From NCBI GenBank assembly GCA_028622995.1, contig JAJQJQ010000006.1, forward strand, positions 868,001-932,000: a DNA stretch of 64,000 nucleotides, read 5' to 3'. The stretch is from Panagrolaimus kolymaensis. Its lineage: Eukaryota > Nematoda > Chromadorea > Rhabditida > Panagrolaimidae. Made by a program: the position numbers and the translations under genes. Under the pieces are notes generated by a model. It was not told the origin of the DNA, did not search any database, and saw nothing but the letters and a program-made list of their open reading frames with translations. Shown piece after piece: positions 1 through 64,000 of the stretch; positions within the stretch are counted from its first letter, which is position 1; every line of letters starts with the position of its first letter.

Positions 1-152
1 AGCTTTTCAATTTTAAATTTTTATCTAATAAAAAAGTTATATCTTAATTTTTTTAAACAGTTCATGGCAAATTTTGTTTCGTTGCATCGAATTCTTTAAT
101 TTTTACTTTTATTAATAAAAAAACTGTCTCCACTATTAACTATATCTTTTAG

Positions 153-3100
153 ATGCTCATCGATTATTTGCAACTTAAAAAAGATGTTCGATTTTTCACA
201 TCTTTGGCCGGACTCATGAACAAATGTTCCGTACTCAATTTAGAAATGTTTGAACGCCAAATAAAAGCAGAAGGATTGGGAATGGGCGCAGAACTTGCAG
301 CAGGAGATCATCAAAATCTCAATGATGCAGAATTTACTTGTTCCCTATTTCGATTCCTTCAACTTACTTGCGAAGGGCATAATTTAGATTTTCAAAATTA
401 TCTTCGAACTCAACCTGGCCACACTACCTCTGTGAATCTCATAAATTCCACTGTGGATTATTTATTGAGATTACAAGAAAGTGTAATGGATTTTTATTGG
501 CATTATAGTTCTAAAGAAGTTATCGATGAGGGCGGAAAAGAATATTTTTTACGTGCCATTCAAGTTTGCAGTCAAGTTTTTAATACTTTGACTGAAAGTA
601 TTCAAGTAAGTTTTTTTCTTGATTGATAATAATTTTTTAAAGAAAAATAAACTGATTTGATGCAAAAAAAAATTAATTTTTAAAACTGAGATTGGGTTTA
701 GATAATTTTTTTACTTTAACGCTATCGGTTTCAAAAAGCTTACAAAAACTGATCAAATTTTTTCAAAATCGATCCAAAAAATTGAGAATAGCATTTCCCT
801 AGTATCTTTAACGAATGGAATATAAAAAGTTTAAACTGAAGTTCAATAACATTGTTTTTTTAAAAGGTTTATTAATTTTAAATATGTTTCGAATTAATTT
901 AATTTTTTCCAAATAAAATCTAAAATTTAACTGTCTCTATTAGCTTCAAGGAATTTGAGAGATTTGCTTTAAATTTTTATAACTTTGCTTTAAACTGGGG
1001 CCTGTCCCTTTGGCTTTTTTTTTTCAAAACTAAAACTGTTTCAAGCTTGCGTATCATTTTTGCTACAAATTCACTGTTCCATTCAAGCAAAACGAAAAAC
1101 GTTCATTAAAAAATTTTGTTTTGCTAAAATTAGCTTTACTTTTATTTTATTTTTTAAATTGTTAAAAGACCTTTTCCGAAGACATATTTTTGTAATTTTA
1201 AAACTGTTGAGAAAGTGAGCATACATATTTTGTTACAAGTAAACTGAGATCTTTAATTTAAAGACAAAGAGATCATGATTTTGTTTTTAGAAATTAAAAT
1301 TTTTTTATTATAAAATGTATCCATTTGTTTCTTCGGCGCTATTTTTTGTATTTGCATTACTTTTTATTTAACTGTGTTTTGAAGAGAAGAATTTTTTTGT
1401 TTAATTAAACTGCGATAATCTTCTTTTTTAGAGATTATTTTAACTGAACAACATCTTCAAAGAAGAATAATTTTCTTTGATAAACTATTATTTTCACATA
1501 TCAAAAATAAAAATTATTTAAAAACTGAAAACTTTTATTATTCTGGAGCATTTAAAACCAAATTAATTACAAAGCTGTAATTAAAAATAAAAGAGTGTCT
1601 TTTTTTAAACTGGGTTAAAGAAGCTACGATGATTAATAATGTTTTTATGAAAAACTGCCTTTCATTCAATTTTCTTAATAATAAAAAATTAACCGTTATT
1701 AATTTCAAAAGAATTAATAAATAATTTTTTAAACTGACTTACTTGAATAAATTTGGATGAGAGGTTTTTTTTATATAAACTGAGTGTTCTGTTCTAAAAA
1801 TAAGCTGTTCCCAAAATAAAAATAAAACTTTCACGTTTTTAAACTAAAATTAATTAGATTAAAAATTTATGTAACCCACTTTTTTGAAGGTTTATTTATT
1901 TTCTAAAGCTATGAATTAAATTATTCGAGGTGAAAGCTAAAAATAAACTGTCATAACTTAGAGATTTTTGAGAAGTAGCGTATTTTTTTTAAATGGAACC
2001 ATTCCGACTTTTTTATTATTAAAAACTGTCATGGGTTATGCAGTTTTATTTTAAGTACACTGGAGTTCAATATGTTCACAAAACGTTCATTAATAATTTT
2101 ATACTTTTAACTGGAAAACGTCCCTTTTCGGAGACATATTCTGTGATTTTAAAACTGTACGCCAATCACATAGTTTGTAACAAGTAAACTTGATTCTTTA
2201 AATAAAAGAAGAAAAAGGACTGTTGTTTTATTGTTTTAAACTGTTGAAATAGCTACTCATTGAAATTTTTTCTGATTTCATCCTTTTTATTTAACTGTTT
2301 TTTAAAGTAAAAATTTATTATATTTAAAAATGCTGAAATCTTTTTCTTTATCGATTATCGAAAGAAATAAGAAATTTTTAAACTGGACCCGAAAAAATTT
2401 TCTGACGGTTTTAAATTTTTTTTAAAAAACTTTGAACTAATTTCCTTCAAAGTAAAGCTAAAAATAAACTGCACGAAGTGAGTTTCGAATTTATTTTTTA
2501 TAAATTTCGTTACAAACTGTGGCCGCTGCAAATTCTTTTTTATTTTAATGTTTAAAATGTACTGCTCGGCATTTTTGTATTTTAAAGAAACTGTTTTCAG
2601 TTGTGGAGAACGGAAAAAAGTTTATAAAAAAAATTACTACTTAAAATAAGCTTTTTTAAATTTATTTTTATATAACTGTGGTACGATCTTTTTCGAGTTT
2701 TAAAACTGTGTTTTGTCATAAACATAATTGATCCTTTTAGTTTTAAGAGCAAAAAAAGATTTTGCTTTAAAATATTAAATTATTTTTAAACTGCCAAAAT
2801 TGGCTTTTCATTTCATTATTTTATTTAACTGTTCGAAGACGCACAGGTATTTTGGTTAGAAATGAACAATGCTTCTTTTTAAGCACTTTATCCTTTAAAA
2901 TAATTAATGCTTTTGCCCGATATCAATTTTGAATAAGGCTTATTTTATTTTTTTGATAAACTGTGTTCTTCTGAAAATAGTTTATAAAAAATAAATAAAA
3001 GTTAATTTTCCACTTTTATTTTCAAAAAAAATTTTAAAAATTAAAAACTGAAATAGAGTAAGTATTTTTTTGGTAATATTTTAAAACTGATTGGTACTTA

Positions 3101-6100
3101 TACTTTCCATGTTAGGAGGATTTTTACTTCGATAAATTGGAAGATTTTTAACTTTTAAAGTTAAATCCACAAAAAAATAAACTGCATCAAAAAAAGTTCA
3201 AAAATATTTTAAAACTGAAGTACAATAATTTTTATAACCACAAAATTTTTTTTAGGGTCCATGCGTCGGAAATCAAATGACTTTAGCTAATTCACGTTTA
3301 TGGGATGCCATCAATGGTTTCTTCTTTTTATTTGCGCATATGATGGAAAAATTATATAAAAATTCTACCCAACTTGAATTACTTCGAGAATTTTTAAATT
3401 TACAAAAAGATATGATCGTTTTAATGCTTTCAATGTTGGAAGGAAATGTTCTTAATGGACCCATTGGAAAACAAATGGTTGATGCCCTTGTTGAATCACA
3501 ACAATGCGTGGAAATGATATTAAAATTTTCTGATATGTTTTTAAAACTTAAAGATTTAACCACTTCGCAAGCTTTCCAAGATTTTGATACGAATAAAGAT
3601 GGATGGATTTCACCCAAAGAATTTCAACGAGCAATGGAAGCACAAAAAATGTATTCGGTTGAAGAAATAACATATTTAATGATGTGCACCGATGTAAATA
3701 ATGATGGAAAAGTGGATTATATGGAATTCACTGAACGATTTCATAATCCCGCAAGAGATATTGGATTTAATTTAGCTATACTTTTAACTAATTTGAAGGA
3801 ACATATAACAAATGATCCAAGGCTAGAAAAAATTATTGAAAAAGCTTCCTCGCTTCTTGAATATTTTGATCCATTCCTCGGAAGAATAGAAATTATGGGT
3901 TCATCAAAAAGAGTAGAAAAAATATATTTTGAAATTCAAGAATCTTGGCTTGAACAATGGAGCAAACAACAAATTCGTGATTCTAAAAATGCTTTCCTTT
4001 TTAATGTCCTTCAAGATGATGGCGGAGATCAAGGCAAACTAGAAGCATTCATAAATTTTTGTGAAGATACTATTTTTGAAATGCAACACGCAGCTGAAAT
4101 TAGTGCGGGCGAAGGTACCGATACTAAAATGGAACGAGCTCTTCGACAAAGGGATTATTTCCTTCAACAAACTTCCGCTGGTGAACAATTATCCAAAACT
4201 TTTGCAGCTTCATATAATTATGGTTTATCTGCGGCAAATGCATTGAAACCAGAAAATATTCAAAAAACTATGAAAAAAGTTTTAACTAAATTTCGAACTT
4301 TAACTTGGGCTCAATTGATTGTTGAATCATTCAAGGGAATATATGGTTTAGGAAAAAATATTTTCTTTGCAATTTATTTTATTATTTTAACTTTACTTCG
4401 ATTTGGCTTTTATCTTATGAATCCCGAAGATGAAGATGCAATCAATAAACAACGAGCATTAGAAATGCCTAATCAAATTAAAGACCAACCAAAAGTATAT
4501 CATGAAATTCCGGGAATGAGTAAAGTAACAAAAGATTTCGATGCTTTTGGAGTGCATATTCACACAGATGAAGCATTCCCTGAACCAGAATTAACTGTGC
4601 CGGATGCTCCTCCAGATGTAATGAAAAATGGTAATTTACTTAATGAAAGAGGATCGGTTACACAAGAAACTTTCCTTCTTCGACCACCTTCACAATCTCC
4701 AGGGGTTACACCTGCCGCAGCCGCCACCGGAGCCGCTCCACCTCCATCTCCAGCACCATCAGTCGGAGGAGCAGCATCATATAAATCTCCATCAGTTTAC
4801 GATGCTCAATCAGTAACTTCACAACAATTTATTCCAGCTGTAATTGAACCAGATAATGATCCAAATGTATTTTATGAACCTAAAATAGCTGAAATGTCTG
4901 CAGCTCGATCTAAAGGAAGTATCATGAATGTATTGGCAAGGAATTTTAAAACCTTCGAAAAAACTACCCTTTATCTTGCATTCTTTATTAACGTAATTTT
5001 ACTCTTCCATCGAGTCGACCTCCAACATGTTAACCATCCCGATCCAGATCCAAGTGGAAATGGTGATGATGATGATGAAGAAAGAGATATCGAAAATATT
5101 TATATTTCCGGTATGCAAATTCCATATTTAGCTTATGAAATTAGTGGTTGGATGCTTTCACAAACCCTTTATTGGTTGAGTGTATTCCATGCAGTATCAT
5201 CATTTGCATTATTAATAAGTTTTTATCAACTTAAAATTCCACTCATTACTTTTAAACGTGAAAAAGAAGTAGCTCGAAAACTTATGTTTGATGGATGTTG
5301 GATAACTGAAGATGAAAATGAAGAACGTGGAGTTTTAGATACTCTATTTTGGTATTTGGATCGAATCGTAATTTCATCCAAATCATTTCCAATGAAATAT
5401 TGGGATAAATTTGTTCGTCGCAAAACTAAACAAAAGTATAAGGATCAAGTGGATGAAGAAACTTTGGATTCTTTACTTGGAGCTGAACGTTCACCCGGTG
5501 ATACATCCTTTGATTATCGTTACACGTGTTGGTTATGGTTGGGAGTAATATTAACTAATGGACAATTCCTTTATCGAGTGGGATATCTCCTTTGTTCAGC
5601 ATTTGGTGTATTTTCTTCACCATTCTTTTATGCTTTCCATCTCATCGATGTGGTTCTTTCATTTCCCATGTTAAAAGCCATTTTACAATCCGTCACTCAT
5701 AATTTACAACAACTTATTTTAACTATCATGATGACTTTGGTGGTTGTATATCTTTACACAGTGGTGGCATTTAATTTCTTCCGTAAATTTTATATTCAAG
5801 AAGGTGAAGATGGTGAAGAACCTGATAGGAAATGTCATAATATGCTTACTGTAAGTTGTTAGTTAGTTTGATGAGAAAAATAATAAATAAAGTTTTATAT
5901 TAGCGACAAAAAAAGGGATTTTATTTCCAAAAAAATAAAGAAAGAGACTTACATAAAAACATTTTTTCAGTGCTTCATTTACCACTTTTATGCTGGTGTC
6001 CGAGCTGGTGGTGGAATAGGTGATGAACTTGAAAGCCCTTATGGAGATGAACTTGAATATGCTCGAATGTTATATGATATTTCATTCTTCTTCTTTGTTA

Positions 6101-6670
6101 TCGTTATTTTACTTGCCATTATGCAAGGTTAGTTAAAACACAAAAACCTCAACAAAAAAAAATTTACCACCAAAAATAAAAAAATTTCTTATAGGTTTGA
6201 TCATTGATGCTTTTGGTGAATTGCGTGATCAACAAGAATCCGCAACAGAAAAGCTTGAATCATCTTGCTTTATTTGTGATATGTCTAAAGAAACTTTCGA
6301 TAGGCTTCCTCGAGGCTTTGATATTCATACAACTAAAGAACATAATTTTGCGAATTATTTGTAAGTAACAAATAGAGAGACAAGCTTTTGTAAAGTCACC
6401 ATTCGCCCATTTTGAAAAATTCTAAATAAAGATTATGAATCCCTTTTTTTAGATTCTTCTTGCAACATCTGGTCAATAAAGATGATACCGAATATACTGG
6501 ACAAGAATCATATGTTCGAGTAAGTCTCAACTTCCTAAAAAATATGAAAAACAAAAATAATAAAAACATAAACTTTTTTCCAGGAAAAATATGATAATCG
6601 AGATTGGGAATTCTTCCCCGTGGGTGAATGCTTTGTAACCCAATATGAAGATCAACTCATTCAATCATAA
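153..6670 (+). CDS. unc-68: Ryanodine receptor, C-terminal part (5' end outside the window)
   Basis: Intracellular calcium-release channel of the sarcoplasmic/endoplasmic reticulum. Six exons: 153-605, 3256-5850, 5971-6127, 6195-6360, 6453-6519 and 6584-6670, giving 1,174 in-frame residues. Exon 1 is entered through an acceptor (AG at 151-152), so the gene continues off the left edge. Visible in order: a cytoplasmic helical domain; two EF-hands ([13 protein letters not shown] and [13 protein letters not shown]); a first hydrophobic block near [14 protein letters not shown]; an acidic, proline-rich cytoplasmic loop; further membrane helices; the pore with selectivity-filter motif GGGIGDE in exon 3; the inner helix ([20 protein letters not shown]); and the conserved C-terminal [12 protein letters not shown] segment, ending in QYEDQLIQS. 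This is the standard ryanodine receptor order. Inositol trisphosphate receptors have a related pore but not this EF-hand and C-terminal layout. Intron 1 is 2,650 bases and full of AAACTG motifs; the other introns are short. Confidence 0.95.
606..3255 (+). repeat. AAACTG-motif array filling a ryanodine receptor intron
   Basis: Intron between the first two visible exons. By eye it holds roughly 35 copies of (T)nAAACTG or TAACTG on the + (transcribed) strand, for example near 684, 746, 833, 993, 1201, 1407, 1732, 1946, 2025, 2153, 2241, 2380, 2468, 2517, 2793, 2961, 3049 and 3218. Spacing runs from about 35 to 100 bases. The bases just after each motif are often the only G/C-rich ones, such as tggccgctgc after the copy near 2517 and gacccg after the one near 2380. 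The sequence between motifs is A/T-rich and differs from unit to unit, so this is not a tandem repeat. Confidence 0.85.
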
Positions 6671-7327
6671 TAGGATTTTTAAATTTTTTGAAAAATAGAC
6701 GCAGAAGATGAGTGTATTATTAGTAATAATTATGTAATAATATTTAGCGAGAAAAAAAAGAGGAGAAATGAATTTAGTATCAAACATATGTATCTTTTTT
6801 TAAAGTGCCTTAAACTTTTTTGTTTAGTTATTTAGTTTTATATCAGCAGCTTGAATTGAATTTAGCTTTCGTTCGATTACATGTAAAAAAAATAATAAAA
6901 ATAAATATATATTTGTCCTTTAAAAACAAAACAAAATCCTTTGAACATTGTAAGCGATATTCCTGAATCAAAAATCCTCCATAATCTTGCGAAGGAAAAA
7001 ATAATAATTGTTTGGTAATTTTTGCGACTTTTTTTATTGCCGAAGTTAGTCCAAAAAAATCATCCCGGAGACACATTATGCTGCATCAATACAAAAATAA
7101 TAAAAAGCAAGCATTAGCTTCTAATGGGTTACCTGATACATGAAATGGAACAATTGCAACAACAACAAAAAACAACACAATTTATCCGCCATCCAAATTT
7201 ATGTAAGCAACAACAAAACATAACAACAATAACAAAAGACACAACTATCAGAAGAGCTTTTATTATACAAAAACACATTTACATAAAATAAAATAACACC
7301 ATTAAATTATTTCAAATATACTCCTAT
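6671..7327. other. Convergent intergenic region
   Basis: Lies between the stop codon of the ryanodine receptor gene (+) and that of the EHD-like gene (-), so it should hold both 3' UTRs. It is A/T-rich, with CAA-rich low-complexity sequence near 7155-7245. No coding signal or RNA gene was seen. Confidence 0.5.
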
Positions 7328-8966
7328 TTATCTTGTTGGAGGAGTGGCGGCTTCTTCATGAGCTTCAATTAAGGTTGAAAATGTTTGCTTGAGTGATGGA
7401 GCAATTTCATCAAGATCCGGCAAATTTTCGAGGATTCTAAAAAAAGCACACATGTTTAAGAAGATACATTGCATATATGTAAATAAACTCACTTAGTGAT
7501 ATCTTTCATTAAAAATTCTTCAATTTTAACAAGCATTTTAGGATCAAGTTTATTCCAAGATTTCAAATAAGATTTTGAGGCCATAGATTTGAAATACTAA
7601 AAAGAATATCAAATTATTGATAACATACAAAAAAGCAATAATCGTGAACCACATACTTCATAATTGGGCATATCACTATCAGCCATACGATGTTTGCGTT
7701 GAACTTCATTAAAGATTGGTTTGAGCTTTGTGTCGGTTAATGTTTTTGCAAGTGATGATTCAGTTCTAAACCACATCTAAAAGTGTAAAGCATTAGTAGT
7801 GATTAGGTTATTTGATGAGTACCTTTTTTAATATTTCATCCATAAGTAAAGCATGAACTCTTACACATTTGGCTCTTTTGACAACATCATTGATTTTACG
7901 AGATAAAAGTTGAATGGGTAAACGTTGTAATTCAATGAAGAGATCGACGTAATCACTTTTGAAAAGATCCAAGATTTCACAATCCTAAAAAGCAAATGGA
8001 GGGAGTCAGTAAGAAAAATCAAGCAAAATGTAACAATTGATGAAATACTTACTCTTGTTCCTTTACCAATAAATGAACCAATATAAACTTTGGGAACTTC
8101 AGGTGTTTCAATAATCTTCGAAAGACTCCACATCAACGCTCCTCTTACACGAATAAGTTCACCAGGATCAACGGAATCAGCTTTGTTTAAAACGATTTTG
8201 ATCTAAAAAGCATGCAATGATAGAGAATTGATTTGGAAATGGAAATTAAAAGAACAAACAAACCTTTTCTTCATTTCCTTTGAGATTTTGTAAAACTAAT
8301 TTGTATTCATCGCTGATATCCAACTTCGAAGTATCAAAGAGCAAAATGATCATGTCAACCTAAAAAGTTGTGAAATATTATAAGTAAACAGTAAAAAAGT
8401 TTTTAGCAAAAGCATACCTTATCAGCCAAAAATCGTGTAACTTTAGCAAAATCATATTCTCTTGAAGTAGTTTGATTTTTTCCAGATAAAATTCCAGGTG
8501 TATCAATAAGAAAAACATGCTTGAGTAACGGAATAGGTAAAGTTGCACCACGAAGATGAGTTAAAAATGCTGAACCAAATTGATTTAACGATTGAAAAGG
8601 CATATTTCCATCAGCAGCTAATGAAGTTCCCATAGTTGTTCGAGGTACTTCTCCATGATGTATTACAACAAAGCAATCCGTAGTAGGTTCAGGTCCAATT
8701 CGAGATCCAGGATATTCTTCACCACCAAGAAGATATTTGATCATAGTTGTTTTTCCAACTGAATATTGTCCAAGAAAGAGAACCATAGGTTTTGCATTGA
8801 ATTCAGCAGCCATCAATGGTGGAGTATGAAATGAATCATAACAATGACGACGTTCAAATGGAGCAATTTTTTGTTCATAGCATTGTTGAAGAATTGATCC
8901 AACATTTTCTTTTGTACATTCTGGAATTGGCGGAGGAGGTTTAATCTTTTTTGAGCAAAGTCCCAT
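7328..8966 (-). CDS. EHD/RME-1-like dynamin-family ATPase lacking the EH domain
   Basis: EHD proteins are ATP-binding, membrane-remodelling proteins of endocytic recycling. Seven exons on the minus strand: 8418-8966, 8264-8359, 8053-8202, 7823-7984, 7657-7776, 7493-7596 and 7328-7436, giving 429 residues. Family signatures are KPMVLFLGQYSVGKTT (P-loop, about residues 58-73), RIGPEPTTDCF (switch I), DTPGILSGKNQTTSREYDFAKV (switch II region), VDMIILLFD, VLNKAD (NKxD), MWSLSKIIETPEVPKVYIGSF, and a helical region with KINDVVKRAKCVRVHALL. The N-terminus MGLCSKK could be lipid-modified (Gly2 and Cys4; inference). The protein ends soon after the helical region with AATPPTR and a stop, where canonical RME-1/EHD1-4 continue about 100 residues into the C-terminal EH domain. 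The reading frame gives no sign of a lost exon within the window. This may be an EH-less paralogue rather than rme-1 itself. Confidence 0.9.
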
Positions 8967-9129
8967 ATTTGAATATTTTCAGAGAAGAAGAAGAAGATGA
9001 CGACGATCGATTACGTGAAGTTGAAAACAACAAGAATGAATGGCAGTTGTTGAATTGAAAGTTTTGTCATTTGAAACGTTGAAAAAGATGAAAACTAAAA
9101 ATATGCAAAATTTAGAAAAATTTTTAAAG

Positions 9130-9312
9130 ACTTTTTTGTTTTTGAGTCTCAATTTTGCAAATCCAGAAAATGAAGATGCTATGCAACAAATAAACAACGA
9201 GCATTAGAAATGCTTAATCAAAATAACGAACAAAAACCAAGAGAATACCATGTAATTCTGTCAATGAGTAAAGTTACAAAAGAATTTTGTTGCTTTTATA
9301 AGAAGCACAGTA
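9130..9312 (+). pseudogene. Decayed duplicate of a ryanodine receptor exon fragment
   Basis: This intergenic stretch aligns by eye with part of ryanodine receptor exon 2 (about 4388-4545). Conserved blocks are AATGAAGATGC versus GATGAAGATGC, AATAAACAACGAGCATTAGA in both, AAATGC(T/C)TAATCAAA, and AATGAGTAAAGT(T/A)ACAAAAGA. Translated, the source has [11 protein letters not shown] and MSKVTKDF, and the copy has [11 protein letters not shown] and MSKVTKEF. The copy carries small insertions and substitutions (CAACAA before the NKQR block) and loses similarity after about 9310. It has no complete domain and no start or stop that would make a gene. It sits between the divergent EHD-like and Ulp1-like genes, possibly inside their 5' flanks. 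Confidence 0.8.
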
Positions 9313-9487
9313 AATATTTTTTCCCACGACGAACTTCGTTTTTAGCGCCGTTTTTTAATTTCATTTTTTCGCTTTCTTTTTTTGTGTTTCGTGTTTCACT
9401 CGCTTTTTTAGTTTAGCTCTTGCTAAAAAAATTTTGTCGTGAAAAACATTTAGAAAGTTTCTCCTTTCTTCATCATCATCCAAGAAA

Positions 9488-11878
9488 ATGAATACTGAAG
9501 ATTTAGATCTGAATCTGACTACAGAAGAACAACAACATCCTCCATGGTAAGTTTATCTTTTTTCTTTATGCGTTTTTCACCTAAAAACTTTTTGACGGTT
9601 TTTTTATTATTAAAAAAGTAACATCAATCGAAAGTTTTGTGTTTTGTTTTTATTAAAGTGTTGTAATTTTGCATTACTGATCTTCGTTTATTTCAGCTCA
9701 CCAACTTTGTCACCTCAAAAGTCTGAAGAAACCTCAACTCCACCAAAGATAAATGGCATAATTGATGAAGCTTATCGTGCTCAACTTACTGATCTTTATG
9801 AAACGCCAACTAAAGTTACAGGAGTAAGTTACTGTACTTATTTTTGCTTTATTTATTGGAATGTTTTTTTAGCTTATTTACGGTGAACAACTTACTGATG
9901 ATCTGTTAAATAGCTTTTGTGATAAAGTTCAAGCAGCTGTCGATGAAGAATTAGAAGGCTTTATGGCAATTCAAACTGTCCATGTGTGTTTTGTTTTGCT
10001 TCCATTCTTGATATACCTTTCTATTGATACTCTTCTTTTAGTTAATGCCTGAACTTATTCCATCACTTATCACTGGAACGAAACGAGTACTTCAAATTAT
10101 TCTTGATTCTCATCGAAAACACTACCTCTTGCTTGAATGGAATCCTACAAACAAAGATCGTGGTGTACTTATCTATGATCCACTTGTCAAAGAAGCTAAA
10201 GATATGTTTAATGTTGTAAGTTTTTAAAGATATATTGTTTTAAATTAAGAGTTTAAGTGATAAAAGGATTCAAAGAGCTAAAATTATGCGTTAGGACTTC
10301 CTTTTTGCTACAAAACTTTATCATATTTCTCTTATATTTATTATTAACAATATACTAAATCTTGTTTTTTTAGCTCAGCAACTCATTCACATGTCAATTT
10401 CACCGATTGTTTGATCATCTTTACCCTTCAAATGACGATGATGATGGATTGGTTCCGTGTAAAATGGAATCATTTCATTTCGCACAAATGGATAATTGGT
10501 CTTGTGGATTACGTGCTGCTGCATTACTTGTTCTTCGAGCTTTTAATGGGTATCTTTTACTTAATATTTGCCTTTAACGTTACTTAATTGGGTTGTTTTT
10601 TAGTAATGAATTTTTACATGGTGGAGAAATTTGTATTGATGATGTGCGATTTCATCACATCTTAACAACAGTCATGAGTATGGAAGAGAAAACCACAAAG
10701 GAACATTTTGATATTGATAGCTGGTTTACGTAAGTTATTTTTGAATTACTATGATTCCTTTTCATGTAATATTTTTTAGGAAAGTATCCTTTCCATATAA
10801 ATTTGTTTTCTCCTTTCTTAGAAAAAGTGATTCACAGCTCTTCTTTCGATATCAAAATTGCATTCGTAAACACAAAGATAGTTATGTAAAAAGTGATGAA
10901 AATGATGATATTCCAAAAATTAACGAAGCAATCAATGATTCAAGTATATCTTACGATAGTGATGGCAGTTCTTGTTCTTCTGGTCCTACTTCCAAACGAT
11001 CATTGTCTCATGATGAAGACGAATTAATGGATGAAGAAATCCCAATTGATGCACCACCTTCTTATTATTCTTTGATAGTTGAAGAACTTGGAGATTCAAA
11101 TGATTTTGATGAAGAATATTTCAATGACCTAACTCTTGAAGAAGCTATCAAACAACTTCGTACTACATCATCATATCTCTCTGACGTAAAACAAGGAATG
11201 GTTGATCTTAACAAAAGTTACCGAAAGCTCGCCAGTGACTATAATCAGCTTTACAATCATCATATAATTCTTGGTCGAAATTATCACTTGGCACAACAAA
11301 GTGCTAATTACTGGCAAAATTTGGCAAATGAGGAAAGGATTCAATATCAAAATCTTATGAAACGCATGAAGGAACTTATTCAAACTGAAAGCCCAATCAA
11401 AGAAGCAAATGAATATCTCGGACAAAAATTTCTGGAAGAGTTTCAAAAGCTACAACATGAAAATCAACTACTTCATAATCTTATTTCAATAAAAGATGGT
11501 CCTAATTTAGCTGAATATGTAAAAGAAATTGAAGAAATGGATTCAGAAAATGGAAAGCAGCAATACATGAGTTTTCAATCTCCTGCTGCTGTTGTTGAAG
11601 AATCTTCTGAACTTGCTACTGTCGGGAATGATTTATTGACGAAAGATGAAGAAATGACACAAGAAGAAGAAAATGAAAAGCATTCGATGATTATTCAACA
11701 AGCGCTTGATCTTGAAGAATATTTTAAACCCGCCACTGTCGTGACTGATGATTTAAAGAAAGGTGAAGAAATGATGAAGCAAGAAAGTGAAAAGCAATCG
11801 ATGGATCTTCAACCTCAGGTACTTGTTATGGAAGAACCATTCCAACCTGCAACTTCGATGGAAATCACGAAATTATAA
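9488..11878 (+). CDS. Ulp1/SENP-like (peptidase C48) cysteine protease with acidic coiled-coil tail
   Basis: Exons 9488-9546, 9697-9823, 9873-9983, 10042-10215, 10374-10549, 10604-10729, and a last exon starting at 10780 or 10822 and ending at 11878. This gives 623 or 609 residues, both in frame. The N-terminal half fits a Ulp1-type fold: YGEQLTDDLLNSF matches the entry helix, HYLLLEW supplies the likely catalytic His, IYDPL the Asp, and FAQMDNWSCG the oxyanion Gln and catalytic Cys with the Q-x5-C spacing of the Ulp1 family. Family members remove SUMO or related modifiers. The C-terminal half is acidic, with an IPIDAPPSYYSLI segment, long heptad-like helices and two diverged copies of an E-rich segment (about 11590-11670 and 11715-11780). 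The protease call rests on motif spacing; substrate is unknown. AATAAA lies near 11970. Confidence 0.72.
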
Positions 11879-12231
11879 TTACTTCCAATTCATGTTATTT
11901 TGCATAGTTATATTGGTTTCTTGTTTGTGATGTTCATTGTTTTATTTTCTTTCTTATGTCTTGTTTATTTAATAAATTCATATCTGTTTTTTGTTTGTTG
12001 TTTATTACCTTGCATTGTTACTTTGGAAATTGCATCATCATTCTAATCTTGTAAATGGCTGAGCTTTTATTCACTTCCATGGATAACTAACTGGAGCGGA
12101 TGCTCAATATAACATGTAATGTTACTTAATATGGTTTTGCTATTCAAAGGTTCAAATTTTTGATTTTGTTTATTTTAGTTTATTCAAATACAAAAAGCAA
12201 ACATAATAACAATGTAATAGAATTTAAGATT
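11879..12231. other. Convergent intergenic region
   Basis: Contains the 3' UTR of the Ulp1-like gene (AATAAA near 11970) and that of the SKP1-like gene on the other strand. Nothing else was recognised. Confidence 0.5.
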
Positions 12232-12844
12232 TTATTCGCTTGGATACCAAGTTGAATGGCGTTCATTATCTTGTTTTTCTTGTTCAGTAAAATCATTTTC
12301 AAGTTGAAAGAATTGTCTCATTTCTTCAACACTTTTACCTTTAACCAAATAATTAAGGGTATAAGTTGCGGCATCCATTAACCTTGGCATATTAAGATAA
12401 TTTGTTCCACAAATAAATGAAACAAATTCTTCGGTAGAAAGTTTTTTAAGGAATACAATATCGCAATGATTTTCAACTGGTGCTGCTTCAATTGCTTCAT
12501 TTCCACTTTTAGGTGGAATATAAGGTTCAGCTGTTTCATATCGTTTAGCAAAATATACAATATTTTGAAGAGTTTTAGTTGGAATATTATTTATTGGAAT
12601 GGAAATTTCTTCTTCACTTGGATTTTGTAGAGCTAAAAAAAGGGTGAGTTTATTAACAAATAAATAAAGGAGCGAATTGGATGAGATAAAAATTTTTTGT
12701 GGAATATGTTTCTCTAATAATTTTCATACCTGTTAATTCTTTCAATACTTCGGATTGATTAATAATTCCTTGAGTTGCTTCAATGATAACTCCGTCAGAG
12801 CAAACTAATTTGAATTTACGTTGAGAAGCATCAGCAGCAGCCAT
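12232..12844 (-). CDS. skr: SKP1-related protein (SCF ubiquitin ligase adaptor)
   Basis: SKP1 proteins link cullin 1 to F-box proteins in SCF ubiquitin ligases. Two exons on the minus strand, 12730-12844 and 12232-12632, give 171 residues, close to the usual SKP1 length. The N-terminal BTB/POZ-like part starts KFKLVCSDGVIIEA, resembling the SKP1 opening. The C-terminal SKP1 dimerisation and F-box-binding part has EEFVSFICGTNYLNMPRLMDAA and a terminal MRQFFQLENDFTEQEK, equivalent to the conserved NIKNDFTEEEE region. The central part is more divergent and proline/glutamate-rich, and the last residues NERHSTWYPSE replace the usual WCE ending. Nematodes have expanded SKP1 families, so this is one of several likely paralogues. 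Confidence 0.9.
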
Positions 12845-13347
12845 TATAAGTTTTATAAATTTCTAAATTGAGGAGAGTAAAAAAGCAGACGACGATGAAT
12901 ATGGATGAAGAAATTTTTATGCACAAAAATGAATGAAATACATATTTTATTTTTTGCTATTCCAGGTTATTGTTATTGTTTTTTTTAATCAGCTTTTGTG
13001 TCAAGTAACCTTTAAGGGTAAAAATGCAGGTCTTTATGACTCAATTTTTCACAACAACGAAAAAATAAGTATTGATTTTTTAATCACTTTTTTTGTTCAT
13101 TCAACCAAATAAAGAGAAAAGGTTAAAAAATTTGGCTTTAATTTTCACTTTTGCAATGCAACGATTTTTTCCTTCAAAAACCTTGAAATTCAAAGTTTCA
13201 CAAGATTTCTAAAAATTTGCATGATTCGAATATTCATTTTTTGAAACCTTCAAAATCGTATAAAAGGAAAGGCGTGACACGAAAAAGTCATCAGTTTAGT
13301 CTGCACTTCTTCGTCGTCGACTTACTTCGTCTCTCATCTTCATCGTC
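12845..13347. other. Divergent intergenic region between SKP1-like and msp genes
   Basis: Holds the upstream regions of the SKP1-like gene (-) and msp (+). A TATA-type box lies at 13259-13267. No further gene was seen. Confidence 0.5.
13259..13267 (+). promoter_or_regulatory. Probable TATA box of the msp gene
   Basis: TATAAAAGG lies 81 bases upstream of the msp start codon, in a local stretch that is less A/T-rich downstream (CT- and TCG-rich 5' UTR). The position suits a compact, strongly transcribed gene. Confidence 0.55.
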
Positions 13348-13778
13348 ATGGCTTCCGTTCCTCCTGGTGATATTGCTACTCAACCTTCAAACAAGATCGT
13401 ATTCAATGCTCCATATGATGATAAGCACACTTATCACATTAAGGTTGGTGGTTTTTTTTCTTTTACTTTTTTCATCGCTTATTTATTTTTTAGATCATTA
13501 ATGCTGGTGGTCGTCGTATCGGATGGGCAATCAAAACAACCAATATGAAGCGTCTCGGTGTTGATCCTCCTTGTGGTGTTCTTGATCCTAAAGAAGCTGT
13601 CCTCATGGCTGTCTCTTGTGATTCATTCGACATGGCTGCTGAAGATACCAATAATGATCGCATCACTATTGAATGGACAAACACTCCTGATGGCGCTGCC
13701 AAACAATTCCGCCGTGAATGGTTCCAAGGTGATGGAATGGTTCGACGCAAGAATCTCCCAATCGAATACAATCCCTAA
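13348..13778 (+). CDS. msp: Major sperm protein
   Basis: MSP is the nematode sperm cytoskeletal protein and oocyte-maturation signal. Exons 13348-13443 and 13494-13778 give 126 residues, against about 127 in C. elegans. It is nearly identical to the family over long stretches, such as [54 protein letters not shown], and the C-terminal [19 protein letters not shown]. The immunoglobulin-like MSP fold is complete. A 50-base intron interrupts the gene after the HIK codons; C. elegans msp genes are, as I recall, intronless, while several other nematodes have an intron near this point. Start is the ATG in a CGTC-rich context. AATAAATAATAT polyadenylation-type sequence lies near 13820. A single copy is seen here. 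Expression should be restricted to sperm-producing germline. Confidence 0.98.
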
Positions 13779-14568
13779 TTTTGTGTTTTGTATTTGTGTG
13801 TTTTAATATGTAATATTTAATAATAAATAATATAAAAAAAATTTATCTTGTGTTATGATTTTTTTTGGAAAGATTTTTATCGAATACTCAACGCTTCAAC
13901 ATCAAATGATGCATTCACTCTTCTTTAGTTTTCTCGCTTATTACTTTTCCCCCACATTTTCCTTTGATCTTTTTTTGATATCATCAAACTAGCCAAGTTT
14001 TACCATTTTCGATTTTTTTGTTTATAATTTTTTAAGATTTTGTTGCTTGATGTCTGTCGATATGGCCCTGATGTCTGTTGATATGGCCCTGATGTCTACA
14101 GTTTTAAGAGAAACTTCTTTCATAGTTTATATTTTGCGGGATCAAAGACTTTGAGAAAAAATTTAACGCAACATTTTAAAAAATATTATGAGTTTTAAAA
14201 TTTTTGAATGTTGTTGTTTGTAAATATGTTGCTTTGTTTTTACACTTCAAAATATAGTGTAATAAGTGCAAAAAAAAATTGGCTACAGTTTTTTTTCCAT
14301 TAAAAATGGATGAAAAAATAATATATGGAGAACGTCGACTAACAGTTTCAATGCAAACGAAAATTTTCCAACGCTCAGTTTTTTTTCCTTTTTTATTTAA
14401 TTGTATTACTCAGTTTAATAACCTTGTAAAACAAATATTTTATTTCATGTCAAAATCCAAAGGGTTTTGTTTTGTTAAAGACATTTAATAAAAAAATGAT
14501 TATTACAAATTTACGAAAAAGGAATGCAGTTTAAAAAAGCCAAGTCTTTCTTTAAATGATTGAATTCA
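13779..14568. other. Convergent intergenic region
   Basis: Holds the msp 3' UTR and the downstream flank of the lectin gene. It contains a short 21-base tandem repeat near 14049 and a few CAGTTT motifs (14110-14400). No gene was recognised. Confidence 0.5.
14049..14097. repeat. Short tandem repeat, 21-base unit
   Basis: Two adjacent 21-base copies beginning GATGTCTGT and ending ATATGGCCCT (14049-14069 and 14070-14090, one C/T difference) are followed by a partial third copy (GATGTCT). The GC content is higher than the surroundings. Confidence 0.85.
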
Positions 14569-17400
14569 TCATAATTTTGGTGCAGTTCGAAAATTTAATG
14601 TCCATCCAGAGAATGTTTTTTCTCGATCGGTATAAAATACAAGGCTTACAATACTTTGCTTGGAATCAAATGTAAGCGGTAATGAGCCATTGCCAGTCAA
14701 ATTGCCTGATAACCTAAAAAAATTGTTTTTAAATATAAAAACCTTTCAAAAACTATTTCAGTTTTAATTTCTTACATTGCCATAGTTTGAGAAACATCTG
14801 TTGCATTATCGCCATCAATAATTCTTAAGTAATCCGATGAAGCTTGAGTCACGAAATCTTTAATTTCAACTAAAACTATTTTAGTTGTGGGAACAACAAT
14901 TTTATAAAATTGAATAAGATAATTTGTATAATTGTTTGGATAATTTGGAGATGAAATGATTCCCATAGATGTATTGAAATATGTTACAGGATTGGTGGTT
15001 CTAAAAACTATTATAAATTGAACCGTTTATTTCTTGTCAAAAAACACGGAAGCTGCAGTTTAAAAAAAATATTTCTGACAAAATTATGGCAATGCTAAAA
15101 GAGAAACTTCGCACAGTTACGAAAATTTTAGCGTTAAATAATATGAATAACTTAAATTTCAGTTTCCTTCGTAGAAAAAAGTGATCAGTTTAAACTTTTA
15201 AAAAAAGTAAATAGAAAATTATAATTCGGTAAATATTTTATTCTTGACCTAATAATGAAGAACTCAGTTTTAATTTAAATTGGAAGTAAAAATAAATAAA
15301 ACAAACAGTTATAAAATTTTTTATCTGTTTAGAGTTATTCGATATAAATTTCAGTTAAAGAAAAAATACACAAATTTTTAAAGACTTGGAGTCTTCGTCA
15401 GATTGATTGCGTCCACAATTTAAAAAAATTTTTCTTTCATTGAAAAAATTAATATCGATCTTAAAAAAACACTTTGGAGTTATTAAAATTTAATTTCAAA
15501 ACATAAGAGAAATTTAAAATTCAGTTTTCTTAAATTTTTAGCGTCGCAAGAATTGACAATTGATTACAGTTTAAACCTTTTTAAAGAAAATGGAAATTAA
15601 ATTCGATAAATATTTTTCTTTTTTTTTCAACATATTTTTTTATCAAAGGCAGTTTTAAAAAAATTAATGGCTAATAAAAAAATAAAAAAAGAACTAAGCC
15701 AGTTTAAAAAATTTTTTTTTATATTAAAAAAAATAATTGTATTAATTACTTACCCAGCAACAAAATTAAATAACCATCCACTTCTAACTAGACTATAATC
15801 AGTGTGGAATCTCAAAGTCATGTAACGTTGGGTTGTTTCATAATAAGATCCAATTGGAACTTTGGTGCCTCCAAGCCTAAAAATGGTTAAAATTAACCGA
15901 CATTTGTACCTTTTTTAACGCAGTTTTAAAAATATGAAGAAAAAAATTTTTGTTTCATTATAGCCACTGTCAGCAAATCTTTAATTCAGTTTAATAAATA
16001 TAAATACTAAAAAAGGCTTAAAGCTTTAGAAACTTAATCTTCGCAACATTCACACAGTTTTTTTAATTTCTTTTTTCTTTTGAAGCAGTTTCAATTAAAG
16101 GAATTTTTCATTCTAAACATAACCCGATTTCTTCAGTTTATTATTAAATTCAACACGATGATTCCCAGCATCGACAAAATCAAAAAAATTAATTGCAGTT
16201 TTTTCCACTTCCCCCAAACAAAAAGTTTTCCCTATAAAAAATTTCCTTCAAATGTGACAGTTTAAATATCAAACAAAATCAGGGAAAAAAATGTCGTGCC
16301 GCAGTTTTACATTAAAAAATTGGAAAAACTTGCAATGTTACAGTTTCTCTTTGAATGATACTAAAGAAATATCAACGAAATTGGACATATCACAGTTTTT
16401 TTAAATCCTTGGTATTTTACCGAATGCTCACATTTTACACAGTTTAAATTATAATAAAAATTTATTTCCTTTTAGTTACCTCTTTACCCAAAAAAATATT
16501 TGTACCAACTTTTATACACGTCCGCTCAGTTTTAGCATCTCTCTAATTTATATCACAGTTTTCAAAACCCCTTCCTTACTTTTGTAATGAATAAGCATTA
16601 TCATCCGGGCCATCAAAAATGTCAACATAATCAAAAAAGTTATATTCTCCTTCGGTTGCAAAATCAAGAACCGTTAAATTCACAATATATCCATCGGGAA
16701 CAGAAATATGATAATAACAATCAAGATTATTATCATAATTATATGGATAATTGGGACTACTTAAATTTCCTTTCATTCCTTGAAAAATAGTACTTTCACA
16801 ACTTGCTGAATGCTGTTTACAAATGAAAGGTTGAGAATATTTACAACTCAATGATTTATAACCCGATGATGAATTAATTGAGGATGAAGAAGAAGTTTTC
16901 CATGCAAAACATTCCTTTGAATTAGAGGGTTCTTTAGGAAGCCATTTAGTTAAATTATATCGATAATCATTATCCAACCATTTAAATGAATCATAACTTA
17001 TTATTGATGGATCTCGATATAATCCCAACCAAATAGGATAAAGAGGAGAATAATTTAGTGCAAAAGCTATCATTAAATCATATTCATTTTGAGATAAAAT
17101 TGAAATCAATGTTCCACCAGTAACATTGTTACAGTAATCCTTTGCAGAATTCCATGGTAAATAAACATTTGGAACGATATAACATGAACTTGTGAGACTT
17201 TTATATTCCCATCCATTTGGACATGGAACTACCGCGGCGTCATTGGAAAATGAAGATGAAGATGATTGGGATTGGAGGAGATGAAGAAGTTTAAGAGATT
17301 CTTCTTGTCGAATATCATCATCATCGCCTGCTAATACGAAAATAGAAAAACCCAAGGAAAAAATAACTAATTTCAGAAAAAAATTATGTAATTTTAACAT
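14569..17400 (-). CDS. Secreted C-type lectin with two CUB domains
   Basis: Four exons on the minus strand: 16580-17400, 15754-15876, 14776-15000 and 14569-14713, giving 437 residues. A signal peptide (MLKLHNFFLKLVIFSLGFSIF) is followed by an acidic/serine-rich linker. A C-type lectin-like domain follows (about residues 58-195), from CPNGWEYKSLTSSCY through WNSAKDYC, WLGLYRD, WLPKEPSN and CFAWK to FICK. A first CUB domain runs from CESTIFQGMKGNLSSPNYP into exon 2, and a second CUB-like domain (GIISSPNYPNNYTNYL) spans exons 3-4 and ends WTLNFRTAPKL. The EPS in place of the EPN triad leaves sugar binding uncertain. CTLD-CUB proteins are a large secreted family in nematodes, often intestinal and immune-linked. 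Both large introns (753 and 703 bases) carry CAGTTT arrays, reading AAACTG on the transcribed strand. Confidence 0.9.
15001..15753 (-). repeat. AAACTG-motif array in a lectin-gene intron
   Basis: Intron 2 of the lectin gene. On + the motif reads CAGTTT or CAGTTA, at about 15056, 15115, 15162, 15188, 15254, 15307, 15353, 15415, 15521, 15566, 15650 and 15699, so it is AAACTG in the transcript. Spacing is about 30-100 bases. The reverse orientation is almost absent. Confidence 0.8.
15877..16579 (-). repeat. AAACTG-motif array in a lectin-gene intron
   Basis: Intron 1 of the lectin gene. CAGTTT on + occurs near 15921, 15987, 16054, 16086, 16134, 16196, 16258, 16302, 16340, 16392, 16440, 16527 and 16555, with spacing of 28-87 bases. 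Several copies are preceded on + by a G/C-containing unique stretch, such as gtcgtgcCG before the copy near 16302. Confidence 0.85.
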
Positions 17401-17838
17401 TTTTTTCCGACAGCAAAAAGGTATTCAGTTTTTAGCAAGAAAAAAGTAAAGAGAATTGAATTTTAGACCAATAAAAAAATGTGTGATTTTTCTTTTTTAT
17501 CAGCTTATAACACACCGATTCAGTGTAACAACAACACCCAAAAAAACAGACTATAAAATTTTCTATCTCATAAAATAATGGGATTTTTAGTGTTTTATTA
17601 CTTATAATTAAAAATGGTTGTTAGGTGTAGTAAACAACAAAGCATTAAATCCATAATTTGCTTTGTGGAATTGTTCGGCTACATGTGACAACTATGAATT
17701 GTTTCATTGTTGTATCAGTTATTGACAACTACAAACAAAAAACATAAAACATGGTGCAAAAAATGGAAAAATTATATGACAGTTTTTTAAAAATAAGTCA
17801 TGAAGCAATTAAGCACCTGAATAAAAAGTTTTTGGTTT
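17401..17838 (-). other. 5' flank of the lectin gene with sparse CAGTTT motifs
   Basis: This stretch lies between the lectin start codon and the hAT insertion. CAGTTT/CAGTTA on + is seen near 17426, 17710 and 17780. It continues, beyond the transposon, into 21916-22450, so the two flanks were one A/T-rich, motif-bearing block before the insertion. No exon was recognised. Confidence 0.5.
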
Positions 17839-17846
17839 AATAAATT
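17839..17846. repeat. Left target-site duplication of the hAT element
   Basis: AATAAATT, identical to the 8 bases immediately after the right end at 21908-21915. Confidence 0.93.
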
Positions 17847-18398
17847 TAGGGATGGGCAGCAGTTTTTTCAAAATCGATAGAATTTTTTGATTTTTGTCTC
17901 AAAAGATACGTTAGCTCAATTGAAATAACTTTTGAATTAACGAAAAAACAAAAGTAAATTAAAATATATATGAAAAATGCGATTAAAATTTATAAAAAAT
18001 TCATTTTCTTCGTCGAGGGAACACTTTGTTTTTTGATGCAAAACGTGCGCGCAACATGAAAAGTGCCTTTATTTGGATTTTTTTCTTTTCATTTTTGAGA
18101 GAGAAAAAGTGAATTTGGAATTTTTATTTTTCAATTTTTAATAATATTTGTAAACATTTTATATCCAGACTTTGGCCTACTAAATTCTTAGCGTTTCTGC
18201 CCCACAACCACGTCAAGGTATCTGGAAAAAGGGGGAAAATGCCCATTTTTAAATTTTTTTGTTGATTTTTTCGGGCTTTTTTTGATTTTTTATTTTGTAA
18301 ATTTTTTTGGGTTTTCAATTTTATATTTTTTTGGGTTTTTGAAATTTTTTTAAAACAACTAACTAATAAAAAAAGTAAAAAAATAAAGTAAAAACAAA

Positions 18399-21224
18399 TT
18401 AAATTTCCATTTCATCGTCGTCTTCTTGAATCACATTTTCGTCTTGGATAAAATCAGCAGCAATTAAAGTTTTCAAATTATTTACAAGTTCATTAAGCGT
18501 AAAAGTATGATTTTTATGGGAATACTTAAAAAGCCATTTTTGTTCAAACTTTGGAGTCCACACAATTTTTCGATAAAGTAAATTTGCTTTAACAGCTTTT
18601 AGAGCTTCGGTTTTTTTTAACTTTTCAATAGCTGAATCAACTGCTTGAGGTGTTCGCCAAAATTTGTATTTTTCAATTAGAGCGGCTACTTTATTTTTGT
18701 CCTTCCGAATTTGGAGCTCCTTTTCAGCCTTTTCTTGCCCTTTTTTTTCTAAATGTGTTTGAAGTTCTCTCGCAAGATGTTCATTTTTTGCCTTTGCAAT
18801 TTCAGCAATAACCTTTTTGGAATCATTAGCTTTAACAAGAGCTGCTTCTTGTTCTTTTTCTGGTAAAGAATCAAGCCATTCAAACATTTTATTTTTACAT
18901 GCAAGTGTTGTAATGGAAAGATTGATTGGTTTCATATTAGGCTTTGTAGAAATTAAATGATCCATTAAACCAAAAGAAGCTTCAGAAGCTCTGTTATTAC
19001 TTGGTGCACCAGCTGTTTCTCGTTCTAAAGCTAAATCAGGAAAAGCGAAGTCTCCAGTTATAAAAGGCTCTAACTCTTTTTCAAAATAAGATAATAACGT
19101 TGTTGAAACTAATGTGACAATTTCAGTGGCAAATGGTGGAGCTGGTAAACCTTTTAAAACTTTTGAGAATTCCTTTCCTTGTTGAGTTGTAGGTAAAGAA
19201 GCAGGAAATGCATCGAATGGTGATTCACCGAGGAAAAAACTCATTGGATTGCAAATTACTCGTTTTAAAAAGTTTACTAAGGCTATTGCATGAGCTCCAG
19301 TTTCCAAGATACTTTCTGAATTTTCACTTAGTCTCCACATTGGACCACAAATTAAAGCATCGATTAAAGCAAGAATGTGTAAATGTAAAATGATCAAATC
19401 GTTGTTTAAGGCTGCTTTAAGCTCAGGCATCTTGTCACCATCTCCGTATTTTTCAATGAATTCTGCCAAATGTTCTTTATTGTAAAGAATTTCTTGTGCA
19501 ATAGTATAGGCAATGTTGAAACGATGCCCCAAAAAGCTGTCAATTTTATAAAAAGTTAATTTTTTTTCAGCGGCAAAAGTTTCATACATACCAGCAGAAG
19601 CATGTTTAGCAGCGCTACGTTTTCCAAACAAACGAGAAAACTCTTTGATGATATAAAGAACTGTCGGCACTGTTAAATTTTCATTATTTGTACAAAGCTT
19701 TTCATGTTCCAAAAAAACATTCAAAACACGCTGAGTCGAATTATTCAAGCAATGTAAGCGACAAAAAAATATGTTAACCCTTTTCACTTCGTCTTTTTGT
19801 GGCTCATTCAGATGTGGAAGCTTTTCAATGACTGAATTACGATAATCGATGAATAGTTTGTTGAAAAGGTTTTGCGTGGCTGCTTTGTCACTAAGTAAAT
19901 TTCTAATTTTAACAACAAAATTATCAAAGAACTCTTCTTTTTCAAGACCGCCAATTGTAGCAATGGATTGTATTATAGTTTGGAATTCTTCTAAAGCCCT
20001 TGCTGCACTTTTATTAGGAACTTCAGAAACTCCCAAGAAAAAAGTAAAAGTTTCGCCATTTTTTTGACAATTGATGACAAATGTTTGTAATTTATGAAGC
20101 CGTTTTGTAGTTTCATCTGATAAAAGTGTAAAATTAGAACAATTTGAAATTACATTAATGGCTTGTTGGCAATTTAAACCTCTTACAAGATCAAGTGAGC
20201 GTCCAACAGTACGGCGGCTAGGCAAACCTTCAACTTTTATCCCGAACATTCCAGACACAGTGCGAATGACAATAGGAACCTTTTTTTGCGCAACATTACA
20301 TTGGGTTGTAAGCTGTCCTAAACAAGCTTGAACTTCTAATTTGATACGTCCTGATTTATCCTTAAGGTCAAAGACTTTTTCTCCACTTTTGCCTTGTTCG
20401 TTTAATCCAGCATTAATGTTATGACATTCAATAAGTTCATCTTTAAGCCGTGCATTTTCCTCTTTGAGTTTTTCAATAGTTTCATCCCGCTCCTCAACAA
20501 TGTCGCAAGCCAATTCATAATCGTCAAAAATAGATGATAAATTAGAAGATAAATCTTTTTTAGTTTTTTTCAATTCTTCTGCCTTATCTTTATGATACTT
20601 CAATTGTCTTTTTAAGTTTGTATCGGAAGCAAGATTTACTTGGCATCCTTGATCAATTTTTTCGATTACAGTTTGGCAACTTTGAGAAGTCACTTCTTTA
20701 ACTGCTTGGCATCCTTGAGAACTAACTTCCTTTACTGCTTGGCATCCTTGAGAACTAACTTCCTTTACTGCTTGGCAACCTTGAGAAATGCGTTCAACAA
20801 CAATGGAAGAAGTTGAGAATCGACCTTTCTTATGTACCGGTTCATCGCTGTCTTTTATGTATCTTTCCTGATCAGCTATCGGTGTTTTAGATATTGGTAA
20901 AACTACAAGCTTATTATAGAAAACTTCCAAGCGGTCTTTTTTTTTCTTGGCAGATTCACGATCTTTAATAAAGTCTCTATTAAAATTTGATAAATTGGTT
21001 AAAGAAAGTGTTTCTGGGACATTTAATAAATGTGAAAGACCTATGAATTGCAAAAGTTTGGATCGCCTGTCTGATAAATTAGGAAAAAGTTTAAGTAAAC
21101 GAAAATAAACGAAGTTCGTGATTTCCAATGGAGGATTTTGATTGATATCACTATCAATATCAAAACCCAATGCCAACAATTCTTCTTTTAGTTTATTCGC
21201 GTAACCCTCGCCTTTCCTATCCAT
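18399..21224 (-). CDS. Putative hAT transposase, 941 residues
   Basis: Single uninterrupted frame, the only sizeable one in the element, so by position it is the transposase. The N-terminal third is charged, with five diverged 11-residue repeats around SQGCQAVKEVS (about residues 150-200) and a coiled coil. A core resembling the hAT catalytic region follows: LLSDETTKRLHKLQTF has the acidic residue and TTK typical of the first strand, with FTFFLGVSEV and a later FFCRLHCLNN that fits the hAT C-x2-H element. A C-terminal SFGLMDHLIS segment and a highly charged Lys/Glu-rich tail follow. There is no recognisable BED zinc finger or canonical C-terminal hAT dimerisation block, so it is divergent. 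Function is inferred from ends, duplication and position as much as from the protein. Confidence 0.75.
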   Translation of the reverse strand: MDRKGEGYANKLKEELLALGFDIDSDINQNPPLEITNFVYFRLLKLFPNLSDRRSKLLQFIGLSHLLNVPETLSLTNLSNFNRDFIKDRESAKKKKDRLEVFYNKLVVLPISKTPIADQERYIKDSDEPVHKKGRFSTSSIVVERISQGCQAVKEVSSQGCQAVKEVSSQGCQAVKEVTSQSCQTVIEKIDQGCQVNLASDTNLKRQLKYHKDKAEELKKTKKDLSSNLSSIFDDYELACDIVEERDETIEKLKEENARLKDELIECHNINAGLNEQGKSGEKVFDLKDKSGRIKLEVQACLGQLTTQCNVAQKKVPIVIRTVSGMFGIKVEGLPSRRTVGRSLDLVRGLNCQQAINVISNCSNFTLLSDETTKRLHKLQTFVINCQKNGETFTFFLGVSEVPNKSAARALEEFQTIIQSIATIGGLEKEEFFDNFVVKIRNLLSDKAATQNLFNKLFIDYRNSVIEKLPHLNEPQKDEVKRVNIFFCRLHCLNNSTQRVLNVFLEHEKLCTNNENLTVPTVLYIIKEFSRLFGKRSAAKHASAGMYETFAAEKKLTFYKIDSFLGHRFNIAYTIAQEILYNKEHLAEFIEKYGDGDKMPELKAALNNDLIILHLHILALIDALICGPMWRLSENSESILETGAHAIALVNFLKRVICNPMSFFLGESPFDAFPASLPTTQQGKEFSKVLKGLPAPPFATEIVTLVSTTLLSYFEKELEPFITGDFAFPDLALERETAGAPSNNRASEASFGLMDHLISTKPNMKPINLSITTLACKNKMFEWLDSLPEKEQEAALVKANDSKKVIAEIAKAKNEHLARELQTHLEKKGQEKAEKELQIRKDKNKVAALIEKYKFWRTPQAVDSAIEKLKKTEALKAVKANLLYRKIVWTPKFEQKWLFKYSHKNHTFTLNELVNNLKTLIAADFIQDENVIQEDDDEMEI
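20640..20800 (-). repeat. Internal 33-base coding repeats in the transposase gene
   Basis: Adjacent 33-base units around TGCTTGGCATCCTTGAGAAC (as read on +) encode an 11-residue repeat of the SQGCQAVKEVS type. Two neighbouring units are nearly identical at DNA level and others are diverged, suggesting recent unit duplication inside the transposase frame. Confidence 0.85.
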
Positions 21225-21280
21225 TGTGGTTTTTCAGGTTCAACTTCGATAACGAAACAATAAAGCAATGTCACTTCAAA

Positions 21281-21383
21281 ATGAAACTTTTCTAGGATGA
21301 AACTTTTCTAGGATGAAACTTTTCTAAGAAGAAACTTTTTTAAGATGAAACTTTTCTAAGATGAAACTTTGTCAGTATGAAAG
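21281..21383. repeat. 16-base subterminal tandem repeat in the hAT element
   Basis: About 6.4 copies of ATGAAACTTTTCTAGG and close variants, lying just upstream of the transposase start and inside the right end. Subterminal repeats of this sort often serve as transposase-binding sites in hAT elements; that role is inferred. Confidence 0.85.
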
Positions 21384-21429
21384 TTTTTATAACACAAGGA
21401 AAAATGTTTTTCAGAAAGCAAGTTTTTAA

Positions 21430-21504
21430 AGGAAGCCGACAGGATTCGAACTTCAAACTGTGGTATGAAAGACAAGGGTACTATCACCTGCGCTATAGCA
21501 ACAA
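21430..21504 (-). ncRNA. tRNA-like sequence (probably a tRNA-derived relic) inside the hAT element
   Basis: On the minus strand a TAGCGCAGGTGATAG segment resembles an RNA polymerase III A box, and AGTTCGAATCC a B box, about 30 bases apart as in a tRNA. An anticodon-like CTTTCAT loop lies between. The T-stem and acceptor-stem pairings are poor by hand folding, so a functional tRNA is unlikely. It could be an internal Pol III promoter or captured tRNA fragment. Confidence 0.45.
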
Positions 21505-21907
21505 ATAAAGCTCACTTTTTGAATGAATACATATTTGAGTGAAGAAAAAATCGCATTTAAAAATAGTTTTTTGACTAAAAGTTTTTCGGGGCCTGATGGC
21601 GCCTGATTTTCATTTTTGACGTTCGATGCAGAATTAAATTCTGCACCTGGTAGTATTAGTGAAATGTTTGATTGGGATTGATTGGGCGGTCAAAAGTCCA
21701 AAAAACTCATTTTTTTTCGCATTTGACGCTATTATTGCACAAGAGCCCATACTAAAATTTACATATTTGGAATCTACATAAAAAATTAGGTCTAAAAATA
21801 TATGAGAGAACTCGAACCCGAAAAAATTTATTTTTTGCCTTTTTGCAAGGCTTGACGAAAAAAAAAGCGGGGAACACTAGTGTCGAAGCCACCGCTGCCC
21901 ATCCCTA

Positions 21908-21915
21908 AATAAATT
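21908..21915. repeat. Right target-site duplication of the hAT element
   Basis: AATAAATT, an exact copy of the left duplication at 17839-17846. Confidence 0.93.
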
Positions 21916-22500
21916 TCGAGTTTATGGTGCTGAACACTTTACCATACTGTCACAATTATTAATTACTAAAAAATTTAAACAAGCTATAACAGTTAATACA
22001 AAGAAACTTTTTAAAAACTAATCTAAAATAATGTGAAACTAGAGTAAACAATATAATTGGTCGTCAGTTTTTTAATCTCCGTAATAGAACCGCTTAATGC
22101 GCTTAATCTCGTAATTTGTTGCTTCAGTTATTATTGATCACAACTAAAAAAAACTTAAAATTGGTAATAAAATCCCAAACGTTATACAACAACAGTTTAT
22201 GTAAAAAGTTTATAAAGTTTGAGTGCCAAACAGCGCTAAATTCAATTCAGTTTTTACTTTTCTAAATCCAACAAAAAAAGCTCGGATGGCTGTAGAAAAA
22301 TTATAATATTTTGATGTTGCAAAAAAATCAGACTCGATTTATTTCCCCACTCACCAGTTTTAAAAAGCAATAGCTATAAATCTCCAATCCATCAAAAACC
22401 ACAAATAGCAGTTTTTGACCTTCTCGAATCGATAAAATTAGTAAGCAACAAAATTGGTAGTTAAACAACAACACAACAAAAAAGTTTTAAACAATTCCTT
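21916..22500 (-). repeat. CAGTTT-motif block downstream of the small membrane protein gene
   Basis: CAGTTT/CAGTTA on + near 21989, 22065, 22124, 22194, 22247, 22357 and 22410, in A/T-rich DNA without a recognisable exon. Orientation matches the two flanking minus-strand genes. Read together with 17401-17838, it forms a roughly 1-kb block that was split by the transposon. Confidence 0.7.
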
Positions 22501-22555
22501 TTATTACAAAATCAAAAAACATATCAATGAAATTTTTAAACATACATACATAAAT

Positions 22556-22855
22556 TCATTTTTTCATTTTTATTGCATTCATTGATTTCTTTTCTTGTTT
22601 CATTCTTCGATTAGTTTCAGACCATTTTTTTGAAGCAGCTTTGTAAGAAAATTTTTGATATAGTCCAAATCCAAGCGCAAATAAGAGAAACACAGATGAG
22701 CTACAAAAAAGGTACCTTTAAAATCGTAGGAAATAAGCAACAAGTCAATGCAAGAAGTTTACTTCGTATCAGTTTAAAGACCCGACAAAAAAAATTTAAA
22801 CTTACATAGCAATCATAATTCCACAAGTTAATATAGTAGCATAATTGAAACCCAT
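22556..22855 (-). CDS. Small single-pass membrane protein, 64 residues
   Basis: Not recognised as a named family. Two exons on the minus strand, 22806-22855 and 22556-22700, join in frame with GTAAG donor and TTTTTTGTAG acceptor. The protein begins MGFNYATILTCG, has one continuous hydrophobic stretch (ATILTCGIMIAISSVFLLFA, then LGFGLY, about residues 6-31), and ends in a strongly basic tail (SYKAASKKWSETNRRMKQEK and a final KMKK). The KKxx-like terminus and short luminal N-terminus would suit a small endoplasmic reticulum or mitochondrial membrane subunit, which is a guess. It is divergent from the TRPC gene with a 322-base shared upstream region. It is too short for routine ORF calling; support comes from the intron and coherent hydropathy. 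Confidence 0.65.
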
Positions 22856-23177
22856 CGTAATTCAAACCAAACAAGCAAAAAACGTTTCTTTAAAAGTGGA
22901 CGATAAAAAATTGATATACTTGAGCAAAAGATTTTGTGATGATGAAATTTACTAACCAAGAAATGACTGAATTTTCAATGTCCAAAAATATCATTGCTTT
23001 TTGCAAACAACAAAAAAAAAAACGCTGTCTTTGAACGCAAACCAACAATGCCCGCATTTTTCTTTCTTTCCTGTCTTTCAAAAAATTTGCATCAAACATT
23101 TTTTTTATTTCTTTTTCTTCCTTCTTCCATTTTTTTTTCTTCATTCTTCGCTTTTTTGAACATCGACGACGACGACA
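22856..23177. promoter_or_regulatory. Bidirectional upstream region
   Basis: The 322 bases between the start codons of the small membrane protein gene (-) and the TRPC gene (+). Pyrimidine-rich toward the TRPC start. No clear core promoter element was seen. Confidence 0.45.
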
Positions 23178-26100
23178 ATGGCATGTCAACAACATAGTTC
23201 TGCTGCAACTGCAATGCATCATCATAGCATTCTCAAAAAATTTCATATTTCTACTGGTGGTAAAGATGAAGGTGGAGAAGGTATTCCCAAATGGTTCCTT
23301 GGAAGAAGTATTATTGCATTGATGAGAGAATTTCGTGAACATGTTTTATCCAATGATCAACCAAATGTTCAATATTTTATTGAAAAATTAATTAATGAAG
23401 AAGATAATGTAAGTTTAACTTTTTACACTTTTCATTTGGGCTTGTTATTTTGTGGTTTTACTCACCTTTAACTCAATCATACCAATATTTTATAAGCTAA
23501 ATGACGCTTCGGGTATAACTTTATTCAACCATCTTTAATTGTTATAATTGCTTTTAATACATTATTATCCATTTTTAGGAACCAATTGTCGAACATTTAA
23601 CCGACCTCATCTGTGATCGAAAATCATCCGAACCATTGAAGGAAGCACTACTCACATCAATTCTTATTGGAAGTCGTCCATTGGTGGAATTCATTCTTCA
23701 ATTATTCGCTGAATTTCCTGGTGAAGAAAAAGCTGGTTGTTGGAGATCGGATGCATTTGCAGCATACATTACACCATTAATGCTTGCATGTTTATGTAAT
23801 AATTATGCCATCGTTGAATGCTTACTTATTCGCAATCATCAAATTGTACTTCCACATCGTCCAGATTGTAAGATTGTCTTTTGCTTTTGTATAACATTGT
23901 AATAACTTATCATCTTTCAGGCGTTTGTCATACATGTTTGAAAGCAGCTCAACCGATACTTGGTCGACATCATAGATTGGATACATATCGAGCTCTAACA
24001 AGTGAAGCATTCTTATGGTTAGCAACACGTGATCCACTTTTAGCTGCTATTGATCTTGCAGAAGATTTGAAAGTTTGTAAGAAATATGATGATGAACATG
24101 CTGTATGTTTCTTTTTGCCATTAATTATTTGATCGTGGCTTTTACCCTTGTCGTTTTTTCAGGAAATTTACTCACAAATGATTGCAAAAGTTCAACACTT
24201 TTCTGGTGATTTCATTCAACAATGTCGATCGGTGGAAGAAATAGACTGTGTTTTATCACAAAAAGAAGGTGCGACATTATCTGAATGTGAAGCAACATTT
24301 CCAAGAGTTCGACTTGCTTTAGATGCTCATATGAAACCTGTATGTTTACATCATCCATCACTACTCGTCAGTCTAACGTTTCTTTTTTTAGCTTCTCTCA
24401 CACATGAACGTGCAAATTTCTCTTCGTGCTAGATGGCTTGGTTCATGGGCAGAAGGAAATGGAAATATTCCTCGTGATATTGGAAGATTCATTCGACATA
24501 CTTTATTTTATCCAATATTAGCTCTCTTACATGCAATTTCTGGTGGATTCTTTGTTAAATCATTTGAAATTCCTTATGCTCGGTAAGCTAGCTAACTTTT
24601 TGATTCAGTCTTTATGTATTCAATAGCTTTATCTTCCTTTCTCATGTTTTACTGTTTTAGGTATCTCAGCTACACAACAAGTTATCTCGTATTCATCTTT
24701 TTAATATCAATCTTACGATATGTGAAACGAAATTCTCCTGGAGCTCGTGCTGAACTTATCATAGAAATTTACATATTTGTTTATATTTTGGGGCAAATTA
24801 TAGCCGAATTCTTGGAATTTTCTCGTCGCGGAATATCAAAATACTTTCAACTTTGGTGGAGATAGTAAGCTTTATCTTTTCCAAATTATGCTTCTATTCA
24901 TGGCAGTTTTTTAGCTTTGATTTTGTGTTACTGTATATTTTTGTTGTTGCGTTCATATGTTGGGGTGCAGCAAAGATGAGTCCTGTGCCAGAAGGATTGC
25001 TTCGAAAACACTGGGTATGTTGTTGTTTTTGCTTGAAGCTTCTGATGCTATGAAACTTAAAAACGAGAATGAAACCTTATCTTTTGCTTTTAGATTGCAT
25101 ATGATCCATCCATACTATTTGAAATTTTCTTTGGTTCTGCATGCTCTATGGCCTTTTGGAGATTGTTCTATTTCATTCAACTTCATCGTAACTTTGGCTC
25201 TACAATTGTAAGTTTTGTTTATTGTTGTGTCACCTGAAAAGTTACTATTAAGTTTATTGATATGTTTATTTTTAGATTTCAATTGGTCGATGTGTTGGAC
25301 AAATATTCAACTATTTTGCAATTATGGCCATTGTCATCGCCTCATTTGGTCTTGGAATTTGTACGATGCTACAACCATACGATAAAGCAGCAGAAATTGA
25401 TTCAGGAAATGCCAAAAGTATGACTTCATCATTTGCTGAGTAAGTTCTTTTTTCTTGATTTGGTTGTTTAATTTTTGCATGTCTTTTTGATACTTTTAAA
25501 AAGCTTTACAATGGATTAATCTTTTGGTTTTCTTTTTTAGTATAATCTCATCAGTTCGTTCACTCTTTTGGGGCTTCTTTGGTTACTTACACTATACGGA
25601 TTATGCAACAGTCGTAGGAAATGCTGGACCTTCCAATCAACCAACTGAACACTTTGTCACATCAATAGCAAGCGAATTGTTGGTCGCATTATATTACGTC
25701 GTTACGGTCATTACTCTTCTCAATTTAATGATCTCTTTGATGGTTAAGAAAGCTGATGAAGTTCTTGATAATGAAGATGTCGAATGGAAATTTACTCGAG
25801 CTCACATATATTTTGAGTTTTTTGAAGAATCTGCGTCTGTTCCACCGCCTTTCAATCTCATCTTTCTTTTAACTTCAAATATACGAAAGCTGTGTTCAAA
25901 GAAATATACTGTTATTTGGCCAGTAAGTTCTTGTTTATTTCTTGGTTGTTTTTTTAAACGATATTTATGTTTCAAAACTTGTTTCATCGTTCATTTTTCA
26001 GGATCTTCTTATTTCCAAAGAGCTGATTGCAGAAAGTAAAATCATCAATCCTAATCATGAATACCAGGTTAGTTAATTTTTATGATGAAAGGAAACCATT

Positions 26101-26305
26101 TCTAATTTTCTCTTTGTTTCAGAAAGTTCTCATCAACATATTCCGTCGCTATCATACCACAAAGTTTTATCATTATCGAACAATCCAGAATATTGATGCT
26201 GACACGAAAAGCAAGAAAGAAGGACGTCCACTTATGTCATTTTTGAATCAACCAAAAAATGTTTTATTTAAACGTCAAAGTATAATTGTAAATCATAAGG
26301 GTTAA
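23178..26305 (+). CDS. TRPC-type cation channel
   Basis: Twelve exons: 23178-23408, 23579-23867, 23921-24102, 24163-24339, 24392-24582, 24661-24864, 24915-25014, 25094-25207, 25276-25439, 25541-25922, 26002-26067 and 26123-26305, giving 760 residues. N-terminal ankyrin-like helices (TPLMLACLCNNYAIVECLL) are followed by the TRPC signature CHTCLKAAQP...TYRALTSEAFLWLATRDPLLAAIDLAEDL. Membrane segments start near HTLFYPILALLHAISGGFF, with SYLVFIFLIS, IYIFVYILGQIIAEF, FVLLYIFVVAFICW, a WRLFYFIQL S4-like stretch and a helix around FAIMAIVIASFGLG. The pore region has RSLFWGFFGY, the inner helix ALYYVVTVITLLNLMISLM, and EWKFTR matches the TRP box (EWKFAR); PPPFNLI follows, as in TRPCs. Nematode TRPC channels include the sperm channel TRP-3/SPE-41; orthology is not established. 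Polyadenylation-type AATAAAG lies near 26347. Confidence 0.93.
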
Positions 26306-26843
26306 TTATTTAATATGTTTTTGTATTGTATATATGTAATAATAATAATAAAGTAAATAAATGTTGTTTGTATTATTGTATTTTCTCATCAAAGAATTTT
26401 GGGTTTAGAGAGTTTAGTTTGTTTGAGGCGATTTGACTTTTCCAGTGAGCTTATTTATTGCAGGTGCGATGTTATTTATGCTTGCTTGTACCCGATGCTT
26501 TTGAATTAGGTGAACCATAATTTAGCTCATTCAAATATTGGTTTTGTGTAAACTATAAAAAATGGAATGTCCATACGCGACAGGTGTTCGCTATCTTCGT
26601 TGACATGATGCTTCATTATTGTCGACAAGATTTTAGTTTTAAAAAAAAGGTGTGGTTTAAAAGCATGCATTTGAGTGATATCTTAAAGCATTTTGATGAT
26701 GACTACTAATTGGTATTACGAAAGCCGAGGTACATATTGTCAAGTGTAAAAGGACAAAGTTTAATGCACTTTTTTATTTCTTTGATAAATAAGGATTATT
26801 TATTACAGTTTTTTGTGTCCCTTTTATCTTTTCACTCACTCGC
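26306..26843. other. 3' flank of the TRPC gene
   Basis: Begins with the TRPC 3' UTR (AATAATAATAATAAAG near 26340). The remainder has no coding signal that I can support. Confidence 0.45.
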
Positions 26844-27050
26844 TTAAAGGACCCTGTTCATTTGATCTTTTTTTCAAACTCGCGTTTGATTATTCCCTCA
26901 TGCCGCAATATTGCAAAGCCCGTAAAGTACCGTAATGTACAGTAATTTTACGGTCAAATTACTGTACTTTACGGACTCTGCAATATTGCGGCATGAGGGA
27001 ATAATCAAACGCGAGTTTGAAAAAAAGATCAAATGAACAGGGTCCTTTAA
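26844..27050. mobile_element. Palindromic foldback MITE flanked by TTAA
   Basis: A 207-base near-perfect inverted repeat. The left end reads TTAAAGGACCCTGTTCATTT and the right end is its complement, ending AACAGGGTCCTTTAA. The arms stay complementary through CGCGTTTGATTATTCCCTCA and GCCGCAATATTGCA and meet near 26945 with only a few mismatches and a short loop. Both ends coincide with TTAA, the usual target site of piggyBac-like elements and of the PALTTAA palindromic repeats known in C. elegans. It has no coding capacity and would be mobilised in trans. Confidence 0.9.
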
Positions 27051-27099
27051 CGTTTTGTGAACTTTTTTTTTATTTTCTGTTTTTTCTCGAATGAACAGT

Positions 27100-29410
27100 T
27101 TTTTTTAATGATTCTTTTTGGATTTTTATTTTCCTATTTAGTGTTTGTCAGTTTATAAAAGAGAGAAAGGTAAAAGAAATTTAAGTATTTATTTTGCTTT
27201 GTTGTTGTTTATTTTTTTTCTTATTGAGAATAAGAAAATATTAAAGAATGGATGACTCAGTTTTTTTTTGCCATTTTCTAGAGATTTTAGACAGTTAATT
27301 ATAATTTAGTGATGCTACAGATGCGATTACAGTTTTTTTTCCTCTCTCGCCGATTAGCGAAGAGTTATTTTTGTTTGTGATGCGCCACGTTTTCTAAGCG
27401 CAGTTTTTAACCAAAGTTTTTTGGATTTTAATATTTAAACAGTCAAAAAAACATTGAGTAAATCTCTTCCAACATTTTTGAAATATGACAAACAGTTTAA
27501 TAAATCTTTAAATGTTTTTTCACGAAATTATGTTTAAGAATACAGTTTCCTAAAATAAAAAATGTGTCCGTTTTCAATGTTTTCTTTTAGTTTCATTTGC
27601 CTTCGGAGACAAGCCGGCACAGTTTTAAACCATTTTTTGTGTGAATAATAAAATTGAACTTTGTTAATTTTATTTCATCCGTATTTAACTTCAACAGTTA
27701 ATACTAAATTACATATGACATCGAACAACTTTCATGATAAAAAGAAGTTACCGTTTTATTTTTGCTTTTACTTTTTTGGTTATTTATCCTTCATTTTGAA
27801 TATCTGACAGTTTACAATTTTTTTAAAGCTGAAAATAAAATTTAGTGTTGACGCTATGATTCATCCAGGGGCAGTTATAATTTTAAATTGTTAACAAACA
27901 TTGTTTTTTGTATGTAAATTAGATAATTTCAAAGTTCAGTTTTTTTTGCTACATAAATATTTTTTTTGCCTTTGAACTAGGGTTGTCGAATTTCCCGGGA
28001 AATGGAAAAATGGGGAAATTTCCCGGGAATTTTCCCGCTACAAACCTTCACAAAGTCTTACAAAGTTTAACAAATAACAGTTTTGAATTGATTTTGTTTA
28101 TAATCAAAAAAGTTCAGTATTTTTCCAAATTTAAAAGCATGGTTAGATTTGGAACATTTTTTTCAAAAATCAGTTTTAATAATATTCCAAAAATGTGTGA
28201 TAAAAATTATAATTTATCTTCCAATGAAGTTTTAAAAAATTATTAATTTTAAACCATTTATTTTAATAGTATTATTTTTGTTTTTGTTTTTCATATATAA
28301 AAACCAAATGGCAGCACACTTTGAGAATAAGAAGAAAAAAATACAATATAAAAGTTTTTTAAATGAAGAAAAACAATAAAAATTAATTAATGGAAAAAAT
28401 TTTTTTTGCTTCCTCGGCATAATTAAAAGAAAGAAGAAAAAAACAATAACAAAAAAAATAATAAGGTACAGCACTTTTGGTTGCAATTTAATTTTAAAAA
28501 ATAAAGAAAAATAAAGAGAGAGAGAGAAATAAAATAAACGCTGAGTTATACCCGATCAACACGTATTTAATTATAGTTTTTTTTTGTTTAGAAAAAAGTT
28601 AGAAAAAAAAGAAGGATTTTTTTTTTGCAAATTATTCTTTATATTTGTCAGTTTTGGAAAAAAACAGAGGAGCAAAAGCTTATGTTTTGGATTTTAAGCT
28701 TTTTAATTTTTGGGGAAGAGAGTATGGATGATGGCAAAGATGGTGAGAAAGGTTTTTGGAAAAAAATCAAGATATGAAAATCGCGCGCAGTTTATATTTT
28801 TATTACCAAAAAAACAATGGCATTAAAGCCGGAAGTGAATATTTTTTCCAGTTTAAAAATTGTAATTCTGTAAACTACGCATTCGGAAATTTTAAAAACT
28901 TTTAAAATGATTTACAGTTTAAAAATGAAAACTATGATCCGTCCAGAAAACACATATGCAGTTTTTATAACAGATAATAACCTTATCTTTTAAAGGAATT
29001 ATAAATTTAAAAAGCCTATTTAAAACCATTGAACAGTTTTAAATAAGTAAAAGTAAGGAGGAACCCAAGTCAGATGAAACAAATTAATGGCGTCAAAAAA
29101 TATTTTTGAAACAATAAAGAAAACACGAAAATGAAAAAACACTGATTGCTTCTTATTTTACAGTTTAATGAAGAAAGAAAAATTTAATGTTCCCGACTGC
29201 ACACAAAGAATCAGTTTTATACAAAAAATAATTCTTATTTTTAAAAAGGAATTATTAATTTGGAACAACGTTGATAAAAAAAATACGCTTCCTTAAAGTT
29301 TGTTTTAAGCAAAGAAAAATATTTGTTCAATCTTATTTTTTAGAATACAGTTTTTAGATTAATTATTTGTTCTCAAAATTTCCATCGTTCGTCTATCGTT
29401 CCAGTTTTAT
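27100..29410 (-). repeat. CAGTTT-motif array downstream of rap-2
   Basis: About 25-30 CAGTTT/CAGTTA copies on +, for example near 27112, 27150, 27258, 27330, 27402, 27493, 27544, 27620, 27808, 27937, 28078, 28169, 28650, 28850, 28915, 29033, 29160, 29213 and 29402. The same orientation is found in the rap-2 introns upstream. No exon of rap-2 or another gene was recognised here. Either the rap-2 transcription unit extends farther than its stop codon suggests, or a noncoding unit on the minus strand occupies the block. G/C-richer unique stretches precede many copies, such as gccttcggagacaagccggC before the one near 27620. Confidence 0.75.
27978..28050. mobile_element. Possible remnant of a hAT-like terminus
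   Basis: TAGGGTTGTCGAATTTCCCG starts a G/C-rich block with two TTTCCCGGGAA palindromes, ending near TTTCCCGCTACAAACC. The TAGGG start and the TGTCGAA step recall hAT terminal repeats. No matching opposite end or target duplication was found, so it may be a solo relic. Confidence 0.35.
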
Positions 29411-29635
29411 TAAGACTATTATTTGCCAAAATTACCCTCATCTTTGCTCCTCCAAACGCCTCTTATATTTCTCGACAAAAAAGAAAGAAACAGTAAAAAC
29501 ACCGCAAAAAAAAAAAACGGAAGCTAAAAATGAGCAAAAAGAAGAAAAATAATAAAAAAAAAATACCGTAATTTTTAATTTTTTTTAGAAGAAACATTTT
29601 AAATAATAAATAATTAATTTTTTAAAATTTTCCAT

Positions 29636-32600
29636 TCATTGAATTGAGCAACATCCTCCTTGTTGTTTAGCTCGATTATTTTGTACGAAATTAATTTCTC
29701 GTACAATTTCAGCAAATACATTATTCACATTATGAGCGGATTTGGCTGAACATTCTGCAAATGGAGCATGCCAATATTCAGCTAATTGTGAACCTTCTTC
29801 TGTTCTCACTTGTCGATGGGAATTTAAATCACATTTATTTCCAACTAATAAAATTGGGACTTGATCGGTTCCCTAAAAAAAATTTGTTGTTGTGATAATT
29901 ATTTATTTAAAAAAATCGTTTTAACTATGTATATTACTTTTAATTTTAATCTTTCTTTTTTTCAAAATGAAAAGTTCCGTACAGTTTTATTATTATTTGA
30001 GAGTTTTTATTCTCCTCAGTTTTTTATACAAAAAGATTTCCACCGAAGTTTTTTTTCTCGAAAGTTTGAAAAAAAAATTTAATAATTCTAAATTTTTTAA
30101 TTTTGCCCTTTTTTTACCAAACATCCTCGTCACAGTTTTATTTTCTTGATTTCAATTGTTTGGACCAACAGTTTTTTTTATATATTCTTTTTAAATAATT
30201 TCCCTTGCAATAGCAATTCACGCAGTTTTAAAAATAAAAATAAACTATTCTTAATTTTATAAAAATGCTTTTTTTACGAAAAAAAAATTCGTAACAGTTT
30301 TACTATTCTGCAACATGACTCTTCTAATTTTTTTAAATATATTTTTAATTTTCTTGTAAAATTTGCCTTACAAAACAGTTTAAAAAAATATTTAATATTT
30401 CTAGTTTTTTAAATAAACAATAAATCATTTTTTCGATCTAACAACTCTATTGCAGTTTTATTCTATGATAATGGTCTACCACAGTTCGTTTCAGTTTTAT
30501 TTTTTAATTTTCAGCCATATTCTGTCCGTATATTCAGTTTTAAAAAAATTAATAATTTTTGGATTTTTTTAAAGCATTCAATTTCTTTAACATTACTTTA
30601 AACTTCTCCAGTTTGTCTCAATAAATTTAACTGACTCAGTTTTTATTAAATATTAATTTTTTTTTGTTTATCTAAAACTTGTTTCTAACAATTTAAACAA
30701 CAAATAAAAAATCCATTATTTTTTTAATATCTTTTTTGGTCAAAACCACTCAACAGTTTTATTATTAAGGAAATGAAAACCTTCTATTAGTTATTAATAT
30801 ATTATTAAAAAAAATTTCCAGACAAATTTTGAATCTTACAGTTTAAAAAAATTAATAATGCTTAAACTTTATAACTTTATATAATGGATATTTTTCAAAC
30901 CAAAAAGCCCGTATGCAGTTTTATTTTTTGTTCCGAAACGTCCTCCACAGTTTTTTTAAAAATATATTCTTTAAAAATTCCCATCAAAGAATACTTTTAG
31001 AATCAACCCTTCGCAGTTTGTCAAAAACCCTGTAAAAAATTACCACAAATTTTTTTCTTTGCTTTATTTAAAAAAAATAACAGTTAAACTTTTTGTGAAA
31101 CTATATTCATTTTTTTTTGTGTCAGAAAACATTTTCTTAGTTACTGCCTGTCTTTAAAATTTCTAACATTTTTAAACTATATATTCTTTTATTTTTTTAA
31201 GTATCCTTTACTAAAAAATTTCGACAGTTTTAAAAAAAACAGAATAATTCTTATGTTCCTGTGCTTTATAAAAATAGCTCTTTCATCGAACCAAAAAATT
31301 CTTACGCAGTTCTGTTAAAAAAGGCAACTTCGCGAATCGCGACTTATTATATTTATTCCCTCTAATCAAAAAAACAGAAACAAGGTAATTCAGTTTTAAA
31401 AATAAATAACAATGATTCTGAAATTTATAAAATTGTTTTTTTAACCGTAGAATTCGTAACAATTTTACTTTCACGGAAACAAATTCTTGCACAGTTTTTT
31501 TTTTAATATATTCATTAAAAAATTTCATAAAAAAAATACTTTGTGCAGTTAATAATTTTTTAAATAAATTTTTTTTGAGCTAATAAGTAAAAAAACAACT
31601 CCTCAGTTTTGTTCATAAATATTAAAAACCATTTCCGCAGTTTTTTAATATATTCTTTAATAAACTTATAAAATATCCAAAACAGTTTTTAAAAAGATTA
31701 ATTAATAATTTCTAAATTTTTAAAAAGGATTTCTTTTTTTTTTCATGAAAAAACCCAGTTCAACGGTTTTTATTTTGGTTCTTCCTTCCTCGAAGCAGTT
31801 TTATGTATATTCTTTAAAAATATTCCCACCAATCACAAATCAAATCAGTTTTAAATAAATTAACCAAAAGTTCTTAAATTTTATATATAAAAAAATGACT
31901 TTCTTTTTTTCCTATATAAAAGAAACACAGCAGTTTTATTCTAACCCCATCTCTTTTTTCGTGACAGTTTTTAAAAATGTATTTTTTTTTAAAAGTAAAT
32001 TTCTCTGCCAACCATGAACTTTTGCAGTTTAAATAAAATTAATTAAATAAATAAATAAATAATCTTACTTTAACACGAATAATTTGATCCCGCATTGTTT
32101 GAATATCATGAAAAGTTTGTTGATTTGTTATTGAATAAACTACAACAAAACCTTGGCCATTTTTAATATATAAATCCCTCATCGATGCAAATTGTTCGGT
32201 TCCAGCTGTATCAAGGATTTCAAGCATCGATGGAGCTCCGTCAACCTAAAAATTGAATGAACAGTGTTAAATTTGAATTTTATGAAACAAAACAGTTAGA
32301 CACAGAATGAACTGCTGCAGTTTTTAATTTAAAAAAAGAAAGAAGATTAAAGCATTTTTATCTTTGAATGGAAAGATTCAGTTAAAAGGTTTTTTCCAAC
32401 GCTTAAATTTTTTAACAGTTTTATTCAAAAAAAAAAAAACAAAAAAATGAAGAAAAAATTTAGATTCATCGTGAGCTTTCAAAAGATGATTCCAAATTTG
32501 AACAGTTTTTTTATTATTTTAAAGTTGTGGGAGTTTCGTATAGTCAATGCTAGTGACAGTTACACCTACATATAAAAAAAAGTTAGAAGCATCTTCGTTT

Positions 32601-32934
32601 ATGAATCAAATATTTAGTTAAAAAGGTATTTTCAATTACCAATTTTAGAACGCAGTTTTATCCCCAAAAAAAATAAGTTTCAAAGCTATGTAGCTGCTTC
32701 AAAAAGCAGTTTCAACCCAGAAAGCTCAGTTTTTTTAAAACAATAATAAAATTTGCGAGATTTTCTTGTTTCAAAACTTTTTCTCAGTTTAATTATTACC
32801 TCAATTTCCTTTCGATAAAAATCTTCAATAGTTGGGTCATATTTTTCCATAAATTTATTTGATACAAATTGAACCGTGAGTGCAGACTTTCCAACTCCAC
32901 CCGAACCAAGTACGACGACTTTATATTCTCGCAT
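29636..32934 (-). CDS. rap-2: Rap2-type small GTPase
   Basis: Ras-superfamily switch acting at the plasma membrane and endosomes. Three exons on the minus strand, 32800-32934, 32069-32245 and 29636-29872, give 182 residues, a normal Rap length. All five G motifs are present: GSGGVGKSA (G1), effector loop with [14 protein letters not shown] (G2), DTAGTEQF (G3), NKCD (G4) and SAK (G5). Thr in the second Rap-type position and Phe in the effector (IEDFYRK rather than IEDSYRK) point to the Rap2 group. The protein ends QQGGCCSIQ, a CaaX box with an adjacent Cys, fitting prenylation of the CSIQ cysteine and palmitoylation of the upstream one. Introns of 554 and 2,196 bases are both filled with CAGTTT motifs (AAACTG on the transcript). 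Confidence 0.95.
29873..32068 (-). repeat. AAACTG-motif array in the large rap-2 intron
   Basis: About 33 CAGTTT, CAGTTA or CAGTTC copies on + counted by eye, such as 29982, 30018, 30132, 30170, 30222, 30377, 30453, 30535, 30638, 30754, 30839, 30916, 30948, 31224, 31392, 31492, 31638, 31796, 31847, 31931, 31965 and 32024. They often continue CAGTTTTAAA or CAGTTTTATT. Only one AACTG in the opposite orientation was noticed (near 30629). At this base composition a given hexamer with two G/C bases is expected about once in such a length. Confidence 0.88.
32246..32799 (-). repeat. AAACTG-motif array in rap-2 intron 1
   Basis: CAGTTT or CAGTTA on + near 32289, 32318, 32377, 32415, 32501, 32556, 32653, 32706, 32725 and 32784, again antisense to the host, so AAACTG in the pre-mRNA. 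Confidence 0.82.
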
Positions 32935-35900
32935 CTTTTCCTTTTTTAATTTAATAAAATAATTTTTAAAGATAAATAAAAATTATATATATTCCAAATA
33001 TTTTTGAGCACCACCGTCAACTTCACTTCAACCAAGGATGTTGGAAAAAAGTTAATTATTTTTTATTTTAGCCAAAACACCGGGGGAAAAATGGTGGGAG
33101 AATATATATATATAATAAAATTATGCTTTTCGGCTACCAGCTTCGTTAAATTTTTTTGGGAAGAGACTAAAAAAAATTAAAATTGTATTATTTATTTTTG
33201 CCATCGATGTTTTTTAAGAAAAACGGAAATTCACGGGAAACACGGCAGCACGAAATAGAAAAACAATCGAAACATAAAAATAAAAATGTTGATTCGAGAA
33301 AAGAAAAAAAAATCATAGGAATTCATTCATCCGCAGTTTTTAGGTGGAAAAAAGGCAGTAAAAAATCTATTCTTTGAAAATCGATTGAAAAAAAAAGAAT
33401 TTTTTTTCCTATTTTCTTTGCAAAAACAAAAAAGACTAACTAAAAATACTAAAAAGCCTTTTTTTCGCTTTGTCATCGTCGTGGCTTTTTTTTCCATTTT
33501 GCTTCTTTTTTTTGAAAAAGGACTTAAGTCAACCCGCCAAAAAAATAAAAAATATAAAAAATGTTTGAAATGGACTTAAGTCTCTTTTTTTTCTCTCCAA
33601 AAAATACTACTTGAAATACATACACATATTCTTCATACATATATATATATATAACAATATATTTCCGGGAATGGCTCTCAAGAGAAAGAAGAAACAAACA
33701 AAAAAAGAAAAAGAAAGTAAATTTTTTTTGTTGTTATTTGAAAACCGATCTTCTTCCTTTTTTCATTTTTTTTTTGCACAGCTTTTTTTAAATTGAAACA
33801 AAAAAGTATACGACGACGACGACGACACATGCATATTGTTGATGATGATGATGAACAATAGACTGACTATTTTAGAATTATAAAAAAAGAAATTGATATA
33901 AAGATTTTTTTATATTTATTAAAGGAAGAAAGGAAAAAAGAGGCGCGAAAAAAAAAGAGAATAGAAGTAATAAAAAAATGTTTTAAACTTTAAATCGAGA
34001 TTCTTCCTTCATCGGTCAAATAAAAAGTGTCAGATGGATCGAATAAAAAAAAAGAATAAAGATTTAGGAGGGAATATATAAAAAATGCAGGCAGATGGTC
34101 AACGAAAGAAACAACTTATAACTAGATCGAAAATTGATTTTTTTGTTTGGGGATTTAAAAAACGGAACTCATTTTTTCAAAAAGTTAAAACAAAAAAGTT
34201 GAATGAATTAAAATGGAATATATAAAAAAATGGTAGGCAAAAACTAAAAAATCAATTGAATGAAAAATATGTGCGCGAGCAGGAGCAATAAAACAAAAAA
34301 ACAGATTGTACAGAAACAGCAGCGGCGGCAACAGCAGTAGCAAAAAATACTTTTTTTTGTCTCTATCGTCATCGTCATCACCATCATCATTTTCCTCTCT
34401 CATCCTCCTCTAATTTTTTTTCTTCCTTCAAATTTTGATTAGTAACATTAAAAAAAACTTTTTATGATTGAATTGAAAAAAAAAACTGAAGGCGATTAAA
34501 ATTTAAAAAAAAAGAAGTAATTTTTCTTCAGAACACCCTAAAGGAACGAATATATTTAAAAAAAATAATAAACCCTCCAAACAAGGGTGGAGGAAGAAAA
34601 AAAAAAGAGAGAAACCATTTCATTAGTGTGTTGTTATTGTTGGTGGTCAACACAACCATTCACCATCATCAACATAGTCATCGCTCGCCAATCATCATAG
34701 TTATTATTCAGCGAATATATATGTCTGTCGTCGGTCGATCGAATGGAGAAAAAGAAAAGTTAGTTCGTGTTATATTTTTATTTTTTTCGTCGGAAGAAAA
34801 AAAATATATATATAACAACAACGATAGATTTTTATTTTTTTGACATATGTGTTGCTGCGTTGTTGCATGTGTGTTCGTTCGTTCATCACTCGGTGGTGGA
34901 GGAGAGAAATAGAATAGCCATAGTAAGTAAGCAGTCAGTCAGTAGCAATATAGTTGTATCGCTACTGCTATTCCTCGTTCGGTTTCTACTAATATTATTG
35001 CATTTTTTGAAGAAAGAAAGAAAAAAATCATTCATTTTGCTGCTTTTGTTGCTTGCTTTCGTTCGTTCTGTCCATCTCCCAATATTTTCGATTTTTCTTT
35101 CCCATTTTTTTTTGGTGTTGTTACTGGCCGCCGCCGCTGGCTGGTCGTTTGACTTGGGCTGCATTGATTTCTTTCTTTCTTTGTTTCATCGCTTCTTTTT
35201 ATTTATATATTTTAGTTAGTTAGTAGTCAAAAAATCTTAGAAAAAAGAACCCCAAAAAAAAAGTGTTCGTTCGTTTGTATTTTTTATTTTTTCGTTCATT
35301 TTCAGTGCGCAAGACAGAAAGAAAGAAAGACAGAGGCAATGCAATGTTGATGATTGCCGCCTTCCATATTCTCTCTCTCTCTCACTAATATTTTTTTCTT
35401 CTTTCTTTATTTTCCGATCAATCAAACAAAAAACCTTAAAGAAGAAAACTGTAAAAAAAATTCTTTTTTTCTGTATATGTATGTATCGCTTTCATTTTTT
35501 CGTTAGTTAAAATTCTTAGCTTTTTTTTTATTTGGTTCAAAATCGACTAAAGATTTTATATTTGATATTTGATTTTTTTAGGCCTCTATTTTTTCATTTT
35601 TTTTTTCTTTCAACTGTCAAATTTCTTACCTTTTTTTTGACAAGAAAAAGGTTTAAAAAGATTAAATAAAATAAAAATTAAAAAACTAGTTTGTAAAAAA
35701 AAATGAAATGAATGACACCTGACCCAAATAATTTTTTATTGTTAGTTAGTTTTAAACATGAAAGAGAGAGAACATCTGCCTGTTATGCCCTTTAAAAAAG
35801 AATTAAAAATGGAACATAGAGAAGAGATAAATACCCCAAAAAAATATTTTATATAAAATGATAAGGACAAAAGTTTTTTTGTTGATATTTGTATGTAGCA

Positions 35901-37106
35901 TTGCAGTGAATGGGATTACTGTATTCTAATCTCGATTAATTGAAACTGGGTTGGAGGAGATTTGAAAATTATTATGAAACTTTTAAAGATTTAATGATTG
36001 AAAAAAAAATAAATAAAGCTTTTCTCAGTTTTTTTTATTTCATTTGAAAGAATGTTTTCTCTCACATTTAAAGAAGCCTCTCTCTGCCAACTCTCTTCTT
36101 CTAAGAAAAATTTTTAAAAAAAGACCAATGGCTAATAGCTAGCTTCATTCTCCAAATGATACTTTTTTGATTTGAATTCAAACTATTCTCTTTGTAAAAA
36201 AAAGAATGTCCCTTTTTTGCATTTGCAACCACCACTTCAATCCCCATAAAAAAAGGAAAAAAGGTTGAACATAAACAGAAAAACAAAAAAGCAGGACTTA
36301 TATTTGGTGGAATCGATAAAAGAAAGAAGATGATGACAAAAACATTTCATTTTAAAGAGAGAGAAAAAAAATAAAGGATCAAAAAATATTGAAGAAGAAT
36401 CAATAAATAATAATCAAATTTTGAATGAACGCAGCAGCACCCACAAATAAAAATACACAGAGAAATAGAAAAAAAAAAGTTCATCAAAAAATTTAAGGAA
36501 TCAAAGTCAAGAGAAAAAAAAATAAGGAAAGAAAGAAGAGTATCAAAAATTATTTGGTTGGTTAGTTGGTCAATCAAATAAAAAGTATCAAAGCAAGCAA
36601 GCATAGTATCAAAAAAAATCAAAGTTTTTATTGTATTATTTTTTTTTCCCAAACATTTTCATTTCTTACAACGAAAAAAAGTAAGAAACATCTCCTCCAT
36701 ATTTTTGCCTGGCTTGATGCCAAAAGCTCGGAGATCAGTGTTCATCGCTCAACAAAAAAATTATTTTTCTTCATCGTGCTCGTTTTTTTTTGTTTCCTAT
36801 TTTTTTCCTAAGAGTTTTTTTTTTGTTGTTGTTTGTGCGTGTGTTGTTCGCCATCATCGTCGTGTCGGTGTTTGTGCTGCTGCTGGGCTGCACTCTTCTT
36901 TCTTTATTTCTACACCCATAAAAAAAACTCTCTCACATTTTTTTGCTTATTTTTTCTATCTTCTCTTCATTTTTCAGGCTATTTATTCTCTAAAATATAT
37001 ATATATTTTTTACCAACCAACAAAGAAGAAGAAAAAAGAAAAGTTTTTATATATATAAAACATATTATTTGGTAAAAAAAGAAAAGAAGGAACGAAAGCA
37101 CCAAGG
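32935..37106. other. Long low-complexity divergent intergenic region
   Basis: Lies between the rap-2 start (-) and the glutaredoxin-3 start (+). It is full of poly-A/T tracts, TA runs (33105, 33640, 34790, 36990), ACG repeats (33812-33826), GAT repeats (33840-33855), CT/GA-rich stretches (34980-35420) and GCAAGC-type short repeats (36590). Unlike the motif-bearing introns, it holds few CAGTTT/AAACTG copies. Many short open frames occur on both strands, but they are low-complexity Phe/Lys/Ser runs without conserved sequence. I see no supported gene; long 5' UTR introns or enhancers are possible. Confidence 0.5.
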
Positions 37107-39133
37107 ATGCCGTTAAAGCATCTCACCAGCAAATCTGAATTTGATACATTCTCCAAGCAACAAGGGTATGGTTTTTTTTCTTTGACTTTAATTGTTTTTT
37201 ATTTGTTGTTGTTTTGTGGGGTGATGATTGATTTTTATTGGGTTATTTCATCACCATTAAAACTCGAGGATTGTGGAATCTTCCAAAAAACTATATTTAT
37301 TTGAAAACCGAATATTAATGGAAGCTGATGATGAAAATAAATTTGTGATTTACCATCGAAATTTCTTAATGATCACAATCTATTATTTTTACCTGATCAT
37401 CTTTACCTAAAATTTTACTTTCTTGAAACTAAAGCTTCAACTTTTTTACTTTTTGCACCTTTCAAAAACTATCAATCATTTTTGGACAGTCTTTATAAAC
37501 TTTATTTTCACCTTAAAAACTCATTCCTCAATATCCTATTTATTATCAAATCTTTATCCATTGTTTTTCAGTGTAAATCTTGTTCACTTTTCCGCACAAT
37601 GGGCAATAGCATGTACTCAATTAAATGAAATTTTTGAAGTCTTAGTTCGTGAACTACGAAATACTTTTAATGTTGCTGTTGTTGAAGCTGAAGAAGTTCC
37701 TGAAGCTTCACATCAATGTGGAATTACAGCTGCTCCTACGGTTGTTTTCTTCAAGGTTGGTTTTGTATGCTTCTTTTCATGTTTTACAACACTATTTTTT
37801 AGGATGGAAAAGAAGTTGATAAAATCCATGGTTTTCATCCAACTGATCTCAAAAATTTGATTGTTAAACATACATTTGCTCAAGATCAAGCTAGAGAAGC
37901 TGAACCTGAAACTCAAGAAGAATCAAATGATCGTCTTAAACGCTTAATCAATCATAGTCGTGTTTCACTCTTTATGAAAGGAAATCCTCAAACTCCTAAA
38001 TGTGGTACGTTTCAACACTGTCTTTACTGAAGGAATATATGGACATTCTTTGGGTTGTGTTAGTAGTATATGTAGGACCACTATGACATTCTGTAATTAT
38101 ACTTAGCTACGATTCTTCGATCTGTAACCTTGTAATAGCAACATTTAGTCGTATCGTTAGCAATTTGTTCTTTATCCATTATTTTCTTTCCAGGGAACCC
38201 ATTCTTTATTTTCATTTGCTCACTTGTTTTCTGATTTCCCACAATTTTTGATCCCTAACAGTGATCATGGTTGTGATTTTTCTTTAGTGCTTCATTTTCA
38301 TGAATATTTACCATTCTTTATTTCCTCTTTCATCATGTGTTTCTGGCACTGTATCAATGAATGTTGCTTTTTCATGCTTCCTTGCATGTTTACCATGGTG
38401 CCCTTTTTTACTTCCATCTCGTTTCTCTTTTCAAATTTAAAATAGCTTCAAGCCATGCAACAAGCACTTTTATAAAACATTGTTATTGTTGCCTTGTTAA
38501 TGTTGAAATTCTTGCGAATTTCATTTTTTTTACTTATTGTTTTTTGATCTTGAAAAAAAGTTGTCTCATGAGAGAGGTTGTTTCACTAATGCTATTTATA
38601 AAGATTCCTTTCCTTTTCCCTTTACTTCCAAAAACTAGTTAGTATCAATTTTTTGTTTATATTTACAAGTGTTTTTTATAGCTAACTAATGTTTGGACCT
38701 TTTTTATGCATCTTTGCAAACGAAACGAAAGAATGAGGTTATGAAAGGGAAGCGCATGCAAGCTTGTGTGTATGTGATATTTAATCTTAAAGTTTTCACT
38801 TCCCCTTCTTTCAAATGTTTTTTCTCCTTTAACTTTTGAGCTTTAATTTATCAAAGATTTTTGAAACCTTTATACATATTTCTAAACCAATAATCGATTC
38901 ATTTTTTAGGATTCAGTAGAACTATCGTTGGACTTCTTGAAGATTTGAATGTGGATTATTGGACATTTGATATTCTTGAAGATCCTCAAGTTCGTGAAGG
39001 ATTAAAGAAATTTTCTGATTGGCCTACTTATCCTCAATTATATCTTGATGGTGAACTTCTTGGTGGTCTTGATGTTATTAAAGAAGAACTTAAAAGCTCT
39101 GCATTTGTTGAAAAATTGCCTAAGCGACAATAA
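37107..39133 (+). CDS. glrx-3: Glutaredoxin-3/PICOT: thioredoxin-like domain plus one monothiol glutaredoxin
   Basis: PICOT proteins carry [2Fe-2S] clusters for cytosolic iron-sulphur assembly. Exons 37107-37165, 37572-37755, 37803-38004 and 38910-39133 give 222 residues. The N-terminal thioredoxin-like domain has [16 protein letters not shown], where the usual CxxC is reduced to AIAC, as in PICOT domains that have lost disulphide chemistry, plus [12 protein letters not shown] with the cis-proline. After a linker comes one monothiol glutaredoxin domain: [22 protein letters not shown] with the CGFS cluster-binding motif, then [20 protein letters not shown]. Humans have two such C-terminal domains; this copy has one, as in yeast Grx3/4. 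Introns of 406 and 905 bases lack the AAACTG motif, which makes them useful controls. Confidence 0.95.
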
Positions 39134-41966
39134 GAAATGTTGATGAAAACTGAAACAATAATATGGTGAACTCTCAAAGATTATTATTATTATTACTATT
39201 TTATTATCGGTTTATTATGTGTGTGTTTTATTTTTCTTCTGTTTGATTGTTTAATAATAATGGTTTCTTATTTCTATTATCTTCTGCCGGTTTTTTTTAG
39301 TTCATAGTTTTTTTATTCACACAAAGTTATCGATGGGATGTTTATGGGAAATGGTTTGGAAGTAGTATACTCTTTGCGTGGCCATAACCTGTCCCAAAAT
39401 CCATTCATGGTTTTTTTGGTTTATGTATTCTAAAGCCTATAAAACTTTGGTATTCCCTTTTTTTGCAAGTTCTCAAACAAATATATTATATTTAAATCTG
39501 TTGCTCCCCTTGGATTTCATATTTTGATTTTCTCTTTCTCTTATCATTGGTTAAAATTTTATTTTTCATTTTGATTGTATTTCATTTATTCTTTTTTTTG
39601 TTTCTAATAATGAAGAATCTCTTTTTCAACAATAGCATTTTTGATCTCTCGAAAGTGCAAAAAAAAAGGAAAAAGAATGAAGGAGATTGTTTGTTGTTTC
39701 TAAATATTTTATTTATGTTTTTATAAACCCCAAATTCTTTGTCGTTTTTGTTTTTAACGGTGGCCTGAAAACGAGTCAATTTTATCTTCTTTTTTTATAT
39801 TCGTTTTTTATATTATTAAAAAAAAACTTCTCTCATTCTTTTTTTTTACTATGATAATTATTTAACTTGTTTTTTCTTGGTTGTTATTGTTAAACAACAT
39901 TTTCCCATCTTTGGAAACTGAAGTTTTTTTTTTGGTATGAAACGATATATAAAAGGAGTTAATTTTTTTTTCATTTTTCATTTTGAGCTTTATAGTTTCG
40001 GCATTGACTAACCATAGCAATAAGCAAGCAACTTTCGCGGACGTTGATTTTTTTTAGTATTTTTTTGGTTAGTTTTTTTAGTTGTTGACGAGTTTTGTTT
40101 ATTGGAAAAGCAAGCAAAAAGGAAGAAGATGCATTGCATTTTTTTTTCTCCTCATCTCTTTTAGGTGATCAAAAAATATTGGCATTTCATCATCATCAAG
40201 AATATGGGAGCGGCGGCGCCTAAAAATAAATAGTAAGGAAGCAAGCAGCAACAAAAAAGAAAACAGCAGTGAAACAACAACAAAAAACTAAGAAAAAAAT
40301 GTCTTAACTAACAAAAACATAAAAAAATATATATTCAGTTCTGAATGAAATAAAGCAAGCAGACGACCAAACATAAAAAATTTATTCTGTTTTCTGTGTT
40401 TTTTAATTTTTATGCAACAAAAAAAATTGCAAACAAGGAAAATGTCAGCGTTAATAGAAACAGCAAGCGAGCAGCAAGTAGAAAGTGGACTATGGTCATT
40501 TGTTTTTATTTATGTATGTGATACAACAAAAAAGTCACAAGCATTAATAAAAAAAATGAATTAGAAACAAAAAAGTTACATTTTTTTTTTTAAATTTCTG
40601 AGATTCTGAAACAAGAATATTGACGAAGGAAGAAAAAATTGGTGTAAGAAATAAATGAAAAGTAAAAAGTGTAATGTTACATATTGCATGTTGGATATGT
40701 AATATGTAATCTCGAGATACAATGATTTTTGAGAAAATATCATCAAAACAAAAAAGATATAATCAAAAGAAGAACGAACGAATGTTGTTGTTTACATATC
40801 TCAAAAAAAGTGCAAACATTCTCGTGATGTATGCCAACAGATATCAATTTTTAAATATTGATTGATCCAAGTGAACTAAGAAAAATAAGATTCCAAAAAG
40901 CTGCCGACCGATAACTTTCAATTTGTGAAGCTAAAAAATAAGACTTTTTTCTGAACGGAAATTTTTCGAAAATGCACCATAAATTTTAAATGATGGAAAA
41001 TTGATAAATAATGATTTTCAAACTTTTGATTATATTATGTTATGTTCTTCAATGCCTAGCAAAGTGTTTTTTGTTTGGTAGAGGTACATTTTAAGCTTTA
41101 GTAACAAAAAAATTATACCTTTAGCGATTATTATGGCAGCCTCAAGTAATGTTGAATGAACATAAATGTGCCAATTATGGTTTTCATTTCTTCTTTTCTT
41201 TTAGCAACAACAACAACAACATTGACCTTTTATTGCTTAAAATTAATTTTTACTCTTTTTTTTTTTTTTTACTTGAAATAGAATAAATTTATGACCATTA
41301 TTACTTCTTCTTCTCTTTTTTTTGTTGTTTAAATGAATGTTCCACTAAACACATATTTAAAACATCAAAGAACTTTGCGATCCTTTCTCTCTTTCTTTTT
41401 TCAACTCACACACACAAATAAATAAACAACCTTTTTTTTTAAAGTAAAGAAGAAATTGTTTACGGCGGCGCGGACATTATAAGTTCAAAGGAACCCAGCT
41501 GGTTGGTTGCTTGCAGACTGTTGTTGCCTTAAAAAAAATATGTGCAAAAATCAAATGCAAGAAAAAAAGAAGTTTCGACACCTTTTTTTGAGGCTGGCTG
41601 CTTTTTAGTTGTTTTTGTTGTTGCAAACAAAATTTTTTAAAACCATATTTTTTTGTAGTCGGCAAACAACAACTAAAAAAGGGAACACAGCAAGCAACAA
41701 AAAAAATAAACATTAAAAAATTTTGGAAGTCTTTCAATAATTTTTAATGTCTGCCCAAAAAACTTTTTTTGAAGTAAAAAGAAAGAAAGGAAAATTTGCT
41801 TTTTTTGTTAAAAAATGATGGAAAGTTTATTTATTTATTTATAAACAAAGATAACAATTATTTTTCAATGTTATGTATGTATAGTTCAATCCAAATAAGG
41901 TGCCTTCCTTTCTTTTCGCCTTTCCATTTTTTACCTCTCAAAAGAACGAAGAAGAAGAAAAAACGC

Positions 41967-41979
41967 GAACATTCTAGAA
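41967..41979 (+). promoter_or_regulatory. Perfect three-unit heat-shock element
   Basis: GAACATTCTAGAA has three alternating nGAAn units (GAA-ca-TTC-ta-GAA) with exact two-base spacing, the binding site of a heat-shock factor trimer. It lies 255 bases upstream of a small heat shock protein gene. Confidence 0.9.
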
Positions 41980-42069
41980 ATCTCTTATTCCTTTTTCTTC
42001 GCAAAAAAAAAATAACGCAGCTGCAAAAAAAAACAACAAAAAAGCCGGTCATCATCTATGGCCGAATAC

Positions 42070-42083
42070 TCTAGAACCTTCGC
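42070..42083 (+). promoter_or_regulatory. Second heat-shock element
   Basis: TCTAGAACCTTCGC contains GAA-cc-TTC, with an imperfect third unit (CTC) before it. It lies about 45 bases upstream of the TATA box, a typical proximal position. Confidence 0.75.
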
Positions 42084-42124
42084 GGTATTACTCGTGCGAT
42101 GAAAAAAATAAAGCAAAGAGAGAC

Positions 42125-42131
42125 TATAAAA
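42125..42131 (+). promoter_or_regulatory. TATA box of the small heat shock protein gene
   Basis: TATAAAA lies 103 bases before the start codon and just downstream of the two heat-shock elements. Confidence 0.75.
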
Positions 42132-42233
42132 AGACCCAAATTTCCTTTCTTTCATCCAAGCTTCAAAAAAAGAAAAAAGTATTTTATTCTTCTGATTTCT
42201 TCTTCTTGCGGACTTTAAAAAAATCTGACTATC

Positions 42234-42917
42234 ATGGCTCTCTTCATTCAACCTTTAAATATTAGACCAAGAATATATGATCCATTTTTTGAAGATTTAT
42301 ATGTTGTTCCACAACAACAACGATTTGCTCCATGGGATGCTGTACTTCCTATAATCCCAACCATTCCAAATCCAGCGATGGCCGAAGTTGGCTCAGATTT
42401 AATTAAAAATGAAAATGGAAAATTTGAAATTAAATGCGCCCTTCCTTCTGCTGGTTTTTCACCCAATGAACTTAAACTTGATTTGGATGGAAATAAACTC
42501 ATTCTCGTAGGTGAAAGAAGAACTCCATCAAGTTTTCAACGATTTGAACGAATCTTCCTTGTTCCTGATGGAGTAGATAAAAGTTTAATAAAATGTGAAT
42601 TTGATCCATCTTTGAATCAACTTTGCATTGAAGCTCCTTCAAATGCTCCATCCGCTGCCAATGGAATTGATACTAAACAGGCATCCATCGAAAAAGAAGC
42701 AACGATCACCGCGACGAAACCCATCGAAAGCAAAACCCCTGAAAACATGGAAAAAGCTGACGATAACAACAAAGTCTTCGAACCAATGGAAATTTCCAAA
42801 AACGAGGTTCCAGCAGCTGCATCTGAAACTACCCAGGAAAAACCTATCAAAGGTAAAGATTATATCGAGCGAGAAACCGATGAAGGAATTGAAATTGATA
42901 CAATTGTTTCACCATAA
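42234..42917 (+). CDS. Small heat shock protein (HSP20/alpha-crystallin family)
   Basis: ATP-independent holdase chaperone. A single exon of 227 residues, intronless like many stress genes. The N-terminal arm includes RPRIYDPFFEDLY. The alpha-crystallin domain (about residues 55-140) runs from IKNENGKFEIKCALPSAGFSP through LDLDGNKLILVGERRTP and FQRFERIFLVPDGVDKSLIKCEFDPSLNQLCIEAP, which fits the usual beta-strand order. The C-terminal extension is unusually long (about 85 residues), acidic and Lys/Glu/Thr-rich, with no classic IxI motif, although IEIDTIV is near the end. Two upstream heat-shock elements and a TATA box predict stress induction. Polyadenylation-type AATAATAAATTT lies near 43010. 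Confidence 0.93.
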   Translation: MALFIQPLNIRPRIYDPFFEDLYVVPQQQRFAPWDAVLPIIPTIPNPAMAEVGSDLIKNENGKFEIKCALPSAGFSPNELKLDLDGNKLILVGERRTPSSFQRFERIFLVPDGVDKSLIKCEFDPSLNQLCIEAPSNAPSAANGIDTKQASIEKEATITATKPIESKTPENMEKADDNNKVFEPMEISKNEVPAAASETTQEKPIKGKDYIERETDEGIEIDTIVSP

Positions 42918-43922
42918 ATTTTTGATTGATCTCTCTTTTTTGTATTATAATTTTTGTTTAATAATTAATTTATTTAACTGATTGAAAAAAATTGTTTCTT
43001 TGTTTGTACAAATAATAAATTTTATTAATTCCGTAAAACAATTTTGTGACTTTTCAAACATCAAAAAAACTTACATAAACTTTTATATAACAAAAAGACG
43101 AAAGACAACAAGCATTGATTAAAAAAAGTGCATTAAATTCTTTAGTTTTGTAAATTCAAAACTTGTTGGATAAGTATGGCTGCTATCCATCAACCTTCAT
43201 ATTATTTGATTGTTGTTTTCCACAACAAAGGTTTAGGAATACTTTTGAAAGCAAAAACACAAAAAAGTGCTAATTTGCGAGAGAAAAAAAACTTTCTTTT
43301 TTGTTTATCATATCATTATCCTATCTTGCCATCGATAAGCATTATTATTACATTTTGCAAATTTACAACCTTCCTTAGAGTAACCTACGTTTTTATTTGG
43401 TACTTCATTCCTATAAAAAATCGGCTTTTTATTATGTATGTAGCAGCTCAAATTGAAATCTAGAGAAAAGTATTCTGAAAAAAAAAGAAGCATAAAAAAC
43501 ATATTTATTTGATTATTGAATCTTTTTTCATACATCATTTTTTTGATTCCTAAACCGAATATGGCGTTCTGGAATGTTTATGTATTCGCGCTTAAAAGCT
43601 TTTGTAAAAAAGTTGAAGCATCATTATTGCTTTTTTCTTCTTCCATTTTCTTTATTCTTCTATGTTGCATTTTCACATTTCCATGCAGACAGAAAAATTA
43701 TGTATATTTTTATAAACTGAATGTTGTCGTTGTTGATACACTTTTTTATCCACCACCACCTTCTTTGACATTTTTACATTATCGCGAATCCATCATTTTT
43801 TTGTTGTAGCATAAAATTTGCTTTGATTTATTATTACCGTTTCTTATAAACTTCGTGTTTTTTTGTTTTGTTTCAAACTTCTTTGTTAATCTTCGTCTTA
43901 CTTTACTTTTTTTGTTGTTTCA
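42918..43922. other. Intergenic region upstream of the B56 gene
   Basis: Contains the heat shock gene 3' UTR and the upstream region of the PP2A B56 gene, ending at a TTTCAG acceptor. Short open frames (for example 43176-43463) look like noncoding sequence: no introns and no conserved motif. Confidence 0.45.
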
Positions 43923-43923
43923 G
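43905..43923 (+). promoter_or_regulatory. Probable spliced-leader acceptor of the B56 gene
   Basis: A pyrimidine-rich tract ending TTGTTTCAG lies 16 bases before the ATG at 43940. No matching donor or 5' exon is obvious upstream. In nematodes an acceptor this close to the start codon usually marks spliced-leader trans-splicing. Confidence 0.6.
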
Positions 43924-43939
43924 GAGCAAATAAACTTCA

Positions 43940-45505
43940 ATGATATCATCATCGTGTTTATCCATTCTCAATAAACCTGCCATTGGAGGGTTACTTATGT
44001 TAAAAGGTTTGTCTTTTTTTTCTTTTCTATTATTATTAACTTCTGTGGAATTTTTTAGATACTGAAGGTGAAGTTGAAACTACTACTCTGGCTATTCAAA
44101 AACTATCCATACACAACGAACGTGATTTAGAACGGTTACCTATGCTAAAAGGTTTGTCTCTATTTTTTTCTCATACTGTCCTTTAGTAACTTATCTGGCT
44201 TTTTTTAGATACTGAAGGTGAAGCTCAAACTGCTCTTGCTATTCAAAAACTTAAACAATGTCAGACGATGTTTAATTTTCATGATGGTGATGCAAAACTT
44301 GCTAGCAAAGATGTAAGTTCTTTATAGTGAAATCAACTTCTCATGGATCACTTTTAGATCAAACGTGCAACCTTGAATGAACTTATTGACTTTATTACAA
44401 CCAATCCAAGTGCCATCGTTGAGCCTCTCTATCCTGAAATTATAAAAATGGTTTCCAAGAATATTTTTCGAGTTTTACCTCCATCTAATAGCTCTGAATT
44501 TGATCCAGAAGAAGACGAGCCTTCACTTGAAGCTTCATGGCCTCATTTACAGGTATTCGTTTTATTATTCACTACTATTTATTAACGTTGTTTGCATTTT
44601 TAGTTGGTGTATGAATTCTTTTTGAGGTTTTTGGAATCACCAGAATTTAATCCTCATTTTGGCAAGAAACATATTGATCAAAAATTTGTTTTGGAACTTC
44701 TTCAACTTTTCGATAGCGATGATCCACGTGAAAGAGACCTCTTGAAAACCATTTTACATCGAATTTATGGAAAGTTCTTGAGTTTACGAGCTTTTATTCG
44801 CAAAGAAATTAATAATATGTTCTTATCCTTTGTATATGAAACAAATTCGTTCAATGGGGTTGGTGAATTATTAGAAATTCTTGGAAGGTTTGTTTTCATT
44901 ACTTGTTTTGTTCAGATATGTTAATCTTTATTCGTTTCAGTATTATCAACGGATTCGCTCTCCCATTGAAGGATGAACACAAAGTCTTTCTCTTCAAGGT
45001 TCTTCTTCCATTACACAAGCCTCGATCTCTTTCTCGTTATCATGCTCAACTTGCATATTGTATTGTTCAATTTATTGAAAAAGATATTGAATTAACTCCA
45101 AAAGTGTTTGCTGCTCTCTTCAAGTTTTGGCCTCGTACAAATTCATCAAAAGAAGTAATGTTATTGGGTGAAGTTGAAGAAATCCTCGATATTATTCAAC
45201 CTGTGCATTTCAAGATGATAATTGATCCATTATTTAAACAACTTGCTAAATGTGTATCGTCTCCTCACTTTCAAGTTGCTGAACGTGCTCTTTATTTTTG
45301 GAACAATGAATTTATTTTATCATTAATTGAAGAATCAAATGCTCGAATTATGCCTATTATGTTTCCACACCTTTATCGCATATCAAAAGAACATTGGAAT
45401 CAAACTATTGTCGCATTAATATATAATGTATTGAAGACTTTCAAGGAAATGAATGGAGAACTGTTTGATGATTTAGCAGCAACTTACAAGATCAACAATT
45501 GTTAA
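43940..45505 (+). CDS. pptr: PP2A regulatory subunit B56 (B' family)
   Basis: B56 subunits target protein phosphatase 2A to substrates. Six exons: 43940-44006, 44059-44151, 44209-44312, 44358-44552, 44604-44887 and 44941-45505, giving 435 residues. Conserved blocks are in family order: [138 protein letters not shown] and [16 protein letters not shown]. The protein stops soon after [10 protein letters not shown], without the charged C-terminal tail of longer isoforms. The N-terminus is short and unusual. Exon 2 is a partial tandem copy of exon 3, is 93 bases long and starts and ends in the same phase, so it can be included or skipped without changing frame. The true start could lie upstream if trans-splicing is wrong. 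Confidence 0.93.
43990..44250 (+). repeat. Tandem duplication of an exon-intron unit in the B56 gene
   Basis: Two units of about 115 bases. Each has TTAC(T/C)TATG(T/C)TAAAAG, then donor GTTTGTCT, a short T-rich intron ending TTTTTTAG, then ATACTGAAGGTGAAG with GCTATTCAAAAACT about 30 bases on. The first unit is about 43990-44105 and the second about 44135-44250. Donor, intron and acceptor were duplicated together. Confidence 0.92.
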
Positions 45506-46478
45506 TGTTTTTCTTTAATAAATATGAATTTTATCACTTACATGTCTTTTTTCTTTAATTGATATACATATTTTATTGTTGTATAAACTATTTTTTAATC
45601 ATACACTATTTGAATTATGAATTATAGCTATTTTGTGTCGTTTTAATCCAAAAAGGTGAAACTTAGAAATGATTGTCGTGGCAGATTTTACCTCATATTG
45701 ACGCTAGTAGTTGGATGGTGAAATGCTCCTTCCAGTACGGTAGCTTAGCTTGTTGTTAATTTCGTTATTTAAAAGAACAAGAGTTGTATTTATATGTGTG
45801 ACGACGAGGATGACTTCCACCAACATGGTTTTTTTGCACATCTATGAATTTTACTTTGCAATGTATTTTTGATGAAAGCTAATGGGCTTGATAAGGAAAG
45901 TGGTTTCAAATGTTTTTTGTAAAACCCAGTGACTAATTACATTGATTTTACAAACATATATCAGTAATTACGAAGTAAAACAAATGTGTGGAAGAGAGAG
46001 TTTTAAAAGCAGTTGCTGAAACATTTAATGTAACCCTTCTCTATCAATGATAACTATAATTTATTAACATTTTTGTGAGATTGGAGCTTGGTAAAATTGT
46101 CCATAAGCTTTTATAAATCAAACACTTTGATTGTTATTATTTCTGCTGCCATCCATGATCACCGTAAACCTTTAGCAACTGAAGTCCAGAATCTACAGAT
46201 AAAAAATATCCCACAACGAAGGGTTACTTTCTAACGCGTTCATCCATTTGCAAATTTTGCATTCAAAAAAAGCAGCTTTCAATCAACTTTTTTCTTTCTC
46301 CTTTCATTCATTTTTCTTCCTCCATTTTTCAACTGCGTTTACTATGCTGAAGTAAATGTTTTTACAATCATTTTCAATACGATTTTTTGTATTCGTGCTT
46401 CGTGCCTTTGTTGCTGTTTCATTTACATATTTGCTTCTCGCCTCATTTCCATTGATAATCTTTTTCATTACTTTTCAG
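45506..46478. other. Intergenic region
   Basis: B56 3' UTR (AATAAATATG near 45516), then unremarkable A/T-rich DNA up to a trans-splice-like acceptor CTTTTCAG ending at 46478. No gene is supported. Confidence 0.5.
46465..46478 (+). promoter_or_regulatory. Probable spliced-leader acceptor
   Basis: CATTACTTTTCAG immediately precedes a 15-base leader and the ATG at 46494, with no evident donor for a cis intron. Typical of nematode trans-splicing. Confidence 0.6.
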
Positions 46479-46493
46479 AGACTTACGCAAATC

Positions 46494-47232
46494 ATGTCAA
46501 ACCGAAAGAGAAAGTACTCAACAGATTCTGACGATGACGATTGTTACTCTGATGATTCTTCATCATCATTTATTGATCTCAGTAACTTTGACGAATCAGA
46601 GCTATTTCCATATTCTAATAGCAAAACGGATGGTGATGGATTAGAGTTTCTTGATATTGATATCGATCTTTTGGATGATGATTTTAATTTTACGGTTAGT
46701 AATTTCATTTTTGGACTTTTGCTCTTTATCAATGTTTGTTAAACCATGCTTGGTTGCTTTTAAGAAGATCTAATGGGTTTCGTTACAATATTGACAATGC
46801 TTATTTTTCACTTTATAAACCGTCATTTTTCAGATCGCTGATTTCAAAAATGAACTTCGAGGTATCCGAGAAGGAAGAGATACTCTTCAAGCCAAGATCC
46901 AAATTATGTATCAATTGCGATCGACTGGTCCTTTCAATGCGGTATGTCTTTTTTTGAAGTAATAAGCACATAAAACGTAGATTCTTTTTAGGCTTTTTAT
47001 TCAGTGAATTCATCGGGTGATAGTCTAGCTTTAAATAAGACGATAGCTCTTGAAGCAAAACTTCATGAAAACTATATTATGTCTGTTTTGCAGTTGCTTT
47101 CAGCAGATGTGAGTTCTTTCTTTGCATAAACACTATGATAAAGGTGATTTTTAGATTGTGGATTCAGACAGTGATGATTCTGACGACGATGACGATGAAC
47201 CACCTCCTTCGAAGAAGTCTAAAAGAAATTGA
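46494..47232 (+). CDS. Acidic coiled-coil protein, probably nuclear, function unknown
   Basis: Not recognised. Four exons, 46494-46694, 46834-46941, 46992-47108 and 47155-47232, give 167 residues. The N-terminus MSNRKRKYSTDSDDDD is a basic patch followed by Ser/Asp-rich sequence. The middle has helical IADFKNELRGIREGRDTLQA and NKTIALEAKLHENYIMSVLQ segments that could form a short coiled coil. The C-terminus is SDSDDSDDDDDEPPPSKKSK, an acidic run ending in a nuclear-localisation-like basic cluster. The layout (basic-acidic ends, serines near acids suited to CK2) resembles small chromatin or ribosome-biogenesis factors. The frame is coherent across all junctions, with standard splice sites. AATAAAAG lies near 47426. 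Confidence 0.8.
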
Positions 47233-49239
47233 AATTTGTTACTGGCCAAATGATTCTATCGTTGATCGAATGATTGAAACATGATCTCCTCTCATCTTAT
47301 TCTGTGATTCTTTTTTTAGATCTTTATGCTAGGTGTTCCGTGTATATCTTTTTTTGCTCTGACTGATTTATTATTTTATATTTGATTTTCGGGATTTTTT
47401 TTTTTATACTTGCGTTGACTAACTAAATAAAAGATTAAAGTTTATGTTTATTGTGTGTGTGTTTGATGAGATTTTACTCATTCTTGATTTTTTGTAATTT
47501 AACAATTGTGTCTTTGATTTTATACTGGCTACAAGTAACATTAACTTTTACCCATTGCGTCTGTCTTACATCTTTGAACCTATGAAGCTATAGGTTACAG
47601 ATAACTTTGAAGATACCTTCTGCAACGCTTCATTATATTTTGACACCTTTAAAGTTTAAACAAGCATTGTTGCTCTATTAGTTTATTGTTTACTATGCGT
47701 TCTTTCTTAAGATGATGATATCCTTTTACCGATAATGAATGATCAAAATGGATTTTAATCAGTTGATCTTTATTTTAGAAAGAATCACCGGAAGTTCATC
47801 ATATTGTTTCAACGTCCGTACTTATTATACCACGCGTCGATTTTCAATTTTTGAAATGTCACTTTTTTGAGATACTAAATTTAGAAAGAAAATGAAAAAG
47901 ATGTGGATCATTTTGAATTTCTCTATGAATGAATGGTTAATAACCAAAGAAAGACTAAAGATTTGGAGAATAAGAAGAGAAAGTTAAATGGATGTTTGTG
48001 AATTCGTTGTGGTTTCATGAAGGCTATGTATTTATTAATTAACCTTTTTATTTAAACTGATAAGTGTTCAACTACTCGGTTACTGTAGATTATTTACAAA
48101 AAGTTATTTTTTTAATTAACTAGGCTAACTATTATGTACATAAATATCTTTACTTTTCATGAATATGTTGCTCATCTAAATCCTGGAGGTTATGGAAGTT
48201 TCTAAAAAAAATTTTGAGAATAAATTAAAGTGGGATTTAGCCTTGTTGGTGTTGGAGTAATTATTTTTACATTCAATGTTGTTGGTTTTTGAACTGAAGT
48301 AATGTTTTGAAATCAACCATTGATTTCTTTTTTTTTCGGGCGCGATTTTAATAATTTACCATTTTTGAGATTAACTGAGTTGTAGGTACATACCATCGAA
48401 AAAAAGGAGAAAAAATTAAATTCCACATGTTTATTTTTTACTTTTCGTGATACACTTTTTATCAAAGGCTTATTTCTGTTTTTAAAACTGTTTGATAGTT
48501 TGTAAGAATCTTTTTTGGATTTATTTTTAATTCCGAGTTTACTTTATCATACCCATTATTTCTTCATTATCCCAAACCTTTTGGTTAAAATTTCAACATC
48601 ACCAAATAAGAAAAAAAAATTGTAGAGTGCACGACGAAGAAGAAAAAAAAAATTTTTTTTGGGAAAAAGCTGTGTTTTTTGAACACTTCCTTTCCTTCAT
48701 CTTTCATCTTTTCTTTTTTTTTTCTTCCCTTTTCAAATGTTTCAACAACAACAAAAACATAAGAGTTTGTTGGTTGAGCGATGGTCAAAGCTCCTCACAG
48801 CAGCAGCGGCTGTGGTGGTGGTAGCAAGCTATTTCTCTAACCCCAACAACAAAAGCAAGCAAGTAAAACAAGCAAAATATAGTCTCTGCTTGAAAGAAAA
48901 GAAGAAGTAAGGAAGAGAAGAAATGGGTATTTTTTTTTTGTTAGCCGCTGTCATAATAATAGTGTTGCTTGCTGTGGTTAGAAATGGTTGTTGTTTTTCT
49001 AGAAAGAAAAAAAACAGCACTCGTCAGTAAGCAAGCAAAAAAAAAGAGACCGATGCATAAAGAAAAAAAGAGCTTTTTTTATTTGTTGTTCATTTTCCAT
49101 ATCTTTTGTGTGCTTTTTTTTTCTCTCGTTTCGTTTTTTCGTTTCTGATTCTAAAAAAATGCTTTTTGGTGAGTGTATTATTAGTTTCTTCTTCCGCGAT
49201 GGAGCTTTGTTAATTTGTTTAAAAAATTTATTTTGGAGT
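47233..49239. other. Intergenic region
   Basis: A/T-rich with poly-T tracts and a GCAGCAGCGGC / GCAAGCAAG short-repeat zone around 48790-49045, similar to those in the other long gaps. A few isolated AAACTG motifs occur (48057, 48487). Short open frames look noncoding. No gene is supported. Confidence 0.45.
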
Positions 49240-49925
49240 TTAAACTGAATTTTGATGATTCGAAAGAGATCTTCTCCTTTTTTTGTTTATTAACTGACAT
49301 AATTTAAAGCAGCTTCGATTTTACCCAAATAATCTTTTTTTAAAGGATAATATTTTTTTGATGTTTGTTTCTTTTCCTATTTTTCACCTTTTGTGTTTTG
49401 GTTGTAAGTATAATATTTTATTTTTCGCGTGTTATTTGCATTTTTTTGTTGCCAACAAATTTCCCAATTCATTTCTTGCTTTCTAATTTTTGATATTCTA
49501 TTCCTTTATTTAAAACAAAAACTGAAATTCAAGGTTCTTTTTACTGTGAATTTAGTGGCATTTTTTAAATTCTTTATTTATTAACTGCCATGTTCTTCAA
49601 ATTCAAACTTCGTGAATACTAATATTTTTCATTTCTGTCTCCTAATAAAAAAAAGATTCGTAAAAAACTGTAAATCATTAATCTTAGTTTTTGGTTTTTA
49701 TGTTACAAATTTTTTCTTCGACCTTTTCGTATGTTTTTGCCGCGCCGCTGCCTATCGTGTAAATTTTTATGCTTTCGTGTTTCATCATCAAAAAAAATTA
49801 GCGATCAAAATTCTTTCACTTTTTTTTTCTCTCACAAAAACAAACATAACATTTAAACTGTTGTAGACGGCCACTTTTTAGAGATCAAGAATCTTTTTCA
49901 CAAAAAAAAAACTGTTCCATCATTT
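49240..49925 (+). repeat. AAACTG motifs upstream of the first three-pass membrane protein gene
   Basis: AAACTG or TAACTG on + near 49243, 49292, 49520, 49582, 49666, 49856 and 49911, in A/T-rich DNA leading to the start codon at 49962. The orientation is that of the downstream gene, suggesting a transcribed outron or 5' UTR intron. Confidence 0.65.
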
Positions 49926-49961
49926 GATTTTTTTATTCTAAGCTTTTGTGTATCAAATGTG

Positions 49962-52658
49962 ATGGCAAATCCTGCTACAGCTATACCATTAATACCTCTT
50001 TCTTCATCATCCTCATCAAAAGCAGACGATGCTGAAGCTTCCGATGTTTCTCGAACTAGACTTCTTTCAAATTCATCTTCTCGCGGCGTTGGTGGTGGAG
50101 GAGGTGGATTAAAACATATCGATGAAGAAGATGAAGAACAACAATTAGATGAAGAAAAAATTATTGATGAACCTCCACAACATTATGGTTCTATTGCGGA
50201 ACGATTAGAACATTTATTCTTTCATCATGATGAAATTTTTTCATTTTCAAATTGCACTAAATCTAAAATTATTGATTTATCTGTAACTCTCGTATGTTTA
50301 TTGACCCTTGTTTTGGTACTTATTTATTTTGCTTTAATGACTCGTGCACCCGATGAATATAAATTTGATAATGAAATTATTTCTAAAGCTAATTTAATGC
50401 CCAATGATGAATTTACACAGCTCAAGCGACAAGTTATTCGACTTTGTGGAGTAAGTAATGGGTTTTATTTCTTTTTAACTGTAGCAAAAAATTTTCTTTT
50501 ATTTTAAAACTGTACTGGGAAGTTTTTTTTCAAAAATTAGAAATAAAAAAAATTAAAGAATCAAATTTAAAAACTGCGCCATACCATTTAAAGTAAATTT
50601 TAAACTGAATACTTCAAACTTATTTTTTACTAAGCTTAGAAAAATTTTAAGGATTCAAATTTATGCAAAAAGCTAATGACCAAAAGATTTTTAAAATAAA
50701 TCTAAACTGACCTTGATGAATATGTCTGGCTTTTATGCCACCATTTTTTTGTGGCAAATTTTTGATTTAAGAAATTGTAAAAAACTGTTTTCTTTGATTT
50801 TGGAGTTGATTGTAAAACGTTTGCTTTGATATTTTTTTCAGCCAAATTTTTTTATTAACTGAATAGTTTTGAAATGAGCCAAGTAAACTAAAATTTTAAA
50901 AAAAGAAGGCATTTTGATAAACAAATCTTTTAAACTGTTGTTCGAAAATTTTCATCAATATTATTTAAATTGTTTTTCTCGCTGCATCTTTTTAAGCCGC
51001 CATTTCTTTTCAACATCTCAAATTAAACAAATTTATCAAAACTGTATGTAGGCGCTTTTCATTGGCCATATAAAACTAAAGCTTTAAAATTGTTTTTAAC
51101 TGAATGATATTGAATTAATGCTTTTTGTTAGATAAACTGCACTTCCTTGGTACCATAGTTAATCCGCCATTTATTTTTTTTGGCAATCACTGAAACGCGT
51201 TTAAAACTGAATAGTCTTTTTTTGATTTAAACAACTGTAGGATTTTAACCATGAATGTTATTTTAAATAGACACCATATACATAGTTATTAAATTATTAG
51301 AGACAAACCAACAAAACTGACTTTGAAATTTTCTTAATAGCTGCAATTTGCTATTTAGCCTTTAGAAAAAGGCGTCAGCTGTCAAACATTGTTTTGTTAT
51401 TTTAGCGGGCGTTAATATGAAAAAAAGTTTTTAAAAAAACCATTTTTTTAACTTTTTTGAAAGAATGGTTTTAAAAAAAGAAAAAGAAGAAAAAAGATTA
51501 AAGTTCTTCAAAAACGAAACAAAAAAAATATGCATCCATACTTTTTTCCTTGCGTGCTGCTGCTATCTCTGTTTTTGGAAGCAATAAAAAAAAGTAAATA
51601 AAAGAAAAAAATAAGGAACAAAAACAATAGCAATAACAACTACATACTCAAAGCATCTTTGATGCCTTAAAGATTTGGTTGAGAAAATTCGGGAGTGCAA
51701 AAAAGAATGTATGTAGTTTTAAAAATAAAAACTGAAAAATCAAAACTCGAGCAATTTTACGCTAGGAAAAATATTAATCTAAAATTAAACTGAAAAAAAA
51801 CAATGGATGGAAATTGATTCTCTTAAGAATCGAAAATTTTTATAGAGCATTCAAAATCCAAAAAGAGTGACAAAAAAACTGAAAATAATAATAAATCATG
51901 GATCATGAAGAAACGCAGCGTTGTAGACTGTAGCTCGACTAAAATTTGATAAGAAAACGAACCAAAAAAATTTTTAAGATTAAAAAAAACTTGAGCAATA
52001 AAATATTATTCTGCTTTAAAATTTCGAGGTTTTTGTCTCTAAAAAAACCCCAATACTTTTTCGTAACTCAAATCAAAAAACCAAATCCAAACTTTGAATG
52101 TTTGAAAAACTTTTTCCAAAATATCCGGCTTCTGCTCCTTTTTTTAAAAACTCAATTAAAAAGATGGCTGAAAAAATTTCTTACATATAATTTTTTTAGA
52201 CCGTTGAAAATTATAATAATCAAAATCGAGATATCATTTGTTTTGATGAAAAAAATAAAAATTGTACCTCCCTTTCAAAATTATTCAATTCCAAATTATA
52301 TCAATGTCAAATAGAAACCGATCGAAGAACTCAACATTATGATAAAATCTTTCCAAATTATGAACGAAATATTTTTATTGCTCGAATGACTACCGTAATT
52401 TTGGCATTTATTATTTTTGGTTTATGTATTATTGTATTTGTAACTCATGGAAAAACGGATATTTTTCGGCGACCATCCAAACGAATTCATAATCTTCCTA
52501 GAAATAAACTCGAACGTGGATGCTTTGTATTTATTTTTGCTGCATTCGCAATTTGTACAATAATTATTTTTTTGGGTTTATCTCTTTATATTCCAAGAGA
52601 ATGTTATAGTATGTCATTTGAAAAGTGTAAAAATCAATATCCGGGATATCATGGCTAA
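49962..52658 (+). CDS. Three-pass membrane protein of unknown function (copy A)
   Basis: Not recognised. Two exons, 49962-50450 and 52200-52658, give 315 residues. The start is the ATG of MANPATAIPL; the frame upstream has no other ATG. The N-terminus is Ser-, Gly- and acid-rich and cytosolic-looking, with PPQHYGSIAERLEHLFF before the first membrane segment (IIDLSVTLVCLLTLVLVLIY). A conserved-looking loop follows, with KANLMPNDEFTQLKRQVIRLC ending exactly at the exon junction. The extracellular/luminal Cys-containing part (DIICFDEKNKNCTSLSK) is followed by segments TTVILAFIIFGLCIIVFV and CFVFIFAAFAICTIIIFLGL, and the protein ends in a Cys pair and a HG terminus. The downstream neighbour at 53947 has the same topology, the same junction position and a similar pre-junction sequence, so they look like tandem paralogues. 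The 1,749-base intron is an AAACTG array. Confidence 0.82.
50451..52199 (+). repeat. AAACTG-motif array in the intron of copy A
   Basis: AAACTG or TTAACTG on + near 50477, 50508, 50571, 50603, 50705, 50781, 50857, 50934, 51040, 51099, 51133, 51205, 51231, 51315, 51730, 51788 and 51877, spaced about 30-100 bases, dense in the first 900 bases and sparse in the last 300. Many copies are followed by unique G/C-bearing sequence. Confidence 0.85.
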
Positions 52659-53946
52659 AATCATCAATCAAATCAATCAAAATTATAACCTCCTCCTTCA
52701 AACTTTCTTCTTTTTTTGATGATTAAACAAAGCCTTTATTAAAAAATTGATCTTTATTTTTTAACTTTTTTTTGAGATTTTTAGTTTTTTTTAACCGATG
52801 TGAAGCCTGAATGAAACTTGAGACAACTAACATTTTTTTTGATAAAGAAAAATTTTGAGGGTTAAAAAGTATTTTCAAAAAAGGAATATGGGAAATTGTT
52901 AAATTTTTTGTATCTCCAACAAATTTTTTCCCCAACTCCTCTCTTATTTTTTATTATCAAAACATTAGTTTCCAAATTCGAGTTTCAGCTTCACTTGTTT
53001 TTGTATGTAATTTTTTTATAAACATTTATAATAATCAACAAATAATGGGTTAATTTTTTTTATTAATAAATTTTATATATAAAAGAAAAAACATAATGTC
53101 TTGGATTTACATAAAATAAATTTCCTGATAAATACATACATTCTTGGTTGAAAGAGATAGCCTCAATATTTCCATTATCTCCATCCATCTCTTGCAAATT
53201 GTTCGATTCATAAGTTTTCAATTCGAGTCAGAAAGAAAAAAATTAAATAAAATTAATGGAATGGATTCGTTAAAAAGTTGTAACCAAAGAAATCAAATAC
53301 TCTAATGCTTCAGGCTCAGAATCAAGGAGTTATTTGTAAATCAGAAACATAAGTTTTTGTTATCAAATTTGCCATTTTACTTTGTTAATTACTCTAAAAT
53401 ATTCTCCTCAAATTACCGCAAAATTTTCCTATCGATGACCAACAATATATATTATACGTGTGTGTGTGTGTGTGTATGTTGACCAAATTCGGACATTTGA
53501 CCATTCGCGACTGTTAAGTCAACAAACGTATACATCGATTGAAGCTGCAACCACAACTACAACAACATCAACCAGCGACGACAGCGCCAACCAACAATCG
53601 CGAAGAAAAAAGAAAAGAGGAAAAAGGAAAAAAGCTAACAACCATCACCATCAAAACTCTCAAAAACAAAACTAACTAACTACCTTCTTTGTTTCTTCTT
53701 TCTTCTTTTTCCCATTTTCATTGACCTCGATGAAAGTTATTGTTGGTTGACCATAGCTGAAAAAAGAAGTAAAGAAATAACAGGTAAACGTTAGCCTTTG
53801 ACCATCGTCAACAACATCAGCTTCATTAAACGCGGAGTTTATTTTTGATTTATTCAACAACAAAAAAACGGCAGCTACTACCTATTTTTTTCATTATTGT
53901 TATTAGTCTGGTATTTGCAGCAACATCAACAACAGCAACACCAATA
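52659..53946. other. Region between the two three-pass membrane protein genes
   Basis: Contains the 3' UTR of copy A, a TG run (53458-53477), and CAACA-rich sequence near 53550. The frame immediately upstream of the copy B start (53870-53946) encodes a hydrophobic stretch but has no ATG; it may be 5' leader or an undetected upstream exon. Confidence 0.45.
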
Positions 53947-54748
53947 ATGTCATCGTCGTCATCTAAAACTCATCCACCCAAAAGAGAAGAAGTTTCAACT
54001 CAAAATATTGTAAATGCTTCAATTATTTCATTTACAATTTTATTAATTCTTTCTATTGGATGTGCATTGTATTTGGATTATTCCAATCCCGGAAGTTATG
54101 GATTTAGCGAAGATATCAAACGAGAAAACAAATTGATTCCAGATCAAGATTTAACAAGATTAAAAAATGACATCACTAATCTTTGCGTGGTGAGTTTTAA
54201 ACTTTTTAGATAGGTTCTTTACCAACAACCTAATCATCTGCCAATTTTAGTCCATTTACCATTTCAATCAATCCATGGCAACTGCAACTCAATCAGATAG
54301 AACCTTTGAAGATCGCAATAACCTCTTCAAAAAGCTCCTTGCTTCCGAGTTACTTCTCTTCCGATTTGACCTAGAAAAAAGATTTGAAGCTTTCCGCCAA
54401 ATTTTTCCCATTCAATCCAATTACATCCTTCCATATCTCAATTCATTAATCATTCCATTTAGCACCTTCGTTTTCACTTTATTATTGTTTTATGTTTTGC
54501 ATGAAATCCGATTATGGCTATTAAACCCCAAGGCTGTCATAACTTCATACCATCAATTGGTTGTTGCTACTGCTTTAACGCTCAATCTTATTATTCTATT
54601 AGCTGGTCCACTCGTTTTAATCCCAACCGTCGATGAAAAAATGAACTTAGGTGATATCAATGTCGAGAAATGTTCCATGCAATTGTATGATCCTGATAAT
54701 GGTGCATTTGTAAGCAAGCTCGCTGATATGATAGAAGCTTTAAGCTAA
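53947..54748 (+). CDS. Three-pass membrane protein of unknown function (copy B)
   Basis: Not recognised. Exons 53947-54189 and 54251-54748 give 246 residues. A Ser-rich start (MSSSSSKTHPPKR) leads to membrane segment NIVNASIISFTILLILSIGC, then YSNPGSYGFSEDIKRENK and LIPDQDLTRLKNDITNLC, which ends at the exon junction just as copy A's LMPNDEFTQLKRQVIRLC does. After the junction come a long soluble loop, a second segment near LIIPFSTFVFTLLLFYVL, and a third LVVATALTLNLIILLAGPLV. The 61-base intron contrasts with copy A's 1,749-base array. The stop lies 98 bases from the convergent rps-3 stop. The start could be further upstream if a leader exon exists. Confidence 0.8.
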
Positions 54749-54846
54749 TATCTTTTTTAAAACAAAAATAAATGTAAAACAATAAAAATAAAACATTATC
54801 AATTTATCACACTTTAAATAACAAAAAAAGTAACAACAATGGAAGT

Positions 54847-55615
54847 TTAAGCGATGATTGGAGCTGATGGCTGTTGTTCACGATGTTCTGAGTAAGGAGT
54901 AACTGGAGTAACTTCATCACGTGGTTCTTTGATGGTGATGAGATCAGGAAGAGGATTCTTTGGACCAATTTGACCTTTAGGATCATGAGGAAGCATAATT
55001 TTGACTTTGATACCAATGACACCTTGACGAAGATTGACGTGACGAACAGCTTCTTGAATATATTCTTCTTTGGGATGGCCAGAGTGGATCATAATACCAT
55101 CAACGAATTTCATAGCTTTTGCTCTTTGACCACGAAGTTTACCAGAAACAATGATTTCACATCCTTGAGCACTCGATTCCATGATAAATCGAAGAACACC
55201 ATAGCAAGCACGACGAACAGCCAATCCACCAACAAGTTTATAGCGAAGAGATTCGCATTGAGCAACAGCACAGAGTCCACGATTAGATACCTTTTCAGCA
55301 TAAAGCTAAAAAAAGAACTCATGAAAGAAAATAACATAAAACAAGCAAGAGGAAACTTACTTCAACAGCTCCAGCGGTAGCTCCAAAACGTTTTTGAACA
55401 ACAGATGTTAATTCACGAATACGACGACCACGATCTCCCAAAACATTTTGAGTTCTGGTAGCCATAATGATGACTTCAGTACGAGCAGGAGCACGACGAA
55501 CTTCAACACCAGAATAACCATCTTCGGCAAGTTCCTTCATCAAGAAATTGTTCAATTCAGCTTTGAAGACACCATCTTGCACTGCTTTTCTCTTCTTGGT
55601 AATTTGTTGGGCCAT
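54847..55615 (-). CDS. rps-3: Ribosomal protein S3 (uS3)
   Basis: Small-subunit protein at the mRNA entry tunnel. Exons 55361-55615 and 54847-55305 on the minus strand give 237 residues, close to the 240-250 usual. Family blocks include [24 protein letters not shown], the KH-domain core [67 protein letters not shown] and [18 protein letters not shown], followed by a TP-rich tail. Codons are noticeably richer in C-ending forms than the neighbouring genes, as expected for a highly expressed gene. A CTTTCAG acceptor at 55626 lies 10 bases before the ATG (see separate entry). Confidence 0.98.
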
Positions 55616-55625
55616 GTTTGATATA

Positions 55626-55640
55626 CTGAAAGTGAAGAAA
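55626..55640 (-). promoter_or_regulatory. Probable spliced-leader acceptor of rps-3
   Basis: On the minus strand TTCTTCACTTTCAG ends at 55626, leaving a 10-base leader (TATATCAAAC) before the rps-3 ATG. Ribosomal protein genes of nematodes are routinely trans-spliced in this position. Confidence 0.7.
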
Positions 55641-57478
55641 AATGGATTATATGTTTGGAAGAAAAAGGCACGAAAAGTGAGATAAAATACGAATGGAAAT
55701 ATGTCAATGATGCGCTTAACATAGTCAGGGAAGTCACGAAGATGATAAAAAAACAATAGGGGATTGAAAGAGGATTCATCAGCAGAGAAATGTAACATAG
55801 TAAAAAGTTTTCAAAGTAAAAAAGTGTTGAAGAAAAGCTTGAAAGAAGCAAAACTTCAAAAAATGGACTTGCAAAAAAATGGTTGGCTGCGTGTTACTTT
55901 TTTTAGTGGTGAGACCAATTTACGCATTCAAATCGTTCTCCCTCCTTTTTGCTCGCAAAACAGCAGCGGCAATGAAAAAAGGTTGAAAGCTTTGGAAACA
56001 TGGATTTGATGGAATTTTCACTTACAAAATTTTAATTTTTTGAAACATGATTCATTAAAAGCATTTTATGATTAATTATAGTATGTTTTGAACCACTAAC
56101 TTTGGTAGTTTTTGAGCACCAACAAAAAAGAATGAATGAAGCAAAGTTTTTTTACTTTTGTGGTTCTTTGAATTAGTTTTTGAGAAAGGTTTATTTACCT
56201 GAAACTTTTTAGCTTCCTTTTTTTTATTTTACACAAAATCTTTAGTTACTAAACATCTCATCTTTTTTCAGTTATAACGATAGCTAAATAAGCAAAGAAT
56301 AAACCAATGATTTTAGTTAGCAAAGATAATATTTGATACATTAAACTTACACATTTGTATATTACATAAAAAGTTGTAAATATCATTCATTTTTTTACTG
56401 TAATTGTTATTATGAAATTATGCACTTTAAAATTATTAAATAAATACATAAATGGTCACGAGTATGTATAATAGTATTAAAAGAAGGAAGTTTATTTAGG
56501 GTACATTTTTATGAAATTATTGAAATTTACAATGGGTTTTTTATGTCAAGCATCTATGAAGCTTCAAGCTTACCTACGTAAATATTTTTTTCATGACTCG
56601 TCGTCGTTGATTATTTCAATAGCTTTGAATCGTATAGAGCTTTCGTTTTCTTTGCCATTATTTGATTTTGTTAGTTATGGAAGTAAGAAGCAAACTAAGG
56701 AAGCACACCAATATATTATGGCATTCATGTTATCCACGTATTTTGATTACCTTTACCTAATATTTCTACTTTATTACTTTTACTATAATTTTTTACAAGT
56801 TATAAATTTACACGTATTTATCCTCCTCCTCTTCCATCGTCTGCTTTCTGTCGTCTGTAATTTTAAGGTAGGAGCAGCAAGTTCCACTTCCTGGATTTTT
56901 CTGAAAGCATAGCTTCCTTGTTACATAAGTTTATGAAGTTTTTAAACACATCCTTTCTTCTTGTACCTTTTGTAATTCATGACCTTTTTTTTGTTGATAA
57001 AAAAAAGAAGCATTAATTTAGTCCCAATTCTTCTTGGCATCATTGTTTGTAAAATTATTAAATTGCTGCCACCCTTCTTTTTTTAGTAACACACATTCTT
57101 GGGAGGTTTTTTTCTTCTTGATTTGACCATTCTTTTTTTTTTCATTGGAAAGAATTTGTGTTTTGAATAAGGATAATTAAAAGCTTTTTTTCATTAAAGC
57201 ATAGGCATTCAATAAACTTTATAAAAAAAACTTTTACTCTATTTTTAATAAATAAATAAATAAATTTAATTTTCAAAAAACTTTGGTAAATTTATTTCTA
57301 TTTTTATTTATTCGGTTACTTCTTTTTTCTCAAGCAATCAAGAAAAATAATTTTTTTTCTGTTACAGTAATTTTTTTATCTACCTTTGAAGCCCGTCAAC
57401 AAACAACAACAAGCTTTCTTCTGTTTTAGTTAACTCCCAAATTTGTTGCTTTCATCTTCATTAAAAAACGGCGGCAAT
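55641..57478. other. Divergent intergenic region between rps-3 and the GPCR gene
   Basis: A/T-rich with long T-tracts and no supported gene. The open frame at 56511-56912 lacks homology features and introns. Repeated TAAATAAATAAA occurs near 57248. Confidence 0.45.
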
Positions 57479-58998
57479 ATGACACCTACAGTAATTCCAG
57501 ATTCAATTTTATTATTTTTGGATTTTATTTTTGGTGCCTTTCATATTTCAATGTTATATTTTTTGATTGTTGCACGAAAGCGAAAAGTGCAAATTTATCA
57601 ATCCCCTTTTTATTTGCTTTATATTATGATTTCATTTTGTGATATTGGACATATTATTGGGGTAAGCTTTTTGTTATTAGGTTAGTCAATTTTATAGCCG
57701 ATAAAAACTCCCTGATTTTAGAGCATAATTTATTATCAATTTTCTCGATTTCGTATTGCTAAAGAATTTTATGAAAGTAGCGCTTTATGGGCCACATTAA
57801 CCAATGGATTAATTTCATATACAGCACATTTTGAAATAATTGGACATACTATGATTGCCTTTAATCGATATAACGCTTTTCGACAAATTGATGTAACTAA
57901 AAATATTTGGTCCAAACGTTTAATTCATATTATTTGTGCCATTATGATTATTATTCCATTTTGTATGTATGCTTATCGATTTCCATTTGAAATACGTTAT
58001 CGTTTTACTGATTCTGGCACTGGAGTTTCCGTTTCATTTACTCAACCCGAAATTCAAAAGGTTTGTTTTTTAATCAAAAAAACTTCGATGAAAAAAAAAC
58101 CCAAAAACACTAAAAAATGGCAATCGGAACTGCTAAGGCAGCGGTTTGTTAGGCGATGAATAATAACAATATATTTATTATGCAGCTATCAGCTGGCAAA
58201 ACAACAAACAAACGTAAAAGGTTACAGATAAAGAAAGTGGCAAAAGTGAAGGCTATCAAATGTTTTTAGGCTGGAGCTTCGCTGCTCTCGCTATTCTTCA
58301 TTGGTTGACATAAAGCCATGCTTTGCGGCAATCTGCTTTATCAGGAACCTTCATTAAAAAAATTTTCTTTGGTTTTTATAGTTATTTTTTTTCCATGGCT
58401 ATCATCTCCTTCAAATTTATTTTTTCAGATTGTTTCATACGTAAACCTTTCATATTATATTTTGAATGTTGGAGCAACATTAATATTTTCCGTTTTAACT
58501 TATCAAGGTTGCCGGAAATTAACTTCCAAAAAAGGAAATTTCAATAAATCGGAACTTCATGAAATGAAACTTTTTAGTAATATTTTCTAACAAATTTCTT
58601 ATTTTTAGTTTTTCTTTTTATAAAATGCATACATATTTTTTAGTTTTTTCACTTTGCACATTTTCATGTTTAATCGCTCGATTATGTTATGAATTAACTG
58701 TTTTAGCTGCAAGCTTTTTAAATCAAACAGCTATAATTGGTTATGCTCAATTTGTTTTACCTTTTATTGGTGCAATTTATGCTTTATCTGGTTCAATATT
58801 TTTATTTGCTCTCAGGTAATTATTTTTTTAGTAAAACCCTAAAAGTGTCAAAAGAAATAATTTAATTACACCTCCAATTTTTTTAGTGCTCGAGCTCGTC
58901 GAGATTATCTTCATTTTTATGAAATCAAAAGAAGCGGAATCAGTCCACATAAATCCGCAACCTTTATTATTTCACGATTTTCTACAACTGTTCAATAA
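57479..58998 (+). CDS. Nematode serpentine (chemoreceptor-like) GPCR
   Basis: Five exons, 57479-57661, 57722-58060, 58429-58576, 58644-58815 and 58887-58998, give 317 residues, a normal size for nematode chemoreceptors. Seven hydrophobic segments can be traced: SILLFLDFIFGAFHISMLYFL, PFYLLYIMISFCDIGHI, a third around LTNGLISYTAHFEIIGH, IHIICAIMIIIPFCMYAY, SYYILNVGATLIFSVLTY, FSLCTFSCLIARLCYELTVL and YAQFVLPFIGAIYALSGSIF. MIAFNRYNAF after the third segment is the DRY-like position of the Srg-superfamily. The protein ends in a short basic tail (ARARRDYLHFY...). Family assignment within the Str/Srg/Sra superfamilies is not secure. Intron 2 (368 bases) lacks AAACTG arrays but contains moderately GC-rich sequence that looks foreign to its surroundings. 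Confidence 0.85.
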
Positions 58999-59209
58999 TA
59001 TTTTAGCATCATACACTTCTCTCATTGCCACTATCAACAACCTTACTGACTACATGCTTTATAACAACCCTTCAAATCACTAATCTTTTTCACCCTCCAA
59101 GTTTTACACACAGTTAATGAATCATTTATTTTTTACAATTATAAATGAAAAACAAAAATGTACAAGAAAATATACAATACAAAAATACAATGTTAAAAAT
59201 TAGCAAAAG

Positions 59210-60009
59210 TTAAATCTTCTTTTTGCACGTGGTGCATTGAGATTGATATGCACAAGGACAGAAACATAATACACAAGCAAGTAGACCAAATGGAAAAGTA
59301 ACAATTGCAATAATCAATATGAATAGTTTCATCAAAGGATTGCGACGTTTTTTCATAACGCCCATATGACAGAATGGACATTCAAAACCACCAAGAACAG
59401 CAGCAGCACCATTATGATTATTTCTTCCATCACCAGCACCATTAGCATTGATAATGATGTTTGTTGGTTGCGAAGCAGCAGCAGCAGTTGGTGGAGCCAC
59501 TAAAAATGGAAATAATGATTAAATGGAATGCGTTAAAACTATTGGATGATCCAACGATTTCTAATAAGTAAACAAAGAACAACAAAACACATACTTTGAT
59601 TCATGATGATTGGTTGTGGCGGAGCTTGTTGCATAACTGGATGATACTGGTACATTGGCATTCCTTGTGGTTGATGATGATAATGTTGAGGTGGAGGTTG
59701 ATATTGTTGTTGCTGAGGATATGGCGGTTGATGATATTGCTGAGGTGGTGGTTGTTCTTGAGATGATTGTTGTTGTTCTTGTTTCATCAACGTTGCATAA
59801 GTCGGAGGTCCTTGATTGTAATCATTTTCACTCAATGATAAATTTCTTTCCTTCAATGGAGCAGCTTCTGATCCAGCACGTTCACTAAATGATCGATCCC
59901 GAACTAAAAATAAGAAATATGTTAGTAAATCATTGAAGAAAATAGAGGCAAGAAACATACCAGCATTACGAGAAAAGAATGATTTTTTTGGTGGCTTTTC
60001 TTTTGACAT
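59210..60009 (-). CDS. BRI3/LITAF-like membrane protein with Pro/Gln/Tyr-rich N-terminus
   Basis: Three exons on the minus strand, 59961-60009, 59595-59903 and 59210-59499, give 215 residues. A basic start (MSKEKPPKKSFF) and a serine-rich stretch are followed by a long low-complexity region rich in Pro, Gln, Tyr and His (about residues 65-115), containing PPTYATL, a PPxY motif for WW/HECT ligases. The C-terminus has CPFCHMGV, a membrane-embedded stretch KLFILIIAIVTFPFGLLACVLC, and CTTC before the final KKKI. A split CxxC pair around a hydrophobic core is the LITAF-like/BRI3 zinc fold of late endosomes and lysosomes; FPFGLL resembles the BRI3 core. A TTTTTTCAG acceptor at 60046 could be a trans-splice or 5' UTR junction. 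Confidence 0.85.
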
Positions 60010-60941
60010 TTTTCTTTTTTGTAATCGATCAAAGAAGATAGGGACCTGAAAAAATGGAGTTTAGACAAATGAAAGCATACAAATAATACGATAAAACAAG
60101 ACACGGAGGTTCTTGATAAAAAGTTTAGAAAAACGCGAAAATTTAGAAATTGTGGAACCAAAAACATCAAATGTAAAATCAATCAGAAAAGAAAAGGCAA
60201 ATACTTCGTTCGATGCAGCGATTCACAATAACATGACCAAAAAAAGAGGAGCAGCAGCAATCGAGCGAGCAAGCGAGAAAGATGCTTTTCGTTGTAAAAT
60301 ATACCTTTTTTTAAACACAAAAAATCCTAATAGTTGAGGCAAAAATGCATTTTTGCAGAAATGGTTTACTTGTGTTCGAAATACAATTTCAATGATAATA
60401 AATTTTGTCAACAAAAAAACACTAAAAATAAGTAGTTTTGACTCTTAACAAATTAGCTTTTCAAAGTTGCATAATTGTTTACAAAGAAATTACATACTCG
60501 CTTTACCCTAATTCCTTTATTGAATCCGCATTTGCTCTGATCGATGATTGATGAAAGGCAAATGAATCAATAAACTAGCTTCTTGATGAACCAATTTCCT
60601 AAGATTGTAAGTTTTCACTATTTTTTTTTAGTTGAAGTTCCTATCGTCCCGTAAACACATATAAAATATTATTTATTTAACCTTTCAAAATCCCAATAAA
60701 ACAAGAAGCAAGAATCAGAAAACATAGTAAAATAAAATCCCGTGGAATATAAGAAGTTATGCAACAACAATAATAGGTAAACCGAATCACAAAAGAAAAA
60801 AAGGAGGAAAGTGAAAACAAGCAAAGAATATAATTACAAAGCGAAAATACATACATAATTAACAAAAAATGAATAAAGAAAGGAGAGATCATAAGTTTAG
60901 ACATCAAATCATTATTAAAGCTTCTCTACTATTTTTTTCTT
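60010..60941. other. Spacer between the TACC-like and BRI3-like genes
   Basis: About 930 bases between two minus-strand genes, too long for a typical nematode operon gap. Contains a few short poly-A/T stretches. No gene is supported. Confidence 0.45.
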
Positions 60942-62330
60942 TTAATAATCAGCGGCAACAGTAGCAGTGTTATCATTAGCTTGTTCAGATCTTGCAACCA
61001 AATCATCACACATATCCAAAAGTTCTTGACGTTCAATTTTGAGAGATTCAACTTGAGTTTCAAGTGATTTTATTTTCATTTCTTGTTGTCGATATTTGAA
61101 TCGTAAAGCAACCGTATCATCATCATGTTGCTTGTGAAGTCTTGCAATTTCATCGTTTGCTCTGAAAATTAAAGAAATAAATAACAATGCTTTAAGTTGG
61201 AAGGATCTTACTCTTTGATTCTTTGTTCAGCTTCAATTTGAAGTTCACGAAATCTTTCATGAAGTTTTGTTATAACTTCAGCAGCATTATGTTGTTCATC
61301 ACGATATTGAGTAACACACTGAAACGTAGCATTTAGAGGATGATAATAAAAAGAAAGATAGAAACAAACATGTTGATAGTATTTTTCCTTTTCCATGAAT
61401 GATTCTTGTTGCTTGATTATTTCACCAAGAGTTTTGACATTAGCCATTGCTTGATCTCGATATTGATCTCTTTCTTGCATAATTTGTTCAATAGGTTGAT
61501 CAGGAGAAAGTGAACGTCCAGGACCAGATAATGGTGTCTTTACTGATGAATGTATAGCCGATCCTTGAATTTGAGCTTTAGCAAGTTTCATTTCATACAA
61601 TGCAGTTGTCTTTCTTTGATTCTATAAAACGAGAATATAATAAACTTCTCCAACAAAGCAAGTTCATACCTTTACTGCTTCTTCTTTCCAGTGCTTTTCT
61701 TTATCGGTTAAATATTGTGTCATTTTTCTTTGAACAGCAACAAGAAAGTCATCAGGTTTTGAATCAGCTATTTCGTTTAGTAAATTTGCAACTTCACTTC
61801 CAAGAGGATTTTCATTGACGGTTACAGTTCCACGACGAACATGATGACGTTCTCTTGAATGGTTCAAACTGAAAAAAGAAGAGTATAAAGTAATATATAA
61901 AGCAAAAAGTTCAAATGGAGAAGGTGCTACGTGACAAGTCTAACATTTCAAGTCGTAAGCTTTTTTAACAACATATATAGACATAAGTAAAGCCACTATG
62001 CTTTCAATTTTGTTTGGAAGTCGTTTATGTAAGAAATCACCATTGAAGCAGAAGCACAATAGATAAAACTCACTGTTGTTGAGTTGGATCATTTTCATCT
62101 GCTCCACCAGTCATCGATTCAGGAAGGTTTGGACGTGAACGATTCTTTGCAATCACCATTGTTTTAGTTCGATCTCTAAAAAATATAACAAAAAGGTTAA
62201 ACCCAAAGTCACATGTTAAAAATAAAACTTACTGTTGTTGTTCATCATCTTTTGTAAACGTTCGATTTAAATTTTCTTCCGTTGATTTTCCATCTTCTTT
62301 AGTAAAAGTTGTATTTAAAGCTTTTGACAT
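60942..62330 (-). CDS. tac-1: TACC-family centrosomal coiled-coil protein
   Basis: TACC proteins recruit XMAP215/ZYG-9-type microtubule polymerases to centrosomes and kinetochores. Six exons on the minus strand, 62233-62330, 62074-62175, 61670-61868, 61370-61621, 61212-61318 and 60942-61161, give 325 residues (C. elegans TAC-1 is about 260). The N-terminal quarter is polar and Thr/Asn-rich, with two similar TTFTKEDG / RTFTKDDE segments. From about residue 90 the sequence is almost all coiled coil. The end matches the TACC-domain C-terminus: RFRELQIEAEQRIKEANDEI, then KIKSLETQVESLKIERQELL and DMCDDLVARSE, equivalent to the TACC ELTKICDDLI block. Phosphorylatable GPGRSLSPD (Ser-Pro) lies near the middle. 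Named by family; orthology is likely but not tested. Confidence 0.82.
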
Positions 62331-63771
62331 ATTCTTTTAATCTTCGTGGAATCAGTGTTGTTGATGTATCAAGAAAAAATAATAATACAATATAAAGTTT
62401 GAAACAATCAAAATATTGTTGTTGTTGATGATGTTATTCTTTTTTTTTGATTTTGAATGAACAAAAAAGACCAAACCAACACTTCGATTAGAGAAAAATA
62501 ATAAAAAAAAATGCAGCCAGCAGCGAAGCAAGCGAAGGAATAAAAATAACTTCGATTTTGTTTTCCTTTGAAAGTTTGCTTCCCGCTTTTTTTTCTCCGC
62601 GTGGATTTGGCTAAATGATGCTCTGTTGTTGCATTTGAGATGTTTGTTGTTGTCTTGCTTGCTTGGTATGGGACAAAGCTATAGCTAAAAAGCACGTACA
62701 TAATTAAAATGCTATAATTTTTTTTTGGAGGATTTAGGATGCTGTATATGTATATTGATTAGTTTTTCGTTTTCCAAAGATTTTATTATTAATACGTTTT
62801 ATTTACATTTACAATAAAAATGAAACAACCAAAAAGGGAAGTTGCGATTTCGAAAGGCTCATATTTAAAAAGCTCCATGAGCGATGATGAAATCTTTTCC
62901 TTTTCATTTTATAAGCTTTTGGAAGCTCACTTTGTTTGGGTGTTACTGCTATAATGAGTGTTAGTCATAAGCTAAAACTTGCAAGTTTCCGATAACCTTT
63001 TCTGGGTGAAATATTATTGCACCGTTCTTCGCGATGAAAAACCATCCATCATTAAAAGCTTATGTGTATTTTTTTATCTTTAAATTTAGTAAAAAATAAA
63101 GAATTTTTGTTAAACAATATTATGTTGAAAATTTTGCAAGTAAACAACAAACACGAAGAAGAAAAAAAATCAAGAAAAGCACACGATGGCAACATCATTA
63201 AAGCAAAGAAAAGTTTTTGCGATAATAATTCTTCCGCCATCGTTTTTTCTTCGTCTTCTCTTCATCGTTGTAAATTCTTATCAACATTTTCGCACACAAA
63301 GAAATCAAAGAACTTCAATGAGAAAAAAAGGTATATTTATATTGAAATGAATGACTGTAATTTTTTTCTTTTCTTGATAAAAATATATATAAAAGAGGAA
63401 AGGTGGAATGATGACACAACTAACTAACGACAGAAATTGATTATTACAAAATTATTTCAAGTTGTTACGTAAAAAAAATGAGTTGGCAAAAAAAAATAAA
63501 AATAGGTTTTGTAAATAAAAATAAATTCAGCCGTAATAGGAATGAGAAGCGATACTTCCCAAATATATTTGAAAGCCAAAAATACCATAAACTTGAACAA
63601 CAAAAAATAAACAACATTCTTTAATTTTTCCTAAAAAAACTAAAACGAAGCTACAGTAACCCTTTTTAAATTTAATACACATAATAGGCATTTTTATAAA
63701 GGATAATAACCGTTTATTATTTTTAAAGCAATTAAATATATGTACAAAAATTAAAACATTTTATAATTATT
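62331..63771. other. Intergenic region
   Basis: Upstream flank of the TACC-like gene and downstream flank of the partial gene at the right edge. A/T-rich with CAACAA and poly-T runs. Open frames at 62408-62701 and 63062-63427 look noncoding. Confidence 0.45.
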
Positions 63772-64000
63772 TCACCTTCCATTTAGCACATTTTGTTTTG
63801 ATGAATTACACAGTGGAGCAATTTGTGCAATTATTTGTGCTTCAGTTGCTTCTCTTTCGAACGTTCTAAAAAAATTACATAGGCCATTAAATTTTTCTTA
63901 GTTTTAAGTTGACTCTAATTTTGTTGGATATTCAGAAATTTGAGAAGCTTTCCTCAAATTTATTTTGTTTAAACAAACCTTTCTAATTCATCATTAATTT
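63772..64000 (-). CDS. 3' end of an unidentified minus-strand gene
   Basis: Last exon 63772-63865 and part of the preceding exon 63979-64000, which runs off the right edge. The joined frame reads INDELERTFEREATEAQIIAQ, then IAPLCNSSKQNVLNGR and a stop. Splice sites are a standard GTTTG donor and TTTTTTTAG acceptor. The stretch is helical and acidic, but too short to identify. Confidence 0.55.

Follow-up and report, generated by a model that had tools for sequence, protein, structure and literature searches.

Long introns and gene flanks in the window, the whole stretch of 64,000 nucleotides of Panagrolaimus kolymaensis DNA analysed here, carry dense islands of the oriented word WAACTG followed by a fixed downstream anatomy. 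Judging from the DNA letters, we propose with a probability of roughly 0.6 that every WAACTG serves a single, very short small-RNA gene as its promoter core and start site, and that the islands are pieces of two predicted multi-megabase piRNA-like clusters. The islands of the window and the genes that they accompany are the following:

606..3255, + strand: ryanodine receptor (RyR) intron with an island at 650-3217 (36 AACTG)
3256..5856, + strand: array-free RyR exon, host gene on + (Pfam RR_TM4-6; homeologs on C20 and C23, 97%)
14099..14763, - strand: island of 8 copies in the last lectin intron and the lectin 3' flank
15056..16560, - strand: island of 24 copies in two lectin introns (host exon C-type lectin and CUB)
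21990..22413, - strand: island upstream of a minus-strand ORF of 944 aa, either in an intron or in the 5' region (7 copies)
27096..29406, - strand: rap-2 3' flank with two islands, one of 15 and one of 10 copies
29982..32029, - strand: island of 33 copies in rap-2 intron 2 (exons match Pfam Ras)
32293..32789, - strand: island of 10 copies in rap-2 intron 1
49243..49914, + strand: island that precedes the coding start of copy-A (7 copies)
50477..51319, + strand: island within the intron of the copy-A gene (14 copies)

Within the window, Rfam has no family at gathering score.

The original prediction of about 35 copies of AAACTG or TAACTG on the + strand of the RyR intron holds, with 36 AACTG (29 AAACTG and 7 TAACTG) and 2 CAGTT at 606-3255, as does the claimed order-of-magnitude enrichment, given that 1000 dinucleotide shuffles of this intron yield 3.15 +/- 1.69 copies and at most 11. 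The word is exactly WAACTG (sense:antisense 242:4 for AAACTG and 42:1 for TAACTG), and variants with one mismatch lack a sense excess of this kind, so it is not a decaying consensus. Copies lie in the arrays at a density near one per 70 nt, and their spacing is irregular as described but not free, since distances below 28 nt between successive copies are depleted (15/367, where random placement predicts about 106). The motif is also non-tandem, as had been stated: Tandem Repeats Finder lists no repeat for L024 and, for L023, four short ones of two copies each. Descent of the units from an old repeat, tandem or mobile, could account for a diverged internal duplication of the RyR intron (spacing of about 920-950 nt, 71-81% alike), but such units should not be unrelated outside the motif, as these are, nor should their one-mismatch variants lack the sense excess; we regard such an origin as highly improbable and reject it on the exactness of the word and the absence of a tandem array in L024.

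A strong strand bias is also found in the other introns for which it had been claimed, with host-sense:antisense counts of AACTG of 33:1 and 10:1 in rap-2 introns 2 and 1, 13:0, 11:0, and 1:0 in the lectin introns, and 17:0 in the copy-A intron. Every island in the identified introns of the window matches the strand of its host, as would be expected if WAACTG acted in the sense-strand RNA of long introns, for example as a splicing or RNA-binding protein site, which the original prediction had implied. However, copies do not merely fill introns: they continue beyond the stop codons into the 3' flanks (26:0 for rap-2 and 6:0 for the lectin), lie upstream of the copy-A and other genes, and form an array at C5:2.00-2.018 Mb, where about 17 kb contain no strong coding segment. 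There, the intron of a minus-strand GPCR gene carries 9 copies on + and 0 on -, in antisense orientation, which contradicts the claim that the motif always follows the sense strand of its host; an outer + strand gene may surround this GPCR. The array is moreover restricted to two genomic regions. An intronic RNA element is therefore improbable, and we reject a host-sense element on the antisense GPCR intron and the 3' flanks. The suggested analogy to the periodic A/T clusters (PATCs) of C. elegans, an AT-rich signal in the introns of part of the genome, fails as well, since over 30 kb of islands neither AAAA nor TTTT has an autocorrelation peak at lags of 10, 20, and 30. PATCs share with the islands an AT-rich intronic signal in part of the genome, but the signal described here has no 10-bp period and consists of one exact oriented word with a fixed downstream anatomy, so that we rule them out.

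The genome contains two multi-megabase array regions. A first, loose search pattern failed to separate the motif from its control (1414 forward matches vs 1351 for the control's reverse), but the array pattern gave 1842+1855 matches across the whole assembly vs 154+178 for the reversed pattern, and two narrower patterns gave 51 matches (control 3) and 74 matches (control 1). All 125 narrow-pattern matches (125/125) come from two sets of homeologous contigs, C5/C20/C23 and C3/C18/C42+C40, and from five small contigs. Among the array-pattern matches listed, 6/100 lie on C1 and C2, in agreement with the control rate of about 9%, and 17 of 18 10-kb samples outside C5 have no island by a loose island rule, while the remaining one (C1:3.008 Mb) has 5 copies in a row on one strand. 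By extrapolation, the total comes to about 47,000 copies, or 16,000 per haplotype. A strand-biased motif present in only part of the genome is thus real as proposed, though the subset that carries it is defined by position in the two megabase regions and not by intron length or host strand. Neighbours 10-250 kb apart are on the same strand in 50/81 cases (permutation p 0.11), which does not indicate an orientation shared by a region beyond gene scale. On C3, at 6.78-7.51 Mb, 94/94 among the matches listed are on +.

Confinement to two multi-megabase regions would also suit a DNA site for a chromosome-domain protein, such as a pairing-centre or chromatin-domain motif, without an RNA per copy. 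In C. elegans, each pairing centre has short zinc-finger motifs, repeated in one region of a chromosome. Yet this reading, which we consider unlikely but the least so among the alternatives, leaves unexplained the density near one copy per 70 nt, the boundary and G peak at +24, and a one-sided, fast-changing stretch of 19 nt.

These last features belong to a unit of constant order: an AT-rich upstream part, then WAACTG, a stretch of about 20 nt that is richer in G+C, a peak of G at +23/+24, and an A-rich tract at +25..+36. Across 390 copies, GC is 0.305 at +5..+24 and 0.213 at +25..+36 with a background of 0.247, and G stands at +24 in 111/390 copies (50 copies at the median position). The second cluster, on C3, replicates this pattern with G at +24 in 44%, T or G at +23 in 77%, and GG at +23 in 15/89 of its copies (n=89). 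The G signal of L023 is less strong and extends across +20..+24. A hairpin (miRNA-like) RNA is ruled out, since 120 units show no stable fold (mean z -0.01; 9% below -2). PMC6436959 describes the pause signature of piRNA loci as high Tm from the TSS to +19 followed by low Tm from +20 to +40; the same high-then-low course is present in the 390 copies as a GC profile (not Tm).

Comparison of two introns across three homeologs shows which parts of the unit are held. AACTG is kept in 279/315 cases vs 1811/3488 for other 5-mers, although in 1/6 intron-pair comparisons the motif is no better kept than the rest (0.891 vs 0.905). The most diverged part is the 19 nt directly after AACTG, with an identity of 0.791 at +5..+23 vs 0.874 and 0.883, a difference of -0.081 (95% -0.110 to -0.053) that is alike for A/T and G/C bases; 14 control words gave 0.86-0.95 in the same comparison, and identity rises again at +13..+16. 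Fourfold sites of the RyR exon differ between homeologs at 10/55, 11/55, and 5/55, so the body may simply be changing neutrally, with constraint acting on the sequence around it. For Caenorhabditis piRNAs, bodies are described in PMC9683057 as changing rapidly while promoters and terminators are kept.

As a small-RNA gene, each unit would have RNA polymerase II start at or beside the A-C of AACTG and then pause and end at the junction of the G+C-rich stretch and the A-rich tract, releasing a precursor that is capped and about 25-30 nt long. The predicted mature RNA would be 21-22 nt long with its 5' U at +3 (5'-UG) and its 3' end at +23/+24, would be carried by some Argonaute, and would probably serve against foreign or mobile sequences; we propose that the body is free to change because the number and diversity of the RNAs count rather than single sequences. 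Several points speak against the small-RNA reading: PIWI is reported absent from clade IV (PMC4323106), the Ruby core is no commoner than its control, and the U1/U2 flanks looked at contain no AACTG; to these come the possible neutrality of the body, the one intron pair whose motif is no better kept, the rise of identity at +13..+16, and the weaker G signal of L023. The start consensus YRNT agrees with A-A-C-T in R, N, and T, with an A at the Y position. The worm has 143 Piwi-domain (PF02171) matches, which may belong to any Argonaute clade. The same kind of system could alternatively use WAACTG as an upstream element, in which case the K-G of +23/+24 would act as a YR-like initiator for polymerase II and the RNA would lie beyond +24. 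The frequencies of T or G at +23 and of G at +24 among the 89 C3 copies agree with such a start, as does the position of the Ruby motif upstream of the start at its loci (PMC6436959). Nevertheless, the stretch past +24 is A-rich and conserved no less than background, the G+C-rich and fast-changing part precedes +24, and the invariant U would be lost, making this arrangement rather unlikely.

More broadly, and tentatively enough that we would sooner bet against it, a lineage without PIWI may have rebuilt a piRNA-scale system or kept it under another Argonaute, with two megabase clusters that contain about 16,000 minimal small-RNA genes in each haplotype and with the start motif WAACTG(N18)KG in the Ruby motif's place, maybe also behind the motif-less 21-22Us of Strongyloides. 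Nematodes outside clade V and the plectids are reported to be without PIWI and motif-driven piRNAs (PMC6436959, PMC4323106). If true, a clustered small-RNA gene architecture can outlive PIWI and the Ruby motif or be reinvented without them, and what replaced piRNAs can be tested directly in a triploid that is free-living, can be cultured, and reproduces by parthenogenesis, and whose three homeologous copies reveal the held and free parts of such a gene. What we describe would be the signature of small-RNA gene clusters in a worm of clade IV, recognised from sequence alone. Titles and abstracts, mainly of non-subscription papers, on intron motifs, Plectus and clade IV piRNA, Panagrolaimus small RNA, 21U clusters, Ruby motif evolution, and Strongyloides 21U contain no mention of such a motif that we found.

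Among known systems, the type I (21U-RNA, Ruby-motif) loci of Caenorhabditis resemble the arrays in that minimal units, thousands in number, occupy introns and intergenic DNA rich in A+T and are gathered in two or three multi-megabase clusters, and in a kept promoter, a free body, and a pause-type signature downstream. Of these traits, the clustering in non-coding DNA is found here in the 125/125 narrow matches, the diverging body with kept promoter in the two introns of three homeologs, and the pause-type order in the GC profile of the 390 copies. In contrast, the word is WAACTG and not CTGTTTCA, it abuts the presumed body whereas the Ruby motif lies upstream, and the worm belongs to clade IV, where PIWI is reported lost. 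The Ruby motif itself is ruled out, as its core CTGTTTCA is no commoner than the reversed control (4 vs 4 in 98 kb, both strands); the shorter TGTTTCA occurs 54 vs 26 times reversed in 98 kb, with 8 sense and 10 antisense copies in islands at no fixed position relative to AACTG. The piRNA loci of Pristionchus and Plectus (P-type, SNAPc-related) lie within genes and have a strong pause signature (PMC6436959); the units described here share both features but are clustered. We reject a SNAPc/snRNA-type promoter in the Plectus style on the finding of AACTG in 0/9 U1/U2 5' flanks of about 125 nt (6/26 U1 and 3/15 U2 matches looked at). For S. ratti, also of clade IV, PMC9203780 describes 21-22U RNAs encoded in two clusters on X, one of 1 Mb and one of 2.7 Mb, with AT-rich sequence upstream and AU-rich sequence downstream; part of them derive from transposons, and no motif was found there. 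A motif is present here and thus sets the two apart, but they agree in clade, in two megabase clusters with AT-rich (AU-rich) flanks, and in the 5' U and 21-22 nt length predicted for the RNAs described here.

The original observation of a strong one-strand motif excess holds for the ryanodine receptor (RyR) intron, where AACTG occurs 36 times against 2 copies of CAGTT and a shuffle mean of 3.15. Across 22.4 kb of islands, AAACTG stands at 242:4 and TAACTG at 42:1, and other single-base variants lack a comparable excess (e.g., GAACTG 5:1 and ACACTG 5:1). Because the excess is confined to these two among single changes, we define the word as WAACTG. In the window, copies on both strands together amount to 1.51 per kb in confident coding segments versus 4.49 in the remainder. 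Successive copies are rarely close to each other, with 15 of 367 distances below 28 nt where random placement gives 106 (minimum 83).

The motif had also been proposed to fill long introns always on the host's sense strand. Islands in the window indeed share the strand of RyR, lectin, rap-2, the copy-A membrane protein, and a 944-aa ORF, but copies continue beyond the stop codons of rap-2 (26:0 across 2.8 kb) and lectin (6:0), and a minus-strand GPCR intron at 2.00 Mb of the window's contig, C5, carries 9 copies on the plus strand and none on the minus strand (7tm_1 match, E 8.5e-12). This plus-strand run extends over approximately 17 kb and then flips strand. The arrays are thus not bound to a host gene. 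EHD-type, B56, and HSP20-like genes are among those in the window that lack arrays, giving the impression that housekeeping genes may be avoided.

The window spans C5:868001-932000 of an assembly that comprises 807 contigs and 265.8 Mb, and P. kolymaensis is described as triploid with 266 Mb in the available part of PMC10374039. Both regions tested (RyR and rap-2) have 3 homeologs each; RyR exon identity is 79% to Panagrolaimus sp. JU765 and Panagrellus redivivus. Among eighteen 10-kb pieces sampled from C1–C4, C10, C20, C30, and C60, 17 hold no island, defined as five or more copies on the same strand separated by no more than 250 nt, and the remaining one, from C1, shows 5 copies in a run. 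Both 10-kb samples of C5 contain large islands. On this contig, islands lie at 0.5, 0.87–0.93, 1.4, and 2.0 Mb, and 4-kb samples at 0.06, 3, 4, 5, 6, 7, and 8 Mb have none. Four samples (C5 at 3.0 and 4.0 Mb and two on C1) contain neither AACTG nor CAGTT in 4–10 kb, which is below chance expectation and possibly reflects satellite or other repeat DNA.

Genome-wide, triples of spaced AAACTG number 1842+1855 versus 154+178 for the reversed pattern, and two narrower patterns give 51 (control 3) and 74 (control 1) matches. Of these 125 matches, 117 fall on C3 (from 6.98 Mb onward), C5 (0.42–2.71 Mb), C18, C20, C23, C40, and C42, with the other 8 on five small contigs. Shared strings together with the RyR and rap-2 exons identify C5, C20, and C23 as homeologs, and shared strings link C3 to C18, C42, and C40; these two homeologous sets therefore imply two clusters per haplotype. 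The clusters are patchy, since a sample at 500–510 kb of C20 lies inside one yet has no island. Extrapolating from five C5 loci (28 triples, 393 island copies), the 3365 excess triples would correspond to about 47,000 copies, or 15,700 per haplotype, if the C5 ratio holds elsewhere.

Other elements in the clusters are as follows.

Non-array elements within the clusters
C5:758313-758479, U1 snRNA match inside the cluster
C20:475757-475923, U1 snRNA match inside the cluster, homeologous
C23:2396328-2396494, U1 snRNA match inside the cluster, homeologous
Window 26844-27050, inverted repeat (93-nt arms of 97% complementarity around a 21-nt spacer)

The inverted repeat, possibly a small mobile element, lies at the distal end of the array in the rap-2 3' flank. 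By eye, a piece reading TTCCCGGGAAA...GACAACCCTAG recurs in the rap-2 3' flank (window ~27970-28040) and in the RyR intron on C20; the homeologs of that intron lack this piece, which may be an inserted element.

Aligning 390 copies on the motif (positions relative to it, with the U of AACUG at +3) revealed a structured unit. GC content is 0.162 at -15..-1, 0.305 at +5..+24, and 0.213 at +25..+36 (background 0.247), and G counts (median 50) drop to 25 at +18 and reach 84, 94, and 111 at +20, +23, and +24, with GG at +23 41 times (median 10). This peak is separately visible in the window and two other sampled stretches, and weaker and spread in a third. It is strongly replicated in the other cluster on C3 (G at +24 in 44%, GG at +23 in 15 of 89), where strings were chosen for a second motif 22–52 nt on, a possible bias in the A-rich part and not at +23/+24. 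Folding of 120 units is no stronger than that of shuffles (mean z -0.01).

In alignments of homeologous RyR and rap-2 introns, AACTG is kept in 279 of 315 instances (pairs counted in both directions) compared to 1811 of 3488 for the 132 other two-G/C 5-mers pooled. This places AACTG third among 133 words, and the two ahead of it have 20 instances apiece; motif per-base identity is 96%. Where both copies keep the motif (141 pairs), identity is 0.791 at +5..+23, 0.874 at +37..+89, and 0.883 at -60..-26; body and surroundings differ for A/T (0.824 versus 0.902) and G/C bases (0.716 versus 0.774), with a bootstrap difference of -0.081 (-0.110 to -0.053) over sites that are not fully independent. 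Fourteen control words show 0.86–0.95 at +5..+23. The body is less identical than the rest in all 6 intron-pair comparisons and the motif more identical in 5. Instead of being accelerated, the body may be neutral and its AT-rich surroundings constrained, given that one RyR exon shows differences at 10/55, 11/55, and 5/55 of its fourfold sites. Within this fast-changing stretch, identity rises again at +13..+16, which would be nucleotides 11–14 of a 21-nt RNA starting at +3. Arrays may grow by local duplication, since the RyR intron contains a diverged internal duplication (window 1144-1426 / 2096-2349, spacing 920–950 nt) and is over 1 kb longer on C5 than in either homeolog.

We favor, at a probability of roughly 0.6, that WAACTG marks predicted start sites of short piRNA-like RNAs beginning at AACTG; the remaining probability is split between a start at a shifted position, a DNA-binding domain element, and an RNA element of introns. 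As far as the accessible text of PMC6436959 describes, a motif in AT-rich DNA at nematode piRNA loci drives a capped precursor of ~28 nt ended by Pol II pausing, with a pausing score in which Tm is high between the start and +19 and low over +20 to +40. Overlaid on the WAACTG unit, this score would place the transcription start at about +1 to +5. A mature RNA of 21–22 nt from the invariant U at +3 would end at +23/+24, coinciding with the G peak and the close of the fast-changing stretch. Piwi-domain matches at 143 places in the assembly, as exon pieces across three haplotypes, are so numerous that they suggest a large Argonaute family; one match lies within a cluster (C23:1691846-1692664).

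None of 9 U1/U2 flanks examined contains AACTG, and the units scored negative in the Ruby-motif test. Caenorhabditis piRNA sequences diverge fast and promoter and terminator features stay, according to the portion of PMC9683057 available. In Strongyloides ratti, likewise of clade IV, 21–22Us come from megabase clusters (1 and 2.7 Mb), with sequence that is AT-rich upstream and AU-rich downstream; the sections of PMC9203780 at hand report no motif found there. The WAACTG units thus work like clustered piRNA genes and are candidates for such genes.
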